Positions 1 to 64,000 of a stretch of DNA of 64,000 bases are shown piece after piece. The stretch covers positions 1 to 64,000 of the IMG/VR virus record IMGVR_UViG_3300023174_000068, one strand, 5' to 3'. The stretch's first letter is position 1, and the number at the start of each line of letters is the position of its first letter. The notes beneath the pieces were generated by a model, which saw only the letters and a list, made by a program, of their open reading frames with translations, made no database searches and was not told the origin of the DNA. The DNA comes from a virus. Position numbers and translations under genes: made by a program.

Positions 1-1223
1 AGGATATAAGGAGTTCCAGTTTCAATTTGTGATTCTAAGATCTTACTCCAAACTTCTCTTGCTTTAACAGTTCTTTTTACCCGACCTTCAATTTCGTATT
101 TTAAGTAAAGTTGTCTAAACTCCTCGCCATACGTCTCATTTAGACCCTGACACTCATGTGGACACATAAGTGACCAATCTTCATCTAAATCAACTCTTTC
201 CATAAATAGGTCATTCATCCACATAGCTAAGAAAAGGTCTCTTGCTCTAATCTCATCTTTGCCCTGATTTTTACGAAGATCTAAAAATTCCATAATATCC
301 GCGTGCCAGGGCTCCATATAGATAGCAATTGACCCCTTTCGCTTACCGCCGCCCTGGTCAACAGCTCTGGCGGTTTCGTTAAAAATTTTCAAAAAAGGAA
401 TGATTCCATTAGAAGAACCATTTGTTCCGGCAATGTAAGTTCCCTTAGCTCTTACTTTGTTAAATGAAATACCGATACCTCCCGCATTTTTTGAAATTTG
501 AGCCGATTCTTTAAGTGTGTTGAAAATTCCTTCAATAGAGTCATCTTCTGTATCTAAAAGAAAACAAGAACTTAATTGTGGCCTTCCAGTTCCTGAGTTA
601 AATAGTGTTGGGGTAGCATGGGTATAATATCCTTCAGATAGTGTATTATAAGTTTCAATAACTTTTGGTAAATTATCTCCCCAGATTTGAATAGCAGTTC
701 TCATATACATATATTGAGGTCTTTCAGCAACCTCACCGTTTATTTTAAGAAGATAAGATTTTTCAAGAGTTTTAAAACCAAAATAATCAAAGTTATGATC
801 TCTTGAATGCACAATGGCTGAATCTAAGTCGTCTGCATTTTTTTTAACAATCTCTAAAAAAGATTCTGAAACAATAGGTGAATGTTTACCAGTTTTAGGA
901 TTAATATAATTATATAGATCATAAACTGTATCTGAAAAAGACTTTTTTGTTTCTTTATGCAACGCGGTAATTGCCAGCCTAGCAGCTAAAACAGAGTAGT
1001 CAGGGTGCTTTGTTGTAAGCGAGGCAGCTGTCTCTGTTGCCAATTGGTCAAGAGTTGATGTTTTTATATCAGGAGTGACACCTGCTATAACTTTTTGAGC
1101 CACATCAAATGATGAGATCCACTTTGGGTCTAATCCATAAGTTTGTTGATTGATTCTATCAAGAATCTTATCCAACATAACTGGTTCTTTTTTACCGTTT
1201 CTTTTAGTTACTTTTATATTCAT
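1..1223 (-). CDS. nrdA: Ribonucleotide reductase, class I large (alpha) subunit, partial
   Basis: Reduces ribonucleoside diphosphates to deoxy forms for phage DNA synthesis. The gene reads leftwards off the window edge, so only about the first 407 codons are present; family members are roughly 750-800 residues. Visible are an ATP-cone-like N-terminus (about residues 1-90), the segment LSSCFLL near residue 220 that carries a redox cysteine, the block NAGGIGISFNKVRAKG, and GGGKRKGS followed by YMEPWHADI. The ATG at 1223 is supported by a TATATAT box about 23 bases upstream. No intein interrupts the visible part. The radical-chain and C-terminal cysteines would lie outside, and the small subunit gene is not in the window. 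Confidence 0.95.
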   Translation of the reverse strand, partial: MNIKVTKRNGKKEPVMLDKILDRINQQTYGLDPKWISSFDVAQKVIAGVTPDIKTSTLDQLATETAASLTTKHPDYSVLAARLAITALHKETKKSFSDTVYDLYNYINPKTGKHSPIVSESFLEIVKKNADDLDSAIVHSRDHNFDYFGFKTLEKSYLLKINGEVAERPQYMYMRTAIQIWGDNLPKVIETYNTLSEGYYTHATPTLFNSGTGRPQLSSCFLLDTEDDSIEGIFNTLKESAQISKNAGGIGISFNKVRAKGTYIAGTNGSSNGIIPFLKIFNETARAVDQGGGKRKGSIAIYMEPWHADIMEFLDLRKNQGKDEIRARDLFLAMWMNDLFMERVDLDEDWSLMCPHECQGLNETYGEEFRQLYLKYEIEGRVKRTVKAREVWSKILESQIETGTPYI

Positions 1224-1245
1224 ATTGCCTTATTTTTTTGTTAAA

Positions 1246-1252
1246 TATATAT
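1246..1252 (-). promoter_or_regulatory. TATATAT late-type promoter box for nrdA
   Basis: TATATAT about 23 bases before the nrdA ATG, matching the box found before most transcription units here. Function is inferred from recurrence and similarity to T4 late TATAAATA. Confidence 0.4.
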
Positions 1253-1335
1253 TCTCTCATCAGAAAATGAGTTGGAGAAATGTCTATTTTTTTTAAATTT
1301 TTTATAGTCTGTTAAAAAAATTGTTACTAACATTT

Positions 1336-2301
1336 TTATAAAAAGTCTATGTTGTTTAGTTTATTTAGATTATACTTAAATTTAGAATTATTCAAAATTT
1401 TTGTAATGTCAACCAGTTTAACCTCATAAATCTTCTCAAATGAATCGACATTATAAAGTGAGTTTTGGTAATCAGTCTCTATAACAACTCCTGTGATTAG
1501 TTTTTCTTCTTCAACAATAGAATCAAACCAAACAAATTCAATTTCAGTTCCTACATAGATGTTTCTATTTGAGATTTCCTTTGAATTTTTGCTTTTTCCG
1601 ATATGATTTTGCAACTCTGCAATTATTAGATTTCTCCAATTGTTGTCTAGTAATTTAAACATATTAAAAAGGTTATCAGAAAAATAAACAGATAGCTCAT
1701 TAAATAATTCAATATTAGTAAAACTCTCATCAGAAAGATGCTTTCTAAGTAGTGAATAATATTGATTAAAGTCAACTCTGGAAGGTTTTCTTCTATTGTT
1801 TAGAAAATTAATCTCAGTGTGTTGACTTAAAACTTCATAAACTCTTTCTTTGACTAATTTGCTTCTAATATATAACTCGTTGTCAATAGATTCGGTATGA
1901 TAAATAGAAGATTTATCAACCTCAATTGATTCTTTATAATATGTAGAAAATCCTTCAAATGACTCTTCATCAATTGGATCTTCTTTTTTTCCCTTAAATA
2001 TAGAATCGTATTTTAATGAGTGTTTCCCTTCGATTTTGTGTTTTGAGAGTATAATATCATCGGTTGAATCCTCATTTTTTTCAATTTCCTGATCGGTAAT
2101 CTGTAGGTCATCTTCATCAATTTCAATTATAATATCTATCTCACCATCATCTAAAAAATCTAAATGTGTGTTATCATCCGTAGGTTCAACATCATCTTCT
2201 ACCTTATCATTGTCTATGAATTCAGAATCATTTTCAGAAGACATTTCTAAATTATCTGCATCAAAATCATCTTCTTCTGTTTTAGCCGTTTTTTTAGCCA
2301 T
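1336..2301 (-). CDS. Hypothetical protein with highly acidic N-terminal half
   Basis: 321 residues, not recognised. Roughly the first 130 residues are dominated by Asp and Glu (runs such as EEDDFDADN and DEDDLQ) and look disordered. The C-terminal half is mixed alpha/beta with a conserved-looking core around GTEIEFVWFD. It lies just downstream of the helicase C-terminal gene on the same strand (40-base gap) and has its own TATATA box. It could be a DNA mimic or a replication accessory protein, but nothing in the sequence proves this. Confidence 0.75.
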   Translation of the reverse strand: MAKKTAKTEEDDFDADNLEMSSENDSEFIDNDKVEDDVEPTDDNTHLDFLDDGEIDIIIEIDEDDLQITDQEIEKNEDSTDDIILSKHKIEGKHSLKYDSIFKGKKEDPIDEESFEGFSTYYKESIEVDKSSIYHTESIDNELYIRSKLVKERVYEVLSQHTEINFLNNRRKPSRVDFNQYYSLLRKHLSDESFTNIELFNELSVYFSDNLFNMFKLLDNNWRNLIIAELQNHIGKSKNSKEISNRNIYVGTEIEFVWFDSIVEEEKLITGVVIETDYQNSLYNVDSFEKIYEVKLVDITKILNNSKFKYNLNKLNNIDFL

Positions 2302-2318
2302 GAAATTATTTTTAATTT

Positions 2319-2324
2319 TATATA
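2319..2324 (-). promoter_or_regulatory. TATATA box upstream of the acidic protein
   Basis: TATATA (within TTATATAA) about 18 bases before the start at 2301, in the usual position of the window-wide late-type box. Confidence 0.3.
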
Positions 2325-2341
2325 ACCAAATAAGATTTAGT

Positions 2342-3511
2342 TTATTGATCTAAAAATTGATCATTTTCTAAGGTCAGATAAGTCGGATTTAAATTTAACC
2401 TAATTTGTGATTTTAAGAAATCACCATCTCGTTGTTTTAGAAGTTTAAATCTATAAATATTTTGACGCTTCATTTCCTCGGTTCTAATGATAGCAAAAAA
2501 TGTATCAGCAGTTTCAGCTATCGCCTTACTCTCAGGAACCGATTCAAGTGTGATATCGGATGAGTTCCAAGCATCTTTTGCCACTTGAACTCCTGTAATC
2601 ACAGGACACTTATATTTTGCACCTAATGCTCTTAAACCCTCGGCTAACGACTTACCCTTTGAATAAAGATTGTCACCGCCTAATCCCTTTGGAGCAGCAA
2701 CTAATGTGATATAATCGACAATTATTAAATCTATTTTGATATCTTTTTTGTCCCTTAACTTTTGCAGGTAGTAGTCAAAATCTGATACTGTGGCTGTTCC
2801 GGCTGCCCAAAATTTACTAAAAATCTTTCCAACTTTTTTATCAAAAATATCACCACCTTCTTTTATACTACCCAGGCCTCTAATTCTTTTGGTGATCATA
2901 TCGGTGTCTTTAGAAACAGCGTCATAATCATTAATGGGAATCTTTAGGCGCATAGCACCTAGTCTTTTCATAACTTTTCTTTCAGACATTTCTAAGGTTA
3001 TATAAAGCACATTATATCCGGCGTCGGCTGATTTGAAGGCGAAATTTTGCATCCAAAGTGAATTATGACTTAAAATATCATTGGTGTAATACTGTTTATT
3101 TGAACCACTGGAAAGTTGAATATCATACATGTGCGACTTTTGACCAGTTAATCCAATACCCATAACCATTTCTGGGCCGTCTTTTGTCATAATAAAATCA
3201 CCGCAACTTAAATCTTTAGTGCACAACTCAGTCAGGTCACACTTTTTATCGAGGAAATTTAAATTATCACATCTATATACCAAGTGCTCATCGGCACAAA
3301 TCAACTCTTTACCACCAGATGTTTGAATTACCCACTCGTCATATTCTACTGTTTTTCCAATACCCTCAATATCAACCCAACCATTTGGTGTCAGCACTTG
3401 CAAATCCTTAACCTCATAAGCCTCGATGAATTTGTCATAAAGGGGTCTATCATATTTGCCACTCAGAAGACTATCTGCTTCAATTATTTCAAAATTATCT
3501 AAATTATTCAT
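2342..3511 (-). CDS. 41: Replicative DNA helicase (T4 gp41/DnaB type), C-terminal half with intein C-fragment
   Basis: 389 residues: a 150-residue intein C-fragment followed by a 239-residue C-extein. The extein begins SLWMQNFAFKSADAG and carries DnaB/gp41 RecA-fold motifs: YITLEMSE, Walker B IIVDYITLV, the sensor-like VITGVQVAKDA, and the basic FKLLKQRDGD. Joined to the N-terminal half (3620-4351) it restores the Walker A as GK-S and gives a 443-residue helicase, close to T4 gp41 (about 475). The protein would be the 5'-3' replisome helicase. The two genes are in the same reading frame but separated by 108 bases with several stops, so the product must form by protein trans-splicing rather than read-through. 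Confidence 0.92.
   Translation of the reverse strand: MNNLDNFEIIEADSLLSGKYDRPLYDKFIEAYEVKDLQVLTPNGWVDIEGIGKTVEYDEWVIQTSGGKELICADEHLVYRCDNLNFLDKKCDLTELCTKDLSCGDFIMTKDGPEMVMGIGLTGQKSHMYDIQLSSGSNKQYYTNDILSHNSLWMQNFAFKSADAGYNVLYITLEMSERKVMKRLGAMRLKIPINDYDAVSKDTDMITKRIRGLGSIKEGGDIFDKKVGKIFSKFWAAGTATVSDFDYYLQKLRDKKDIKIDLIIVDYITLVAAPKGLGGDNLYSKGKSLAEGLRALGAKYKCPVITGVQVAKDAWNSSDITLESVPESKAIAETADTFFAIIRTEEMKRQNIYRFKLLKQRDGDFLKSQIRLNLNPTYLTLENDQFLDQ
3062..3511 (-). other. Split intein C-fragment in the DnaB-like helicase
   Basis: 150 residues ending YYTNDILSHN just before Ser+1: block F/G ending in the His-Asn pair expected for Asn cyclisation. It contains the block-B-like CADEHLVY and a strand VLTPNGW that resembles the start of AceL-TerL IntC. 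The first ~30 residues (MNNLDNFEIIEADSLL...) are acidic. This distribution, with block B in the C-fragment, marks an atypically split intein. Confidence 0.88.
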
Positions 3512-3619
3512 TAATGAATTTTATACATTTTTCTATAGTTTGTTTTGAGTTTTTAGATAAATGTGTCAATTTTATGGGTTGAGGATAGGCGACAAGCAAT
3601 TCAAGCTATTATGCATTAA
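3512..3619 (-). other. Spacer between the split helicase halves
   Basis: 108 bases with no homing endonuclease. Read in the frame of the flanking genes it gives 15 codons and then multiple stops, so there is no continuous ORF. The C-terminal gene starts at an ATG inside CATTAATGAAT without a clear Shine-Dalgarno sequence. Confidence 0.7.
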
Positions 3620-4351
3620 TTATCGCTTAGTCATTGTAATCCCCTTACTAATTTCGGAGAATAGTGTTCCGAAATCACGAATTGACATTTTGTCATTTTT
3701 CTTATTTTTTAAGACAATTTTACTGACAAAATGACAACATTTGCCGTTGTTAGTCTCTGCCATGATACAATTTAAGGTTTGTATATCCCAACCACCACCA
3801 AGCATATGGTCTAAAGTTTCGAATCCAGATTTTATCTTAAACTTTGATGAGTCCTGAACATGATTTTCTGGATCATCAAAATCAGAACCCATGTCATCAT
3901 CTTGCACAAAATTAGTTGATGACATTTCATCTACTATTGACTTAATTCTATCGGCGGCTTCTACAGCCTTATCAAAATCAGATATTTGGTCTAAGTTTCT
4001 AGTTTCATCAATAATATCAACGGTTCCGGTTTTAAGCCGGTTAGAAAGCACCCAGGCATTGAATTTTGGTTCAATAAAGTTTTTCTCATCGTATTCAGAA
4101 AGTTTGACTTGCAGAATTGATTTAAGTATTTCTTTTGTAATTTGACCCTCTTTGTCTTCTAAAGACACCATATCTAAAATTTGTCTAGCCGTTGGTATCT
4201 TACTGTCGCTTTGAGCTAAAATATAATTTCTTAATACACCATAGACAAACTGAATTTGAGAGTTTCTAAAAAAGTGAGGCTTTACAATATCAAAGTATTT
4301 CTTATACTGTAAAACGTAATTAAAAAAAACTTTTTCAAGCTGAGGTGTCAT
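3620..4351 (-). CDS. 41: Replicative DNA helicase (T4 gp41/DnaB type), N-terminal half with intein N-fragment
   Basis: 243 residues: a 204-residue N-extein and a 39-residue intein N-fragment. The extein has a helical N-terminal domain like DnaB/gp41 and then the RecA-fold entry KIKSGFETLDHMLGGGW and AETNNGK, which is Walker A stopped after GK. The next residue is the intein Cys1, so the Walker A Ser is supplied only by the downstream gene after trans-splicing; this product alone cannot bind ATP. It starts at an ATG with a TATATA box about 25 bases upstream. It could instead be called a pseudogene, but both halves retain intact splice-junction residues. Confidence 0.9.
   Translation of the reverse strand: MTPQLEKVFFNYVLQYKKYFDIVKPHFFRNSQIQFVYGVLRNYILAQSDSKIPTARQILDMVSLEDKEGQITKEILKSILQVKLSEYDEKNFIEPKFNAWVLSNRLKTGTVDIIDETRNLDQISDFDKAVEAADRIKSIVDEMSSTNFVQDDDMGSDFDDPENHVQDSSKFKIKSGFETLDHMLGGGWDIQTLNCIMAETNNGKCCHFVSKIVLKNKKNDKMSIRDFGTLFSEISKGITMTKR
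3623..3739 (-). other. Split intein N-fragment in the DnaB-like helicase
   Basis: 39 residues beginning CCHFVSKIVLKNKKND directly after GK and ending in the basic MTKR. Cys1 is the nucleophile. The length is close to the short (about 25 residue) AceL-TerL N-fragment and far below the ~100 of ordinary split inteins. Its basic charge complements the acidic head of the C-fragment. Confidence 0.82.
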
Positions 4352-4375
4352 TATTTTATATTTCTATGTCTTTAT

Positions 4376-4381
4376 TATATA
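4376..4381 (-). promoter_or_regulatory. TATATA box upstream of the helicase N-half
   Basis: TATATA about 25 bases before the ATG at 4351, same placement as other late-type boxes. Confidence 0.35.
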
Positions 4382-4405
4382 AAAAAATGAAAACTGGTTT
4401 AGTCT

Positions 4406-5218
4406 CTACTGCTCATTAATTGGCTCACCGTCAGTTTCGCTATCTAACATACCATGTGTAAAATCTCCAAATTTTTGAACAACCGGAGTTTCTATTTCAT
4501 CAATTATATCTTTTTCAGTTGAAGGAGTTATTAGTTTTTTTAACATTCTGAGAACCTCTACCATACCGTGTTTTGCAATTTTAGTTACTATACCAGTTGA
4601 CAAGATGAAAAAATTAGAAATCATTTCATCAACTCCCATATCGTATTTTACAATTATTTTAAGAACAGCATTTATTATTGGAATTAAAATTGCAGTGTAT
4701 GAAAACATATCGATAATTCCACCAATAGCCGCTCCTAAGTGTTTTCCAATTTTAGAAAAAATGTTTTTAATTCCAGTAAGTGCTTTAATCACCTTTTTTA
4801 CAATACCGTCGCCTATGCCTCTCATTCTTAACTCCTCTAACATAGACCGCGAGTCTTTGGTGAGACGGTCTTCTTCTTCTGAACTTTTAGATTTTTTTTC
4901 TTCCAGGTAAATAATGGTAATAGCGGCAATTGTTAATAAAACCGCTGATTGTTTTGAAAGCTCAAAGTTAAAAATTGACATGTTTTCTAACATCTGCATC
5001 ACCACCGGATATAGGGCCCCAATTCCAGCCCCAAAAGTAAACACCAGTTTAGTATCTAATTTTAAGTCAGAAAAGACCTTTTTTTCTATCCTTTTATACA
5101 CCGAATCTTCTTCACTTTTCTGGTCTTCAGATTCATTGACGTTTTGCCAAAGTGATTGGATAAAATCCTCCAATAAAATTTCAGAATGATTAAAGTCGGC
5201 AAATTTTTTTATTGACAT
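4406..5218 (-). CDS. Putative internal head (capsid-targeted) membrane-active protein
   Basis: 270 residues, no recognised family. The N-terminus MSIKKFADFNHSEILLE has the basic/aromatic tag shared by many proteins here, followed by LLE, a match to the T4 gp21 protease consensus [LI]-x-E. Several hydrophobic segments follow, including LVFTFGAGIGALYPVVM, AVLLTIAAITIIYL, a Gly-rich IGKHLGAAIGGIIDMF and TAILIPIINAVLKIIV. This suggests a packaged protein able to enter membranes. The function is inferred; a plain membrane protein is possible. A TATATAT box lies 6-12 bases upstream of the start. Confidence 0.65.
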   Translation of the reverse strand: MSIKKFADFNHSEILLEDFIQSLWQNVNESEDQKSEEDSVYKRIEKKVFSDLKLDTKLVFTFGAGIGALYPVVMQMLENMSIFNFELSKQSAVLLTIAAITIIYLEEKKSKSSEEEDRLTKDSRSMLEELRMRGIGDGIVKKVIKALTGIKNIFSKIGKHLGAAIGGIIDMFSYTAILIPIINAVLKIIVKYDMGVDEMISNFFILSTGIVTKIAKHGMVEVLRMLKKLITPSTEKDIIDEIETPVVQKFGDFTHGMLDSETDGEPINEQ

Positions 5219-5223
5219 AGAGG

Positions 5224-5230
5224 TATATAT
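5224..5230 (-). promoter_or_regulatory. TATATAT box upstream of the 270-residue tagged protein
   Basis: TATATAT 6 bases before the start codon at 5218; unusually close, which would give a very short leader. Confidence 0.3.
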
Positions 5231-5236
5231 TATTTT

Positions 5237-6229
5237 CTACTGATAAAAATCTTCGTCATAAGTTCCGTCTGTATTTTGAAATCTCCAATATAAACCCTCA
5301 GGTTCATAGTTATAGGCCCATTCATCTTGTATGTAACAAAATGTATCCATAAACGGGTATTCTTCTTCAGGAAAAAGAAAAGCGTTCATGATTTTTACTC
5401 TCGTTTTTAATCTTTCTACACCATCGTTTTTGATAAAACTAATTAAACCAGTATTTTTTTCTTTATAATAGTAGTCATGTTCTTTTGCCCATCTTACAAA
5501 ATGAAAATAATCTTTGTCATAAACATAGTAAATTCGGTCCATGATTTTTCTACCCATATAATCCTCCCAGATTAAGGCTCGACCAAGAATCTGTTTCTTT
5601 TGATCCAATAACACCAATAGTTTAACACTTGGCCAATATTGATAAAAGGAAATATACGAGGTGTCATTCATGCAGGAATTCATAAGTGGGTTAATGCCTC
5701 TATCATAATCATTAAAGTGGTACTTTCTTGAAAGATACCCATTTTTAATATCTGAACCAGTCCAGATTTCAAATTCTATATTTTCTTCAAGTGATTTCCA
5801 CTGATTTACAAAATTTTCAATTTCTGAATCTGAAAACTGGTCTTTGAAATATCCCCTTATAAATCTACCTACTTTCATTTCAACACGCGGTGAGTTAGAT
5901 ATAATCTCATCTTGTGAATTGGGGTGTGTCATTTGTTGCATCATTTTTTCACAGTCGGCTGCGTCTCCGTAAGTCGCAATAATCCAGTCTTTAATTCTCC
6001 AACTTTCACTAAATACCACTTTATCTGATTGATTAGATTCACCAATAAAAGTCCATTTACTTGGTCGCTTCCACATAGCATCACCAAAGTCATAAATTCG
6101 ATTAAATTCGTCGGTGATAGGTGACTTAATCTTTTGAATTTTGTGGTAAAAATCTTTCAAGAATATGGTCGGAAGCTCGACTTCACTTTTTGACTCTGCA
6201 ATAAATTGTAAATAACTAAGTAATGACAT
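5237..6229 (-). CDS. Hypothetical phage protein with capsid-tag-like N-terminus
   Basis: 330 residues. It begins MSLLSYLQFIAESKSE: a short tag and then IAE, a possible prohead-protease site. The body carries a conserved-looking block NSCMND...YWPSVKLLVLLD...ILGRALIWE and a tail rich in Tyr, Trp and Asp. I have seen this layout (a C-x-N/H block, a short beta-sheet, then RALLW-like residues and DRIY) in uncharacterised phage proteins, but no biochemical function is known to me. Its stop is about 18 bases from the next gene on the same strand, and it has its own TATATAT box. Confidence 0.7.
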   Translation of the reverse strand: MSLLSYLQFIAESKSEVELPTIFLKDFYHKIQKIKSPITDEFNRIYDFGDAMWKRPSKWTFIGESNQSDKVVFSESWRIKDWIIATYGDAADCEKMMQQMTHPNSQDEIISNSPRVEMKVGRFIRGYFKDQFSDSEIENFVNQWKSLEENIEFEIWTGSDIKNGYLSRKYHFNDYDRGINPLMNSCMNDTSYISFYQYWPSVKLLVLLDQKKQILGRALIWEDYMGRKIMDRIYYVYDKDYFHFVRWAKEHDYYYKEKNTGLISFIKNDGVERLKTRVKIMNAFLFPEEEYPFMDTFCYIQDEWAYNYEPEGLYWRFQNTDGTYDEDFYQ

Positions 6230-6234
6230 TTCTT

Positions 6235-6241
6235 TATATAT
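6235..6241 (-). promoter_or_regulatory. TATATAT box upstream of the 330-residue protein
   Basis: TATATAT 6 bases upstream of the start at 6229, facing left; the divergent gene at 6303 has a separate box. Confidence 0.3.
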
Positions 6242-6272
6242 TAAATATCATAAAAAATAAATATTTTTTTAA

Positions 6273-6278
6273 TATATA
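6273..6278 (+). promoter_or_regulatory. TATATA box upstream of the EF-hand protein
   Basis: TATATA in TTAATATATAAAG, 24 bases before the ATG at 6303, the standard spacing of the late-type box. Confidence 0.4.
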
Positions 6279-6302
6279 AAGAATAAAAATACTAAATATA
6301 AT

Positions 6303-6752
6303 ATGAGACACGTAAAGAAATTTGAAGATTATGACTTGGGACCAAGGTTTTCTTCAGAAATGTTTGACAGCCAAGAAGACCCATCAACTGACGATGACCA
6401 TGACAGAGCAATCTCTGAAGAAGAAGAATGCGAGCCATGTGAAGCTGAAGAAGAAACCAATAATGTGATTCTAAAAACAGATGACCAAAGCAATGAAATC
6501 ACTAAAACCGATGATGAGAGGTCTTGGGGCGACGAATCTCAATTGAAAATTGAAAGTGTTAAATCCTTCAAAAGTTTTATTTCCGAAAATAAAAAACAAA
6601 AAAAAGTAACCTATAAAGAATCGGGACTTAAACATCCAGAAAAGGCAGATTTAGATGGCGATAAAAAACTCTCAGAGTGGGAATTGGCCAGAGGAAAAGC
6701 AATTGAAGATGCGATAGAGTCAAGAGAGAAAGAAGATGAGTCAAAAGATTAA
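6303..6752 (+). CDS. Acidic protein with C-terminal EF-hand-like calcium loop
   Basis: 149 residues. The start MRHVKKFEDYD matches the capsid-tag pattern, and a second similar stretch (VKSFKSFISE) occurs at about residue 90, followed by a possible ISE cleavage site. The middle is strongly acidic. Near the C-terminus DLDGDKKLSEWE fits a 12-residue EF-hand loop (D1, D3, D5, E12) inside HPEKADLDGDKKLSEWE. Related EF-hand tails are common in phage proteins of unknown role. A calcium-binding internal or structural protein is a reasonable inference. It has its own TATATA box and is divergent from the gene to its left. Confidence 0.72.
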   Translation: MRHVKKFEDYDLGPRFSSEMFDSQEDPSTDDDHDRAISEEEECEPCEAEEETNNVILKTDDQSNEITKTDDERSWGDESQLKIESVKSFKSFISENKKQKKVTYKESGLKHPEKADLDGDKKLSEWELARGKAIEDAIESREKEDESKD

Positions 6753-6817
6753 AGCGAGAGAGAGACTAAAAGAAATAAAAAATTCATACGATAATTTTTC
6801 ATGACTAATTAATTTAA

Positions 6818-8089
6818 TTACGCCTCAATCTTAACATTTACTTTTTTAATAGCTTCTTGAATCCAATCTGGTAAAAATTGAGAAGAGTGTTTAATAACAT
6901 CTCCAAATCCACCATCAATAATAATAGTATCAGCATAATCCATTTCAGAACGAACCGGTCTTCCAGTCATTTGTATCAGACCAGAAACGGTTTTCCAACT
7001 ATACCAATCCGGGTTATTTTTTTGTCTTAATTTATTTTTTTGAGATGCAAGACTGGGATAAGGAATTTTAGCAATAATTTGAAAACGAGCCGAATCGTTG
7101 TCAAAACTGACACCAGTATCCATAGACGGGCTTACAATTACGGTGGGTTCTTCTGATTCCATATGTAATCTTAACATTTCATCTTTATTAGATGAGTCAT
7201 GAAATATCAGTCTTGGATTTTTAATAGACGACTGAATCCAATTAGCTAATTCAAAGGAATTGGTGTGAATAATACCCTTTTGCTCTTTATACTTGTCAAG
7301 TAGTTTATTTATGTAAGGAATATATTTTCTAAAAGTTTCTTCTTTAGACTTAAATGACATTTTACCAATCGGCATATAGTAGATTGGTCTATTTTTTTTA
7401 GCAAAAGGTGAAGGTATTGAATAATATACGGCTTTTGATACATCAAGTCCATTTAATTGACAGAATAAATTTTTATCCAGTATTGTTCCCGACATCAAAA
7501 AAACCATATCATAGTGTGAAAAAACATATTTATCTAAATAGTCGTAAGCCCAGATTGGCTCAAGTGATAATTCTTTTTGTTTTGTTTTTTCATTCCAATT
7601 TGATTCTAAGACCCAATTATTAGGATTTTCTTTATACTCCTTTAAGAAAACTTCAATTTTAAGTTGATATTGCTTTAAGTCGGTGATTAAATTCATTATC
7701 TTAACATCTGGATTTCCAGTTTTTAAGACTTTAGACAATTTTAGATCTCTTTTGTCTGACTTTGATGACCTTATCACTCCTGACATACCTCTTTCCATAT
7801 CGGTCATAGTTTCGCTAATTTCTAAGTTGATATACTTAAGAAACTCTACATAGTCTAAAATGGAAGCGGTTGATTTTAGTTTTTTAATTATCTCACGCTC
7901 ATTTGAGAATTTAAACTTTTTGATGACCGTTTCGGTAATTTTAATTGTGATAAAATCAGACATAACATCATCGAAATCATGACAATTGCTAACACAGTGA
8001 TTGTTGGCAAAATAATTATGATTATCCTTTATGTGTAGATTATAAACATCTTCTGTGTAGTCTATTTTACTAATTTTTTTTATTTTCAT
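6818..8089 (-). CDS. XPD/DinG-like helicase, C-terminal part with intein C-fragment
   Basis: 423 residues: a 35-residue intein C-fragment and a 388-residue C-extein. After splicing the extein begins CHDFDDVMSDF, so the upstream VLIVDE plus CH makes a DECH form of the DEAH box. Further SF2 motifs of the XPD/DinG type follow: FLMSGTIL, GIIHTNSFEL, SPSMDTGVSFD and QMTGRPVRSEMD (motif VI). With the N-terminal half the helicase would be 555 residues. Expected role: ATP-dependent 5'-3' helicase in repair or recombination. The ATG overlaps the end of the endonuclease gene by 20 bases in another frame. Confidence 0.9.
   Translation of the reverse strand: MKIKKISKIDYTEDVYNLHIKDNHNYFANNHCVSNCHDFDDVMSDFITIKITETVIKKFKFSNEREIIKKLKSTASILDYVEFLKYINLEISETMTDMERGMSGVIRSSKSDKRDLKLSKVLKTGNPDVKIMNLITDLKQYQLKIEVFLKEYKENPNNWVLESNWNEKTKQKELSLEPIWAYDYLDKYVFSHYDMVFLMSGTILDKNLFCQLNGLDVSKAVYYSIPSPFAKKNRPIYYMPIGKMSFKSKEETFRKYIPYINKLLDKYKEQKGIIHTNSFELANWIQSSIKNPRLIFHDSSNKDEMLRLHMESEEPTVIVSPSMDTGVSFDNDSARFQIIAKIPYPSLASQKNKLRQKNNPDWYSWKTVSGLIQMTGRPVRSEMDYADTIIIDGGFGDVIKHSSQFLPDWIQEAIKKVNVKIEA
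7985..8089 (-). other. Split intein C-fragment (Npu DnaE-like, 35 residues) in the XPD-like helicase
   Basis: Begins MKIKKISKIDYTEDVYNL and ends HCVSN before Cys+1. Length, start Met and the pattern VYNLHIKDNHNYF...SN|C match the cyanobacterial DnaE IntC layout. The penultimate residue is Ser, as in DnaE inteins, not His. Confidence 0.88.
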
Positions 8090-8972
8090 TTCTAAATTGT
8101 CTCAAATTTTTAATAACCTTCTTCTCACATGGCTGCCCCTTTAATAATTCAGGATTGTAATTTTTTTTAAACCACTTATCTGTAATTAATATAAATTTAT
8201 AACCATTTAGTTTACACCATTTTTTAGCATAATAGATTTTACTTTTTACTTTATCGTTATCCTTGTTAGATAGAGGCTTTATTTCATATAATATCCGATC
8301 TTTGAGGTCTACAAAATCGACAATATAATTAAACTCATCTCCAAGATATTGATAAGGTATTATTAGTTTCTCATATAATAAATTAGTGTTGAATAATTGA
8401 AAATAGGCTTCCCAACTAGATCTAGTTTTGATTTTGACAACTTCGTCCCCCCTTTGTAATTGAACCTCACATTTTGAGTTTGCCCAACTATTTGTAACGT
8501 TTGGGATAAATCTACCTTCTCTAATGTTTTTTTTCATTTTTTTGGAGTTTTTATCACACATTGATTTAAAACTTTCCTCTGTCATTCTATGACAAGTGTT
8601 ATTTTTTCCCATTTGTCTTTTTGATATAGATTTATAATTACAGTCTGGATTTTCACAGAATTTATAAATTCCATATTTTTGATTAACGTTTATATAATCT
8701 TGTCTATTGGGAAACAGTGAAGTCAATTTTCTATTACTATAACAGTTTTCATTTTTACACTTCTTATCCCAGTGTTCTGTTAAATAATTGAAGCAATGTT
8801 GATGGCTTTCAAAAATCAAATTTTTTTGAAATTTACTTATCAAAAAATTTAAAGTCGATATGGCGTCAGATTCTTTTTTTTTATAGATAAATTTTTCTTT
8901 GCAAGATGATAGAAAATCGTAAATCTCATCCTTCTGCATGACTGTCAAATTCATGTGATTCGATTTTTTCAT
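8070..8972 (-). CDS. Putative PD-(D/E)xK homing endonuclease inside the split XPD intein
   Basis: 300 residues. It has Cys-rich zinc-binding-like segments (CKNENC, CENPDC) and then a nuclease-like core: TRSSWEAYF, VDFVDLKDRILYEIKP (D...ExK), KSKIYYAKKW and FILITDKWF. This resembles TnsA-like or Holliday-type PD-(D/E)xK folds. The gene sits where canonical inteins carry their endonuclease and overlaps the intein N-half by 47 bases and the C-half by 20 bases, each in a different frame. Starts at Met7 or Met12 are possible. A role in spreading the intein is inferred from position. Catalytic assignment is by pattern only. Confidence 0.75.
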   Translation of the reverse strand: MKKSNHMNLTVMQKDEIYDFLSSCKEKFIYKKKESDAISTLNFLISKFQKNLIFESHQHCFNYLTEHWDKKCKNENCYSNRKLTSLFPNRQDYINVNQKYGIYKFCENPDCNYKSISKRQMGKNNTCHRMTEESFKSMCDKNSKKMKKNIREGRFIPNVTNSWANSKCEVQLQRGDEVVKIKTRSSWEAYFQLFNTNLLYEKLIIPYQYLGDEFNYIVDFVDLKDRILYEIKPLSNKDNDKVKSKIYYAKKWCKLNGYKFILITDKWFKKNYNPELLKGQPCEKKVIKNLRQFRNENKKN

Positions 8973-9762
8973 TTATATATAAAATCTCATCATCTTCATT
9001 CAGATCCTCTACTTTTTTCCAACTACCATCAGATATTTTGACTTTGTGATTACCTGTTATTCTCAAAATGTCTCCATTATTCATTTCGATTTCATACATC
9101 TGGGCCCCTTTATTCAAATTATGATGCAACTTAACGACGGGTTTATTTTCTATTTCACCAGACTGCTCATTAATAGTTTTCACTAAATCACCAACTTGTA
9201 TGTCTTTAATTTTTTTAGTAGAATTATCCCAAAGAGTTATCTCAGTTTCTGGGTGTAGACACTCGTCCACAATTAACACTCGAGAACCTCTATTTTCTAT
9301 TAATTTTGGATTATAAATTGCATAGAGTATGTAAAGATAGAAATTTGTCAAAGAAATTCCACCAGAAATAAAACTTTCCCTTGCATAAGCATACGGACAA
9401 CTTTCACAAGTAGTTTTATTTAGCCTATTAAATTCAGCACCCTGTGCACAGGAGCAGGAATAGGCATCACACTCATAATTTTCTTTTCCTTTTAGGTCGC
9501 AAATCGATTGATAAGTATCAGAATATTGATTTTGAAGAATTTTAGAGTTGGTGATGATATCTATTTTAGATGACTTATCAACAGTTCTTCTAAACCAATC
9601 AGCAATCATTAAGGCCAAATGGCTTTTACCTGATCCAACAGGCATATTTAGTAGAAAAAACTTATTTAATTTATTTTTCTGGTATTCAGAATCAATAAAA
9701 CTAAGTGCCTCTTTTTGTTCTTTTCTTGGCTTATAAAGACCAAGGTCTTTTTTTAATGACAT
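8926..9762 (-). CDS. XPD/DinG-like helicase, N-terminal part with intein N-fragment
   Basis: 278 residues: a 167-residue N-extein and a 111-residue intein N-fragment. The extein has Walker A MPVGSGKSHLA near residue 40 and six cysteines between residues ~88 and 122 (SICDLKG, YECDAYSCSC, TTCESC), the place of the XPD/DinG iron-sulfur domain. It ends at VLIVDE, the first half of the DEAH box. The intein Cys1 follows immediately, so the box is completed only by trans-splicing. The nuclease motifs of Cas3-type helicases are absent. The ATG start is supported by the N-terminal KPRKEQKEAL, a Q-motif-like lead-in. Confidence 0.9.
   Translation of the reverse strand: MSLKKDLGLYKPRKEQKEALSFIDSEYQKNKLNKFFLLNMPVGSGKSHLALMIADWFRRTVDKSSKIDIITNSKILQNQYSDTYQSICDLKGKENYECDAYSCSCAQGAEFNRLNKTTCESCPYAYARESFISGGISLTNFYLYILYAIYNPKLIENRGSRVLIVDECLHPETEITLWDNSTKKIKDIQVGDLVKTINEQSGEIENKPVVKLHHNLNKGAQMYEIEMNNGDILRITGNHKVKISDGSWKKVEDLNEDDEILYINEKIESHEFDSHAEG
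8929..9261 (-). other. Split intein N-fragment (DnaE-like) in the XPD-like helicase
   Basis: 111 residues. It starts CLHPETEITLW (block A; compare DnaE CLSYETEIL), has IQVGDLVKTI and the block-B motif GNHKVKI, and ends in an acidic tail that overlaps the start of the endonuclease ORF. Confidence 0.88.
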
Positions 9763-9850
9763 ACAGGTTTTATATTAGAAATAGTTCTAAAGTTTATCTA
9801 TATTAACCAATATTATATTTGTTATTAAACTAAAAAAATGAGGTTTTTTA

Positions 9851-10576
9851 TCACCCGTGGAATCCCCCACTAGCTGTTGATACACCAATTTGTTCACCAA
9901 ATTCTTCAAAACAAATATTCCAGTATTTTTTACCATCATATTCATTGCCTGGTTTAAAGGTTACAATTTTTTTATCACCCAGTTCCATAAGTTTACCCAA
10001 TAACATACTAGGTTCAAATATTCCTTGGTATTTTAGTTCTCTTGCCTTTTTTTGCAAATCTTCTTTTATGAAGTTCCAAGTTTGTTTTAGAGTCTCTAAT
10101 TCTTTACCCTTCATTTCTTCCGGGGTAGAATATTGACCGGTCTTATAATCAAACCAACCATTCTTTTTGATAAAATCAACCTGTAGAATTTGAGAAGGGC
10201 TGTTCACTATAGAGGCTGATTTTGTCCATTCTAATTTTTTATTTAAGCTCTCTTTGTTAATAGGCCAAGACTTAGCCACAGCGTCAAACTCAACATATGG
10301 ATTTTTTCCGATCAATTGAGCTCTCTTATTGTCTTCTCCTAACTCCTTAGCAATACCAATAGGGTCTTGATTTATTTTAATTTTACTTTCTGGGTTTTGC
10401 ATGTTCGCTAAAATTTGTTTTTCAATGTTTACCATTTCAGCGTCGAACTTGTCTTTTAGTGGTTTCAAATCTTCATCAGACTCTCTGCCTAGTAATTTTC
10501 TAACACCTTTAAATAATTCTTCTTCTTCGTTCAGAGAAGAATAGGTAAAGTTTTCGTAGGTTTTGATATACTTCAT
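9851..10576 (-). CDS. Putative internal head protein with capsid-targeting tag
   Basis: 241 residues, no known domain. The N-terminus MKYIKTYENFTYSSLNE is a clear example of the shared tag, ending in LNE, a match to the T4 prohead-protease consensus. The rest is soluble and charged, with no membrane segment, and ends in a Gly-rich STASGGFHG. It is likely packaged in the capsid and trimmed after Glu17. Its own TATATA box is about 22 bases upstream. The body could be an injected effector, but the sequence gives no enzymatic motif. Confidence 0.68.
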   Translation of the reverse strand: MKYIKTYENFTYSSLNEEEELFKGVRKLLGRESDEDLKPLKDKFDAEMVNIEKQILANMQNPESKIKINQDPIGIAKELGEDNKRAQLIGKNPYVEFDAVAKSWPINKESLNKKLEWTKSASIVNSPSQILQVDFIKKNGWFDYKTGQYSTPEEMKGKELETLKQTWNFIKEDLQKKARELKYQGIFEPSMLLGKLMELGDKKIVTFKPGNEYDGKKYWNICFEEFGEQIGVSTASGGFHG

Positions 10577-10597
10577 AGTTTTTATTTTTTCTTAACT

Positions 10598-10603
10598 TAT
10601 ATA
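10598..10603 (-). promoter_or_regulatory. TATATA box upstream of the 241-residue tagged protein
   Basis: TATATA 22 bases before the ATG at 10576, standard late-type placement. Confidence 0.4.
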
Positions 10604-10638
10604 TTCTTTTTTCAAACTTATTTTTTTTCAAAAAATTT

Positions 10639-10668
10639 TTGATAATTAGAAGAAATAATCTATATTTG
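10639..10668 (+). promoter_or_regulatory. Host-type (Bacteroidota sigma) promoter, TTG-N19-TATATTTG
   Basis: A TTG (in TTTTTG) followed after exactly 19 bases by TATATTTG. The published Bacteroidota sigma consensus is a -33 TTG and a -7 TAnnTTTG. Predicted transcription start is near 10674, leaving a ~24-base leader before the ATG at 10698. Confidence 0.65.
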
Positions 10669-10697
10669 TATAAATAAACATTTAGAACACAAAAAAT

Positions 10698-10970
10698 ATG
10701 AAAAATCTATCAATATTCTACTTCAAATATTATAAATCTATTCATCACATTGTGTTCGTGTTGATAGTATTTTCTTTTTTGAAACTTTTATCTTTGTTTG
10801 TAGACATTTTCAACTTAGTATTTCAAATTAGTTCAATTGGTCTGTTTTTACAATTGGTTATTTTGGTATCTTGTTATTTCTTGAATGAGAGAGCTCTCGT
10901 TAAAGCGGGATTGACTCCAGAATACATGGCTGAAGAATTGGAAAGAGTGAAAAAAAAAAGAGGTGAATAA
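10698..10970 (+). CDS. Small two-helix membrane protein, likely early
   Basis: 90 residues with two hydrophobic segments (HHIVFVLIVFSFLKLLSLF and SIGLFLQLVILVSCYFL) and a charged C-terminal tail ending VKKKRGE. No family recognised. It is one of three genes driven by a host-type promoter, so it is likely expressed early and may modify the host envelope. Its stop codon lies inside a strong terminator hairpin. Confidence 0.75.
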   Translation: MKNLSIFYFKYYKSIHHIVFVLIVFSFLKLLSLFVDIFNLVFQISSIGLFLQLVILVSCYFLNERALVKAGLTPEYMAEELERVKKKRGE

Positions 10971-10990
10971 TTTCACCTCTTTTTTTTCAA
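10951..10990. terminator. Bidirectional rho-independent terminator
   Basis: A perfect 9-base stem AGAGGTGAA / TTCACCTCT with loop TAAT, flanked by A and T runs on both sides, so it can end transcripts in both directions. It separates the early membrane gene from the convergent gene ending at 11003. The left arm overlaps the end of the coding sequence. Confidence 0.85.
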
Positions 10991-11002
10991 ATTTATAAAA
11001 AA

Positions 11003-11674
11003 TTAAAGACCTCCTTCTTCTCGAAGTTCTCCTTTTGTTTTTCCCTTTGTAGCGATAAGACCCGCGATTCCCAAAGCTAATCCGCCAAATAACATTCCTA
11101 ACATAAGAGGTCCTGCTATAATCGACAGACCTGTTCCAGTTGCAACAACAAGGCCAGTATTTACTGCATAAAGAATAGCACCAAGAAGTGAACTAATAAC
11201 ACCAGTATACTGAGCCCCAATTCCAAACCAATTCATTATTCTTTTTGCAGTTGAAACTTTCTTATCTTCAATCTCTTCTAAAATTAGTGAATATGCTTCG
11301 TAAATTTTTGTGCCAACTTTATGACCCCTAAGAGATTCTGCCTGTGCTTGAACTTTAACTAATTCTTCAGCCGTTTGTGATAAATCCGCTGGTGGCTCAT
11401 CACCTTTAAATGATTGAGTTTTAGCTGATAAATCATCTACATCCTTTGGATTTAGTTTATCAAACATGGGTTGAACATTTTTGTCCCAATATTCTTTTAA
11501 TTTAGGATTTTTCTTAATAATTTCTTCGAACATTTTTGCTCCCTGTTGCATTTTTTTACTTTTCCAGTTTTTCCACATACTTCCTAATTTAGACCATATG
11601 GAGCCTTCTCCCCACAATAAACCTTCATTTGTTGGCTCATAGTTGAAATTTTCGAATGTTTTTACGTATTTCAT
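11003..11674 (-). CDS. Putative internal head protein with two C-terminal membrane segments
   Basis: 223 residues. Tag MKYVKTFENFNYEPTNE is followed by GLL; the cleavage triplet would be TNE, a near match to [LI]-x-E. The middle is helical and charged. The C-terminal third has strongly hydrophobic stretches (ISSLLGAILYAVNTGLV and LSIIAGPLMLGMLFGGLAL), consistent with membrane insertion after ejection. Its promoter and first codons are a near copy of those of the gene at 11729, showing recent duplication of the leader module while the bodies differ. Confidence 0.68.
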   Translation of the reverse strand: MKYVKTFENFNYEPTNEGLLWGEGSIWSKLGSMWKNWKSKKMQQGAKMFEEIIKKNPKLKEYWDKNVQPMFDKLNPKDVDDLSAKTQSFKGDEPPADLSQTAEELVKVQAQAESLRGHKVGTKIYEAYSLILEEIEDKKVSTAKRIMNWFGIGAQYTGVISSLLGAILYAVNTGLVVATGTGLSIIAGPLMLGMLFGGLALGIAGLIATKGKTKGELREEGGL

Positions 11675-11725
11675 ATCTTTTTTTATTTTTTATAACTTAT
11701 ATATTTTAGTTAAAAACTGATTTTT
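11658..11725 (-). repeat. Promoter plus start-codon cassette, copy 1
   Basis: 68 bases covering the first codons, leader and TATATA box of the gene at 11674, identical by eye at all but one position to 12246-12313. See the second copy. Confidence 0.8.
11698..11703 (-). promoter_or_regulatory. TATATA box upstream of the 223-residue tagged protein
   Basis: TATATA 24 bases before the ATG at 11674, within the duplicated leader cassette. Confidence 0.4.
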
Positions 11726-11728
11726 AGA

Positions 11729-12262
11729 TTAGTATCTACCAGCAGTTCCAAAGGTAATGCCACCTTTTGTACCACCTTTGTTTATTAACGCATCCTTGCT
11801 CCATTCCGATTTCACTTTTTTGATAAATTCTTTATCTTTCATTAAATTGTCGTAAATAGACTGAGATAACGAATCTAAATCTTTAGCAGCCTCTGGATTC
11901 TTCTCTACTATTTCTTTCGCTCTCTTTTCAGCTTCTTCCTGAACCACCATCTTAAGACCTTTCTTTGCAGTCAATGCAGCGCTACCAAATCCACAAGCGG
12001 TTATAATTGCCGCTCCAGCTACAAATATAGCAGCTGATAACAATGTGAACGGTTCTTCTTCTTCATTTGTCTTTGTTGGAATCATTTTAATTTCATCTTG
12101 GACATCTAAGACTTCGTCTGTGTCTAGTCCTCTGCTTTTAGCCAAATTTTGAGTAGCTTTTTCTATTTCAGGTGAATTCGGCGTCAAACCAGATGGTGCA
12201 TCAAGTAATTGTTGCGCCTCCATGCCTTTAGAGTGTGATTCAAAAGTTTTTACGTATTTCAT
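11729..12262 (-). CDS. Putative internal head protein with one membrane segment
   Basis: 177 residues. It begins MKYVKTFESHSKGMEAQQLL, the same tag as its downstream neighbour but without a clear [LI]-x-E site nearby. A single hydrophobic stretch (FTLLSAAIFVAGAAIITACG) lies at about residues 72-92. The C-terminus is basic and Gly-rich (GGTKGGITFGTAGRY). Capsid packaging is inferred from the tag. Confidence 0.63.
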   Translation of the reverse strand: MKYVKTFESHSKGMEAQQLLDAPSGLTPNSPEIEKATQNLAKSRGLDTDEVLDVQDEIKMIPTKTNEEEEPFTLLSAAIFVAGAAIITACGFGSAALTAKKGLKMVVQEEAEKRAKEIVEKNPEAAKDLDSLSQSIYDNLMKDKEFIKKVKSEWSKDALINKGGTKGGITFGTAGRY

Positions 12263-12313
12263 ATCTTTTTTTATTTTTTATAACATATATATTTTAGTTA
12301 AAAACTGATTTTT
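12246..12313 (-). repeat. Promoter plus start-codon cassette, copy 2
   Basis: 68 bases, one visible mismatch to 11658-11725, spanning the first codons, the A/T leader and the TATATAT box. The shared block ends at the same distance upstream of both genes. Confidence 0.8.
12286..12292 (-). promoter_or_regulatory. TATATAT box upstream of the 177-residue tagged protein
   Basis: TATATAT about 24 bases before the ATG at 12262, in the duplicated cassette. Confidence 0.4.
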
Positions 12314-12352
12314 TTGTTTTATTAAAATAATTTAAAAAAATTTAAAATTTAA

Positions 12353-12358
12353 TATATA
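12353..12358 (+). promoter_or_regulatory. TATATA box upstream of the small ORF and HAD phosphatase
   Basis: TATATA in TTTAATATATAAT, 20 bases before the ATG at 12378. Confidence 0.4.
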
Positions 12359-12377
12359 ATAAAAATCGATTTTACCT

Positions 12378-12545
12378 ATGCAATTTGTCCCACAGTATGA
12401 CGAATTTATGATTTATAAAACTCTAAGTGATATACATGGGTCTATAGACTCGTCTGAAAGTCTCAAAACTTTAGAAGTTGAAGACATTTATATGACTTGC
12501 GTAGAACAATTTGAAATAAAAGAATGTATTGATGGCAAAAATTGA
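12378..12545 (+). CDS. Small hypothetical protein (55 residues)
   Basis: ATG CAA TTT ... TGA, 55 codons, acidic, beginning MQFVPQYDEFMIYKTL. It has a well-placed TATATA box and its end overlaps the start of the next gene by 14 bases, suggesting translational coupling. No family recognised. I consider it real because of the promoter and overlap, but it is short. Confidence 0.5.
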   Translation: MQFVPQYDEFMIYKTLSDIHGSIDSSESLKTLEVEDIYMTCVEQFEIKECIDGKN

Positions 12546-13185
12546 GAAATTCTACGAATTCAATAAAGTTTCAGACACACTCCATGCATTTGACTTTGAT
12601 GACACTTTATTTGAAACACCAAAGTGGGAAGATGTTGCAAAAAAATTTATATTTGAAAACAACGCCGTCAAGGATTTAGTAGATATTGCTCTTTCTGAAA
12701 TTGGCAATAATAAATCAAAGTTAAAAACTCAAGATGGTCGGATATTTTTAGAAGACCCGTTAAATGTGTTCTCTGAAACAAAAAACTGGGTTAGAAAAGG
12801 CGCTAGATTATATTTAGTTCAACCCGATAAATTTACTTACTTAGATGAAAGTCTACCAACAGGACTTAAAAATATATCCAAAATTTATAAAGAAGTAGAA
12901 AATAAATGCATCATTACCGCTAGACCAGAAAGTATGAGAGATAAAATAGAAACGGTTTTAAAAAATTCTGGGTTAGAATATCCAAAATTTGGCCTTTGGA
13001 TGTGTCCGGATGGAAGAGTTAGAGCCGGTGTGTGGAAAGGTGAAAAAATATGTGAGATTAGTAAAAAATTCAAATTCAATGAAGTAATTTTTTATGACGA
13101 TAACTCAAAGTATCTAAGAGACTCAAAAAGAGTTGTTTCTGAAAAAATGCCACAGTTAATATTTAAAACCGTAAAGGTGTTTTAG
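12532..13185 (+). CDS. HAD-superfamily phosphatase-like protein
   Basis: 217 residues from the ATG at 12532; a TTG three bases upstream is an unlikely start. Motif I is DFDDTLFETP with nucleophile and acid Asp21/Asp23, motif II is the Thr in CIITARPESM, and the acidic motif III is VIFYDDNSKYL. This fits the HAD fold with a small cap, like phage polynucleotide or nucleotide phosphatases. The start MAKIEKFYEFN resembles the capsid tag but no cleavage site is obvious. The 3' end overlaps the convergent protease gene by 23 bases. Confidence 0.82.
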   Translation: MAKIEKFYEFNKVSDTLHAFDFDDTLFETPKWEDVAKKFIFENNAVKDLVDIALSEIGNNKSKLKTQDGRIFLEDPLNVFSETKNWVRKGARLYLVQPDKFTYLDESLPTGLKNISKIYKEVENKCIITARPESMRDKIETVLKNSGLEYPKFGLWMCPDGRVRAGVWKGEKICEISKKFKFNEVIFYDDNSKYLRDSKRVVSEKMPQLIFKTVKVF

Positions 13186-13708
13186 AAAGGCAATCACTAC
13201 ACAATAGGGGTTTATCCGTTTTTTCATTCCATCTAAATTCCGATGAAGAGTTCATAATACACCTATTATTGCAATGTTCTAAGCCAAAACTGTGTAAGAT
13301 TTCATGAACAGTTGTTTCACAAAGTTTCTCACTGTTATGTGCGTAAATTTGATTACCGTAGCATATTCCCCGAATGCCAACTCCGTTGTCCACCAACTCT
13401 GAGTTGGTAACATAAACTGTAATTGGCTCGTCACTGTCATAATAAAAGAATGTGTCATTTCCAAACTCCATTTGAGCTTCGGATGGTAAATAGAGAAAAT
13501 TATTATAATCTGTAAACTTTGGACTATCTATTGTGCAGATAAATCCAAGTTTTTTCAGTTTTTTTTGAAGTGTATCAAGATGTGAACCACCGGTAGAATT
13601 TAGACTAACTAAAACAATATCAGGAATTAGTTTTTTTTCGATTTCATCTTTTATAAAAATGATATAAATAGAGAAAATGACCGCTAAAAGTATAAGTATT
13701 TTTTTCAC
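13163..13708 (-). CDS. Archaemetzincin-like zinc metalloprotease with N-terminal membrane anchor
   Basis: 181 residues. Residues ~3-20 form a signal-anchor (ILILLAVIFSIYIIFI). The active site is HEILHSFGLEHC (H135, E136, H139, H145), followed by Cys150, Met152, exactly 17 residues, then CSDC (C170, C173). This follows the published archaemetzincin signature HExxHxxGx3C..CxMx17CxxC, except that three rather than four residues lie between the first two cysteines. Such an enzyme would act on the outside of the inner membrane. It is driven by a host-type promoter. The substrate is unknown. Confidence 0.85.
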   Translation of the reverse strand: MKKILILLAVIFSIYIIFIKDEIEKKLIPDIVLVSLNSTGGSHLDTLQKKLKKLGFICTIDSPKFTDYNNFLYLPSEAQMEFGNDTFFYYDSDEPITVYVTNSELVDNGVGIRGICYGNQIYAHNSEKLCETTVHEILHSFGLEHCNNRCIMNSSSEFRWNEKTDKPLLCSDCLSKTPLRF

Positions 13709-13722
13709 TTAAAAGATTTTAA

Positions 13723-13752
13723 CAAATATAATTAAAAAAAATAACTTATCAA
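13723..13752 (-). promoter_or_regulatory. Host-type promoter for the archaemetzincin gene, TTG-N19-TATATTTG
   Basis: On the minus strand TTG (13752-13750), a 19-base spacer, then TATATTTG (13730-13723). The start codon is at 13708. Same elements and same spacing as at 10639 and 17672. Confidence 0.7.
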
Positions 13753-13762
13753 AATATTTTAT

Positions 13763-14401
13763 CTATTCTGGTATAAAAACTTCACCACCCAAGTCACCCC
13801 AAGCTAAACCACCATGTGGTCCAAGTTCTCCACTAAATACGTCACCAAGTGGAGCTGATTGGTCCATATTTTGAAGTTTCAACAGATTTGCAAGAACGGT
13901 TTCTTTTTCACCACCAGTTTTCAGACCAGCTACTAAATTTTGACAACCTTCTTCATAACTACCATTTCCCATTTTTTGAGCAACCACATCAGTGAAATCA
14001 CTCAATTTAGAATCAGGTCCTAAATCTGACCCAAATTGTCTATTCAAAAATTGGGTCTCTCCTTCTCCTGGTTTAAATTCAACCCACCTGCCTTTTACAT
14101 CTGGTTTCGGAACCGGAGGCTCGGTAGTAAAAGCTTTGTAAATTAAAGCCGCCCCGGCAACCGTTAGTGCCAATCCAATACCAAATTGGTTATTTTTTTC
14201 TCTAATAATTATACTTCTTAGATATTTTGCAGCTTCAGTAGGATCTTGAATATAAAGATTTCTCAATTTAGTCAAATCACTCTGAGGAAGTTTATCTAAT
14301 TCATCACCAGCAGATTGACCAGTAACTGTTCTTCTCATCTTTGCTCCAAAAGAAGCCAATCCCTCAGTGGTAAATTCATCAAACTTGATTATTCTGTTCA
14401 T
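13763..14401 (-). CDS. Putative internal head protein with one membrane segment
   Basis: 212 residues starting at the ATG at 14401, one base after the stop of the upstream gene (TAATATG), which argues for translational coupling and for this start over one 36 bases further up. Tag MNRIIKFDEFTTE precedes GLASFG. A hydrophobic segment (FGIGLALTVAGAALIYKAF) sits around residues 85-105, followed by Pro-rich PPVPKPD. Short acidic C-terminus. Function inferred only from the tag and context. Confidence 0.65.
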   Translation of the reverse strand: MNRIIKFDEFTTEGLASFGAKMRRTVTGQSAGDELDKLPQSDLTKLRNLYIQDPTEAAKYLRSIIIREKNNQFGIGLALTVAGAALIYKAFTTEPPVPKPDVKGRWVEFKPGEGETQFLNRQFGSDLGPDSKLSDFTDVVAQKMGNGSYEEGCQNLVAGLKTGGEKETVLANLLKLQNMDQSAPLGDVFSGELGPHGGLAWGDLGGEVFIPE

Positions 14402-14402
14402 A

Positions 14403-16043
14403 TTATTTTGTAAATTTTTTAAATGAAAACATTTCACTCACCGAATCTTGACTTTTGTAATACTCCATTATTTTTTTAAGTGAGGTATTGAAGTCTTTCA
14501 TATCGGCTCCAAATTCTCCAAGTGCTGAATACATGTTTTCACCTTCGAATTGTAGAGTTCTTTTTGCCAGTCGAGCCATTTTTTCAGCCACTACCTTTCT
14601 CTTATTTTTATCAGATATGATGTCAATACTTTCTTTATATAAAGGACCAAAATCAGGCAGTGTTTTAGAGTATTTACCATAAAGGTGTTCGTAGATATCA
14701 TTATATAGTGATTTGATAACATCCTTAGAAGGACTATCTAATTTTTTCTGAAGTATATCATCTATAAACTGTTCTGTTACTCCAATTCCTTTATCTTTTT
14801 GGTCAACTATATTATTCATAGATTTTTGGATATTCTTGTAAGCTTGAACAAGATAGTCTTCAGCAGCAGTAATTGTTACCTTTCTTGGTTGTTTTGAAAA
14901 TTCTTTTTCAAAAATTGCAAAACTTTTAATGGACTCCCCAACTACAGACATATTTTTTGCTGTAACTTTATTAGACTTTGATTTAATACCCTGTGATTTA
15001 GATAATTCGTCATTTTCTAATCCAACGCCACCAAAAGAAATAATCATACTTTTAAGAGATTGTAGATTTTTAATCATTTCTGGATAAATAGACTTCAATG
15101 ATTGAGAATCAACTTTTGGTTTTTCGTCAATAACCTCTTCAAAATCATTAGAAATTTCTTCAATGTCATCAGATGATATGTATTCTTCTTTAGATTTATT
15201 GGAAAAATAGTTACCCAGATACGCCAGACAATCCTCAACCGTTGGATAAGGCTTACATATCCAAATAGCCAATATAATTAAGCCGGCCATAAGTAACATA
15301 CCACCAATTGCTGCCATCAAAATTGGACTCATCCCGGCCAACACACCAGCTAATGAAATACCGGCTAATTTTAGGATGCCCATAATGATTAAACCAATGG
15401 TTCCTTTTTTTACAATCTGTGAAACCACTCCGTTAAATCTAGCATTTTTGATTCCTAATGCATAAGCCAGTTTTTCAAACATGCCATAATGGTGTATTTC
15501 ATCATCACCTATGTCGTTAGCAGATTCTGAAATCCTAACATTATTCCCCACTTGTTGAAGTTTATCTTCACTAAATCCTTCTTTAGACCAATCCACTAAA
15601 TTTTTTGCACTCCTACAAAGGTATGCCCAGATATTTTTGAAATTAGGTCGGTTATTTTCATCACAAAGTCCATTTCTTACAATAAAATCGCTAAATCCAC
15701 TTAGGAGGTCTTTTACCTTTTGAAACATGCCAGATCCTATTTCTTTGATTTTTTGAGAAACGGCTGAAATTAACTTTTTAATTGAAAAGTTTTTGAAGAA
15801 ATTAACAACTCCATTAAATACTCTTGAAATAACATCTCCGACACCCCTAATAACTGATTTTACAGCGGCTTTTCCTTTTTGGTATTTGTCCTTTAACCAC
15901 TTACCAATAAGCTCTTCGGTAATTAATCCCTCGATAGGTTTGATTATATCTTCAACAGAAATATTTTCCTCAGATAAGAATCTACTTTCTATTAATTTAG
16001 ACTCATATAATTTAGAGTAGTTGGAATAATTTTTAACTTTCAT
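14403..16043 (-). CDS. Large putative internal head protein with C-terminal domain shared with the 903-residue protein
   Basis: 546 residues from the ATG at 16043; a start 24 bases upstream would lie within the promoter. MKVKNYSNYSKLYESKLIES gives the tag plus two cleavage-like triplets (LYE, LIE). A long hydrophobic region (GTIGLIIMGILKLAG through MAGLIILAIWIC) lies near residues 210-265. From about residue 320 to 545 it is paralogous to residues ~180-455 of the gene at 54386; compare SLYNDIYEHLYG with SLYKEILRYLVG, and PLYKESIDIISDKNKRKVVAEK with PLYKESIEIISDKNKK. Likely a packaged, possibly pore-forming protein. Confidence 0.7.
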   Translation of the reverse strand: MKVKNYSNYSKLYESKLIESRFLSEENISVEDIIKPIEGLITEELIGKWLKDKYQKGKAAVKSVIRGVGDVISRVFNGVVNFFKNFSIKKLISAVSQKIKEIGSGMFQKVKDLLSGFSDFIVRNGLCDENNRPNFKNIWAYLCRSAKNLVDWSKEGFSEDKLQQVGNNVRISESANDIGDDEIHHYGMFEKLAYALGIKNARFNGVVSQIVKKGTIGLIIMGILKLAGISLAGVLAGMSPILMAAIGGMLLMAGLIILAIWICKPYPTVEDCLAYLGNYFSNKSKEEYISSDDIEEISNDFEEVIDEKPKVDSQSLKSIYPEMIKNLQSLKSMIISFGGVGLENDELSKSQGIKSKSNKVTAKNMSVVGESIKSFAIFEKEFSKQPRKVTITAAEDYLVQAYKNIQKSMNNIVDQKDKGIGVTEQFIDDILQKKLDSPSKDVIKSLYNDIYEHLYGKYSKTLPDFGPLYKESIDIISDKNKRKVVAEKMARLAKRTLQFEGENMYSALGEFGADMKDFNTSLKKIMEYYKSQDSVSEMFSFKKFTK

Positions 16044-16069
16044 AAAATAAATTGTATTTTTATACAATC

Positions 16070-16076
16070 TATATAT
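16070..16076 (-). promoter_or_regulatory. TATATAT box upstream of the 546-residue tagged protein
   Basis: TATATAT 27 bases before the ATG at 16043; it fixes the shorter start because the longer one would overlap the expected transcription start. Confidence 0.42.
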
Positions 16077-16097
16077 TAACTCCTAATTCTTTTTTTA

Positions 16098-17624
16098 TTA
16101 AATTTCGGATTCTAATTTTTTTATCTGATCCTGAACTTCTTTCAACTCTTCTTTTTTTTGCATCATAATTTTTTTATTCTTTTTTCTATCAGCATAAACA
16201 TCTTCAAGCATTCTTAGAGTTGGGGATTTTCTTTTTTCAAATACAACACCGTTCACACAAAGCACATGTTTTTCACTATCGATAGGTCTACCATTTGTGC
16301 ATTTAGTTTTATCTTTTTCATCTTGGAGACCAACAAAAGTCTCAGGAGCAATAAAAAACTGTCTTTGCGTTGTAGGATAAAGTGATGCAAAGTCATAAGT
16401 AACAACCCACTGGTTCATACCAACAACAGGGTCTTTAACCCACCCACCGGCAATTGTTGATTCAGCATCACCCTTTTCATCACGGAAAAGAACAATATTA
16501 TCCATTTTTCTAAACTTATTTCTTAAAACTCCTTCTGTGATGGCTAAAGAACCAAGTGCGTTGTTCATTTGAGAAACAACATCAACTATTCGAATTTTAG
16601 CCAGCGAAGAAATCGCATAGATTATGGAAATATAATTTCTAGACTCGTGGATTTTTTGAACCAACACCGAGTCAACTGCGTTATAATACATAAACGTCTC
16701 GAAATCATCTTCATATAGTTTTTGAAGCGAACCAGTATATTTAATTTTTTCAACTCCCACTAATTTATGTGACACGAAATCCAATGACGATGATTCTTTA
16801 ACTTTAATTGATGTGTCGCAAATTTCATAAAGTTGCATGTAATCGAATATCATTCTATGCGCAGGAACCTCACATTCGTTACCCCACATTTTAGTAATTC
16901 TTTTAGTAAATGAAGAAACGGCCGGATTTATAGTATATTCTCTACCATTGACCCATTTAGATATTTTTCTGGCCCTATTAACAAGGTAGACCCAGTCATA
17001 ATTTATAAAGTTCCAACCAGTTAGAAGCGGCATTTTTGGAACCATTTTGTAAAAAAAGGCATGCAACATCTCGAACTCATCTTCATATTTTACATACTTG
17101 AATTTATATTCTGTTCCAAACTTTTCAAAATATTTGTTAGTGTTGGTGATAATTCTATTTTGCATATCATCAGGCATATCTTTTAGACCAAGCAAAATAA
17201 TTTTATCTTCATAAACTATGGATATTGACAATACTTGAGTAATAGCCCCCTCTTTAACCACATTTCCCGCTGCGTCTTTAACGTCAGCCGCTTCAGGAAA
17301 TCCATCTATAATCTCAGTTTCAATATCAATAAAATAAATTTTTGGCAAGTTGAATTCAAAAATTTCAGATGTTTCTTCTTCTGGTAGCGAATCTAAAAAT
17401 TCATAGACAGCATATCTATCAGGCTGTGAGACTTCTATCTGCTTTACCGATTTTCCATCCCAGGATCTAAATTGGGGGTGTTTTTGTGGATCAGTATCCT
17501 CGCATGAGACGTACTTCATAGGATTGTCCCAATTGAAATACTTTAACTTAATATCCCCGCTTTTGTCAACAAAACTGACTACTAACTTTTTACTATTTGG
17601 TAAATATTGCGTCTCAACTAGCAC
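16098..17624 (-). CDS. 43: Family-B DNA polymerase, N-terminal half (exonuclease and start of palm)
   Basis: 508 residues resembling T4 gp43 (about 900) but stopping in the fingers region. Present: Exo I IYFIDIETEI, Exo II LTGWNFINYDW, Exo III YYNAVDSVL and palm motif A TYDFASLYPT. After VYADRKKNKKIMMQKK the protein ends LESEI. Missing are motif B (Kx3NSxYG), motif C (YGDTDS) and the thumb. No ORF in the window supplies these, so the C-terminal half must be elsewhere, as known for split gp43 in some T4-like phages. The end carries no intein Cys1 motif. Alternatively this is an inactive remnant. Confidence 0.9.
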   Translation of the reverse strand: MLVETQYLPNSKKLVVSFVDKSGDIKLKYFNWDNPMKYVSCEDTDPQKHPQFRSWDGKSVKQIEVSQPDRYAVYEFLDSLPEEETSEIFEFNLPKIYFIDIETEIIDGFPEAADVKDAAGNVVKEGAITQVLSISIVYEDKIILLGLKDMPDDMQNRIITNTNKYFEKFGTEYKFKYVKYEDEFEMLHAFFYKMVPKMPLLTGWNFINYDWVYLVNRARKISKWVNGREYTINPAVSSFTKRITKMWGNECEVPAHRMIFDYMQLYEICDTSIKVKESSSLDFVSHKLVGVEKIKYTGSLQKLYEDDFETFMYYNAVDSVLVQKIHESRNYISIIYAISSLAKIRIVDVVSQMNNALGSLAITEGVLRNKFRKMDNIVLFRDEKGDAESTIAGGWVKDPVVGMNQWVVTYDFASLYPTTQRQFFIAPETFVGLQDEKDKTKCTNGRPIDSEKHVLCVNGVVFEKRKSPTLRMLEDVYADRKKNKKIMMQKKEELKEVQDQIKKLESEI

Positions 17625-17671
17625 GTTTATTAATTTTTTATTTTTTATATAAATAAATTAGACGATTGTTA

Positions 17672-17701
17672 TTGTTTTAATAAAAAAAATGATTATATTT
17701 G
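17672..17701 (+). promoter_or_regulatory. Host-type promoter, TTG-N19-TATATTTG
   Basis: TTG at 17672, 19-base spacer, TATATTTG at 17694-17701. The ATG at 17706 is only 5 bases beyond, so the transcript would be leaderless or nearly so. Confidence 0.65.
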
Positions 17702-17705
17702 TGAT

Positions 17706-18137
17706 ATGAAATTTTTAGAAGTCCTCTTAAACAATTCACCAGAAGTGGTTGATATCAAAATCAACAATAAAATTAAAAATTTTGATAGATGGAAATTAGT
17801 ATCTATTTCAAAAGTTGATTCTGTTGAATTTGTCTTCAACGAAAAACAGTCAATTATGATGATTGTAAGCGACTTAGAATACGAAATCTTTGAAAGCCTC
17901 GTCGACACTATTGGTTGTAAAATTTTAAAAGTGGTTGACCACTCACAGGATGTTCTTTTCGATAATGCTATTTGTTTGGATTTTTTTGACCAATCTGGTC
18001 AGTCAGTTAGTCAGAAAATTCAGGATTTAATGACTAATTTCAAATTACAAATGTGCAACTGTGATGTTATTTTAGATAAAATATTAGAGAAAGGAATGGA
18101 TTCACTGACAGAGTTTGACAAGCAATTCTTAAAGTAA
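17706..18137 (+). CDS. Hypothetical protein with Bacteroidota-type C-terminal ILDKI motif, likely early
   Basis: 143 residues, unknown fold, mixed alpha/beta. The C-terminus VILDKILEKGMDSLTEFDKQF closely matches the tail of the small protein at 27121. I recognise this tail from Bacteroidota host proteins such as rhomboid-family members. The rest of the two proteins is unrelated. It is preceded by a host-type promoter and faces away from the DNA polymerase gene. Confidence 0.72.
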   Translation: MKFLEVLLNNSPEVVDIKINNKIKNFDRWKLVSISKVDSVEFVFNEKQSIMMIVSDLEYEIFESLVDTIGCKILKVVDHSQDVLFDNAICLDFFDQSGQSVSQKIQDLMTNFKLQMCNCDVILDKILEKGMDSLTEFDKQFLK

Positions 18138-18138
18138 A

Positions 18139-18627
18139 TCAAAAATCACAATCAAAATAATCTAAGACTTGCTGATTTTTTTTATTAACAAAAAGAAGTT
18201 CTGCCCTCTTAACCAACTGATAGTCGTAATGTCTTCCTGTTTTAAATAGAGTTCTTATAAAAGGAATGTCGTTAGAGAAATTAATCTCGTTTTCATCTAC
18301 CATAAGGCAAAGAATTCTTCTATCATCATCAGGGTTATAATTAGTCACTTGACCCAAATGGTCTCTTTCTAAACCACTCTTTCCAAAACAAACAAATTTA
18401 GTGGTCAATGTCTCACCAGAAGGAGTCCATTTAATCTCAACATCGTCTCCAGGTAGGGTATTATTGTTTTCTTGATTGAGGTGTAACCGAATCCAAATAT
18501 AGACCTTTTGTTCATCAACTACTTTGGATGTTGCAATAACTTCGACATCGTCTGAAATATCGTTTGTGTCAATTTTTCTGATAATATCTACCAGTTGTTG
18601 TCTGTAATCTGATTTTACTAAATTCAT
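18139..18627 (-). CDS. Hypothetical protein downstream of thymidylate synthase
   Basis: 162 residues, no recognised motif. Beta-rich centre (KVYIWIRLHLNQ, VEIKWTPSGETLTTKFVCFG) and a C-terminus ending VLDYFDCDF. It follows thyA with a 16-base gap on the same strand, so it is probably co-transcribed. Confidence 0.7.
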   Translation of the reverse strand: MNLVKSDYRQQLVDIIRKIDTNDISDDVEVIATSKVVDEQKVYIWIRLHLNQENNNTLPGDDVEIKWTPSGETLTTKFVCFGKSGLERDHLGQVTNYNPDDDRRILCLMVDENEINFSNDIPFIRTLFKTGRHYDYQLVKRAELLFVNKKNQQVLDYFDCDF

Positions 18628-18643
18628 AATTTTATTTTTATTT

Positions 18644-19690
18644 TTAATTTGACAATTCAGCCTTTATCGAATCAGATGATTGATAATTGGAAATTTTAAT
18701 GTCTTCGTAAGTTAACTCAAAAATTGATGCACCCCTTAACTCCAATTTTGGTAGTTGGAAAGTTTTCTGTTTCATCTGAGTCTTACACTGTTCAATGTGA
18801 TTTAGGTAGATATGGCAATCTCCGCCATTAAAAATTAAATCCCCGGCAATCATATTAACCTCTTTTGCTAAAAGGTGTAAAAGTAAACCATATGAAGATA
18901 TATTAAATGGTAGACCTAAAAATGTATCCACCGAACGCTGGAACCATTTTAAGTCCAGCTTTCTTTTTGGAACTCCCAGTTCATCCAATTTCTCCAAATT
19001 TAAATCATCTCCATATGATATATGTTTACCTAGTGAATCACACCACCATTTAATTCTTTGTTCTAGAGTTAGTTCAGATGTATAACATTGAAATCCAAAA
19101 TGACACGGTGGAAGCAACATATCTGATAATTCACCCACGTTCCAAGCAGAAACCATCAGTCTTCTGGAATCCGGCGTGTTTTTTAATTGCCATATCAAAT
19201 CAGAAATCTGATCGATATAAACCGGTTTTTCATCTTCATATCCCCACTTGTTATAAAAACTAGTAAATTTATCAGTTTTTACTTTTCTCCATTGCCTACC
19301 ATAAACGGGCCCCAAGTCTCCCCACTGGTTTGAAAAATCATCGTCATTTTTAATCTTATCAGAAAACTCTTCTTTACTAAGAGAGACAGAATTTGCATCA
19401 AAAGAATTTTTATATCTTTTGTAGGCATCACCGGTCCAAATATTGACTCCGTTGTCAACTAAATATTTAATGTTGGTGTCTCCACGTAAAAACCAAATTA
19501 GTTCATGAATGATTCCTTTAATAAACATTTTTTTTGATGTTAAAAGCGGAAATCCATCAGACATATCAAATCTCATAGTCCAATCAAATACAGATAATGT
19601 TCCTGTTCCTGTTCTATCAGACTTTAACACCCCATTTTCAAGTATGTGTTTAATTAGTCTAAAATATTGACTATCGACATTATTTTTCAT
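18644..19690 (-). CDS. thyA: Thymidylate synthase
   Basis: 348 residues. It converts dUMP to dTMP with methylene-tetrahydrofolate. Seen: DRTGTGTLSVF near the N-terminus, GPVYGRQWR, the catalytic LPPCHFGFQCY, QRSVDTFLGLPFNISSYG, and DCHIYLNH. There is an insertion between QCYTSELTLEQR and LKWFQRSVD similar to phage ThyA proteins. It overlaps the upstream glycosylase gene by 11 bases, so the two are co-transcribed. Presence of ThyA rather than a hydroxymethylase gives no sign here of a modified-base pathway. Confidence 0.97.
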   Translation of the reverse strand: MKNNVDSQYFRLIKHILENGVLKSDRTGTGTLSVFDWTMRFDMSDGFPLLTSKKMFIKGIIHELIWFLRGDTNIKYLVDNGVNIWTGDAYKRYKNSFDANSVSLSKEEFSDKIKNDDDFSNQWGDLGPVYGRQWRKVKTDKFTSFYNKWGYEDEKPVYIDQISDLIWQLKNTPDSRRLMVSAWNVGELSDMLLPPCHFGFQCYTSELTLEQRIKWWCDSLGKHISYGDDLNLEKLDELGVPKRKLDLKWFQRSVDTFLGLPFNISSYGLLLHLLAKEVNMIAGDLIFNGGDCHIYLNHIEQCKTQMKQKTFQLPKLELRGASIFELTYEDIKISNYQSSDSIKAELSN

Positions 19691-20498
19691 ATTCCATTAC
19701 TTTATTTTTAATGACATAAGGACAACTGTGCTGCCATTTTGGATTGAACCAGAAAGTCCTTCCGGATTTATCTTTACAGGAAATTCCCTTTTGATAATAA
19801 ACCCATTTTTGAAACTCATGATAATCAGTGTCAAATGGATTAGTCCAATCAGATAACTGACCGCCATTTAAAGAATAGGCCTTCATTGGTATGTCTTTAC
19901 ACATATCTAATATTTTCGGAGTTGATTTTATAACAGTTCTTGCTTCTTCGAATGGGTTACAGTCTAAATAGTAGATTATGGTTGATCTTAGATAGTTGCC
20001 AATTCCGTTAAAGTATTGTTGATTTAGTAGCGCCTCACAAATCGGTAAATTAAAGAGGGTCTTATTTAGATTTTCTAAAATGTTATTTTTGAAATGTTCA
20101 AATTCTTTTGTTGGATCAGGTCCCCGCTTAACACCGGTAAATCCGCCAATTTTATATTTTGGACCCATGTACAAACCATATAAAAGAAGCGAATGCCCAT
20201 CAGTAGTATCGAATCTTAATCTAGTAAACTTTCTTTCAGACCAATTTACAGTTGGTGTAAATAACCAATTCCCAGACATTCCCATAAAAACTGAAATTGA
20301 TTGACTGCCTTCTTTGCCACATAACTTAATTTTTAGCTCTTTACCAAATGATTCGGCAATAATTGTAAATTCTGAAAATATCGTAAATTGTTCAGCATTA
20401 TTTCCCCTTAAGACATGAAATGATTTATTAAAAGTTCTACCTATACAATTTTGATTAATATAGTCAGACATTATTTTTAATTCGGCAATTTCAGGCAT
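19680..20498 (-). CDS. Fpg/Nei-family DNA glycosylase, zincless-finger type
   Basis: 272 residues. After Met removal the N-terminus is Pro-Glu (MPEIAELK), the catalytic pair of Fpg/Nei enzymes. A helix-two-turn-helix QQYFNGIGNYLR lies near residue 165. The C-terminal finger (KGISCKDKSGRTFWF and HSCPY) has only two cysteines, unlike the four-Cys zinc finger, recalling NEIL1/mimivirus Nei. Role: removal of oxidised bases from phage DNA. It ends inside the thyA start (11-base overlap). Confidence 0.92.
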   Translation of the reverse strand: MPEIAELKIMSDYINQNCIGRTFNKSFHVLRGNNAEQFTIFSEFTIIAESFGKELKIKLCGKEGSQSISVFMGMSGNWLFTPTVNWSERKFTRLRFDTTDGHSLLLYGLYMGPKYKIGGFTGVKRGPDPTKEFEHFKNNILENLNKTLFNLPICEALLNQQYFNGIGNYLRSTIIYYLDCNPFEEARTVIKSTPKILDMCKDIPMKAYSLNGGQLSDWTNPFDTDYHEFQKWVYYQKGISCKDKSGRTFWFNPKWQHSCPYVIKNKVMEYEK

Positions 20499-20547
20499 TA
20501 CGGATTTTATTAGGTTGGTTTAATTTTGTTTACAATGTTCAAAAAAA

Positions 20548-20889
20548 TTACTTACTATTTGGAAATTTTTCTTTTTTTAGCTCCTCTAAAATTTCCAAAA
20601 CCATCTCGACTTCTAAAACTAAGTCACTAAAATCTTTTTTATGAGCCTTTTCTCCCCAAAATTTCCAAAAAATAAAGTGACAGAATATAAAAAATGCATA
20701 CATCGACGCCGAGTTGCATAAGATAAAGGGATAAGCTAAGAATATAGCCATAGTGAGTACCCACATAAAATAAGAGGAACAACAACGTAACATTATCTTG
20801 TGCTGTAATACATAATGATTGAATTTTTTCTGTGAGAAATTCTGTGTGGTTATGGTCTCTTCAGCTTTTAATTTATTATAGTCTAGCAT
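20548..20889 (-). CDS. Small membrane protein, hypothetical
   Basis: 113 residues with hydrophobic segments (SSYFMWVLTMAIFLAYPFIL and SMYAFFIFCHFIFW) and a charged C-terminus ending KKEKFPNSK. No family recognised. A TATATA sits 7 bases before the start. The position, between DNA-repair genes and a peptidase, does not suggest a role. Confidence 0.65.
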   Translation of the reverse strand: MLDYNKLKAEETITTQNFSQKKFNHYVLQHKIMLRCCSSYFMWVLTMAIFLAYPFILCNSASMYAFFIFCHFIFWKFWGEKAHKKDFSDLVLEVEMVLEILEELKKEKFPNSK

Positions 20890-20954
20890 ACCCGTTATAT
20901 AGAAAAAAGTAAAGTTTGTTGGGTTTATAAACTTATAAGAACCCAGCTATTAGA

Positions 20955-20960
20955 TATATA
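20955..20960 (+). promoter_or_regulatory. TATATA box upstream of the 58-residue ORF
   Basis: TATATA 5 bases before the ATG at 20965; it implies a very short or absent leader. Confidence 0.25.
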
Positions 20961-20964
20961 CTAT

Positions 20965-21141
20965 ATGCAAACAGATAAAACAAAAAAAAATCTTAAAATT
21001 CTGCAAACAGAAAAATCTTTGAAAAAAATCTGTAAAGAAAGGGGATGGAATATAGATAAGTTAACAACATCTCAAATCCTGTTTATTTACAGTTTACCAG
21101 AGTTTAATAATAATCGCCAGATCCAGCAACCTGGACTCTAA
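20965..21141 (+). CDS. Small basic hypothetical protein (58 residues)
   Basis: ATG to TAA, 59 codons, Lys-rich (MQTDKTKKNLKILQTEKSL) with a helical look. The 3' end overlaps the convergent peptidase by 38 bases. A TATATA sits 5 bases upstream. Supported only by codon continuity and that box. Confidence 0.4.
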   Translation: MQTDKTKKNLKILQTEKSLKKICKERGWNIDKLTTSQILFIYSLPEFNNNRQIQQPGL

Positions 21142-21859
21142 CCACCGGTAGACTTTCCCAATCGATTTTGCAAACTACATCACAAAGTTGTTCTAAGTGT
21201 TTGATATCCTGTTTTTCTGAAACTGAATGCTCGTTGTAATATCCAACAGATATGTTTGTGCATTCCAAAATCAATTGTGTAAATTGTGCAGAGTCGGTAT
21301 AAATTCCAGTTGGATCAGGTCTATAATTAAAATTATCATTTTTTTCATTTAACATCCGACTAAGCGCCGTTGCAAATTCAATTGAACAACAAGGACCATA
21401 TATTTGCTCAGTGATGACAGAACTGGTTCCCCTTCTATCAAAAGAAACACATTTTGTGATTGTTTTTTTTGGATCAAATATTTCCCAATTTTCAGCCAAC
21501 TTAGAAGACCCGATACAACCCCGTTCTTCACCAACAAAAAAGAAATAAAGACCAGAAACACCAGATTCAATCATATTTAGCAAAACCACCATGCCAGCTT
21601 TATCATCGGCTCCTAAGATAGAAGACCCATCAGTTTTAATAAAATTATCCACAAAAACATGGTTAACTGGTTGGTTAAATGCAGAGGCGGTATCTAAGTG
21701 ACAAGTAAACATAGTGGTGGGGTTTTCACCTACTTTGATGTAAAAATTTCCAAATCCATCTCCTAAATAACCCTCTGGTAGATGACAAATAAGTTCACTC
21801 TCGGTTCCATGGGGATAGGTTTTGGTAGTCAATTGTAAAAATTTTTCTTTTATATTCAT
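21104..21859 (-). CDS. Zinc aminopeptidase-like protein (M28/M20/M42 type)
   Basis: 251 residues. Metal-ligand pattern: CHLDT (H54, D56), GADDKAG (D85), GEERG (E111/E112), a later Asp in SFDRRGT, and a final His in GYYNEHSVSE. Such enzymes remove N-terminal residues or cleave dipeptides, usually in cytoplasm or periplasm; no signal peptide is seen here, so it is probably cytoplasmic. It lies 10 bases from the upstream unknown gene on the same strand. The biological substrate in a phage is unclear. Confidence 0.88.
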   Translation of the reverse strand: MNIKEKFLQLTTKTYPHGTESELICHLPEGYLGDGFGNFYIKVGENPTTMFTCHLDTASAFNQPVNHVFVDNFIKTDGSSILGADDKAGMVVLLNMIESGVSGLYFFFVGEERGCIGSSKLAENWEIFDPKKTITKCVSFDRRGTSSVITEQIYGPCCSIEFATALSRMLNEKNDNFNYRPDPTGIYTDSAQFTQLILECTNISVGYYNEHSVSEKQDIKHLEQLCDVVCKIDWESLPVVRVQVAGSGDYY

Positions 21860-21869
21860 TTTCTGATTT

Positions 21870-22400
21870 TTATTTTGTAAAAAGGTGTTCGATTTTTTTA
21901 TCTCTTATATAGGCCAATCTAAGTGAGTCGATAGTAGATTGTATGCCATTTATCTTATCATGTAACCAAATATCGCTTCTATTAAAGTCTTTATACTCTG
22001 TTCTGATTAGAAAATCATTAACGTCATCTCCAGTTTTGTAGTGGTATTCTTTGGCCACAATGATAAAATCGACATTTAACTTCTGTATTTCTGAAATATA
22101 AAGAAAAAGTTCAGTTCTATTAAGTGACCAAAAATCAAAAACTAGCAAATCAACTCTAAAAAGATTTGATTTCTCTGATATTTTTTCTCTGAAGTCATCA
22201 AAGTTATTAAATTCCAATTTATTACTTAGATAGTGATAGAGGCAAAGTTCCACAGTCTTATTCACTGTATCGACCCTAGGAGGAGTAAGCACCAAATAAT
22301 TATGACCGGCTAATTCAAAGAAATTGACAATATCAGAAACACCACGAGCGACACAATTAATGTCTCCGGTAAAGTAATTATATTTCTTTAAGTTAATCAT
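21870..22400 (-). CDS. Hypothetical protein upstream of the peptidase
   Basis: 176 residues, no recognised domain. It has alternating hydrophobic strands (NYLVLTPPRVDTV, VDLLVFDFWSL, VDFIIVAKEY) and could be a Rossmann-like or P-loop-like fold without a Walker motif. It likely shares a transcript with the peptidase. A possible host-like promoter (TTG, 17-base spacer, TATATTTG) lies 49 bases upstream inside the divergent glycosyltransferase gene; the spacing differs from the three good ones. Confidence 0.65.
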   Translation of the reverse strand: MINLKKYNYFTGDINCVARGVSDIVNFFELAGHNYLVLTPPRVDTVNKTVELCLYHYLSNKLEFNNFDDFREKISEKSNLFRVDLLVFDFWSLNRTELFLYISEIQKLNVDFIIVAKEYHYKTGDDVNDFLIRTEYKDFNRSDIWLHDKINGIQSTIDSLRLAYIRDKKIEHLFTK

Positions 22401-22423
22401 TTTATATAAGTGTTATATCTAGT

Positions 22424-22431
22424 TATATATA
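22424..22431 (+). promoter_or_regulatory. TATATATA box for the glycosyltransferase operon
   Basis: TATATATA ending 4 bases before the ATG at 22436; being self-complementary it could also serve the divergent gene starting at 22400. Confidence 0.35.
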
Positions 22432-22435
22432 GTTT

Positions 22436-25400
22436 ATGATATTATTAACAAATATAAAAAAAGATATTTTAAGCAATTATAGTGGAGAATTCTGGGATTG
22501 TTTAAGACATAACTCTCTAAATACAAATATCACAAAAATTATAGTTTTCTCAGATACCGAAATAAAAAACATCCATAATATTCAAAAGGTATCATTTATC
22601 ACTAAATCTCAAATTTCTGACAGGGAGTTATATAATTTTTCAAATGCAAATTCAATAATTAAAAGTGACCCATTTGTTAAGTTTCATCATGATTTAAAAA
22701 AAATTTCAGACTTAGAATTAAAAAGTTTTATTTTAGTAGGTGATGGATTTGAGATATTTTCTAGATTTACAAAATCAGATTTGATTTCAAAAAATAGAGA
22801 TAAGTCCAAACCGGCGAATATCTACACGGTTAGAAAAAAAATTGTGTCAAAAAAAATTAAGCCCCAAATAACTGAGCCAGAAAAAACCACCTCTCAATTT
22901 GGAACAGCAACTATTTCAGACAACAAATTAGACGTGGTTATTCTTTCTGTTGACTACAATGACTTTCTTATACTAACTCTTGCTAAAAACATACAATTTT
23001 TTGAAAACATCACGGTCATAACAACAAAAGAGGATTTAGTTTGTCAACAAATTTGTAACAAACTTGGAGTCAAATTTTTAACAACAGACGCCATGTATCG
23101 CGGAGGTTCAAAATTTAATAAGGGTGCTGCAATGGAATTTGCAATAAAATCTCTTGATAATCCTGAATTTATCTTACTTTTAGACTGTGACATTATAATA
23201 AAAAATCCGATAGATGTCTCAAAATTAGAATGTGATGTACTCTATACAAAAGATAGAGTGATATTAGAAGATTATCAGACGTGGCTTAGTTATCAGAAAA
23301 ACGGAGTGGAATTTGAAAACAGTCAGATAAACCCAGATGAAAGAGGCCTTGGGTTTTTTCAGTTATTTCATATTGATTCAAAATGCATAGATAGAAATTC
23401 TCCTTATCCAACAGATTCAGGGGATGCCTCTTGGACCGACCTAAAGTTTAGAGATAAATTTCAGAAAAGAGTCAACTTAGGCCGGTGTGTTCACTTAGGA
23501 AGCCCTTACAAAAACTGGAGTGGAAGATTGACATCCGAGTTTATTGAAGTAGAGGAATTTAGTAAATTATTTCAAAAAATTTCTATGTCAGGCATAAATT
23601 CTTACTTTGATAACATATACTGTCTTAACTTGGACAGAAGAACAGATAGATGGATTGAAATGTCTAAAAAATTTCAAAGTTGGAATATGTCGGTAGAGAG
23701 GTTTTCGGCCATAGACGGAGAAAACCTACCAGACGAAGAAATTTACATTCCCACTGAAATAGAAAATAAATACTCTCTATGTTGTCTTAGAAGTCATAGA
23801 AATATAATATTAGATGCTAAAGATAAAAATTATGATAAAATTTTAATATTTGAAGATGATGTAATTTTTGATAAAGATTTTGAAAAAAAATTAAAACAAA
23901 TAAAAAAAATTTTTTGGAAATTACTTTATTTAGGCGCATCTCAATTTGATTGGAAAGGTATAAAAATTAAAGATGGATTTTATAACTGCAAAAAGACTTT
24001 AGGAACCTTTGCCTATGCAATTGACAGAAGCATGTATGACATAATTTTAGAAGCAACTAAGTTAGAAGAAAAACCAATAGACCATTATTTATCGAATTTA
24101 CAAGAAAACAATAATCAATATTGCTTTAGTTTTTTCCCACACATAGTAATATCAAATGTCACAAATTCAGAAATCAGAGATCCCAAAAAATTTGATGATT
24201 ATGCTAGAATTTGCAAATGGAATTTAGAAAACTTCAATTTAGAAGAAAATGGTAATAATCCTAAAAAGTCAATTTCAATAATAGTTCCATGTTATAATCA
24301 ATCTAAATTTCTAATCGAATGTGTAGATTCCTGTTTGAACCAAACAATTGTTCCAAGTGAGATAGTAGTATTACTAATGGATGAAAAGTCGATTGATTTA
24401 TCAAACATCTTACAAAAAAAGTCAACTATCATAAAGTGTATAGAATCTGAAAAGATGTTTCTATCAGAAGCAAGAAATAAATTAGTAAGTTTAGTGACTT
24501 CTGATTATTTTATACCACTTGATGCTGATGATACTTTACCAGAAAACTTTTTAGAAGAAGTATCAAAAATAAATGCTGATGTTGTATATGTTGGTTCAAA
24601 ATATTTTGGTTCAAAAAACGGAACTTGGCCTGATCCGATAAACGAAGAAATAGATTGGACAAAGCTAACAACTTTTAGAAGAAATTCATTAGTATGCACA
24701 GCTCTTATAAAAAGGCAGTCATTTATTGAATCTGGTCTGTACAATGAAAAACTTTGGGCATTTGAAGACATGGCTCTTTGGATTAAAATGTTTGAAAAAA
24801 AATTTGACTTTAAAAAATGTTTTAACACGCATTTAAATTACAGAAAGCACGAAACTCAGAGTTCACTTCTTGTTCGAGCAACGTCAAGCGAAGAAAACAA
24901 AAAAGAACTTAAAGACATAATTATGACCGATGTCTTTTATAAAAGGACTCCTAAAATTATACACTATGTTTGGATAGGAGATAAGAAATTTTCATCAGAA
25001 ATTCTTAATAATTGGAAAAAATACTTACCAGAAAGTGAATGGACCTATATGTTTTGGAACGAAGAGAATTTTGATATGTCTTCTTCAAAATTTTTACAAA
25101 AATCATATCAATTAAAAAAGTATGGTATATGCGTCGATTATATAAGAGCTAAAGTTTTATATGAATGGGGAGGTGTTTGGTTAGACACAGATTGTGTTAT
25201 TAACGATGATATATCACCATTTCTTCAATATGACTTTTTTTCAAGTTGGGAAAATGAAAATTTCATAAATATTGGATTAATAGGGTGTAGCCCAAGACTT
25301 GAACAAATTAAAAATATACTAAACTTCTATACTGATATAGATCCAAAATATGAAGTATTAAATGACCACTTTTCTTTTGTCAAAGAAATAGGAACCGGTC

Positions 25401-25651
25401 CAATAATATTGACAAATGAGATTTTAAAAACATCAAATATAAGAAATGGTGGATTTACAAAAGAATTTACAATCGATGATAAAAAGTTCTTGATTGAGAC
25501 TCCGGATGTATTTGTCATAGATGACAGGTCGAGTGGTAGAATCAATTACGCCGTTCATCTTTTTGAAGGTTCTTGGACAGAAAAGAAAGAAAAATGGTCA
25601 GATGTTGTAAAACTTTCTTATGACCAATGGAAATCTAAAAATAATATCTAG
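22436..25651 (+). CDS. Four-domain glycosyltransferase (GT2-like, GT25, GT2, GT32)
   Basis: 1071 residues with four sugar-transfer modules in a row. Module 1 (about residues 160-380): LDVVILSVDY and LLLDCDIII. Module 2 (about 390-590) is GT25/LPS type: NIYCLNLDRRTDRW, LRSHRNII and ILIFEDDVIF. Module 3 (about 610-830) is GT2: ISIIVPCYNQ and PLDADDTLPENF. Module 4 (about 835-1070) is GT32/OCH1-like: PKIIHYVWIGDK and YEWGGVWLDTDC. All keep acidic DxD-type motifs. It probably builds or decorates a glycan on the virion or host surface. It heads an operon with a sulfotransferase and a galactosyltransferase. Confidence 0.9.
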   Translation: MILLTNIKKDILSNYSGEFWDCLRHNSLNTNITKIIVFSDTEIKNIHNIQKVSFITKSQISDRELYNFSNANSIIKSDPFVKFHHDLKKISDLELKSFILVGDGFEIFSRFTKSDLISKNRDKSKPANIYTVRKKIVSKKIKPQITEPEKTTSQFGTATISDNKLDVVILSVDYNDFLILTLAKNIQFFENITVITTKEDLVCQQICNKLGVKFLTTDAMYRGGSKFNKGAAMEFAIKSLDNPEFILLLDCDIIIKNPIDVSKLECDVLYTKDRVILEDYQTWLSYQKNGVEFENSQINPDERGLGFFQLFHIDSKCIDRNSPYPTDSGDASWTDLKFRDKFQKRVNLGRCVHLGSPYKNWSGRLTSEFIEVEEFSKLFQKISMSGINSYFDNIYCLNLDRRTDRWIEMSKKFQSWNMSVERFSAIDGENLPDEEIYIPTEIENKYSLCCLRSHRNIILDAKDKNYDKILIFEDDVIFDKDFEKKLKQIKKIFWKLLYLGASQFDWKGIKIKDGFYNCKKTLGTFAYAIDRSMYDIILEATKLEEKPIDHYLSNLQENNNQYCFSFFPHIVISNVTNSEIRDPKKFDDYARICKWNLENFNLEENGNNPKKSISIIVPCYNQSKFLIECVDSCLNQTIVPSEIVVLLMDEKSIDLSNILQKKSTIIKCIESEKMFLSEARNKLVSLVTSDYFIPLDADDTLPENFLEEVSKINADVVYVGSKYFGSKNGTWPDPINEEIDWTKLTTFRRNSLVCTALIKRQSFIESGLYNEKLWAFEDMALWIKMFEKKFDFKKCFNTHLNYRKHETQSSLLVRATSSEENKKELKDIIMTDVFYKRTPKIIHYVWIGDKKFSSEILNNWKKYLPESEWTYMFWNEENFDMSSSKFLQKSYQLKKYGICVDYIRAKVLYEWGGVWLDTDCVINDDISPFLQYDFFSSWENENFINIGLIGCSPRLEQIKNILNFYTDIDPKYEVLNDHFSFVKEIGTGPIILTNEILKTSNIRNGGFTKEFTIDDKKFLIETPDVFVIDDRSSGRINYAVHLFEGSWTEKKEKWSDVVKLSYDQWKSKNNI

Positions 25652-25655
25652 TGGT

Positions 25656-26330
25656 ATGTCGAAAAAAAGAGTTATTATTTTAGGAAAAGGTCGAAGTGGA
25701 ACTACTTTGATGCAGAGGATTTTACACTGCGCAATAGACGATGGTTTTTTTTGTGGAGAAAATGGTGGTTTTTGGTTCTTCATGTACTATGCAATGTATG
25801 GCACAGGGAGTGACTTACCAGGGTTTGTGAGAACCGAATTGTCTAAAGAAGGCGAGTATACAAAAGAAGATAATTATAAACCGTGTTGGTGGAATTTTTA
25901 TAACAAAGAAAAACTTCTACAAGATTACAGAAATTTATTTGATAACATGTACTTGTCACACAAAAGTAGGGTTTTTGGATTTAAAGAAATTCGATTTCCA
26001 TCTGATTACACCAGTTTACAAAATTATATAAACTTCCTCAAAGAATTATTCCCGGATATTTTTTTTATTTTCACCGTCAGAGATATCGAAACTCTATCAA
26101 AGTCGGGTTGGTGGCCAGAATCAATATCACAAGATGCCAATGTCAGATTGGATATCATAAAATCTCAAGAAAATTTGACTGAAATATCAAAGAATAACTC
26201 AAATTGTTTGCTATTTAGATATGAAAACTACTCTAGTATTGAAGAGATTGAAAAAGTTTTTCATTTTCTAGGAGAATACATAAATCATGAGAAAATAAAG
26301 ATGGTTTTATCAAATAGGTATAATAACTAA
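25656..26330 (+). CDS. Sulfotransferase-like protein
   Basis: 224 residues from the ATG at 25656, 5 bases after the glycosyltransferase stop; an ATG 36 bases upstream lies in the previous gene and is less likely. The PAPS-binding P-loop is GKGRSGTTLMQRIL and the 3'-phosphate motif is FTVRDIETLSKSGW. It would transfer sulfate from PAPS to a sugar or other acceptor. Context suggests sulfation of the glycan made by the neighbouring enzymes. No PAPS synthesis genes are in the window, so host PAPS is assumed. Confidence 0.85.
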   Translation: MSKKRVIILGKGRSGTTLMQRILHCAIDDGFFCGENGGFWFFMYYAMYGTGSDLPGFVRTELSKEGEYTKEDNYKPCWWNFYNKEKLLQDYRNLFDNMYLSHKSRVFGFKEIRFPSDYTSLQNYINFLKELFPDIFFIFTVRDIETLSKSGWWPESISQDANVRLDIIKSQENLTEISKNNSNCLLFRYENYSSIEEIEKVFHFLGEYINHEKIKMVLSNRYNN

Positions 26331-26372
26331 AACAAAATTATAGTCACTACCTATAATAATAAAAAAAATTCT

Positions 26373-27134
26373 ATGTCAAGTCCCTATTCATTTACTTACA
26401 TCATAGGTTATCGCCATCAACCCGATAGACTACAAAATCTAAGGAGAGTTCTTGATTGGATTAATGGTTTTCAAAATGTTGATATTATCGTTGTTGAACA
26501 GGATAAACATTCTAAAATTTCACACTTAAATCTAAAATGTAGGCATCTATTTCTTAGAACAAATCAACCGTATAATAAATCTTGGTCATTTAACTATGCT
26601 ACTAAAATGGCAAAATCTAATATTGTGGTTTTTGCAGACTCTGACTTAATAATGAATCCACAAGAATTTATTGAAAGTCTAAAAATGTTAGAACAATATG
26701 AAATGGTAAATCCATATAAGTCGGTAATTGACCTACAACCCGACGAATCATCTCTACCATTAGAAAACTTATTTGCTATTACTCGACCAGGCCGAGGAGA
26801 AACTGACCATCAAAAAGTTCCAATTTGTGGAGGTATCTGTATTTTTAGAAAAGAAGCCATTAACAAAATTGGTGGTTGGAATGAAAGGTTTGTAGGATGG
26901 GGCGCAGAAGATGATTTTGTTTCGATTAAAGTAGAACATTTTCTAAAATGGAAACAACAAGATTTTAGGTGTTTTCACCTGCATCACAACAGACCGGCTC
27001 CTAATATGCAGGATTATCAAAAAAATCTTACACTACACAATACTTATAAGAATATGAGTAAAGAAGAAATGAGAAAAATCTTATATCAAGATGTTCCAAA
27101 AAATGGTATGAAAAATAAATATGATGTTTTCTAG
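26373..27134 (+). CDS. Glycosyltransferase, galactosyltransferase (GT7 C-domain) type
   Basis: 253 residues. An N-terminal GT-A fold has FADSDLIMNP (metal-binding DxD-like) near residue 92, and a C-terminal GGWNERFVGWGAEDDF matches the beta-1,4-galactosyltransferase C-terminal motif (GWGxEDDD-like). A conserved HLHHNRP follows. It shares the glycan operon and overlaps the next small gene by 14 bases. Confidence 0.9.
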   Translation: MSSPYSFTYIIGYRHQPDRLQNLRRVLDWINGFQNVDIIVVEQDKHSKISHLNLKCRHLFLRTNQPYNKSWSFNYATKMAKSNIVVFADSDLIMNPQEFIESLKMLEQYEMVNPYKSVIDLQPDESSLPLENLFAITRPGRGETDHQKVPICGGICIFRKEAINKIGGWNERFVGWGAEDDFVSIKVEHFLKWKQQDFRCFHLHHNRPAPNMQDYQKNLTLHNTYKNMSKEEMRKILYQDVPKNGMKNKYDVF

Positions 27135-27330
27135 ATTTTGGGATTGGATTAGGACATCTTTTACTAAAACTTCATCTTCTAAAAAGAGGTCTTTGACTGA
27201 CGAAGAGTTTATTGAATTTAAGTCTAAAAGACAAAAAAAATTAGACTCTATATTGGACAAAATATCAAAAAACGGAATTGATTCCCTTTCAAATAGTGAA
27301 AAGAACTTTTTAGATAATTTTCAAAGATGA
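27121..27330 (+). CDS. Small protein with C-terminal ILDKI tail
   Basis: 69 residues, basic N-terminus (MMFSRFWDWIRTSFTKTSS) and C-terminal SILDKISKNGIDSLSNSEKNF. The tail matches the end of the early protein at 17706. The start overlaps the galactosyltransferase end by 14 bases. The N-terminal WDWI suggests a membrane-surface helix. No catalytic domain. Confidence 0.68.
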   Translation: MMFSRFWDWIRTSFTKTSSSKKRSLTDEEFIEFKSKRQKKLDSILDKISKNGIDSLSNSEKNFLDNFQR

Positions 27331-27873
27331 TTAATTTTTTGAGGCAACTCTAAGTTTATCATACTTACTTAAAAGCGACCACATATCAGACCATTCTTGT
27401 TTTGGATTTTTTACCACTTTCTGATTCCATCGATTGTTGTTAAAATACTCCACTATCATTCCTGTTTTTAACTCATCCACACTTTTTGGACTCCAATACC
27501 TCCTTTTTTCAACAAACGAAAAGCTAAGTCCATTAACTAAATAAGACATATTATCATCATCTGTGTTATACATAGTCTGAGACATAGGTCTTTCTTGACC
27601 ATCTCTAAATATCTTCATAACTTCGGTGTGTGCAAAGTATTTAATAAATCCAGAGTCTTGATTAAAGATATCAAGTAGAAAAATAATTTCGTTTCTTAAC
27701 TGGTCATTGTCGAAATTTCCCCAAGCAATCACAGAATCTTCATAGTTTCCTCTATAGTACCCCTTAATTGGAGTGACCTGAAATTCTTTAGTATAAAGAA
27801 CGGAAATTAAATCATCTATTTTTTTAGAAGACAATAATATAAAAGATAAGTCTGGGTTGTTTAAATCAATCAC
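27331..27873 (-). CDS. Hypothetical protein with a GTG start
   Basis: 180 residues, no recognised motif. It starts at GTG (27873), since no ATG precedes the conserved-looking MSQTMYNTDDDNMSYL region in frame. A TATATAT box 5 bases upstream supports a start here. Acidic centre and a Lys-rich C-terminus. It converges on the glycan operon with no gap. Confidence 0.6.
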   Translation of the reverse strand: MIDLNNPDLSFILLSSKKIDDLISVLYTKEFQVTPIKGYYRGNYEDSVIAWGNFDNDQLRNEIIFLLDIFNQDSGFIKYFAHTEVMKIFRDGQERPMSQTMYNTDDDNMSYLVNGLSFSFVEKRRYWSPKSVDELKTGMIVEYFNNNRWNQKVVKNPKQEWSDMWSLLSKYDKLRVASKN

Positions 27874-27897
27874 TCAGTATATATTAAAATATACCAG

Positions 27898-29118
27898 TTA
27901 AATTAGGTGAAACTCCCTATTAATTTCTGCATCAAAAATTTGTTTTACTTCGTTATGCCACTTTTTTTGATATATGATGCTATCGTGAATGGTGATTAAT
28001 TTTATATCTGGATAAATTAAGTTAATTTTTTTAATGATGTTATTAAAGATTAGATTAGATTCGGCTTTCTGTAAATCATGTGCTAAGACCTTATAACCAC
28101 CGCATTCTTTTTTATAAAATTTAATGAATTTATGTATTGTTGGAAAAATTTGACTAAAGCTAATATCAGCTTTTGAATTGTGTCGATTAAGTCCAAAAAG
28201 TACTTTATAAGTCATTTGCTTTACTAATTTTCGATTTTTCTCTTCTAATATTTTTCCCCAATATTCATAGAAATTTCCAGATAAGGTTAGATTTTTAAAG
28301 AAATTAACTTCTTCTTTATCAACCCACAGGAGGTCGTGTTGATGGATTAATTTCCAAAGAAAAAGTGGTTGGCTATTTTTTATATCAATTTCCCCGGTTG
28401 ATTCGCCGTCGATTTCTAAACAATTTTTTCTAATAAAAGATTTTAATATGGTAAAGTTGGTATGTAATCGACCATAATTATCAAAATGATAGAATAAATG
28501 CTTAGAATTTATTGACTCAATAGAATAAATATTTCTATTATAATTATCACGGTCTTCGTTTTTAAGTAGGTCTAAATAAAAAACGCTTCTCTCGACATCA
28601 ATAGTCACAGAAAAAAGGTCAGAAATTAATTTTTGCCTAACTTGGACATCGATAGAGGATTTTACATCATCAGTTGGATCTGTGGTATCAAAGATTCTTC
28701 TTTTAAATTTCTTTAATAAGAATTTATCAGAATTATTGAATCTTTTGATTTGCCCCTTAAATACCAGAGGATTTAGACCATATATCCGTGATGAAACCCC
28801 GGCTTTATAGTTTTTTTTAAGAATGATGATTTGATTTTCAATAAGCCAATCAATGTAAAGTTTATATTGATAACCGTATTTTTCTTTTAACACCTGTGCA
28901 TTGATAACAAATTTATTTTCTTGCTTAAAATAATATTTCAACATAAGAGTGTGTACCAGGTCTATTAGATAACTAGACTTTATTTTAGAATCTCGAAATT
29001 GAATAATTTTTTTTTTAGAGATTTCGAATAAACAATGTGGTAAAAATTGTAGTAGGGTCTTTTTATTTTTAAGGTTATCGATAAGATTTGTTTTGTGGTA
29101 AGATAAATCCATCAGCAT
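27898..29118 (-). CDS. Minimal family-A-polymerase-like protein with N-terminal winged-helix region
   Basis: 406 residues. A winged-helix-like part (about 65-115, e.g. VLKEKYGYQYKLYIDWLIEN and SSRIYGLNP) precedes a polymerase-like core. The core has YGRLHTNFTILK (217), motif A EIDIKNSQPLFL (Asp245), motif B KQMTYKVLFG (K300, F308-G309; the same K-x7-Y/F-G spacing as PolA) and motif C LITIHDSIIY (His378-Asp379), and ends shortly after. There is no exonuclease domain. It could be a DNA polymerase, a primase-polymerase, or a single-subunit RNA polymerase relative (whose motif C is also HDS). I know similar unannotated proteins in Bacteroidota mobile elements. Biochemical activity is inferred. 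Confidence 0.7.
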   Translation of the reverse strand: MLMDLSYHKTNLIDNLKNKKTLLQFLPHCLFEISKKKIIQFRDSKIKSSYLIDLVHTLMLKYYFKQENKFVINAQVLKEKYGYQYKLYIDWLIENQIIILKKNYKAGVSSRIYGLNPLVFKGQIKRFNNSDKFLLKKFKRRIFDTTDPTDDVKSSIDVQVRQKLISDLFSVTIDVERSVFYLDLLKNEDRDNYNRNIYSIESINSKHLFYHFDNYGRLHTNFTILKSFIRKNCLEIDGESTGEIDIKNSQPLFLWKLIHQHDLLWVDKEEVNFFKNLTLSGNFYEYWGKILEEKNRKLVKQMTYKVLFGLNRHNSKADISFSQIFPTIHKFIKFYKKECGGYKVLAHDLQKAESNLIFNNIIKKINLIYPDIKLITIHDSIIYQKKWHNEVKQIFDAEINREFHLI

Positions 29119-29150
29119 AGGATTTATATCTTGTTTTTTAGCCTAAGTTT

Positions 29151-30467
29151 TTATTTTTTACCACCTGTAGATAGTTTACTCTTTTTAGACTTAACACCCT
29201 TTTTGTCTGATTCAGGAGTTTTTTCAAATTCACTATAAACATCTGGATAAACTTGATCAGTTGAATCTACATCATATTTTATATCAAAGAAGTCGCTAAA
29301 ATCTAAAAGTCCAACTTTTCCAAGTTCGATTTCTTGAACTCTTTGTAAATATTTATCTATATAAGACCTGATTTGGTCTACAAATTTATTGAATAAGATA
29401 ACTGTGTTGTCTGAAAAAATTCCGATTGGTTTTTTTCTTTTTTTACTAAAGCTTCCAAGAATCACTTTGAATATGTATTCAAATTTATCAGAGTATGACA
29501 GGTATTCAATTGTAAGTTTATTTTTTATTAATTGTGTGTTTATTTTAAATTTATCTTTATCGAAAAACTTAGGAACCACAAAATCAAAATTTTCAATATC
29601 ATCTTTAACTTGATTAATGTAGAGATTAAACAACTTTGACATCAAAAAAATATACATCTCTTCAAAATTTTCACCTTTGATTTTGATATCTTCTAAATTA
29701 ATAGACTGGCAAAAATTAAGAAAATTTACCAATATTAGTGTATAGATTTCAACAAATTCTGTTGAGTTTGAATCATCGGCTCTTCTATAAAGTGGATTTA
29801 ATAGTTCAAAAGAGATATCTTTAGTCTTACTTTTAATTATTAATTTTTGTAAATTATTTTGAAATTCGTTTTCCATTAAAAAGGAATTTTGAATACTTGG
29901 GTTTAGAATCTTGTAAAAGAAGAAAGAGAATGACTTCTCTCCAAAAACAAATTCTAAATCATGTTCTGATGTATTTAAGAAATAAAGTATTGCCTCTTTC
30001 ATAGTTTCGGTTAATCTACCTTGATAGATAACAGGAATTGAATCAACTTGGAAAAGTCTAGCATACTCACCGATTTCATCGATTTGAAAACCATATTTAC
30101 CCTGTTTATAAATAGAAGTAAGTACAAGTCCATTTTGGGGAACTCTACTATACTGGATGTTAGCCGGTTGCTCATCAGGGAAATATTCAAAGCAAAACCA
30201 CCACTTTCTATTAAGCAAACTTTTAACTCTCTGTTCTAAACTATTTAGATAATCAAAAACAGGATTATAATAATTCTGCATTGCCAAGTCGACAAGATTG
30301 ATTTTCTCACCATTGACTGATTTTGTTCTGATTTGAAAATTATGACCATCCCAGTTAACCCAGATTTTTGAACCCTGTATATCTTCAATTATAATTAGTT
30401 CATCGTTTAGGATGTCATTAATTATATTATCGTCTTCGACGGAATTTAAGGTTAATAATCTACTCAT
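29151..30467 (-). CDS. Hypothetical protein, weakly ligase/nucleotidyltransferase-like N-terminus
   Basis: 438 residues. An N-terminal part has KIWVNWDGHNFQIR and WWFCFEYFPDEQP, which faintly recall ATP-dependent ligase motifs I and III, but the motif I lysine position is Asn (NWDG rather than KxDG). That makes catalysis doubtful. The C-terminal 200 residues are helical and end in a Lys-rich tail. Its own TATATATA box is 26 bases upstream. It may be an RNA-ligase-like or binding protein; this is a weak guess. Confidence 0.6.
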   Translation of the reverse strand: MSRLLTLNSVEDDNIINDILNDELIIIEDIQGSKIWVNWDGHNFQIRTKSVNGEKINLVDLAMQNYYNPVFDYLNSLEQRVKSLLNRKWWFCFEYFPDEQPANIQYSRVPQNGLVLTSIYKQGKYGFQIDEIGEYARLFQVDSIPVIYQGRLTETMKEAILYFLNTSEHDLEFVFGEKSFSFFFYKILNPSIQNSFLMENEFQNNLQKLIIKSKTKDISFELLNPLYRRADDSNSTEFVEIYTLILVNFLNFCQSINLEDIKIKGENFEEMYIFLMSKLFNLYINQVKDDIENFDFVVPKFFDKDKFKINTQLIKNKLTIEYLSYSDKFEYIFKVILGSFSKKRKKPIGIFSDNTVILFNKFVDQIRSYIDKYLQRVQEIELGKVGLLDFSDFFDIKYDVDSTDQVYPDVYSEFEKTPESDKKGVKSKKSKLSTGGKK

Positions 30468-30492
30468 AATTGATTTCTGTTTTTATCAATCG

Positions 30493-30500
30493 TATATATA
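30493..30500 (-). promoter_or_regulatory. TATATATA box upstream of the 438-residue protein
   Basis: TATATATA 26 bases before the ATG at 30467. Confidence 0.42.
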
Positions 30501-30505
30501 AAAAA

Positions 30506-30829
30506 CTACTTTTCTTTTAAAAAATTTAACATTATTGAGATATCTTCTGACTCCTCGCCACTTAAATCGGCCCGACTACCACCGGCTTTAAGATATTCTG
30601 TAAGTATGCTGTTATAATCATCTCCAAAAAAGAGGTCACTTGTTAAATCATTCTTTGAATCAGGATTTTGAAAATTATGCACCTGTTTAAGCCCAGTGTG
30701 TGATTTATTAATTGTATTTGGACTAACCGTATCACCATAAGCCGGTCCGAAATAACTACCTTGAGCCTTTTGAGGAATCTCCGTTCCTGATATCTCATTA
30801 ATAAATTGAGTATATTTTTTAATTTTCAT
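30506..30829 (-). CDS. Small putative internal head protein with capsid tag
   Basis: 107 residues, starting MKIKKYTQFINEISG: tag followed by INE, a match to [LI]-x-E. The body is Gly/Pro/Asp-rich with no clear fold, and ends IMLNFLKEK. It overlaps the upstream gene by 11 bases. Packaging is inferred from the tag. Confidence 0.65.
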   Translation of the reverse strand: MKIKKYTQFINEISGTEIPQKAQGSYFGPAYGDTVSPNTINKSHTGLKQVHNFQNPDSKNDLTSDLFFGDDYNSILTEYLKAGGSRADLSGEESEDISIMLNFLKEK

Positions 30830-31250
30830 CTACTTCTATTTTTTCAAAATATTCATCATGTTCTTCAAGTGAATACTGATTTTTTTGCAGATTATATATT
30901 AAATTATATAAAAATTTATCCTCTAGCGGATGGACAACTCCACCGGTCATAATAACTAAAACTGATTCGGTTCCGTAGTCAACCTCTAAATTTACGATTC
31001 TAAGTCCAAACTTACCATCTCTATCGTGTAAATTACAAATAATAACAATTTTCGATTCGATAAGTTCGTTTATTTTTTGACTCACCGAGCACTTCGAAAG
31101 TAGCATAAAATCTTTGTTATGAACAGGAAAAGGTGTGATGACTCGACTAACAGCAACTGTCTCTGAGCTCAATTTTTCGATTGGTTTTTGAGTCTCACTA
31201 GTATCTAAATCAGGTAGAAGATACTTCCTGAAGATTTTTCTAATTTTCAT
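30819..31250 (-). CDS. Hypothetical protein, first gene of a two-gene unit
   Basis: 143 residues. It starts MKIRKIFRKYLLPDLD, a basic/aromatic run like the capsid tag but without an obvious cleavage site. The centre forms beta strands (ESKIVIICNLHDRDG, LRIVNLEVDYGTESVLVIMT). Function unknown. A TATATA box is 21 bases upstream. Confidence 0.65.
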   Translation of the reverse strand: MKIRKIFRKYLLPDLDTSETQKPIEKLSSETVAVSRVITPFPVHNKDFMLLSKCSVSQKINELIESKIVIICNLHDRDGKFGLRIVNLEVDYGTESVLVIMTGGVVHPLEDKFLYNLIYNLQKNQYSLEEHDEYFEKIEVDEN

Positions 31251-31270
31251 AATTAAATCTTCTTTTATTG

Positions 31271-31276
31271 TATATA
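31271..31276 (-). promoter_or_regulatory. TATATA box upstream of the 143-residue protein
   Basis: TATATA 21 bases before the start at 31250; a separate box serves the divergent long gene. Confidence 0.4.
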
Positions 31277-31299
31277 TTAATCAGAGATATTGTGGTTTT

Positions 31300-31307
31300 T
31301 ATATATA
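31300..31307 (+). promoter_or_regulatory. TATATATA box upstream of the tape-measure-like gene
   Basis: TATATATA 22 bases before the ATG at 31329. Confidence 0.42.
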
Positions 31308-31328
31308 CTTTGAAAATTTCTGTTTTTT

Positions 31329-34300
31329 ATGGATAAACAATTATTAAAAGCATTAGACAATATCGGAGTAGGTCTGGAGGCACTTGTAGAGGCACTACAA
31401 AAAAGTGGCGAAGCAAAATCTAATGTTGGAGAAGCAGTTCAATCAGGTGATTTTGGCAAATCACTGGAACAAATTTCGGTTGAAATCCAATCAATTAAGA
31501 CTGATACTCAAGAAATCCTAAAAAACCAAAAAACGCTAATTGCCTTAGCAAAGAAAAAAGAGACAGAAAAAAAGACCGGAGACCCTAAAGACCCAATGAC
31601 CGATGCAGGTGATCCAAAAAAAACAGGGGCTCTAAAAAAGGGACTGGCTACTATTCTATTAATTGCTGTGGCGGTATTAGCCATAGGAATGGCCTTTAAA
31701 TTAGTTGGCAAAGTTAATATTATGTCAGTTATCGCATTAGGAATAGGTATCGTATTGGTGGCCTTTGCTTTTGAGAGGGTTGCAAAAATAAAAGGCGCAT
31801 CTGGTGGCCCACTAACGATAAAAGAGGCTCTTACGACTTCTCTTATCATGGTCACAATGTCACTAGCAACGATGATCTCATCAAAATTATTGTCAAAAAT
31901 AACACCAATTTCCATTAAACAAGCCCTGACAGCCGCCGTAATAGCTTTACTATTTGTTTTAGTAGCACCAGCAATTGGTAAACTGATATCATCTCTAATG
32001 ACGTCACAGGAGGTTGGATTCGAGGGCATTACGATAAAAACTCAAAAATTAGATATGACCGCCTTTATGGGTGCCTTAGTTATGGTTCCGCTGTTGATGA
32101 TTACCAGTTCAATAGGTATTATGATATCTTCAAAAATTTTATCACTAGTAGTGCCTCTTAAAATAACTCAACTAATTACAATAACCCTTATAGCCGTGAT
32201 GTTTGCTGTTGTCGCAAAAGGCATCGCTGGTCTTATTACCGCATTTACCACCACAACTGAGGCATCAGGGAGTGGATTTGGATTTAAAACTCAGAGCATT
32301 GGTATTGGAAAAGTTGCAGCCATGGCTCTAATATTACCAATTATAATGGTTGCCATATCTGCAGGAATTGCGTTATCCTCAAAAGTGCTACAAATGATAC
32401 AACCAATTGGCTTCAGACAAGCAGTGACCGCGATATTGATTGCCGGTATGTTTGCTGTTGTATCAATGGGTATAGGTAAGCTGATAAACTCATTAGGTCC
32501 GTTTGCTCTTGTGGCTATATTAGCACTGCCATTTGCTATGGTAGCAATTGCACTTGGTATCGCAATGGCTGCTAAAATTTTCGCCGTTTTCAAGTCATCA
32601 TTTGATAAACTAAGTTGGGCAACTATGTTCAAAATTTTATTACTCGGAGTAGCAATTGGAGCAATAACCTTTGTGATGTCATACGCGATAAAGAATCTGA
32701 AAAATCTTGATCTTAAAACAGTGATTCTACTACCGCTTTTATTGACGTTAATATCACTTGCCGTTGCTGCTTCTGCTTATATCTTTGGCCAAGACAAAGT
32801 GATCCTCAGTTTAGGAAAAATAACTTTTATGACAATTGTAAAAATTGCACTCGTAGGTATTGCTATTGGTATCATCACAATCGTAGCTGCTTTTGCTCTT
32901 AAAATATTGGGTGATATAAGTTTTAAGAAAGTAATCTTACTACCAATTCTTTTCACTTTAATATCACTGGCAGTTGCGGTATCTAGTTGGATTTTTGCAA
33001 AATTTTCCAAATCATTTGACAAATTAACCTTTTCAACAATATTTAGAATAATTTTCTTTGGAATCGCAATTGCCATAGTTGCTATTGCTATGGCAATTGC
33101 TGTAAAAATCATAAATATTCTAATCAACCCATTAGATGCTCTCAAAGGAGGCTTAGTGATTGTGATTTTAGCCGGTGTAATAGCACTTACTTCACTTATT
33201 CTAAACATAGGCAAATACAATAAATATCCCTCGGTAAAATGGGGTCTTGGCGTAGCATTAGCACTTACAGCATTCGGAGTAGGTGCTTTGGCATTAGGTT
33301 CAGCCGTATTTGGCCCACAGGCTTTAGTTTTCTTAGCCGGTCTTGCAGCAATTATGTTGGTAGCAGTTGCAATTGTTGGCGCTGACGCCATTTTATCTGC
33401 CGGAAAATACAACAAATATCCAAGTATTGGTTGGTCCGCATCCGTAGCACTAACTTTAGGTGCCTTTACGGCAGGTATTATTGTGCTAGGTCTAAACGTT
33501 CTTAATCCTTTCTTTTATGCTGGCTTCCCGCTTCTTAAAAAAGTAGCAAATAGTATAGTCGATGTGTCAAATATCCTATCAAAGGGCAAATATAATGCGA
33601 ACTTTGGTCAATGGGCCGCAGGAGTTGTCTTACTCTACGCAACTTTTACTCCAATCATACTAATTTTAGGTGCTGTGGCAATCGCCGGTAAAATCTCTGG
33701 CTTCTTTGGTGGACCAGATCCTTTTAAAGAAGGTCAAAAAATGTTGGTATCGGTGGCTAACTCTATTATAGCTGTTGATAAAATATTAGCAAAAGGAACA
33801 TATAAAGGCGGTCCTTCGAAAAAATGGGCCGAGGGTGTATCTTTAGCCATAGGTGCCTTTGGTCCAGTTTACGCTATGTTAGTGAAAGCAGCCGTCTTCA
33901 AAGCTTTTGGTGCTAGCGGAGTATCTCCAAAAGATTTTGTAAAAGCCATCAAGATTACTTCACAAGGTATAGTAGCAGCGGCTGCGTTTTTTGCTAAAAA
34001 TAAAGCAGTTTTTAAAGACGGTCCCCCTAAAAAATGGGCAGAAGGTGTTGGATTAGCGATTGGAGCATTTGCTCCAGTATTTAAAACACTAAGTGAAGGG
34101 GGTGGGTGGTTTTCGTCAGGGAAAGACGCCGTTGAAGACATGATTTGGGGTATCTTAGCTGTAACTAGGGCAATTGTAGGATCAGGTAGTATACTTTCTA
34201 ATAGCAAAATTCAGTTCACCAATTATCCATCCAAAAAGTGGGGAACAGGAATAAAACAAGCAATAGAGTCTTTTGTTGGTATCTTTGAGATGTTAGACAA

Positions 34301-35783
34301 AAAAGGTCTATCAACGGATTATTTTGCTTATTTGTCTAAAGGTGTAGCATCTGCTGCAGTATCGATGGCCGTGGTAGCTAATGCATTTTATAAAAACAGG
34401 AAGTCATTTGGATTCACTATTTCTCTAAACTGGATAAAAGGAGTTAAGATTAACATACTCGAGTTTGCAAAACTTGCTCTTCAATTAGATAAAATGCTTG
34501 TGTCTGAAAAGACTGTTACCACAGAGGCCAGTGTGGGTTTTGGTCTAGCAAAAGTTAGTTTAAGTAAAACAGTTAAAGTAAGAAAAGACCTTAGCTTACC
34601 AAAGGACATAGCGATTCAAATGGCAAATGTGGCTCAAATTCTATGGCACAATAAAAAATTCTTTTCGTATAGTCTGCCTTCAAATTGGATAAAAGGAGTT
34701 AAGATTAACATACTCGAGTTTGCAAAACTTGCTCTTCAATTAGATAAAATGCTTGTGTCTGAAAAGACTGTTACCACAGAGGCCAGTGTGGGTTTTGGTC
34801 TAGCAAAAGTTAGTTTAAGTAAAACAGTTAAAGTAAGAAAAGACCTTAGCTTACCAAAGGACATAGCGATTCAAATGGCAAATGTGGCTCAAATTCTATG
34901 GCACAATAAAAAATTCTTTTCGTATAGTCTGCCTTCAGAATGGGTAACAAATTTGTCCAAAAATTTACTGAGATATTTTTTCTTACAAAAACAACTAGAG
35001 TCATTATCAGGTGAAAGCAAATTAAAATCTGCTCTAATGATTGGTCTTACCGCAGTGAATCCATTACTGGGTCTTGGATTTGCCGGAGCGTCCGCTTTAA
35101 TGGAATCTCGTTCGGATGATACTGTGGCCAAAGCGGCTAAAAAATTAGTTAAAGTTGCTTGGATAATGTATTCAGGTAGAAAGGCATTTGACATGAAGAT
35201 AGATCCAAACTTCATGGCAAAAGTAGGGAAGAACTTGATAGACTTTGCATATGTGGTGAAAAAGATTGCAGAAATTGAGAGAAGTAACTCTGGGGGAAAT
35301 TTCCTTAGAGACTTGACAGGAAATGACCCAATATCCTCTTATTCGAAAAAAATGATAAAGTTAGCTAAGGGTTATGACGCAATGGCCAATGCTCTACTCA
35401 AACTGGGTAGGGCTATAAAGATACTTAAACTTAAAGACCTCAAGGAACTCGCAAAAATCACATCAGAGGTTTCATCAGGCACTTACAACCCAGAAAGGAG
35501 GATTTCTCCTGTTGTAACCAAAGACCTCTTTTCAGCTAAAAAGGTCAAAGTTGAGTCTAATTCAGGTGCAAGAAATTATAATCCTAAGTTTGAAGAACTT
35601 ATCAAAGAAATTAAAACAGCTGTATCGGTTCTAAAGTCAATAAAAGGAGATTCATCAAGTATAAATAAATATTTATCAGACGCTGATAGTGAACCAAGTA
35701 AACCAGTAGTCGTTGGTCAGGATCCCCCTAAAAAAACACCACCAGCAGCGCCGGCTTCGCTTTTCGATTTTTTTCATCTATAA
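31329..35783 (+). CDS. Very long hydrophobic repeat protein, candidate tail tape measure
   Basis: 1484 residues. A charged coiled-coil-like N-terminus (QISVEIQSIKTDTQEILKN) is followed by many long hydrophobic, Gly/Ala-rich segments. From about residue 630 the protein is built of ~75-90-residue units marked by K-x-[YF]...P-S-x-x-W-x-x-G-V (e.g. GKYNKYPSVKWGLGVALAL, GTYKGGPSKKWAEGV, KKFFSYSLPSNWIKGV). A Pro-rich tail ends SLFDFFHL. Size, hydrophobicity and repeats fit a tape measure protein that sets tail length and enters the host membrane. It lies among virion genes but not next to the tube or sheath, so the call is tentative. It holds a perfect 252-base tandem duplication. Confidence 0.6.
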   Translation: MDKQLLKALDNIGVGLEALVEALQKSGEAKSNVGEAVQSGDFGKSLEQISVEIQSIKTDTQEILKNQKTLIALAKKKETEKKTGDPKDPMTDAGDPKKTGALKKGLATILLIAVAVLAIGMAFKLVGKVNIMSVIALGIGIVLVAFAFERVAKIKGASGGPLTIKEALTTSLIMVTMSLATMISSKLLSKITPISIKQALTAAVIALLFVLVAPAIGKLISSLMTSQEVGFEGITIKTQKLDMTAFMGALVMVPLLMITSSIGIMISSKILSLVVPLKITQLITITLIAVMFAVVAKGIAGLITAFTTTTEASGSGFGFKTQSIGIGKVAAMALILPIIMVAISAGIALSSKVLQMIQPIGFRQAVTAILIAGMFAVVSMGIGKLINSLGPFALVAILALPFAMVAIALGIAMAAKIFAVFKSSFDKLSWATMFKILLLGVAIGAITFVMSYAIKNLKNLDLKTVILLPLLLTLISLAVAASAYIFGQDKVILSLGKITFMTIVKIALVGIAIGIITIVAAFALKILGDISFKKVILLPILFTLISLAVAVSSWIFAKFSKSFDKLTFSTIFRIIFFGIAIAIVAIAMAIAVKIINILINPLDALKGGLVIVILAGVIALTSLILNIGKYNKYPSVKWGLGVALALTAFGVGALALGSAVFGPQALVFLAGLAAIMLVAVAIVGADAILSAGKYNKYPSIGWSASVALTLGAFTAGIIVLGLNVLNPFFYAGFPLLKKVANSIVDVSNILSKGKYNANFGQWAAGVVLLYATFTPIILILGAVAIAGKISGFFGGPDPFKEGQKMLVSVANSIIAVDKILAKGTYKGGPSKKWAEGVSLAIGAFGPVYAMLVKAAVFKAFGASGVSPKDFVKAIKITSQGIVAAAAFFAKNKAVFKDGPPKKWAEGVGLAIGAFAPVFKTLSEGGGWFSSGKDAVEDMIWGILAVTRAIVGSGSILSNSKIQFTNYPSKKWGTGIKQAIESFVGIFEMLDKKGLSTDYFAYLSKGVASAAVSMAVVANAFYKNRKSFGFTISLNWIKGVKINILEFAKLALQLDKMLVSEKTVTTEASVGFGLAKVSLSKTVKVRKDLSLPKDIAIQMANVAQILWHNKKFFSYSLPSNWIKGVKINILEFAKLALQLDKMLVSEKTVTTEASVGFGLAKVSLSKTVKVRKDLSLPKDIAIQMANVAQILWHNKKFFSYSLPSEWVTNLSKNLLRYFFLQKQLESLSGESKLKSALMIGLTAVNPLLGLGFAGASALMESRSDDTVAKAAKKLVKVAWIMYSGRKAFDMKIDPNFMAKVGKNLIDFAYVVKKIAEIERSNSGGNFLRDLTGNDPISSYSKKMIKLAKGYDAMANALLKLGRAIKILKLKDLKELAKITSEVSSGTYNPERRISPVVTKDLFSAKKVKVESNSGARNYNPKFEELIKEIKTAVSVLKSIKGDSSSINKYLSDADSEPSKPVVVGQDPPKKTPPAAPASLFDFFHL
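34431..34937 (+). repeat. Perfect tandem duplication inside the tape-measure-like gene
   Basis: Bases 34431-34682 and 34686-34937 are identical by eye: 252 bases, period 255 bases, that is 85 codons, in frame. Neighbouring units of the same protein are diverged, so this copy is recent (or an assembly artefact). Confidence 0.92.
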
Positions 35784-35897
35784 AGTTTCTATGGCCTGCA
35801 TTTTTTTTATTTAAATAGCGGTTTATTTTTTTTGATGAATGTAAATTAACAAATAAAGGTAGATGTTCATAGGTGGGTAAACAAAATTTAAAAAAAA

Positions 35898-35903
35898 TAT
35901 ATA
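35898..35903 (+). promoter_or_regulatory. TATATA box upstream of the 135-residue protein
   Basis: TATATA 9 bases before the ATG at 35913, in an A-rich run. Confidence 0.3.
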
Positions 35904-35912
35904 AAACCTAAT

Positions 35913-36320
35913 ATGTTAAAAAAGTTGAGAACCTTCTTTTACTGGCGAAAAATAATTAATAACAATAAAACGATTATTCAAAATAGGTTTAACTTAAGAA
36001 AAGATTATGCCTGTAGACTCTATACGGTAATAAATGTTCCAGAGGAATTAGTTGGTGATTCATACAGTTTGAGAAAAAGTGATGTAGATATTATTACAAA
36101 AAATTATGTCGAAACCTATACAAAAGATGTAAGTAAGTGGCTAAATGAAAATGGCCTTACAGAACTTTATAAGGTATATGAAATAAGAAAAGTGGAAAAA
36201 TATTCTTGGCTTATAGTAATAGGTTTTTCTCAGTTTGAAACTAATAAATTCTACAATAGATTATACTATGTATTTATACCATTAGTAGTAATATTATCTT
36301 TAGCACTATTACTAATTTAA
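35913..36320 (+). CDS. Small protein with C-terminal membrane anchor
   Basis: 135 residues. A basic N-terminus (MLKKLRTFFYWRKIINNNK) leads into a small alpha/beta domain and then one transmembrane segment at the very end (YYVFIPLVVILSLALLLI). This gives a tail-anchored layout. No family recognised. Confidence 0.68.
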   Translation: MLKKLRTFFYWRKIINNNKTIIQNRFNLRKDYACRLYTVINVPEELVGDSYSLRKSDVDIITKNYVETYTKDVSKWLNENGLTELYKVYEIRKVEKYSWLIVIGFSQFETNKFYNRLYYVFIPLVVILSLALLLI

Positions 36321-36348
36321 TAATCTAAACTTTTTTACTCTTTTAACT

Positions 36349-36356
36349 TATAAATA
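36349..36356 (+). promoter_or_regulatory. Exact T4-type late promoter TATAAATA
   Basis: TATAAATA, the T4 late consensus, 14 bases before the ATG at 36371. It supports reading the window-wide TATATA boxes as the same element class. Confidence 0.45.
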
Positions 36357-36370
36357 ATAAAAAAAAATAA

Positions 36371-36799
36371 ATGGACAGATTTTACGATTTATCACAAGAT
36401 ACTATTGATTCTTTTTTCTCAGTATTCAATAAAAAATCTTTCCCTGTTTCAATTAAAATTGAATTTATCGGGGACACAAAACAAAAAAACTTAGTCAAGA
36501 TTTCTAAAATAGCAGATGACTATGCCTTTATCTTACAAAAAGAACTAAAAGTATCAATCAACGAAGATCTACTAAATCATTACGATGATGAGTCTATTAC
36601 TATCCTTTTTGAACAGGAGATTGACAAAATTAATATGAATATTGAATCAGGAAAAATTAAATTAGTAAAAACCGATTTGAATACTTTTTCATCACTTGTA
36701 AATAAGTGGGGAGTTGAAAAAGTAGCCAGAGCAAACAAAGTAGAAGAACTTTATAACCAACAAAAACAAGATAGCAGAGATGAAGAATTTATCATTTAA
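36371..36799 (+). CDS. Hypothetical protein
   Basis: 142 residues, acidic, mixed alpha/beta, beginning MDRFYDLSQDTIDSFFSVF. No motif recognised. The 3' end overlaps the next gene by 20 bases, so the two are coupled. It sits in a plus-strand run of four small genes after the tape-measure-like gene. Confidence 0.68.
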   Translation: MDRFYDLSQDTIDSFFSVFNKKSFPVSIKIEFIGDTKQKNLVKISKIADDYAFILQKELKVSINEDLLNHYDDESITILFEQEIDKINMNIESGKIKLVKTDLNTFSSLVNKWGVEKVARANKVEELYNQQKQDSRDEEFII

Positions 36800-37034
36800 C
36801 AACTTAGGAGAGAATTATTTAAGGGCGCTGACAAAAAAGTATGAGGCTCAAATGGAAGAAGCGATGGCTAATCTGGCTTTATATTTTTCCAACACTAATC
36901 TAGCTTCAATAGGCGAGCATTCCGACTTATTGGAAGAACACGACAAATGGCTTGAGGTTTATGCAGCCGCCAAAGATAAATTAGAATGTCTTTTAGAACT
37001 ATATCCTAAAAAGACTGACCAAATTAACGGATAA
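36780..37034 (+). CDS. Small helical hypothetical protein
   Basis: 84 residues, mostly helix, with an acidic repeat-like MEEAMANLALYFSNTN and C-terminal LECLLELYPKK. It starts in the overlap with the previous gene and is 16 bases from the next. It could be a chaperone or structural accessory, but there is no evidence beyond context. Confidence 0.62.
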   Translation: MKNLSFNNLGENYLRALTKKYEAQMEEAMANLALYFSNTNLASIGEHSDLLEEHDKWLEVYAAAKDKLECLLELYPKKTDQING

Positions 37035-37050
37035 AAAAATAAATAAAAAA

Positions 37051-37695
37051 ATGGGTAAAAAATTAGAAACAGCAGTAGTAAAACCAGAAACTACAATAAC
37101 TAGAGCTGAAACCGAGATGCAACTAATTGCAACAGAACAAGAAAATAAACTAGACTCAATTATTCAGGAAATTAAAGACTATATGTCTAATAACTCCGGA
37201 AAAGGTAAAACAAATAGCGAAAAAGATGAGATGTATTTATCAGCTCAAAAAATTTGGAAATCTTTTATCGACACACTTGAGTCAGTCAGATATAATTTCT
37301 TTTTAGATAAAGAACAAGCTAAGTATCTACAAGACCTAATCCAAAATAAACTAGAATATGATGTCAATTCAGTATTTTTTGCAATCGAAATTAAATCACT
37401 GATTGATTCTATTAGAAACTCTAAAACGGATATTTCTTCTTTTCCGATGTCAGCAACAGATGTAACTTATATCTATCATCTAATATCACAACATAAAGTT
37501 AAGGGATTGGGCAAAGATTCCATAAACTTTTCTCAAATTTTACTTATGATTGGAAGTGTTAGTAAAATTTTTAACTATTACGACACAACTGGTAAAAACT
37601 TAGCAACAGATATACAAGATTGGGTTTTGACTTTTGATGATAGCGTTAATTTTGACAACTCTATCAAAGCACAAGTAGTAGAACCACAGGGATAA
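37051..37695 (+). CDS. Hypothetical helical protein
   Basis: 214 residues, starting MGKKLETAVVKPETTITR, helix-rich with a regular amphipathic middle (QENKLDSIIQEIKDYM, QKIWKSFIDTLESVRYNFFL). It ends at the convergent junction with the 1934-residue gene, where no strong terminator hairpin is visible. Unknown function, probably virion-related by location. Confidence 0.65.
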   Translation: MGKKLETAVVKPETTITRAETEMQLIATEQENKLDSIIQEIKDYMSNNSGKGKTNSEKDEMYLSAQKIWKSFIDTLESVRYNFFLDKEQAKYLQDLIQNKLEYDVNSVFFAIEIKSLIDSIRNSKTDISSFPMSATDVTYIYHLISQHKVKGLGKDSINFSQILLMIGSVSKIFNYYDTTGKNLATDIQDWVLTFDDSVNFDNSIKAQVVEPQG

Positions 37696-37796
37696 TAATA
37701 TCTAAATATCTTTTACTAAACCCCAAAAAGCAAGGATAATAACTTTTGATGACTTAAAAGTAGCGGGTATTTTCTATCAAATTCTGTTTTTTTTTA

Positions 37797-40700
37797 TTAA
37801 ACAACTGGTGTTATCGGAACAAAGGGACCAACGTTGTCTATCAGTCTATAAGGCTCAACTAAGTCTTTAAGTCCTCTAATGAAATAGTTTTTCTTATCTC
37901 TCCAGATAGCCCCTCTACCGCTATGTGATACGACCTCAATAGTCAGATAAGGATCAAGATTTGAGTCGATTGAAAAATTGAAAGGTTGAAGCATATTACC
38001 TAACCTTTGTTCTTCTATATACTGAACTGGCTCGTAGTTTATTTGTTTCCACTCTGTTATCTTTAGCCAATTGTTGGGATCGGATGCCGGGGTCGCTGAC
38101 TGTGTCGAACCAAGTCCACTTGAAACATAATAATCCTGTTGATATTTTACAACCGTGGCCGGTTGATAACTTACCCCAGATTTCCATAAAAGAGCGCTTT
38201 CATATTTTCTTGGGTTATTGATTCTATTATTATCTTTCTGTGATTCGTATATCTTATCATAATAAAATACTTTATCACCAGTTTGATAGGTAACATAAGG
38301 CGCCCATTCTTTATAGACTTTATAAGTTCGAATTTTGATATCAAAAATATCAGGGTGTGTTAATCTATCGACAAAGTCGTTATTTGGAAGAGCTTTTTTT
38401 ATCAATTCACCAGCAATATCTCTAATATTATTTGGATTGACGTTTGAGCCAGTGCCGGCAATTATTGAATAAAAATCTAATACACAATTGTAAACAGTAG
38501 ATCCAGAATTTACCGGTTGTAGATAAAGCTCGTTTAATTTGAAAGTTATCGGAGTCATTTGCTCTCTAATACTAAAGATTTGACAATCATAAACCTCGTG
38601 GCTAATTTGATTATCACCAGAGGTCCAAGAGTCTCCAGTAATATCAGTTATGTTATGAGTTAGTGGTATTATGTTTCTTTTTAACCAATATTTTAGACCT
38701 TGTAGTTTAATGATGATTTCATCTAAGTCATAATTTAAAATGTAATTACCTTCTTTGTCTGTAATTTTATACGTAAGATTAAAGTTATTAGTTCCTTTAT
38801 ACTTTTCACTTGGTAACATCTTTTCAATAAAGTCTCTTCTTTCCCAACCTTTTACGGTATTGTCGAAAATATCAGGAATTTCAACTTTGAAAAGTTTCCC
38901 AAAGTTTGGATCAGTGCTATCATTATATTTATAATACTCGTTTAATTGTAGGTCATTATATCCAAAGTAATTGATAGCATTTATTATCGATTTATAAGCT
39001 CCGACATAAGGAAAAATATCATTTTTAACCATCAACATTTCTTTTCTTTTTTTGTTCAAAAAAGTCCAGTCAATGCCTCCTTCATTTATATCATAATCTT
39101 TGAATATAAAAACATGATTAGGATCAATTAGTTTACCAACATTATTAAGTTCTATCTTAAATCTCTCATCTTCTTCTTCAGATTGACCATAAGTAATAAA
39201 CCTACCTATTTCTCTATCAACAACTTGTATCCTGAGCCTTAAATAAGTGGTAGAACCATATTTTGGAAAATTAATCAACTTGGTCGATTCTGGATAAAAA
39301 TAGTCAAAAGATTGGTCTAAAAAATCAACAATCAGCACTTTTGTAAAAACATTTTTAATTACTACAATTGTTCCGTTATTTTCAGAGGTATATTGACCTC
39401 TCACATTTGTTGTATCGTTGATATAGATAACAATTCTCTGGCCAATTTTCAATCCGCGACCGGTGAAATTTTCTGAAGATGTCTCACTAATTGATATTCT
39501 ACCAGTTCTCGTGGTCGGTGATGTAATAGTTTCAATCGAAATCGTGGTCAGGCTATCTGACATAATATAAAAATCGATGTCTTCTCTTTTGAACAATTGT
39601 AATACCGATCTTAGGGCTCCGGCGGTTTCTGATTTATATCCAATAAACAATTCAAGTGATTCAGACTCAACTTCGAAGTCGTTTAAATCATCTAAGTAAC
39701 TCAAGTCAAAATTTATTTCTTCAAATACCGTCTGTTGATAAGCCGAAAATGAAACTCTGCTCTTATCTGTGTTTGGTAATTTATTTAAAACAATGTTTTG
39801 AAGTGGCTTTTCACCGGTATAAGCATATGGTCCAGTTTTAGCCAGTTGATTTCCCGAAAAGTCGTAAAGAAAAAACTCAGGAACTTGATCTGTTAACCAT
39901 CTCCAATAATATTGCACTGCTACGTCTCCTTCGAAGTTTTCTCGAGGTCTTCTATAATATTCTCTAGTTTTCAACCAAATGCTCTTTCTTGGAACATAGT
40001 CTGGATGTAATGTTCCATATTGGTTGTCACCAATTGCTGAAAAGGTGTTTCCAGTTGGAATTAAGTTCAAATTTATTTCAACATCGATTTCCACAAATTT
40101 ATTCAGTTGTGGCTGTATACTCCAAACAGAATTTCTTTCTGGGTTAAAGATTATTCTTCCCGTTTGCGAGCCAAAACTTTCTACATGCTTAATTTGACCA
40201 AAATTTGGAGTAACTACAAATATAGTATTCAATGATTGTGATGATATATAAACATCGCCGTCATATTGATTAATAACTTGGTAGCCCCATTGTGTGACAT
40301 ATGATTGTTTGAAGGTATCAAAACCGACGTCTAACATGGTAAATTTACCAGAAGAGTCTGATATATCAATCTGATTAGTCAAATTATTATAAATTACATC
40401 CACAAAGTTTTGAGTGGTGATACCGGATATTTGCGTAACTTGGGAGTTGTCAATTTTATAAATACTAGCAGAACCCCAGGTGTAGATCGCCTCATAAACC
40501 GGATCATAAAAAATAGAATTCGTTAGCCCTGGTATGTTATAGACGGTTTGAATTGACCTATCTGTCGGATTCGTTGGGAAATTATCAGTTACACCACCAT
40601 TGACTCTTAAAACGTTATTAGCATCAGTTGTGATATACATGTCACCTTCAAAGTCATTAAACACCATTGCCCCGGTTCTTGTGACACCAATTGGGAAAAG

Positions 40701-43601
40701 AGGGTCAGTTGAATTTATCGTATACGTTTGCTGAGAAGTGAAATTAGAAACATCCCAAACATCAACTCTGGCCGCATTATCATAACTAATATACATATCA
40801 CCGTTGATTGGATTTAGTTCCATATCAAAGGCATTCCAGCTTGGATTACTAAATGTAATACTAGATACTAGAGTATTTGATGTTGGATCAACTACATATA
40901 AGTTTTGCTTTGATAAGCAATACAGGTAGCTGTTTTTAGTGTTGAATCTCATTTCAATGCTTTGGGTATTACCCGGGAGTGAAACAGTTGCTATGATGTT
41001 ACCATAAAATGCATCAACTGCCACAAGGTAATCACCAAATCCATAAATAGAGTTACTTAATTCAATATAATCCAGGTCAACAAGTCCAGGTATAGCAGTA
41101 TAGTCATTTTGTGTATAGACATTATTAGTAGTAATATAATAAGTGGTAAATGATTTGAAAGCCGAACTAAACATTTGCGGGTTATACGGACCGGCACCAC
41201 TACTTGTAATAGAAATTGGAACCACGCAAGCAGTTTGTCCAAAACCAGTATCAAACGCCAGTGTTTGAAACGCAGATGTATTACAAGGGTTTCCAGTCAG
41301 TCCCCAAAAAGGTCCCTGATAGCTTAAATTTAATGTCTTTGGATTTAAATATTGAATCACATAATCTTGGTTCATCCAGGTATAGAAGGTGTTGTTAATT
41401 GTAAACGCCATTCCGGTTGCAAAACCTTCTGTTAAAAAACTATATGTCGATGACTGGGGCAATATCACTTCATTCGATGCCACTACAACTCCGGGATTTC
41501 CGGTGAGTAACTTTTTAATTTTGTAATCTTCGATTCCAGGTAAATTAACTTTACCAGTAGTTATCACATAGTCTAGGTTTTGAATAGGATTTAATATATC
41601 AAACGTCAGAATAGAATTAAAATTTGTAATTTGCACTAAATGGTTTTCAAGCACAGTTTGGCTGTGTTGAGATTCCCAATTTGCTAAAGTTAACGGAACA
41701 TTTGGTAGCGAATTTGTACCAATAACGGATTGAACGCCATAGTCGTCTCCATCTATGTTAATATTGAAATAAGTACCCATGTTAAAAAAGGTAACCTTAG
41801 AATGTTCGATATAATAAGCGGCGCTTGTTCCGACTTTTATTGATGTTACATCTACTTCTACATTTGGATATTCAGACTTAATCACAATAGTGTTAAAAAA
41901 TACTGAATTAAATGTGCCAGTATATTTCAATTCGGCAATTATACCTAGTTTTAAAAGGTCAATAGTCCACCTGGATAACCAATTTCTTAAAGTTCTGTCG
42001 ATGGTTCTTTCCATATCAAGATAAGCCCCTGTATAAATTAAAACCGTTTGCTCTTCATAAACTTGACCACCTATAACAATCTTAAATCCATAGTTATCTA
42101 AGTCAGTAAAGACAATATTAATTTTTTTATTTTCAGAATAGTCGTAATTTAACTCAGCGGTAACTTCTTCTTTGACACCTACTATTCTTTCTTTGGTCTG
42201 CAGAGATTGACCAATCGAATGTGTTGGTGAGAGTTGGTCAAAGTAAAAATTAACCTCAGCATATTTTGATGGCCAAATCAAATCAGCTCTGAGTTGGTTG
42301 TTTTGATAAAAAAGATCTATATCAAAAATCTTAGCACCAGAGCTGTATAATTGAGCAAATTGGGCTAAAGTTGTCTCAGCTGAATAAGTCCAACCAAGTG
42401 TGTAGTAAAACTTATCAGTGGTTAGATAGATTTGAGCAGATAATAAATTTTCATAAGTAAATGAATCGGTAATCTTTATATAAGTTGGTTTACTCCAGTA
42501 TTGTCCGTTTTCTGGAGTGATAAAAGATGTAGCTAAGTTGGAAATACTTTGTGTATATGCCTGTATACATTCGTATATTTTTCCATTCCAAATAGCCTGT
42601 GACTGTGTGGCAAAATAGGTTGTCTGTGAGATAGTTCTAAAGTCGAAAATATCATCAACTGTAAAAAAGTTTTGATTTGCGGAAATCTGAGGTCCAATTA
42701 TTTTAATTTCGGTTCCAGGTCTTAAATTTACCGGAAATTTATAAATATCACCAATCAATATCTTAGATTGTGTTAAAGTTAGTGGACCTTGATAGAGAAG
42801 TGGAACTTCTGTTCGAGTTAATATCTCCATAATCAACGTGGAGTTTATAGGAAGTTGAGACTTATCAACAGAATATTCAAAATGACTAAGATCACCGTAG
42901 TTAGGATTATCAACTGTCAGTATTTTATCATCATTTTTACTACCAACAACATTTAATTTTCGATTTACATAATACTTATCGAAAAATTCAGGCTCATTCC
43001 AATTTGAAAGTTTTGGGAAATAGTTTGGCTGTATATAATCATAGACACCAAAAGCATTTATTCCAGAAATAGTTGTGGTGGAAAAATTGTCCGGATCTGA
43101 ATAAATTGAATAATATTGCGCTTCAAAGGTTGCGTTATCAACTAAAGAAAGTATCATAATTCTATCACTTGAACTGGCCAGAACTGTGTAGACTTGGTTA
43201 ATGTTAATAAATTCTAAGATTGTATTGTTGAATTTTATGAGACTACCTTTAGGAAATTTTCTACCAATGTCTTTTCCATATATCCACTTTGAATAGAATT
43301 TTGGATCATTATTTGTTGGTTCTATTCTTATAATAGATTCAGCATCTACGTATTTTGAACCCCAGAAGTGAAATCCTCTCTCGTTAAAAAGTTGCCATTT
43401 TTTTGTCGTCAATTCACCCACCGATTCAAATTCAAAACTTGGGATATTCTCTAAAGTATACAACGCGGCTGTCTTATAAGTATCAGTGGAACTTTCATGG
43501 AATAAGATGTCACCTTCAAAACGATCAGTTGATTGATTGTATTCTATGTTTAGGTGATCACCTTCTTTATTAAAAAATCTTAAATTTAAGTGGTTTGACA
43601 T
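37797..43601 (-). CDS. Giant tail/baseplate or fibre protein with beta-propeller and carbohydrate-binding-like modules
   Basis: 1934 residues. A beta-rich N-terminus (about 1-330) precedes a Trp-rich module (SQAIWNGKIYECIQAY, ~340). A blade-like region with repeated Y/F-x-x-D/N-x-x-x-G patterns at about 840-1170 (e.g. MYISYDNAARVDVWD, DMYITTDANNVLRV) suggests a seven-bladed YncE-like propeller. Near the C-terminus WAPYVTYQTGDKVFYYDK and LLWKSGVSYQPATVVKYQ resemble chitin-binding type-3 modules. No enzymatic motif is evident. It probably contacts host surface polysaccharide. It is convergent with the small-gene run and divergent from the gene at 43671. Confidence 0.7.
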   Translation of the reverse strand: MSNHLNLRFFNKEGDHLNIEYNQSTDRFEGDILFHESSTDTYKTAALYTLENIPSFEFESVGELTTKKWQLFNERGFHFWGSKYVDAESIIRIEPTNNDPKFYSKWIYGKDIGRKFPKGSLIKFNNTILEFININQVYTVLASSSDRIMILSLVDNATFEAQYYSIYSDPDNFSTTTISGINAFGVYDYIQPNYFPKLSNWNEPEFFDKYYVNRKLNVVGSKNDDKILTVDNPNYGDLSHFEYSVDKSQLPINSTLIMEILTRTEVPLLYQGPLTLTQSKILIGDIYKFPVNLRPGTEIKIIGPQISANQNFFTVDDIFDFRTISQTTYFATQSQAIWNGKIYECIQAYTQSISNLATSFITPENGQYWSKPTYIKITDSFTYENLLSAQIYLTTDKFYYTLGWTYSAETTLAQFAQLYSSGAKIFDIDLFYQNNQLRADLIWPSKYAEVNFYFDQLSPTHSIGQSLQTKERIVGVKEEVTAELNYDYSENKKINIVFTDLDNYGFKIVIGGQVYEEQTVLIYTGAYLDMERTIDRTLRNWLSRWTIDLLKLGIIAELKYTGTFNSVFFNTIVIKSEYPNVEVDVTSIKVGTSAAYYIEHSKVTFFNMGTYFNINIDGDDYGVQSVIGTNSLPNVPLTLANWESQHSQTVLENHLVQITNFNSILTFDILNPIQNLDYVITTGKVNLPGIEDYKIKKLLTGNPGVVVASNEVILPQSSTYSFLTEGFATGMAFTINNTFYTWMNQDYVIQYLNPKTLNLSYQGPFWGLTGNPCNTSAFQTLAFDTGFGQTACVVPISITSSGAGPYNPQMFSSAFKSFTTYYITTNNVYTQNDYTAIPGLVDLDYIELSNSIYGFGDYLVAVDAFYGNIIATVSLPGNTQSIEMRFNTKNSYLYCLSKQNLYVVDPTSNTLVSSITFSNPSWNAFDMELNPINGDMYISYDNAARVDVWDVSNFTSQQTYTINSTDPLFPIGVTRTGAMVFNDFEGDMYITTDANNVLRVNGGVTDNFPTNPTDRSIQTVYNIPGLTNSIFYDPVYEAIYTWGSASIYKIDNSQVTQISGITTQNFVDVIYNNLTNQIDISDSSGKFTMLDVGFDTFKQSYVTQWGYQVINQYDGDVYISSQSLNTIFVVTPNFGQIKHVESFGSQTGRIIFNPERNSVWSIQPQLNKFVEIDVEINLNLIPTGNTFSAIGDNQYGTLHPDYVPRKSIWLKTREYYRRPRENFEGDVAVQYYWRWLTDQVPEFFLYDFSGNQLAKTGPYAYTGEKPLQNIVLNKLPNTDKSRVSFSAYQQTVFEEINFDLSYLDDLNDFEVESESLELFIGYKSETAGALRSVLQLFKREDIDFYIMSDSLTTISIETITSPTTRTGRISISETSSENFTGRGLKIGQRIVIYINDTTNVRGQYTSENNGTIVVIKNVFTKVLIVDFLDQSFDYFYPESTKLINFPKYGSTTYLRLRIQVVDREIGRFITYGQSEEEDERFKIELNNVGKLIDPNHVFIFKDYDINEGGIDWTFLNKKRKEMLMVKNDIFPYVGAYKSIINAINYFGYNDLQLNEYYKYNDSTDPNFGKLFKVEIPDIFDNTVKGWERRDFIEKMLPSEKYKGTNNFNLTYKITDKEGNYILNYDLDEIIIKLQGLKYWLKRNIIPLTHNITDITGDSWTSGDNQISHEVYDCQIFSIREQMTPITFKLNELYLQPVNSGSTVYNCVLDFYSIIAGTGSNVNPNNIRDIAGELIKKALPNNDFVDRLTHPDIFDIKIRTYKVYKEWAPYVTYQTGDKVFYYDKIYESQKDNNRINNPRKYESALLWKSGVSYQPATVVKYQQDYYVSSGLGSTQSATPASDPNNWLKITEWKQINYEPVQYIEEQRLGNMLQPFNFSIDSNLDPYLTIEVVSHSGRGAIWRDKKNYFIRGLKDLVEPYRLIDNVGPFVPITPVV

Positions 43602-43620
43602 TAAAACGACTAATTTCAGT

Positions 43621-43627
43621 TATATAT
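43621..43627 (-). promoter_or_regulatory. TATATAT box upstream of the 1934-residue protein
   Basis: TATATAT 20 bases before the ATG at 43601. Confidence 0.4.
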
Positions 43628-43660
43628 TAATTTGAGTGCTTCTTAATATCAAAAAAATAA

Positions 43661-43666
43661 TATATA
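43661..43666 (+). promoter_or_regulatory. TATATA box upstream of the 118-residue tagged protein
   Basis: TATATA only 4 bases before the ATG at 43671, so any transcript would be essentially leaderless. Confidence 0.25.
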
Positions 43667-43670
43667 CATC

Positions 43671-44027
43671 ATGGCCAAAATAAGAAACTACCAGGGTTTT
43701 ATTAATGAAGGATTTTATAGAAAATTGAACTCCAAAAAGAAAGTTTCAGTTGAGTTAGACCAAACTGTTAAAAAAATTTTAGACACTTTGGCTGAATATG
43801 ATATTTACAGTTGGGATGATTTCATATCCTCCAATAAAATCGATAGATATCTAATTGATAAAATTATAGACAATTCTACAAAAAACATGAAAGAATTACA
43901 AGAAGTCAGATTCAAATTAAGAGTTGAATTATCTAATACAAATCAATTACGGGAATATCTAAAGGAGTTAGAAGAAATGGAAGATTACGAAAAATGCGCT
44001 CTTATTGTAAAAAAATTGAGTTCATAA
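43671..44027 (+). CDS. Small tagged protein with UVR-motif-like C-terminus
   Basis: 118 residues. It begins MAKIRNYQGFINEGFY: capsid tag followed by INE (gp21-type site). The C-terminus YLKELEEMEDYEKCALIVKK is similar to the UVR helical hairpin and to the 62-residue protein at 45222. It could be packaged and bind a partner through that helix. Heads a three-gene plus-strand unit. Confidence 0.65.
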   Translation: MAKIRNYQGFINEGFYRKLNSKKKVSVELDQTVKKILDTLAEYDIYSWDDFISSNKIDRYLIDKIIDNSTKNMKELQEVRFKLRVELSNTNQLREYLKELEEMEDYEKCALIVKKLSS

Positions 44028-44042
44028 ATTAATAAATAAACT

Positions 44043-44954
44043 ATGAAAGTTAAAAAAGTTCAAGATTTAGAACAACAAATGGGATTTTCTGCAACTTCTA
44101 TGAATATAGATAAATCTAAACCTTCTATCAAGACATCTACAGATGAGTTAAATAAAAAAGAAAAGAAAAACCAAAAACGAAATAAAATTCATAAATTCGA
44201 AGCCTTTATTGACATTCACATTGATAACATAGAAAACCTAAAAATTGGTTATAAAAATGACCAATCTAATGAATTTGATGCTGATTATGAAGAAGAAGCA
44301 GAAGCTTCAGGCTGTGGTTGTTGTAGCGTCTGCACGGGACTATCAGATTGTGACTGTGGATGTGATGATTGCAAGTGTGATGAGTTAGAAGATGATTCTG
44401 ATTTAAGTCCAACAGAAGACCTAATGTATCACATCATAAATTCTATTCCGGTAACAGAGAGTGTGTTTAGACCTGGATCTAAAAAGTTTTATTCCACTAT
44501 TAAACAGGCTAGAAAACTATTTGAACGGGGATTAATTGAGTTGTCTAAAATAGACAAAGAACTTTTTGAAACAACCGATATGGGTAAATTTGCTTACTTC
44601 AATGGTGAATTAGTTCCATTAGATTTACCGATGGAAAATATAGTAGAATTAAATGAAGCTGAATACAAAGGTAAAGAAGTTAAATTAAATCACCCAATGA
44701 GAAACTCCGGTGATGGGAAAAAATACTTTGTATATGTTAAGGACTCTAAGTCTGGAAAAGTAATAAAAATAAACTTTGGTGATGTTAAAGGAGGACTGAC
44801 GGCCAAGGTAAGTGATCCAAAAGCAAGAAAATCATTTGCGGCTAGACACCAGTGTCATTTGAAGAAAGATAAAACTAAAGCTGGGTACTGGAGCTGTAGA
44901 CTCAATAAATTTGGTCATCTTTTTGGCGGACGCACTTATCCCGGATTCTGGTAA
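44043..44954 (+). CDS. Cys-cluster protein with a conserved marine-phage C-terminal module
   Basis: 303 residues. A tag-like segment (KIHKFEAFIDIHID) at about 50. A dense cysteine stretch at about 93-116 (SGCGCCSVCTGLSDCDCGC and DDCKCDE) could bind several zinc ions. The C-terminal module has KGKEVKLNHPMRNSG, KKYFVYVKDSKSGKVIKINFG, KARKSFAARHQC and GYWSCRLNKFG. I recognise this RKSF..RH.C...YWSC pattern from many marine T4-like phage proteins, with no assigned role. The cysteine stretch is an unusual addition. Confidence 0.75.
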   Translation: MKVKKVQDLEQQMGFSATSMNIDKSKPSIKTSTDELNKKEKKNQKRNKIHKFEAFIDIHIDNIENLKIGYKNDQSNEFDADYEEEAEASGCGCCSVCTGLSDCDCGCDDCKCDELEDDSDLSPTEDLMYHIINSIPVTESVFRPGSKKFYSTIKQARKLFERGLIELSKIDKELFETTDMGKFAYFNGELVPLDLPMENIVELNEAEYKGKEVKLNHPMRNSGDGKKYFVYVKDSKSGKVIKINFGDVKGGLTAKVSDPKARKSFAARHQCHLKKDKTKAGYWSCRLNKFGHLFGGRTYPGFW

Positions 44955-44977
44955 TCCAAAAATTCAGTAAGTAAAAT

Positions 44978-45253
44978 ATGTCATTGCCTTTTCAAGAAAC
45001 TAAACTAGAGAATAATATATTTATAAGAGAGTTCAGTCATGACACTGACTCTGGTGAATTTGTTTGGCACAGAGACCGCGAATCTCGTATAATAGAACCT
45101 ATTGGTGAAACAGATTGGTTAATACAGTTAGACAATGAACTTCCGAAAAAGATTGAAGGTAAAATATTCATCCCAGTCGGAATTTATCACAGATTAATAA
45201 AGGGGACTGGTGATTTACAGATTAAACTGGAAAAGAAGAATGACCGAATCTAA
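44978..45253 (+). CDS. Small cupin-like protein
   Basis: 91 residues. The pattern REFSHDTDSGEFVWHRD, then a Trp-containing strand, then PVGIYHRLIKGTGDLQIKL, is common in marine phage proteins that I read as cupin-fold (His-containing beta-barrel). The 3' end overlaps the convergent UVR-like gene by 32 bases. Function unknown; metal-dependent binding of a small molecule is plausible. Confidence 0.72.
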   Translation: MSLPFQETKLENNIFIREFSHDTDSGEFVWHRDRESRIIEPIGETDWLIQLDNELPKKIEGKIFIPVGIYHRLIKGTGDLQIKLEKKNDRI

Positions 45254-45410
45254 GTTTGATAAACTTATTTAGCTCAATACACTTTTCGAACTCCTCCAAC
45301 ATTTCAAGTTCTTTAACGACTTTTCTTAGATATTTTTCTGTATAGATTTTAAGTTCTTTTGAATATGGTTTATCACCCATGCACCTTTCAAATACCTCAA
45401 TTGCATTCAT
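45222..45410 (-). CDS. Small UVR-motif-like protein downstream of gp47
   Basis: 62 residues, all helix: KVVKELEMLEEFEKCIELNK resembles the UVR motif and the tail of the protein at 43671. It starts one base after the gp47 stop, so it is translationally coupled to the nuclease. It might bind gp46/gp47 or a DNA-repair partner. It overlaps the convergent cupin gene by 32 bases. Confidence 0.6.
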   Translation of the reverse strand: MNAIEVFERCMGDKPYSKELKIYTEKYLRKVVKELEMLEEFEKCIELNKFIKLRFGHSSFPV

Positions 45411-45411
45411 T

Positions 45412-46530
45412 TTAATCGTTTTGTGTGTTATAATTTTCTTTGTATATCTTAATTATCTCTTCATACTCTAAAACTACCCCGGATTTGAATTTTTCATTGT
45501 CATAGTTTTGTTTTAGAATATATTCTTTAACATAATCTTCATAATCTAAGGCAATTGATATTTCATTAGGCTCTACTTGCTTTTCCGCGGCAGATGGGTC
45601 TTCCCCATCAACTAATTCTTTTGTAATATCATCGATGTACTCAACCGAAGCAAAATTACTCTTTTCAAGAATTATCTCTAACTTTCTTCTCAACTTTCTA
45701 TTTGATATTAACAGATTATTCGAAATTGAAATATCAATGTAGTCTTTTGATGTTTTTAAATCATCTAACTTATCTATATCTTCTTCATTAATGACTCTGA
45801 ATTTTCTAAATATAGGGGAGTATGTATTTGGTATAAAATCAATTTCATCCGTATTTAGATCCAATACAGTAATTCCCTTTTGGTCACCCATATCATTTCT
45901 ATCCATTTGATAAAGTGAACCGATAAACTCGAAGTTTGAATTAATTTGCCTAATATGCACATGACCTGAGAAAACACGTTTAAATCTACTAAATTCATCC
46001 ACATCTATTTTATCAGGATTTCTGTGAGCTACTGAATTCAAGTGCATTCTACACCCGTTTAAGTCAGAGTGACAAAATAAATAATCACCAGTATTTGACT
46101 GTATCTCTTTAATCATATCAAGTCTTTTCTCTACCCAAGGCATTAATATTAAATCTTTATCATTTATTGTTATCTTAGTTGTTTTTTCAAAAACACTTAT
46201 TCTATCATTTAAGTAACTATAAATTCTAACGGAATTTACCTCATTACTTCCTTTATTAAACAAGTCATGATTACCAACCATTATATACATTGGTATAACT
46301 TCTGATATATCTTTTAATATCTTCTCTACTTTATTCAAAACGTTTATAGGAATCGATGTTCTATTATCAAATAGATCACCAAGGTGTATTAGTATATCAC
46401 CTTCTTTTACATTTTTTTTCAACTCTGGTATTAAAAAGTTATACATAGTTGATTCCATCATTTTCAACCATCTATCCAAATTATTTAAATAGATACCGAA
46501 GTGGGTATCTGTTATCATATATACTTTCAT
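45412..46530 (-). CDS. 47: SbcD/Mre11-type recombination nuclease (T4 gp47-like)
   Basis: 372 residues, calcineurin-like phosphoesterase. Metal-site motifs in order: DTHFG (8), GDLFD (about 50), GNHD (about 87), CHSDLNG (about 153), GHVH (about 190). The C-terminal part is acidic (about 300-370). With an SbcC/gp46 ATPase it would process DNA ends for recombination-dependent replication. Gene 46 is not beside it or elsewhere in the window. A GIY-YIG endonuclease gene lies 8 bases upstream. Confidence 0.93.
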   Translation of the reverse strand: MKVYMITDTHFGIYLNNLDRWLKMMESTMYNFLIPELKKNVKEGDILIHLGDLFDNRTSIPINVLNKVEKILKDISEVIPMYIMVGNHDLFNKGSNEVNSVRIYSYLNDRISVFEKTTKITINDKDLILMPWVEKRLDMIKEIQSNTGDYLFCHSDLNGCRMHLNSVAHRNPDKIDVDEFSRFKRVFSGHVHIRQINSNFEFIGSLYQMDRNDMGDQKGITVLDLNTDEIDFIPNTYSPIFRKFRVINEEDIDKLDDLKTSKDYIDISISNNLLISNRKLRRKLEIILEKSNFASVEYIDDITKELVDGEDPSAAEKQVEPNEISIALDYEDYVKEYILKQNYDNEKFKSGVVLEYEEIIKIYKENYNTQND

Positions 46531-46538
46531 TTTAAATA

Positions 46539-47270
46539 TTAATTTTTATATTTCCATCTAAAACCATTTGATGATTTTCTTTGACCTTTACAAACTTGAA
46601 CAATTTTACCATTATGAGTTTTTGTTAATTCTGCGGCCTCTTTTATTGATTTAAATTCAGCAATAAAGTTACCATCAATATCCATTTGTATTATCTCTCG
46701 TTCATAGTTACCAAAGTGCATCATTTTTTCTATAAAATCAATTGGTATTTTTTCCAGATAACCATCTTTTTTATATCTCCATATAAACTTACCAGCGGTT
46801 TTTCTAACACCTCGACAACAAGGGCCTACATTTATAACACCAGTGTTAGCAACAGCTTCTCCAACTGAAGAAAATTCTTTAATGAAAACACCGTCCAATC
46901 CATATTGCAAAACAGGTACATCAGAGTATCCTTGACCACCTTCAACCACATTTGATAATGGTCCATTACCCTCTGTTACCCTACCAATTTTAGAAATCAC
47001 ATACTTTTCATATTCAAATGCCTCACTCTCTGATAAATTCTCTTTAATTTTTAAAGATTTAATTTCCATATTGTTTTGGTGGATTTTATTTATTATATTG
47101 TTTTTAATAGTATTGTTTTTTATATCTTTTAAAGATGATTTAATTCTATCATTAATTCCCCTACCAACATAAAAAGGTTGATAGTTAAAATATAACCCAT
47201 CAGCATAATCAAATATTCCCGGTTTATCTCCTCTTAAAAAGATATATACATAAAAATTATTAGTAAGCAT
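46539..47270 (-). CDS. GIY-YIG homing endonuclease with two NUMOD repeats
   Basis: 243 residues. The N-terminal GIY-YIG domain reads FYVYIFLRGDKP... and QPFYVGRG..DRI. Two DNA-binding repeats of the NUMOD1/IENR1 type follow: VLQYGLDGVFIKEFSSVGEA and REIIQMDIDGNFIAEFKSI, each ending in a W-x-K/Y motif. A free-standing mobile gene inserted just upstream of gp47. A TATATA box is 7 bases upstream of the ATG. Confidence 0.9.
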   Translation of the reverse strand: MLTNNFYVYIFLRGDKPGIFDYADGLYFNYQPFYVGRGINDRIKSSLKDIKNNTIKNNIINKIHQNNMEIKSLKIKENLSESEAFEYEKYVISKIGRVTEGNGPLSNVVEGGQGYSDVPVLQYGLDGVFIKEFSSVGEAVANTGVINVGPCCRGVRKTAGKFIWRYKKDGYLEKIPIDFIEKMMHFGNYEREIIQMDIDGNFIAEFKSIKEAAELTKTHNGKIVQVCKGQRKSSNGFRWKYKN

Positions 47271-47299
47271 GATTTTTATATAAAAAAGGTCGTGATTAC

Positions 47300-47641
47300 C
47301 TATTCATTTTGTTTTCTCTTTGCTTCTCTAGCACACTTTTCACATCCACTCCCGGCATAAAGGTGAGCATTAGGAGTCTGGCTAAATTCACCGTGGTGAG
47401 GACACATTATTATGACTTTAGTTCTACAATTTTGATAAATTACTAATTCATAATTATATTTGAAATTATGAATAATGTTAGACCTATAGATAAAGTCTCT
47501 GCTTTTTTTACTCTTTCTATTTAATGATTTCAATTCTTTAGATATTGAGACTTCTTTTGACTTACAACTTTTATTGCAGTATTTTCTATCCGGTCTTCCC
47601 CAATTTATCTTTTTTCCACAATATCTATAATGGCAGTTCAT
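47300..47641 (-). CDS. Small zinc protein, possible homing-endonuclease remnant
   Basis: 113 residues from the ATG at 47641. It starts with a zinc-finger-like MNCHYRYCGKKINW...RKYCNKSCK. The C-terminal NYELVIYQNCRTKVIIM plus CPHHGEFSQTPNAHLYAG and CEKCARE is a DNA-binding cassette often attached to HNH or EDxHD homing nucleases (DUF723-like). No nuclease domain is left, so it is probably a degraded or partner mobile gene beside the GIY-YIG gene. An ORF continuing 30 bases upstream to 47671 is possible. Confidence 0.6.
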   Translation of the reverse strand: MNCHYRYCGKKINWGRPDRKYCNKSCKSKEVSISKELKSLNRKSKKSRDFIYRSNIIHNFKYNYELVIYQNCRTKVIIMCPHHGEFSQTPNAHLYAGSGCEKCAREAKRKQNE

Positions 47642-47722
47642 AGTATTATTTATTAAAAGTGGAAATGGCATTTTTTACAACATAATTTAAAAATTGCCAT
47701 ATAAAGAGAATTATGTGAGTAA

Positions 47723-47728
47723 TATATA
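47723..47728 (+). promoter_or_regulatory. TATATA box upstream of the tail tube gene
   Basis: TATATA in GAGTAATATATAAAG, 25 bases before the ATG at 47754; a typical late-type box before a known late gene. Confidence 0.5.
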
Positions 47729-47753
47729 AAGTACAAAAAAAATAATTACTACT

Positions 47754-48371
47754 ATGCCACTACCACATTTTGCAAACGTTATAAACGCCGGAGCACCAGG
47801 GGGACCAGGTACCTCACCAGACGAAATTGTGTATTTGAACCTTTTTGAAATTACGTTCATTTTACCAGTTGCTTTACAAGCTAACAGAAATGCTATTTTG
47901 CTTCTTCAAAATGCAACTAAAATTGACTTAAATCTAACAGAGTTTGACGTAACAGCTAAACCACAAAGATTTAAATATTCTACTAGAATGTTTATGACAC
48001 CTCCAACAAAGACAGATGGAACTTTAAGTATTCCATTTCAAGTAAATGTTAATCAGTCTGGTTCGATGGAAACTTGGAACACTCTTAAAGCTTGGTATGA
48101 TTTAGTATTTAACTCTCAAAACGGTTCTACTTTTTACAAGTCCGATATCATTGGAACTATTATTGTAAACCAACACGATAAAAAAGGTGTTGTTCTAAGA
48201 AGAGTGACTTTTCAAAATGTTCAGATAACTAAAATCGGTGGATATTCTTTAGATTGGTCACAAAATAGCATCATAGAAAACGCAACTGCCGATTTTGTTT
48301 ACGACTACTTTATCGACGAATATATCGATAATGGATATGCTATCAATCCGGGTATTATCTCTGGATATTAA
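47754..48371 (+). CDS. 19: Tail tube protein (T4 gp19-like)
   Basis: 205 residues, the size of gp19-type tube proteins. Seen: an N-terminal LNLFEITFILP strand, TEFDVTAKPQRFKYSTRMF, and a C-terminal TKIGGYSLDWSQNSIIENATADF typical of the tube beta-barrel. It would polymerise inside the sheath. It is followed by a strong bidirectional terminator and is convergent with the tail chaperone-like genes. The late-type box upstream supports late expression. Confidence 0.85.
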   Translation: MPLPHFANVINAGAPGGPGTSPDEIVYLNLFEITFILPVALQANRNAILLLQNATKIDLNLTEFDVTAKPQRFKYSTRMFMTPPTKTDGTLSIPFQVNVNQSGSMETWNTLKAWYDLVFNSQNGSTFYKSDIIGTIIVNQHDKKGVVLRRVTFQNVQITKIGGYSLDWSQNSIIENATADFVYDYFIDEYIDNGYAINPGIISGY

Positions 48372-48394
48372 TAATTTTGAAAATTTCAATTTAC

Positions 48395-48430
48395 AAAAAA
48401 GCCCATCTTTTAGATGGGCTTTTGTTTTTT
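48395..48430. terminator. Bidirectional rho-independent terminator after the tail tube gene
   Basis: Stem GCCCATC (48401-48407) / GATGGGC (48413-48419) with loop TTTTA, flanked by A6 and T-rich runs. It sits between convergent genes and can end both transcripts. Confidence 0.9.
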
Positions 48431-48635
48431 AGAGTGATGGCATGTTAAAGTTTGGCATTTTGAAGTTGTTGGCCACTGAATTGTAATCGGGTAATTTTTG
48501 ATTTCCTTCCTGTTTTTTTCTATCTTTCTCTTCTTCTTCAATTAGCTCATTTACTAATTTTATATTTTCTTCAAACAACCAGAATGGCCATAAATCAATT
48601 GACCATTCTTGAAGTCTCCAATGTTTTTGCAACAT
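48429..48635 (-). CDS. Small tail-assembly-type protein downstream of the gp26-like gene
   Basis: 68 residues from an ATG at 48635, 4 bases after the stop of the upstream gene; an ORF start 99 bases further up overlaps that gene and is less likely. It begins MLQKHWRLQEWSIDLWPFW and has an acidic helix (NELIEEEEKDRKKQEG) and a Pro/Asn/Met-rich tail. The adjacency and +1 frame recall tail-chaperone pairs made by frameshift, but here a separate start is available. Confidence 0.65.
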   Translation of the reverse strand: MLQKHWRLQEWSIDLWPFWLFEENIKLVNELIEEEEKDRKKQEGNQKLPDYNSVANNFKMPNFNMPSL

Positions 48636-48639
48636 TAAT

Positions 48640-49587
48640 TTATTCTTTAATAAATGAGTCAAAGGCATCTGAAATAACGAAAACACCTGAGGCTCCGTCG
48701 GGAAATTGCATGTCAGTGCGGACCTCCTGACCACACTCGCAAAGTGATTTTATTTGTGAAATACCGATTGTCATTTTATTTACCGCTGCGTTCAAAAATT
48801 GAAAAGAAATGTCATCCATTTCTTCAAATTCCCGCAATTTAGCTTTAATTCCGTCATAGGTTATTGATGATCTACCAGCTAACATAAAAGGAATTATTTT
48901 CAAAAAAGAAAGATTTGGTGTTCGTTTCTCCTGATTTTCTTTAACGATATAATCAGTAAATGCTTTTTGAAGACCAATATTAGGTGGTGTCAATTCAAAA
49001 TATTTTCCATTTACAGTGCTAAAATTAAAAGTTCTAGATGATAGGCTGAAGTATTTTTCTAACTTAGCATCTTGTTCGTGAAAAACAAAGTTCTTTCGGG
49101 TTAGTTCGATTTTGACTTCAGAACCACAAGAGCATTTAGTAGTAACTGCTAGAGCATTTCCCTGTTGAAAAGTTAACTCTCTGATAAGAAATATTAAAAA
49201 TAATCTATCTTGATCTTTAATTTCGAGATAGGAAGCAATTTTTCCATCTGGATATTTTACTCGGACACATGCTTGTAACATATCATTCATTTTTTCAACG
49301 ATGTCGTAAAAGTTTGTGTCGTCAACCATTGAATAGGCTTGGATCTCTCTAACTTGAGCCGGTCTAACCATAAATAAAGTTCCGGTTGGATAGTATTTAC
49401 CACAGGGTAATTCTCTAATGTCCATGTTGAAAAATTGTAAATCAGAAGTTCTCGAAGTCGTGTTTTGTTCCACAAAAGGTAGATCATCTGTTTCTATTCC
49501 ATTTTTCACATTATTAGCGTGGTCTAAGTCCTGAAGATGTCTTTTTAGATACTCTTCTTCGGTCATTTCGTTTTTTTTATTTGACAT
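48640..49587 (-). CDS. T4 gp26-like baseplate/tail assembly protein with zinc-ribbon cysteines
   Basis: 315 residues. Two CxCG knuckles, KCSCGSEVKI (about residue 152) and LCECGQEVRT (about 281), form a likely zinc ribbon. The N-terminal ELPCGKYYPTGTLFMVRPAQ and C-terminal VFVISDAFDSFIKE fit the T4 baseplate (gp26-type) family as I know it. Such proteins help tail or baseplate assembly. Located between sheath and tube genes. A TATATATA box lies 23 bases upstream. Confidence 0.72.
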   Translation of the reverse strand: MSNKKNEMTEEEYLKRHLQDLDHANNVKNGIETDDLPFVEQNTTSRTSDLQFFNMDIRELPCGKYYPTGTLFMVRPAQVREIQAYSMVDDTNFYDIVEKMNDMLQACVRVKYPDGKIASYLEIKDQDRLFLIFLIRELTFQQGNALAVTTKCSCGSEVKIELTRKNFVFHEQDAKLEKYFSLSSRTFNFSTVNGKYFELTPPNIGLQKAFTDYIVKENQEKRTPNLSFLKIIPFMLAGRSSITYDGIKAKLREFEEMDDISFQFLNAAVNKMTIGISQIKSLCECGQEVRTDMQFPDGASGVFVISDAFDSFIKE

Positions 49588-49609
49588 ATTTTTGATAAAT
49601 TAATTTTTT

Positions 49610-49617
49610 TATATATA
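49610..49617 (-). promoter_or_regulatory. TATATATA box upstream of the gp26-like gene
   Basis: TATATATA 23 bases before the ATG at 49587, in the longest gene-free stretch of the window (49588-49814), which otherwise shows no ORF. Confidence 0.42.
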
Positions 49618-49769
49618 AGATATATTATCTTCTCTATTATATAATTTTATTATTGTTAGTTTAGTCAAAATCTGATTGTTTTTTTATTTTTGATGATTAG
49701 GTGTATTAAAAATCAATTTTTTTACCACACACATATCACGGTCTGGTGACACAGCTAATTATTCTTGCA

Positions 49770-49798
49770 TAAAAAAACCCTCAAATTGAGGGTTTTAA
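49770..49798 (-). terminator. Rho-independent terminator of the tail sheath gene
   Basis: Stem CCCTC/GAGGG extended by A-T pairs, loop AAATT, followed on the minus strand by a run of seven T. It begins 18 bases after the sheath stop. Confidence 0.85.
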
Positions 49799-49814
49799 TA
49801 TTTTAACTAAGTAT

Positions 49815-52800
49815 TTATCCGTTGATGAATCCACCTGCTTCGATAGCTCCTGTTCTAAGGATTGTTATGTTATTTACGATAATACCCATACCTTTAATCG
49901 GTTCGACATAAGTATCCAGAACTCCGATTTGATTATCTATCAACTCTGCGGTGTTATTCTCTTCATCCATTTTATTGAAGTAGTTGTAAAGACCATTTCT
50001 AGAAACATAAGTTTCACAAATTGTATCAGCTCTCAACTTAATCTCTGCTCTGATATCAGGTGTGTTGAATCTCCATTGGAAATCTAACAACATTCTTGAT
50101 AATTCTCTTTCTAGCTCGATTAACACTTCTCTTACGTGGATGTAAGATAATGCTGATTTTACAAGTGTTTGACCAGTGTTTTCAGTCTCAATTACAAATC
50201 CTCTATTTCTTTTGAACACTAAAGGATTTATTTGTGCTTGATTTAAGAACTCAATATCTTCTAGTGTGAAATCTAACTCAAGTGAGTTAATTCCGGTAAT
50301 TCTACCGTTAGTAACACCAGCAGCTATTGTCCAAGGTGTAACATTTCCTATATTTGAAATGTGTTTTGCCATATATGTTGTAGCAACAAATGGAGCCGAT
50401 GGGTGTTCCAGTGGTCTACCGTTATCATTAATTAACACATAAGGGAAGAAATATCCAACAGAAGTAACCCCTGGTCCCTTCGCAAAGGAGTAGAAAAATG
50501 CAGGACTACTTTCTGGGTCACCACCTTTTGCAACGTATTCCATTTGCAACACACCTTCAGTATTAGTGAAAGCTGGTGAAGAAGAATTTCTAAAATCTCT
50601 AGCCGAAGGCATATTGATAAATCCAAAACAATCAAGTCTTGTTCCACAGATATCAACTAGTGGTTGTTTACTAAATTCAGTTAAACCAAGACCAAAGCAG
50701 TCTATCAGGTATCTGAAGTCAATTGCTTCTTTATTTGTTATAGCCTTAAATAGCGGAGTTCCTTTAGAGATTGTATTCAAAATAGCGGTTTGCCTTTCTT
50801 CTGTCCCATCCGGCATAGAGGCTGTTCTTATTCTAAATCCTTTAAGGGCTATAGTTTTAAGTGTTGTAGCATATTGATCAACTGTTACAAATCTATTTGT
50901 CTGAAGAGCATCTCCTGTAAATCTGGTAAGAATTCTTGAGTCACAAGTAATCTCAGTTAAACTAAGATCCCCTGAGTATCTTCTTTTTGATAAAATTCTT
51001 GTCAATTTTCTTGGATACTGACCAACTGCTAAAGTTGTTGGGTCGTAATATGCTTCCAAGAAATCACCAACTTTAATTTCGGTGTATCTAGCACTATTGA
51101 CTAAAATTTTATTTGGAACCTGTACATAACCAGCAGGTAGCTCACATTCTATAGTTTGTTTATAATTAGATTTTTCTGATTTAATGTAAAAATCATTATT
51201 TGCTTTATGTGCAACATAGCTTGGTGTTTCTAGATCCGACTCTACAAAATCCGTATATAGGTTGTTAGAACCATCTAAATACATTTTCAAATAGTGTCTC
51301 ACCAAATAATCGTTAATTCTCATCTGGTCATTAAGTTCTTCATAAACCACTTCTTCTGAAACTGTATAAGCATAAGACCCGGTTCCGTATCCAAGCGATG
51401 TAGCGATCTGATGAGGCGTATAACCATTGAAATCGTTTACCGGATTTACAATTAGAGTGAACGGTCCTTTGTTCAAAGTAGATCCAGGAAACTGAAGTTG
51501 TTCAAAAGTTTGTAGGTCAATTTCATTGTCCCAGTTTGCAACATCAGAACGGAAAACTATATAGTTGTAACCAGCATATGCTTGTGTTAATCCACCATTT
51601 GGTGCTTCCTCTCCATCTACAAAATAAACGTCTACGCCGTTGTTTAACAGGTTAGTCGCGCTGTAAGTAGCCCCAGAGTATGGTAAGAACATTCTATTAC
51701 TAAAGAAATAATCCCCAGTGTTTACAAGTCCATCTTCAAATTTTTGATGTAGAGTTGAATACTTACCAGAAACACCCACTGAATTAAAATCAGCTATAGT
51801 TGATTTTGATTCAACACCATCAGTTCCTAAGATGATTTCGTTATCTGATGTGTAAACACAGAAGAAACCAGCTAAAATATCACTTAACTGAGCCGATGTT
51901 AATCCTGTTTTGAGTCTAAAAGATTTGTTGAAAAGTGAACTTTGAACAATATTTGAAATAGTAATATTTTCAAAGCTATACTTTTCATAAGTATTAGGGT
52001 TAAGAACCAATGACATTTGGTTTTTATTTGAATTATCAATTAAATTAACCAATCTATTGAACAATTTTATTTTTCTATATTGCTCATAGTTTGAGGTGTC
52101 AGCAACTGCGTTGGTTCCAGGGAATTCAATAACTATTTCATCTCCATATCCAGGTAGCACCTCATAGATGTAATAATCATCTGTTGAGTTAGTTCCAAAA
52201 CTATAATCTTTGAATCCGTTTGTGTCAACGCTAATGTTTTCTACTGTAAAGTTTTGTGGCGCAACAAACGATTGAGAAGCTATGCCAAGGTCTAAATAAC
52301 CTAACACTGTATCTGATGCATTCACTGATGGATTAACATCAGGTGCGTATGTAGCGACGGTTTTGATTTCTCCGGTTGTATCAACAACAAAAGCCACAGA
52401 ATAAGTTGCAATTGAAGTATTGAAAGGATAGTCAGTTGAATTAAGTGTCAATGTAGCTGTCGCTGAGATTGGAACGTATTGATTTCCAACAATCACATAA
52501 GCTCCATTAGGATTAACGTCATAAGTAATACTGATTGAAGTCGTAGCGGTTACGATACTAGGAGTGGCTGAATGTAAAGAAACATTATAAACTGAACTCT
52601 CAGCAAACCATGCTGTTCTTTCTGTGTTCTCTACCACACCAGAAGTTAGTGGTTTGTCACTCAAGGAACCAGACCAGTTATATGCATGATCCGTTTGGTT
52701 ATTAAATGAGTAAGTTCCAAGCATCGCTGTGACATTTCCTGGTAAATCTAATGGTGTAGACTCAATTAGAACGTCTTCGGTGATTGTTTCTCTATAGGAA

Positions 52801-53771
52801 AGGAAGTTGATTTCATTTTTACCACCATCTGATATTGTGTTTCCGATTAGGTCGATTAAACCGTTAGGATAATCTTTTTCAATTAATTCATTATTAAATG
52901 CACAGAACACGCCTGTCTTATCGGTATCTCTATTGATTGTAGTTTCAATAAAAATGTTTCTACCATTTAAGTCTCTAAAATAAGGTATCAAAGATAATCC
53001 CTCATAAAAAGCGAGTGATGTAACATTTCTATCATTTGCAAAATTTCTAACTTGATCCTTTCTCAAACCAGAAGCACTAAAGCAGTTCACCCATCTTGGA
53101 TCAACTGCTAATTCTTGGTAATTTGACCAGTCACCAGCAACAATCAAAACATCAACAAGATAATCAGAAGCAAAATCCAACCCATTAACATATGTTGGTA
53201 GTTTTTCGATTGAACCATACCATTCAAGCAATGTTCTATCAAATCCAGTAACAGTAGATTTGAAAACAAACACAGATACGTATCTATCAGACAAGTTTGT
53301 AATACTAAATGCTCTTTCTGAGTATCCTGTATTATTTTTTGTTAGGTTAATGAAAGATTCTGTGTCTCTTTTCCAGAAACCAGTCGTATCAAAAAATCTT
53401 CTATACGGTCCTTCTCTTTCGATGTCGTTTGAATACGCAGGAGATGAAGAAAGTGATTGATATTCTAACTTATCTAAATTATCATCTGTTAATAACAAGT
53501 TCATTGCAAAAACCGGGGAAGTTTCCAGCATTTTGCTAATGGTTCTGTGAAAGAATGATTTTTTTCTTTCTAAGCCTCTATCTAGTTGACCGAATATTGA
53601 TTCAAGCTCGTTTGAGTTTGTTATTCGTATGGGAGTATTGACAGGTCCCTTTTTGGAAACACCAATTACTAAATTTGTTATTCCCTGAACAGTTGGACTT
53701 GTGATAACCGACTTGTCGAATTCTTCGATAAAGATTCCCGGTCTTTTGTATTTTCCAATTTGAATTGCCAT
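49815..53771 (-). CDS. 18: Contractile tail sheath protein (T4 gp18-like)
   Basis: 1318 residues, about twice T4 gp18 (659). The N-terminal KYKRPGIFIEEFDKSVI and NLVIGVSKKGP are typical of sheath subunits. The C-terminal part holds the conserved folded core (REVLIELERELSRML, NTPDIRAEIKLRADTICETY, IKGMGIIVNNITILRTG). The long insertion between is beta-rich (about 100-950). It would polymerise around the tube and contract on infection. Its own TATATATA box is 25 bases upstream and a strong terminator follows. Confidence 0.93.
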   Translation of the reverse strand: MAIQIGKYKRPGIFIEEFDKSVITSPTVQGITNLVIGVSKKGPVNTPIRITNSNELESIFGQLDRGLERKKSFFHRTISKMLETSPVFAMNLLLTDDNLDKLEYQSLSSSPAYSNDIEREGPYRRFFDTTGFWKRDTESFINLTKNNTGYSERAFSITNLSDRYVSVFVFKSTVTGFDRTLLEWYGSIEKLPTYVNGLDFASDYLVDVLIVAGDWSNYQELAVDPRWVNCFSASGLRKDQVRNFANDRNVTSLAFYEGLSLIPYFRDLNGRNIFIETTINRDTDKTGVFCAFNNELIEKDYPNGLIDLIGNTISDGGKNEINFLSYRETITEDVLIESTPLDLPGNVTAMLGTYSFNNQTDHAYNWSGSLSDKPLTSGVVENTERTAWFAESSVYNVSLHSATPSIVTATTSISITYDVNPNGAYVIVGNQYVPISATATLTLNSTDYPFNTSIATYSVAFVVDTTGEIKTVATYAPDVNPSVNASDTVLGYLDLGIASQSFVAPQNFTVENISVDTNGFKDYSFGTNSTDDYYIYEVLPGYGDEIVIEFPGTNAVADTSNYEQYRKIKLFNRLVNLIDNSNKNQMSLVLNPNTYEKYSFENITISNIVQSSLFNKSFRLKTGLTSAQLSDILAGFFCVYTSDNEIILGTDGVESKSTIADFNSVGVSGKYSTLHQKFEDGLVNTGDYFFSNRMFLPYSGATYSATNLLNNGVDVYFVDGEEAPNGGLTQAYAGYNYIVFRSDVANWDNEIDLQTFEQLQFPGSTLNKGPFTLIVNPVNDFNGYTPHQIATSLGYGTGSYAYTVSEEVVYEELNDQMRINDYLVRHYLKMYLDGSNNLYTDFVESDLETPSYVAHKANNDFYIKSEKSNYKQTIECELPAGYVQVPNKILVNSARYTEIKVGDFLEAYYDPTTLAVGQYPRKLTRILSKRRYSGDLSLTEITCDSRILTRFTGDALQTNRFVTVDQYATTLKTIALKGFRIRTASMPDGTEERQTAILNTISKGTPLFKAITNKEAIDFRYLIDCFGLGLTEFSKQPLVDICGTRLDCFGFINMPSARDFRNSSSPAFTNTEGVLQMEYVAKGGDPESSPAFFYSFAKGPGVTSVGYFFPYVLINDNGRPLEHPSAPFVATTYMAKHISNIGNVTPWTIAAGVTNGRITGINSLELDFTLEDIEFLNQAQINPLVFKRNRGFVIETENTGQTLVKSALSYIHVREVLIELERELSRMLLDFQWRFNTPDIRAEIKLRADTICETYVSRNGLYNYFNKMDEENNTAELIDNQIGVLDTYVEPIKGMGIIVNNITILRTGAIEAGGFING

Positions 53772-53795
53772 AATGATTTGTACTTTATTTTTAAG

Positions 53796-53803
53796 TATAT
53801 ATA
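53796..53803 (-). promoter_or_regulatory. TATATATA box upstream of the tail sheath gene
   Basis: TATATATA 25 bases before the ATG at 53771; late-type box before a known late gene. Confidence 0.5.
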
Positions 53804-53840
53804 AAAGTCAAAAAATGAATTTTTTTCTATTTTACGTCGG

Positions 53841-54389
53841 CTAAACTTTCTTTTTTAGTTCAGTTAATTCATCTTTGGCCTTTTTCATGAGTTCATCATG
53901 TTCCTTTAAAACTTGTTTTATTTGTTTTTCTTTTTCAGCAAGTGTTACAGTAATAGTAGATTGGTCATCAGAGTTCTGTTTCAATTGCGTTTCAATATTT
54001 TTTAATGAAACTGGTTCGTTCTTATTAAGCTCTTTTCTATCCAACAATTCAGATTTTTTGTTCTTTTTATCTTCTCGCGTTTTAATTAATTCTTTAATTT
54101 CATTTTCTAATCGGCAAATTTTCATCCAATCAACTGCAAATTTATTCCTACCTTCTTTTTCAGGCATCAATTTTTCTATTTCTTGTGAAATTTCTGCATC
54201 GTTTTTTGTTGAACTATAAAGCTGTTCAATTTTAGATTTGAGTGAATTGTAGTCTGATAATTGTTTTTCTAAATCCTTTAGTTCGTCTCTACTCTCTTCC
54301 TTTTCAATCTTTTGGTCAGTCGTTTCTGGTTCTAACTCTTCGTTCAATTGCAGTTGTTTAATAAAATGTTTGAACTTTTTAATTATCAT
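53841..54389 (-). CDS. Coiled-coil protein with capsid-targeting tag
   Basis: 182 residues. It starts MIIKKFKHFIKQLQLNEELE: tag plus LNE. The rest is a long, highly charged coiled coil (DQKIEKEESRDELKDLEKQL, EKEKQIKQVLKEHDELMKK). It overlaps the end of the 903-residue gene by 4 bases, indicating coupling. Could be a scaffold-like or packaged protein. Confidence 0.66.
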   Translation of the reverse strand: MIIKKFKHFIKQLQLNEELEPETTDQKIEKEESRDELKDLEKQLSDYNSLKSKIEQLYSSTKNDAEISQEIEKLMPEKEGRNKFAVDWMKICRLENEIKELIKTREDKKNKKSELLDRKELNKNEPVSLKNIETQLKQNSDDQSTITVTLAEKEKQIKQVLKEHDELMKKAKDELTELKKKV

Positions 54390-57097
54390 GATAATTTAAT
54401 TACAGGAATGAAGTCTTGTTTTTCGCCAAATTTAGTTGTTGTTAAAGTTGTTATATTTGGCAAAATTGATTTTATACCCTTCACCGACTGGGTGTTTTTA
54501 TCACTATCGAGTGCTTTGAAAAGATACATTTCACCCGCCTTTTCACCCTCTTTAACTAAATAGCTTGGTATTTTAATATCTTTTAATGAAATAATATTTG
54601 TTTGCGGTTTGCCCTCTTGTAGATACACTGAATTTATTTCTATTTTGTTCAACCGACCTCCCGTAAGCTTCACTAAATTATCAGCAGAAATCACAGTCTG
54701 TAAAATTGGATAAGGACCTGAGCCGGTTTTTTCTAGTAAATTCATTGATGTCAAGTCTCCTTTGTCTAATTTCACAGAAGGTTCATATTGTCTTAATATT
54801 CGCTGAAAGTTAAACATTGATTTTGAGACATAAAGGAAGTAGTTTGAAGCCTGTCCACTTGGTATAAAAAAGTATAATATTTCAATCCTTCCCTCATTGT
54901 TTTTTCCAGTTACCGCAAAGATGGTTCCTCTAAACTTCTTTTCTTTGAAGGAATCTGCTAAATTTTTTGCGGATTGGAATTTTAATTTTGATGTTTCTAT
55001 CTTATCAGCCACTGGCCCAATTTCTTCTAAATCAGTTTTACCATCGGCGCCTGTATATGATAACGGTGTGTCGTCTTGATTTCCAGAAAAGAAAGCTTCG
55101 GCAACGACACCAAAGTATTTATTTAAGGTTCTTTTTTGAACACCGCCTTCTTCACCTCTCATACTACCACCTGATTTATAAAGTTCATCACCGTCAAGGA
55201 AGTCAAGCATCATTTGTCGAAGAGCCACCCCGGCTCCTTCTTTTATATTTCCACTACCATCTTCTATCTTTGTTTTAGCAGCAAATATCGGAGCATATTT
55301 AGTATTTGATAAAACATCCATCACCGCGTCTTCCCACATATTAAAAGTTTTGTTATGTCGGTAGGGACCATCTTCGGTTGCTGAAGGCTCCCCTGAGCTG
55401 TAACCAAATGCGGTATACTCTGACCAAGTTGATGCTTTTACTTCCCCCTTAGTGGTCCCCACTGGTATAATTGATGTTGTGTGTAATTTATAAGCTCGGT
55501 TGAATATTCTAACTATTTCAATTATTGGATTCATTCCTCTAATAACTAAGAATTTAGGGTCTTTAACATTTTCCTGGACTTGCGTCTCGATTTTCTTTGC
55601 TTCTTCCTCTGCGACTAAATAGTCATCTATCTCTAAATTTTCTTTGAAATATGTTTTTATTTTTTCAGAAACAGATTCTCCACCCTCTTCATTCCCATCT
55701 GCCTCTTTTATTAGTTTTACAAATCTGTCGTATTTAAATAAAATTGATTCCTGTTTCTTTTCCGGATTAAGTTGTGATGGTTCAACTTTCATTAGCATTT
55801 TAAGACTTTCAACAAAATCTTTAAGAGGTGTAGACAAGTCTCCATAGCTACCATAAAGACCTTTACCATCAAATTGCAGAGCTCTTCTACAAAATCTTGC
55901 TATTTTTTCAGCAACTACAATCTTCTTATTTTTGTCTGATATGATTTCGATACTTTCTTTATATAAGGGATCTGTTGGCGCGTTTAGTGTTGCCTTTTTA
56001 TCACCAACTAAATATCTTAGAATTTCTTTGTAAAGACTCTTTATCACTTTTTTTGATTCGTCATCATTTTTTTTAGACAAAATTTCATTTAAGAAGGTAT
56101 TGGTCACCGCTATTCCTTTTTCTTTTGGATTTTCAAGAATTTGAATTGATGTTCTTAGCTTAGCAAAAGCCTGATTCGCATGGGATTCACCGGAACTTGT
56201 CTGATTTCTCTCTGATTCAAAAATAAAACTTTCTTTTTTTGGTTTCCCAAAATTAAGTTTAAGACCCTTAGGTAAGGTCATCTTTGATATCGGAATTTTT
56301 GTCTGCGCAGCCTTAGTAATAAAGGGTTGTAGTGCTTGTTGGTTTGATTTTATAATCTCATCCAATGTAAGACCAAATTTATTTACCTGCTTATCCAATT
56401 GAAGTTTTTCTATTGTCTCACCACCCTTTAATTCATGCGCGATTGCTTGTTGAGAAGACAATTGACTTGGTACATTAGAAATTTTGACTTTTTTGTAGTT
56501 CAATAAGACTAGAGAAAGTGAGCTTAAATTCTTTATCATAAGCGGATAATATGAACTAAGTGATTTTTCTGAATCACCTTCTTTTGAATCACCTTTTTCA
56601 CCATCTGAATCTTTGAATTGATTAAGAAATTCTAAAAACTTCTTTAGTTTTTCGATTATCTCTTTCTTTTTTTCCTCTGACTCTTTTTCCACGCTCAGAC
56701 TCTCTATCTGAGAGGTAGTGTCGGCGGTCATCTGTTTTAATACATCGACTTTTTCACCGTCTTCAACCGCATTTGCTAAACTTTTTAAAACCTCGGAAAT
56801 TTGAATGTCACTAATCTGAGTTTTCTGTTTTTCAGGCAAATCATAATACGATCCTTCACCTATCAAATTATCAAATTGTTCTTTAAGTGAATTTATAACA
56901 AAAGTCATTTTTGTCATTTTTGCCCCAATGCCAATCTTTCTAACTACCCAATTAACTAATTTACCCAAAAGTGAATCACCCCAAGTAATTTCATTTTTAA
57001 ATGCCTCGTTTAAATGTTGCGTTTTTTTATAAGATTCAAATTGTCTTCTTTCGTGTAAATTTTGTAGATAGTCATCTCTTTTTTTAAGGTATTTCAT
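54386..57097 (-). CDS. Giant putative internal head protein, paralogue of the 546-residue tagged protein
   Basis: 903 residues. It starts MKYLKKRDDYLQNLHE, a tag with LHE, and a second site LNE near residue 30. Residues ~180-455 are clearly related to the protein at 14403 (DKNKKIVVAEKIARFCRRAL versus DKNKRKVVAEKMARLAKRTL). After that a separate C-terminal region (about 480-900) has a beta-rich, possibly catalytic or structural domain (e.g. FLVIRGMNPIIEIVRIFNRA, GRLNKIEINSVYLQEGK). Likely one of the largest packaged proteins of the phage. No known enzyme motif. Confidence 0.68.
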   Translation of the reverse strand: MKYLKKRDDYLQNLHERRQFESYKKTQHLNEAFKNEITWGDSLLGKLVNWVVRKIGIGAKMTKMTFVINSLKEQFDNLIGEGSYYDLPEKQKTQISDIQISEVLKSLANAVEDGEKVDVLKQMTADTTSQIESLSVEKESEEKKKEIIEKLKKFLEFLNQFKDSDGEKGDSKEGDSEKSLSSYYPLMIKNLSSLSLVLLNYKKVKISNVPSQLSSQQAIAHELKGGETIEKLQLDKQVNKFGLTLDEIIKSNQQALQPFITKAAQTKIPISKMTLPKGLKLNFGKPKKESFIFESERNQTSSGESHANQAFAKLRTSIQILENPKEKGIAVTNTFLNEILSKKNDDESKKVIKSLYKEILRYLVGDKKATLNAPTDPLYKESIEIISDKNKKIVVAEKIARFCRRALQFDGKGLYGSYGDLSTPLKDFVESLKMLMKVEPSQLNPEKKQESILFKYDRFVKLIKEADGNEEGGESVSEKIKTYFKENLEIDDYLVAEEEAKKIETQVQENVKDPKFLVIRGMNPIIEIVRIFNRAYKLHTTSIIPVGTTKGEVKASTWSEYTAFGYSSGEPSATEDGPYRHNKTFNMWEDAVMDVLSNTKYAPIFAAKTKIEDGSGNIKEGAGVALRQMMLDFLDGDELYKSGGSMRGEEGGVQKRTLNKYFGVVAEAFFSGNQDDTPLSYTGADGKTDLEEIGPVADKIETSKLKFQSAKNLADSFKEKKFRGTIFAVTGKNNEGRIEILYFFIPSGQASNYFLYVSKSMFNFQRILRQYEPSVKLDKGDLTSMNLLEKTGSGPYPILQTVISADNLVKLTGGRLNKIEINSVYLQEGKPQTNIISLKDIKIPSYLVKEGEKAGEMYLFKALDSDKNTQSVKGIKSILPNITTLTTTKFGEKQDFIPVIKLS

Positions 57098-57121
57098 GGT
57101 AAAATATTATAAAATTTTTTT

Positions 57122-57128
57122 TATATAT
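57122..57128 (-). promoter_or_regulatory. TATATAT box upstream of the 903-residue protein
   Basis: TATATAT 25 bases before the ATG at 57097, facing left from a divergent region. Confidence 0.42.
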
Positions 57129-57230
57129 TAAAAAAAATATAGTTGAATTTTAAATAAAAAAAAATTAATACCAATTTCTAAAAAATTTAAGAAAAATCCA
57201 AAGTTTGTTTTTTTTAATGAATTTTTTTTG

Positions 57231-57238
57231 TATATATA
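57231..57238 (+). promoter_or_regulatory. TATATATA box upstream of the WNG-repeat protein
   Basis: TATATATA 23 bases before the ATG at 57262; the divergent partner of the box at 57122. Confidence 0.42.
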
Positions 57239-57261
57239 TCGTATAAAATTATTACTATGTA

Positions 57262-57576
57262 ATGGGTATTTCAGAACTGGTCTTTAATAAAAAGGCACTA
57301 AAATCAAAAAAAGATATTTTAGACGTACTCAGAAAACTAGAACTTTATTGGCTTATTGATTCAGAATGTGAAGGAGCATGTATTGAGATTGAAAAGAATA
57401 CAGTTATCTGGCATTCTGGACTATACTTAACCGGCGATTGGAACTTCGGTATTTTCTTAAACGGTGACTTTAGGGGTAACTGGATAAATGGTATCTGGGG
57501 TGATGGTTTATTCGATGATGATATTTATCAGAAAATTGAAATATCAAAAAACGTATTTACGTTAAAAAGAAAATAA
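57262..57576 (+). CDS. Small protein with W-x-G repeat strip
   Basis: 104 residues. The middle has a repeated pattern of aromatic, spacer and Gly (YLTGDWNFGIF, LNGDFRGNWINGIWGDG), like pentapeptide or WNG-type solenoids in phage structural proteins. The rest is helical. The function is unknown; it might bind sugar or form a beta-helix. Confidence 0.65.
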   Translation: MGISELVFNKKALKSKKDILDVLRKLELYWLIDSECEGACIEIEKNTVIWHSGLYLTGDWNFGIFLNGDFRGNWINGIWGDGLFDDDIYQKIEISKNVFTLKRK

Positions 57577-57616
57577 ACATAACCCAATCAACGGTCCAAA
57601 AAATAATTTATTCACT

Positions 57617-58066
57617 ATGAAACGAAAAAAATTATTGACCGATGAATGTCACACGATTCTCTATCAAAATACAAAAACCACTATTAACCAAACAACAGAT
57701 GGTTATGTCTTTGAAATTGGTTCAGAAATAACAAATGACTTAGGTGAAGGCGTTGCGATTTTAATGTTTTATGGAGAATCAGACCAAAAAATCTGGGATT
57801 TAGAGATACAAAACCGAAACAGTGATATCATACCAGCTAAGACGCTATACTGGCTCACCGGTGGTCCAACAGAGTGGAAAACTATGAACAATTATAAAAT
57901 TCCGTGGTGCGAGTGCCATTTGGATTTTCAACAGGAGTTTGGTCTTTTAATATTAAAAATTATCAGAAATTCTAAAAAACTATCCGATATCAAAGAAGGA
58001 TTTACTCAATATACTAATTTACCAATTCTATATGATTGGGCATTAAGTAAAGAAATTATTTACTAA
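57617..58066 (+). CDS. Hypothetical protein
   Basis: 149 residues, beta-rich, starting MKRKKLLTDECHTILYQNTK, with three tryptophans in IWDLEIQ, LYWLTGGPTEWKTM. No family recognised. It is part of a plus-strand run leading to the terminase. No separate promoter box is obvious. Confidence 0.65.
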   Translation: MKRKKLLTDECHTILYQNTKTTINQTTDGYVFEIGSEITNDLGEGVAILMFYGESDQKIWDLEIQNRNSDIIPAKTLYWLTGGPTEWKTMNNYKIPWCECHLDFQQEFGLLILKIIRNSKKLSDIKEGFTQYTNLPILYDWALSKEIIY

Positions 58067-58086
58067 TACTCTAGAAATTTAATTAA

Positions 58087-58093
58087 TATATAT
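58087..58093 (+). promoter_or_regulatory. TATATAT box upstream of the zinc-ribbon protein
   Basis: TATATAT 6 bases before the ATG at 58100; close spacing suggests a very short leader. Confidence 0.3.
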
Positions 58094-58099
58094 TAAATT

Positions 58100-58339
58100 A
58101 TGGAGAATTTATCAACAGTTTGTAGAAATCCTTGGTGTAAAGCTACGTTTTTCTATACAGAAAATGACATGATCGACGAAGGAGAATCAAAAGTCCCGCC
58201 ACAGGTGTGTAAAAAATGTAATAGTTTCAACTCAGAATTGAGTGGTGGCGTTGAATGGATTGATAGAGAATACCCAAAAGATTACCCAAACATGAGATAT
58301 CACCAAATTAAATACAAAGTTACAAACTATAGACAATGA
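58100..58339 (+). CDS. Small zinc-ribbon-like protein
   Basis: 79 residues. Four cysteines in CRNPWC and VCKKCN can form a zinc ribbon. The tail is Tyr-rich (DYPNMRYHQIKYKV). It overlaps the start of the next gene by 4 bases. Unknown role. Confidence 0.68.
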   Translation: MENLSTVCRNPWCKATFFYTENDMIDEGESKVPPQVCKKCNSFNSELSGGVEWIDREYPKDYPNMRYHQIKYKVTNYRQ

Positions 58340-59184
58340 ATGCTCTTTTTTTTGATATTGATTCTATAATAAAAGTAGAAAGCAAGGTTTGGGTTGTTTC
58401 AAAAAAATATCCCAATAGACCTTTAATCAAACTTAGCGAATCTGAATTTAATTTGATACAAACTGGAATTTTCAAAACCAAAGGTGTAGAGCTTAACATA
58501 TCAGGCAAGAATCAATGGATTAGCGAAGAGACTTATAATCTAATAAAATCAGCTTGTAAAAAAAACTCGGTTGATATAACTGCACTTGCTTTTTCAATGA
58601 AAGAATTTAATGACCCAGAAATAATTGATAGTTTAGAATATCATATCTTCAAAGAGCACCTAATCGATTGTAAAAATTACACCGGTCATATTTATCTACT
58701 TTGTTCAAAAAATACACTTAGAAACTACGAAAAAATTATACAAAAGGTGAAAAGTTACTTAGAATCAATTGGTGTAGAGTTATTTGGACACTATGCCTTA
58801 TCGGAAACTTTTTTCAATAGAGATGAAGATAAAATAGTGCAATCTAAGAACAAACTTTTGATACAACACTTAGTTGGATACAAAACCGATGATGATAAAT
58901 TTACAGACAATCAAATTCAGCAGTATAAAAACATCACCTATTATGACAGCGACTCCAAATCAATTGATTTTTCAAAAAGTATAAATAATCTACTAAAAAT
59001 TCTTTATGATAATTCAACTGATTCGATTAAAGATGAAATTAAGACCAAAGTTGATAACTCAGAAATAAAATTACTTTCAAACTTTGTAACCTACAATTTA
59101 AGTAACCCCTTTGTAAAGTTTGAGACAAAAATTAGCCTATATAATTTAGTAAAATCTTTTGAGAGTTTTAAGTGGAGAGACTAA
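58336..59184 (+). CDS. Hypothetical protein with HAD-like N-terminus
   Basis: 282 residues. It starts MNALFFDIDSII, a D-x-D on a hydrophobic strand like HAD motif I, but clear downstream HAD motifs are missing, so the assignment is weak. It is largely helical. The 3' end overlaps the convergent gene by 4 bases. Confidence 0.6.
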   Translation: MNALFFDIDSIIKVESKVWVVSKKYPNRPLIKLSESEFNLIQTGIFKTKGVELNISGKNQWISEETYNLIKSACKKNSVDITALAFSMKEFNDPEIIDSLEYHIFKEHLIDCKNYTGHIYLLCSKNTLRNYEKIIQKVKSYLESIGVELFGHYALSETFFNRDEDKIVQSKNKLLIQHLVGYKTDDDKFTDNQIQQYKNITYYDSDSKSIDFSKSINNLLKILYDNSTDSIKDEIKTKVDNSEIKLLSNFVTYNLSNPFVKFETKISLYNLVKSFESFKWRD

Positions 59185-59807
59185 CCCCGTTTATCACTGT
59201 CTTTATTTAACATAGCCTTTTTTATCAACTCATTTAGATCCCTGTTACTTGTTATCACACCATCTTTAACCGACTGACCATCAACATCATCTGTTTTTAT
59301 ATCAGGATTTTCAATTTCGTTATATCCCATATCCTTTCTTAGCGTTTTATAAAACTTTTCCAAATCAGTTCTTTGACCCGAAAGGAATTTAGCATTTTCT
59401 CGTATTTGACCAATAGTTTGATTGACTACCTCGTGCATTCTAGCTGAATTATCACCGTTGTCTATTTGCCTAAGCTGTGATAAGAAGTTTTTTCTAGTCA
59501 TTTTAGTTAAAAATATTGCCTCGGCATAAACCATAGCATCTTCTTTCATTTTGTTTTTAATGTAGGGATGGTCTTTCAATTGTGGTATATCGCTTAGATA
59601 AAGATCTACTAACGACTCTAAAACACCCATTGATTGTTGAGAAGAAGTAGTTAAGTCAGAATCGTAGTCATAGATTTCGATTTCTCCTAAATTAGGAAGG
59701 TCTTCCGGTTTTGCAAGGTGTTTTGAAATATCAAAGTCGGTCCCCTCAGACTGAATCTGTTCGAATTCATCTTGTAATCTATTTCTTTCATTTTCGGACT
59801 TTGACAT
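59181..59807 (-). CDS. Helical protein divergent from the terminase, possible small terminase subunit
   Basis: 208 residues, acidic N-terminus and mostly helix (VLESLVDLYLSDIPQL, RENAKFLSGQRTDLEKFY). In T4 the small terminase gene (16) precedes gene 17. Here this gene lies next to terL but faces away, so the call is only positional. It shares the self-complementary TATATAT box with terL. Confidence 0.5.
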   Translation of the reverse strand: MSKSENERNRLQDEFEQIQSEGTDFDISKHLAKPEDLPNLGEIEIYDYDSDLTTSSQQSMGVLESLVDLYLSDIPQLKDHPYIKNKMKEDAMVYAEAIFLTKMTRKNFLSQLRQIDNGDNSARMHEVVNQTIGQIRENAKFLSGQRTDLEKFYKTLRKDMGYNEIENPDIKTDDVDGQSVKDGVITSNRDLNELIKKAMLNKDSDKRG

Positions 59808-59825
59808 AAAGGCGGTTTTTTACAA

Positions 59826-59832
59826 TATATAT
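59826..59832. promoter_or_regulatory. Shared bidirectional TATATAT box, terL / 208-residue gene
   Basis: TATATAT centred between the divergent starts at 59807 and 59852, 19-20 bases from each. Being self-complementary it could drive both. Confidence 0.42.
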
Positions 59833-59851
59833 TAAAAATAAAGTCTCCGTG

Positions 59852-60376
59852 ATGGCAAAACAAGGTGAAGAATTAGAAAGGCAAATGATATTTACCACCA
59901 ATGTCGTAAATGAATCGACAGATAAGATTAATGATGGTATTGTCATTAAAAGATATCAAAATCCATGGCTAAAAAGTGAAGTGGGTGTAAGAAGAGCGGG
60001 TGTGGCATTTAAGATGACACAAGATGAACAACAGGAGTATATAAATTGCGCTTTGGATATACACTACTTTGTAGAAAAATACTGCAAAGTGAAAAGAGAA
60101 GATGGTTCAATTGGTAACATAAGTCTCAGGGATTATCAAAATGAAATACTTGATAATTTGGTAAATAGTCGATTTAATATAATAATGGCGAGTCGGCAAG
60201 TTGGAAAATGCTTTTCTTTTAACACAATAATATCGATTGAAAAAAATGATATCCAATATGATGTTAGAATAGGAAAGCTCTATTATTCAATGATTTCCAA
60301 AGAAAGAAAGCTTACAATTTTAGAAAAAATTAAGATTAAGTTATATGACTATCTATACAGATTAGAAAATCTCTAA
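59852..60376 (+). CDS. terL: Large terminase subunit, N-terminal part with intein N-fragment
   Basis: 174 residues from the ATG at 59852 (a GTG three bases upstream is less likely): a 119-residue N-extein and a 55-residue intein N-fragment. The extein has SLRDYQNEILDNL and ends MASRQVGK, the terminase Walker A cut between Lys and Thr. Intein Cys1 follows, so ATP binding needs trans-splicing with the product of the gene at 62189. Terminase packages DNA into proheads. The other half is 1.8 kb away, beyond an inverted endonuclease gene. Confidence 0.92.
   Translation: MAKQGEELERQMIFTTNVVNESTDKINDGIVIKRYQNPWLKSEVGVRRAGVAFKMTQDEQQEYINCALDIHYFVEKYCKVKREDGSIGNISLRDYQNEILDNLVNSRFNIIMASRQVGKCFSFNTIISIEKNDIQYDVRIGKLYYSMISKERKLTILEKIKIKLYDYLYRLENL
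60209..60373 (+). other. Split intein N-fragment in TerL
   Basis: 55 residues starting CFSFNTIISIEKND. The block-A-like part is only about 25-30 residues (like AceL-TerL). It is followed by a basic amphipathic tail (TILEKIKIKLYDYLYRLENL) that could dock with the similar hydrophobic head of the C-fragment. Confidence 0.87.
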
Positions 60377-60381
60377 ACAAT

Positions 60382-60447
60382 ACTTATTACTATCGGTGAT
60401 AATATTGCGAATAAACAAACGGGTATCTGAATTGAGATGTAATAAGT
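60382..60447. other. Nine-base inverted repeat between terL N-half and the endonuclease gene
   Basis: ACTTATTAC (60382-60390) and GTAATAAGT (60439-60447) flank 48 bases that can form two small hairpins (TATC/GATA and ATCT/AGAT). It lies between convergent stops; it may be a weak terminator or structured RNA. Confidence 0.35.
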
Positions 60448-62172
60448 TTATTGAACTATAAATTCCCATTTAATTTTACCACAATCCCATATTTTTTTAA
60501 TATTTAACTTATTTTCACTTATACCGGTTTTTGATTTTCTAAATCTTGATTTATGAACTCTAATACCCTCAAAAATATATTTATAGTCTGGAACACTTGA
60601 ACTAACTTTTTTGAATCCTAATTTTTTATATAGATTGCCTTCGGACCAGTCACGGTCTGCATAACTAATAACCCGATCGACATTATAATTATTTAAAAAA
60701 TATTTAAATAATTTACTTGCCCCTCCTATAATATTATGGTCTATTCTATTGCAAAATCTATTTATGTTCCAACCGCTTATCTTTTTTCTCCCCTCGTAAT
60801 GATCGAAAGTCATTAAACTCACAAGTTCATCATTATAATAAAGACCTAATTTCAAACACGAAGCAGCCTTTCCTTGTATGTGGTTTTCTTCTAAGAATTT
60901 AGTAACTGCTACTGTATCTCCAATTTCTCTAACGCAGCATTTTCTGGCAAGTATTCTTTTATCAGTTAATCCTATCCAATTTTTTATTTGTGATTTTATT
61001 ATTTTGTTTTTAAACACCCAATCGTCTTCCCAGATATGTATAATCCTGATTCCTCTTTCACTAAAATATTTAGTTTTATCTAAATGGTAACTCTTATCTC
61101 TGTACTTATCTGAATGCCAATATAAACCATTGAATTCAAATCCTAAATTCAAATGGGGTAAATAAATATCTATTTCCAAACCATCCCTGTATGATTGTAT
61201 AATTTCCCCCTTATAGATTGATTTTATATACTCATAAAGTCCATTTTCCTTAATTGATTGAGAATCGCTTATTGGATTACAAACAGTACAAAGTGGTAGA
61301 TTAATTTCCTTTCTTTTCAAATAATTATCAGATGATATTTCGAATTGATGGCCTTTTTCACATTTGTATAATGATGTTTTATTTTTTAAATAAGTTATGA
61401 AATTCTCAGAAAATATTTTTTTACCAAATTTACTCAAGTTTGATTTATTATAATTATCAACTCCCCACTTTTTTATATTATCTAAACTTACCCTTTCTTT
61501 ACATTCTTCAGTTTTAGAATAGCTATCTACTCCCCATTTATATATTGATGTTTGTTTAATTTTATCTTTGAATTCTTCAGTTTTAGAATAATTATCAACT
61601 CCCCACTTATATAATGAGACTTCTTTAATCTTTTCTTTAATAACATCAGATTTTGACGGATTATCTACTCCCCATTTACTTAAACTTTTTTCTTTAAACT
61701 TGGTTTTAAATTCTCCGGTTTTTGAATAATGATCGACTCCCCACTTTTCTAATGTAGTTTGTTTAATTTTTTCCTTAAACTCATCAGTTTTGGAATAGTG
61801 CTCAACTCCCCACTTTTCTAAAATTTTATTTTCTAATATCTTTTTAACCTTTTTAGACTTCATTGGATTATCAACTCCCCACTTTTCAATATTAGTTTCT
61901 TTTCTTTTTAAATTAATACAATCTATTGAATTACAACAGTGTTTTTGTCCATCATTTTCTATCTTTAAATATTTTCTCCATTCAGTATCATACACACTTT
62001 TACAGAAATCACATATAGGTTTTACTTTATATCCTGATCCATTTGGTAGCATATTAACAGGTATTTTTAATTCTTGATTCGATTTGACACTCAATTTATC
62101 ACCGAATTGGTTTATTATTTTCTTTTGATTGTAGTTATTTACATATATAGTTGCGTATTCAGAAGATAGCAT
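60448..62172 (-). CDS. EDxHD/Vsr-like homing endonuclease between the TerL halves
   Basis: 574 residues. Order: a zinc cluster (CDFCKSVY, HCCNSIDC), seven exact-period KWGV repeats (residues 97-238, 23-residue period), a second zinc knuckle (CEKGHQ...CTVC), then a Vsr-fold nuclease with EIDIYLPHLNLGFEFNGLYW, HLDKTKYF and IIHIWEDDW (EDxHD type, compare I-Bth0305I). A GNAT-like C-terminal region follows (HIQGKAASCLKLGLYYND, SYADRDWSEGNLYKKLGF). It is encoded opposite to terL and is the expected mobile gene of a 'fractured gene' arrangement. Confidence 0.88.
   Translation of the reverse strand: MLSSEYATIYVNNYNQKKIINQFGDKLSVKSNQELKIPVNMLPNGSGYKVKPICDFCKSVYDTEWRKYLKIENDGQKHCCNSIDCINLKRKETNIEKWGVDNPMKSKKVKKILENKILEKWGVEHYSKTDEFKEKIKQTTLEKWGVDHYSKTGEFKTKFKEKSLSKWGVDNPSKSDVIKEKIKEVSLYKWGVDNYSKTEEFKDKIKQTSIYKWGVDSYSKTEECKERVSLDNIKKWGVDNYNKSNLSKFGKKIFSENFITYLKNKTSLYKCEKGHQFEISSDNYLKRKEINLPLCTVCNPISDSQSIKENGLYEYIKSIYKGEIIQSYRDGLEIDIYLPHLNLGFEFNGLYWHSDKYRDKSYHLDKTKYFSERGIRIIHIWEDDWVFKNKIIKSQIKNWIGLTDKRILARKCCVREIGDTVAVTKFLEENHIQGKAASCLKLGLYYNDELVSLMTFDHYEGRKKISGWNINRFCNRIDHNIIGGASKLFKYFLNNYNVDRVISYADRDWSEGNLYKKLGFKKVSSSVPDYKYIFEGIRVHKSRFRKSKTGISENKLNIKKIWDCGKIKWEFIVQ
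61423..61890 (-). repeat. Seven 69-base repeats (KWGV modules) in the endonuclease gene
   Basis: Seven KWGV copies at an exact 23-residue period (residues 97, 120, 143, 166, 189, 212, 235), consensus KWGVDxYSKTxEFKxKIKxx. Probably modular DNA-binding repeats. Confidence 0.85.
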
Positions 62173-62176
62173 AATC

Positions 62177-62184
62177 TATATATA
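62177..62184. promoter_or_regulatory. TATATATA box between the endonuclease gene and TerL C-half
   Basis: TATATATA 4-5 bases from both divergent starts (62172 and 62189); both transcripts would be nearly leaderless. Confidence 0.3.
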
Positions 62185-62188
62185 AAAT

Positions 62189-62626
62189 ATGATTAAATCT
62201 GTTTTAATAAGGATAATAAAGTTTTTAATAACTTTTATTGAAAGAGTAGAACTGAGAAATTCGTCACTAGACGAAAATGACATCAATAAAAAAATACTAA
62301 ATTCTATTAATGTTTTCGGGTTTAAAGTTAGAACTGATGCAGGATATGAAAAATTAACAGATTTGCATATAACCCAACCATATAGGCACTATGTTCTTAA
62401 AACAGATGGTTATGAATTATCATGTGCTGATAATCATATAGTCTTTGATAAGGACTATAATGAAGTATTTGTAAAAGATTTGGTGGTGAATGACATAATA
62501 CAAACAGAGTCAGGATTACAAAGAGTAATATCTTTAAAGCAGGATAACTTTAAATCATCTATGTTTGACGCAACCGTTAATCATCAAAACCACAGATTTT
62601 ACACAAATGGCATACTTTCACACAAT
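62189..62626 (+). other. Split intein C-fragment in TerL
   Basis: 146 residues. A hydrophobic/charged head (SVLIRIIKFLITFIERVEL) leads into a strand (NVFGFKVRTDAGYEKL), block B-like SCADNHIVF and block F/G RFYTNGILSHN ending in His-Asn before Thr+1. The layout matches AceL-TerL IntC. Confidence 0.9.
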
Positions 62627-64000
62627 ACAATCTCATCGGCAATTTTCATGTTACATAAAATACTATTTGATAATGACAAAAACATTATGATAGTTGCAAA
62701 CAAAGGTGACACAGCTGTCGAGATTGTTGATAAAGTAAAATCAATTTATTCACTACTGCCATTTTTTCTAAAACCCGGTGTCAAAACTTGGAATCAAAAA
62801 TCTTTAACTTTTGAAAACGGTTGTCGTATCAAAACTTCAGCTAGAACAAAAACACCAGCGATTGGTTTTACTATTGATGTGCTCTATTTAGATGAGTTTG
62901 CCCATATTCCATCAAATATCATTGAACCATACTACACGGCGGCTTTTCCAACTACAGCGGCGGTTCAGAACTCAAAAATAATTATAACATCAACTCCAAA
63001 TGGAATGAATCTATTTCACAGGCTACTTACAGATGCTGAAAGACCAGAAGGTGATCCGCAAAAAAACAACTATAAACCAATGCGGGTTTATTGGTACCAA
63101 GTTCCTGGAAGATTCGTTACCTACATTAGATTAAATTCACATAAACTATGGGATAACAAGTTAACGAAAGAAGATGTGTTAGAACAATGTAGGGAAAAAT
63201 TTGAAATGCGAACAAAAGTAGAAATGATTTGGAATTCTGATTTACAAAAAGACATCATTTGTGTTTATAATAATGAGCACTGCTCTGATGACGAAGTAAA
63301 ATCAACTATGATAAAGACCGAGAACAGAGAAATTTCAATTAGGTTAATTTCAGAAGTCACTACCTGGAAAGAAGAAGCTATCAAGGATATTGGAGGCGAA
63401 GACGCCTTTAATCAGGAATATGGTCTAAGGTTTATAAACGAATCTAAATCCTTATTAAATGAATCCATTATCGATGAGCTATTGAGGAGTAAGAAAAATT
63501 ATATTTTTGAGGAGATTGCTGAATTTGAGAGGATTAAGTTTGATTATTCAGACTTAAAATGGATAGATGATGAAGAAATTTATTTACCAATAAAAAGAAA
63601 GGATTACAAAATTGTAATATCTGTTGACTTAGCCGAAGGTCTAGGTCAAGATTACTCCGTAATTAACATTTTCAAAGTTGGCGTAAAACCAACGGATTTA
63701 ATAGAACTTCAAAAGGCTAAATACGAATCGATTGTTGATTTTTTTAGATTAGAACAAATTGGAATTTATCGAAGCAATATTATTTCAATAAAACAAGTAG
63801 CAGAACTTCTTTATCTACTAGCCTTCGAATTTTTTAATCCAGAAAATGTCAAAATTGTTTTAGAGTTAAACAACTATGGCAATACGCTGCTTGCAGAAAT
63901 GCCCCACGTCTTTGAAGGAAATAATGATTACGGTTCCTCAATTTTTATGAGATATAAACACAGAATTGATTCAAATGAAGAAAAAGTAGGTCTCAAAGTC
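62189..64000 (+). CDS. terL: Large terminase subunit, C-terminal part with intein C-fragment, partial
   Basis: A 146-residue intein C-fragment and at least 458 residues of C-extein, running off the right edge. The extein starts TISSAIFMLHK (Walker A Thr), then Walker B VLYLDEFAHIP, coupling motif IIITSTPNG, and the RNase-H-like nuclease core VISVDLAEGLGQDYSVINIF and VLELNNYGN. The spliced protein would exceed 577 residues (T4 gp17 is about 610). The portal and capsid genes would lie to the right. Confidence 0.95.
   Translation, partial: MIKSVLIRIIKFLITFIERVELRNSSLDENDINKKILNSINVFGFKVRTDAGYEKLTDLHITQPYRHYVLKTDGYELSCADNHIVFDKDYNEVFVKDLVVNDIIQTESGLQRVISLKQDNFKSSMFDATVNHQNHRFYTNGILSHNTISSAIFMLHKILFDNDKNIMIVANKGDTAVEIVDKVKSIYSLLPFFLKPGVKTWNQKSLTFENGCRIKTSARTKTPAIGFTIDVLYLDEFAHIPSNIIEPYYTAAFPTTAAVQNSKIIITSTPNGMNLFHRLLTDAERPEGDPQKNNYKPMRVYWYQVPGRFVTYIRLNSHKLWDNKLTKEDVLEQCREKFEMRTKVEMIWNSDLQKDIICVYNNEHCSDDEVKSTMIKTENREISIRLISEVTTWKEEAIKDIGGEDAFNQEYGLRFINESKSLLNESIIDELLRSKKNYIFEEIAEFERIKFDYSDLKWIDDEEIYLPIKRKDYKIVISVDLAEGLGQDYSVINIFKVGVKPTDLIELQKAKYESIVDFFRLEQIGIYRSNIISIKQVAELLYLLAFEFFNPENVKIVLELNNYGNTLLAEMPHVFEGNNDYGSSIFMRYKHRIDSNEEKVGLKV

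What the first reader, a model, noticed from the sequence alone, without database searches (positions are those of the whole stretch)
6818..9762. XPD-like helicase split in the DEAH box by an Npu DnaE-like intein with the nuclease overlapping both halves
Seen: N-extein ends VLIVDE, C-extein begins CHDFDD, so splicing rebuilds DECH. The N-fragment (CLHPETEI..GNHKV) and 35-residue C-fragment (MKIKKISKID..VSN|C) match DnaE inteins. A putative PD-(D/E)xK nuclease ORF overlaps the N-half by 47 bases and the C-half by 20 bases, in three different frames. It looks like a freshly fragmented endonuclease-containing intein. I do not know of an intein at this DEAH-box site.
Basis: partly seen in the sequence, partly recalled or inferred. 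Interest (0 to 1): 0.88.

Follow-up and report, generated by a model that had tools for sequence, protein, structure and literature searches.

The report
Mobile split intein in phage helicase
In this phage a DNA helicase gene is cut in two, at its most conserved motif, by a self-splicing protein element carrying its own DNA-cutting enzyme; the same arrangement recurs in other phages, so it is a working mobile element and not an error, and the general kind is already known.

Summary
Three minus-strand ORFs encode an XPD/DinG-like helicase N-half plus intein N-part, a PD-(D/E)xK (TnsA-like) nuclease, and intein C-part plus helicase C-half, overlapping by 47 (probably 29) and 20 bases in three frames. 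The intein sits exactly in motif II, DE^C...N^CH.

The "freshly fragmented" reading and the sequencing-error worry are not supported. Eight loci, one of them a second contig identical to the window, carry the same split intein at the same site; seven keep an intact nuclease overlapping the C-half start (six also the N-half end), one keeps only a nuclease remnant. Thirty-two scanned relatives have an uninterrupted VDE[ASC]H box. On the helicase tree, occupancy needs seven changes for eight occupied rows. One occupied/empty pair has 93-95% identical DNA on both sides of a clean 1,278-bp insertion.

The site is not new to sequence collections: isolated Proteus phage PM2 and Salmonella phages S16 and SEA1 have the same layout in UvsW, and a pattern scan found at least 120 inteins with this C-terminal junction.

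Best explanation: a trans-splicing split intein with its homing endonuclease (a "fractured gene", Dassa et al. 2009) that moves between phages and has entered UvsW-like and XPD-like helicases.

The parts
9262..9762 (-). N-extein: XPD/DinG-like SF2 helicase residues 1-167 (Walker A PVGSGKS, four-Cys Fe-S-like cluster, ends at motif II VLIVDE)
   Evidence: phrog_2488 DNA helicase E=3.4e-25; aligns to intein-free L005/L006
8926..9261 (-). Intein N-part (111 aa, CLHPETEI...TGNHK...HAEG, with stop)
   Evidence: Pfam Hint 7.7e-11, Intein_splicing; TIGR01445 34.5 bits; Cys1 and TxxH (TGNH) present
8070..8972 (-). PD-(D/E)xK TnsA-like nuclease gene, putative homing endonuclease; longest start 8972, probable conserved start 8954 (MNLTV)
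   Evidence: phrog_15427 endonuclease 3e-25; RSSWEA...YIVDF...YEIKP conserved in 15 homologues; fold match TnsA 1t0f, prob 1.00, E 4.8e-3
8926..8972 (-). 47-bp overlap of nuclease with N-half (29 bp, 8926-8954, if the conserved start is used)
8070..8089 (-). 20-bp overlap of nuclease with C-half
7985..8089 (-). Intein C-part, 35 aa (MKIKKISKID...NYFANNHCVSN)
   Evidence: Intein_splicing C-end match; 83-89% identical in the six relatives compared
6818..7984 (-). C-extein: rest of helicase, from CHDFDD (Helicase_C_2), with stop
   Evidence: Helicase_C_2 7.5e-14; phrog_2488 8e-65; DinG/YoaA/Rad3 weak NCBIfam matches

Best explanation
The locus is a fractured gene. An XPD/DinG-like phage helicase is encoded in two halves that end or begin with one half of a split intein. 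The halves associate, splice in trans through Cys1, terminal Asn and Cys+1, and leave a seamless helicase with motif II DECH. The gene between the halves encodes a PD-(D/E)xK (TnsA-like) homing endonuclease that would cut intein-free helicase alleles at or near the DE[ASC]H codons, so that the ~1.28-kb element (intein halves plus nuclease) is copied in by recombination during co-infection. Shown here: anatomy, precise insertion, scattered occupancy, recurrence of the same element in related and in non-orthologous helicases, signs of purifying selection. Inferred: that splicing occurs, that the nuclease cuts DNA, where it cuts, and that recombination follows the cut.
For: Eight occupied loci at exactly VDE^C...N^CH of this gene (window/L127, L133, L141, L144, L150, L154, L164, L058) against 32 empty ones in the scan plus two huge-phage genomes. 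Occupied L144 and empty L156 share 93.3% (3,833 bp) and 95.1% (6,164 bp) DNA flanks that break exactly at the element; insert 1,278 bp. Helicase tree: 8 occupied rows need 7 changes (shuffled mean 7.4), one clade rejected, AU p=4e-5. Intein identity mostly exceeds extein identity between loci, e.g. window-L144 0.82 vs 0.66. Intein tree: seven XPD-like cases form one clade (98/99), L058 sits in a clade of UvsW split inteins (97/97), so at least two entries into this gene or exchanges with UvsW. Rough median dN/dS: nuclease 0.25, IN 0.17, IC 0.05. Splicing residues conserved. Nuclease catalytic pattern conserved in 15 homologues; TnsA fold match; NUMOD3 motif in one homologue. Same three-gene layout in isolated phages.
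Against: No splicing or cleavage was tested. The Foldseek match is not strong by E-value or TM-score, and the fold of the nuclease's N-terminal half is unassigned. dS is near saturation, so dN/dS is only indicative. Intein tree supports are partly weak (128 columns). Repeated loss could account for part of the scattered occupancy. No ribosome-binding site is evident before any of the three starts, so expression of the overlapping genes is unclear.
Confidence: 0.85

Rival explanations
1. Working trans-splicing split intein, but the nuclease is no longer a homing enzyme (or serves another role such as marker exclusion); the scattered occupancy reflects past spread and loss.
For: L150 keeps the split intein with only a nuclease remnant in a 211-bp gap; L070 (UvsW-like) has a 69-bp gap and no nuclease.
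Against: Nuclease intact in seven of eight XPD-like loci, catalytic residues conserved, roughly purifying dN/dS; occupied/empty pair with ~95% identical flanks implies recent gain or loss.
Confidence: 0.11
2. Fragmentation artefact: sequencing frameshifts break one continuous ORF encoding an intein with an embedded endonuclease.
For: Three frames with short overlaps is what two frameshifts could look like.
Against: The same layout, with different overlap lengths (29-56 and 4-35 bp) and different stop/start contexts, is in divergent loci and in isolated phage genomes; each half has its own conserved start or stop; a second contig is identical.
Confidence: 0.01
3. A split gene without splicing: the halves form a non-covalent helicase and the intein parts are relics.
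For: Split phage genes that work as separate chains exist (nrdA of Aeh1, gene 43 of phage 25; PMC2988022).
Against: Cys1, TGNH, terminal Asn and Cys+1 are kept in all XPD-like copies and the intein C-part is nearly invariant; the break lies inside motif II, which an unspliced pair would have to rebuild across intein tails.
Confidence: 0.03

Closest known systems
UvsW split-intein loci of Proteus phage PM2 (MF001355) and Salmonella phages S16 (HQ331142) and SEA1 (OQ927978), annotated only as helicase / hypothetical protein / helicase
   Same: Split intein at the same DE^C...N^CH position of an SF2 helicase, homologous TnsA-like nuclease (25-30% overall identity to the window's), overlapping both halves (10 bp and 38 bp in PM2)
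   Different: Host gene is UvsW, not an XPD/DinG-like helicase; N-part ends about 14 residues earlier; penultimate intein residue His rather than Ser
Fractured genes (Dassa et al. 2009, NAR 37:2560; gp41, NrdA, NrdJ, IMPDH split inteins with a free-standing endonuclease gene between the halves; details recalled, paper not held)
   Same: Enzyme gene broken by a split intein with a free-standing endonuclease gene in between, mainly in phages
   Different: Nuclease here is TnsA-like PD-(D/E)xK, not the Vsr-like family named there; helicase type and DEAH-box site are not known to me from that paper
Unsplit inteins at the same DE^CH site in viral SF2 helicases (L033, L059, L082 mini-inteins of ~130 aa in UvsW-like proteins; L023 ~374-aa insert in a DinG-like protein)
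   Same: Same insertion point; the UvsW mini-inteins fall inside the split-intein clade
   Different: Continuous ORF; the mini-inteins have no nuclease
Npu DnaE naturally split intein
   Same: Canonical split site, Cys1, Cys+1, C-part of 35-36 aa
   Different: Only weak sequence similarity (E=0.04); cyanobacterial dnaE halves lie apart in the genome with no nuclease between them (recalled)

Membership tests
Split intein (canonical split) | N-part with Cys/Ser1 and block-B TxxH, C-part ending Asn before Cys/Ser/Thr+1 | tested here: met
   Cys1, TGNH, VSN|C; TIGR01445 over its cut-off
Split intein (canonical split) | The two parts lie on separate polypeptides with flanking extein halves of one protein | tested here: met
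   Separate ORFs; spliced product aligns end to end with intein-free relatives
Split intein (canonical split) | Trans-splicing activity | not testable with these tools
   Residues conserved; no assay possible
Fractured gene (Dassa 2009 arrangement) | Free-standing endonuclease gene between the two split-intein halves | tested here: met
   Nuclease 8972-8070 between the halves; repeated in relatives
Fractured gene (Dassa 2009 arrangement) | Vsr-like (EDxHD) nuclease, found in about half of the original loci (recalled; not a required feature) | tested here: not met
   Best family match is TnsA-like N, best fold TnsA; I-Bth0305I only rank 14, prob 0.80
Homing endonuclease | Element inserted precisely in a conserved gene site, with empty alleles in near relatives | tested here: met
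   L144 against L156, 93-95% flanks, clean 1,278-bp insertion
Homing endonuclease | Sporadic distribution not following the host-gene tree | tested here: met
   7 changes for 8 occupied rows; one clade rejected
Homing endonuclease | Cleaves the intein-free allele | not testable with these tools
   No assay possible
PD-(D/E)xK nuclease, TnsA-N-like (PF08722) | Acidic residue on helix, D, then (E/Q)xK on strand | tested here: met
   RS[SCT]W[ED]A - YI[VIAS]DF - E[IL][KR]P in 15 homologues; below the Pfam cut-off for the window protein itself (20.6 vs 26.5 bits)
XPD/DinG-like SF2 helicase | Walker A, Cys cluster between motifs Ia and II, DEAH-type motif II, Helicase_C_2 | tested here: met
   PVGSGKS; Cys cluster C-CSC-C-C; VDE+CH; Helicase_C_2 7.5e-14

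The most novel reading that the evidence does not exclude
A largely unrecognised mobile family, a canonical split intein plus a TnsA-like nuclease, is specialised on motif II (DE^[ASC]H) of SF2 helicases and has jumped between non-orthologous helicases (UvsW-like and XPD/DinG-like) in large phages, with intermediates (nuclease-loss remnants, rejoined or unsplit mini-inteins) that show the path between split and continuous inteins.
Probability: 0.5. Interest if true: 0.55.

Novelty: new member of a known kind. Interest (0 to 1): 0.42.

Why it matters
It supplies a set of new naturally split inteins, with very conserved C-parts, as candidates for protein ligation tools. It also gives a case where the origin of split inteins can be followed: empty, nuclease-bearing split, nuclease-decayed split and unsplit forms at the same site of related helicases. 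A nuclease family best known from Tn7 TnsA appears in what looks like the homing role.

Tried and rejected
Sequencing frameshift: rejected by the conserved layout in relatives and isolates. Fresh fragmentation: rejected by divergence among occupied loci. Close kinship with DnaE inteins: sequence support weak. Nuclease by sequence in the PDB: no hit; only family and fold searches helped. NCBIfam gave nothing for the nuclease. The nuclease scan of viral contigs found only 13 loci because of divergence. Literature: Dassa 2009 is not held; no held paper found that describes an intein in UvsW or at a helicase DEAH-box site. TerL Walker-B inteins exist in mycobacteriophages (PMC5050341), a related but different site.

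Full report
OBSERVATION. The window is bases 1-64000 of a 131,438-base phage record. Six of the seven intact XPD-locus nucleases (all but L058) share an in-frame Met at MNL/MNM, and L133, L141 and L144 have no Met before it, so the true window start is probably 8954, which makes the N overlap 29 bp. The intein starts at 9261 (Cys) and its C-part ends at 7985 (Asn); joining the exteins gives VLIVDECHDFDD, an uninterrupted motif II. The 555-aa spliced protein aligns over its whole length with uninterrupted homologues, up to 84% identity.

WHAT THE PARTS ARE. Helicase: Helicase_C_2 7.5e-14, ResIII 5.8e-8, phrog_2488 DNA helicase 8e-65, weak YoaA/DinG/Rad3 matches, and a four-Cys cluster between motif Ia and II; hence XPD/DinG-like. 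Intein: Hint 7.7e-11, TIGR01445 over its cut-off; similarity to DnaE intein chains is weak (E=0.04), so 'Npu DnaE-like' describes architecture more than sequence. Nuclease: phrog_15427 endonuclease 3e-25; TnsA-like N in 12 of 15 homologues; RS[SCT]W[ED]A ... YI[VIAS]DF ... E[IL][KR]P conserved; AlphaFold model with mean pLDDT 81, C-terminal domain mostly at or above 90, best PDB match TnsA (prob 1.00, E 4.8e-3), with the homing endonuclease I-Bth0305I further down. The N-terminal half has conserved Cys pairs that look like a zinc-binding module (inference).

RELATIVES IN THE SAME GENE. A scan of viral contigs gave 40 helicase relatives. Of these, 32 have an uninterrupted VDE[ASC]H box (some are near-copies of one another), seven are occupied by a split intein, and L157 was not read by the script. 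One occupied locus (L127) is a separately recorded contig identical to the window over 11,269 bp. A further occupied locus, L058, came from the pattern scan. Seven of the eight have an intact nuclease overlapping the C-half start by 4-35 bp; six of them also overlap the N-half end by 29-56 bp, while in L058 the nuclease starts 3 bp after the N-half stop. In L150 the nuclease is reduced to pieces within a 211-bp gap, recognisable at roughly 71-84% identity, while both intein parts stay intact. No unsplit intein was seen in close relatives of this gene.

MOBILITY. On the extein tree the eight occupied rows need seven changes of state, no fewer than shuffled labels, and holding them together is rejected. 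Occupied L144 and empty L156 are sister rows; their DNA matches at 93.3% and 95.1% on the two sides and breaks exactly at the element, a 1,278-bp insert after GAG, with TGC in place of GCA at the +1 codon. Inteins are usually more alike than exteins (window-L144 0.82 vs 0.66; L154-L164 0.88 vs 0.65; the reverse in L144-L164). All five segments show low dN/dS, although dS is close to saturation.

THE SITE BEYOND THIS GENE. Of 80 loci read, 25 are split, 38 continuous and 17 undetermined. Nearly all those with a readable N side sit at DE^C, most of them in SF2 helicases (UvsW-like, SNF2-like, XPD/DinG-like). Most split UvsW-like loci carry an ORF of ~270-340 aa between the halves that overlaps the C-half start by 4-38 bp. 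Continuous mini-inteins of ~130 aa at the same site occur in UvsW-like proteins (L033, L059, L082), and one ~374-aa insert in a distant DinG-like helicase (L023). Isolated Proteus phage PM2 and Salmonella phages S16 and SEA1 have the same three-gene layout in uvsW, annotated without mention of an intein. On the intein tree seven XPD cases form a clade and L058 lies among UvsW split inteins, so the element entered XPD-like genes at least twice, or moved the other way; the root is not known.

MECHANISM. Shown: anatomy, precise insertion, recurrence, sporadic occupancy, conserved catalytic residues. Inferred: trans-splicing restores the helicase; the nuclease opens empty alleles and the element is copied in during co-infection. 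Insertion inside motif II means that only exact removal restores function, the usual explanation for such sites (PMC2988022). Overlapping genes may couple translation, but no clear ribosome-binding site precedes any of the three starts.

COMPARISON. The arrangement meets the definition of a fractured gene (Dassa et al. 2009, cited in PMC10448857 and PMC7090010; text not held, details from memory). It differs in nuclease family and in host gene and site as far as I can recall. I therefore rate it a new member of a known kind; the breadth of the DEAH-box site and the passage between helicase families are the parts a specialist would find worth following.

SAME PHAGE. Two further fractured genes are in this genome: a gp41-like helicase split at Walker A inside the window, and a DNA polymerase split at YADTDS outside it. 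Three in one phage again argues for ordinary, repeated invasion by such elements.

Noticed in passing
window 3620-4351(-) and 2342-3511(-): gp41/DnaB-like replicative helicase split at Walker A (NGK^C...SHN^S) by an intein cut near its N end (N-part about 38 aa, C-part about 150 aa), only ~108 bp apart. A scan gave 62 relatives: some carry the C-part, most others match only from the extein start (residue ~151) and look intein-free. Resembles atypically split inteins such as AceL-TerL (recalled).
   Followed up: partly
G000:C1 about 106640-109480 (outside window; L245 3143-5981): DNA polymerase split at YADTDS^C by an intein N-part, then a 366-aa ORF with GIEFQGDIWHANP (Vsr/EDxHD-like by eye), then C-part ...DILVHN^SLFVSF with 8-bp overlap: a third fractured gene in this phage.
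   Followed up: partly
L150 3321-3532: Nuclease decayed to a 211-bp remnant between intact split-intein halves: an intermediate in nuclease loss.
   Followed up: yes
L080 (IMGVR_UViG_3300028888_000073), reverse strand 392-2684: Split intein with nuclease ORF (overlaps 26 and 4 bp) after what looks like a radical-SAM CxxxCxxC motif (NCKFC then HN^CH), so the same C-terminal junction is used outside helicases.
   Followed up: no
L040, L047: One SNF2-like phage helicase ORF with two inteins, one at Walker A (GLGK) next to a LAGLIDADG_3 match and one at DE^CH.
   Followed up: no
L131, L138, L142, L158, L162: Intein-free XPD-like helicases that already have Cys at the +1 position (DECH); either ready acceptors or traces of past precise loss.
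   Followed up: no
window 9851-16067(-): Several ORFs start with similar MKYIKTYENF / MKYVKTFE leaders on otherwise different proteins.
   Followed up: no
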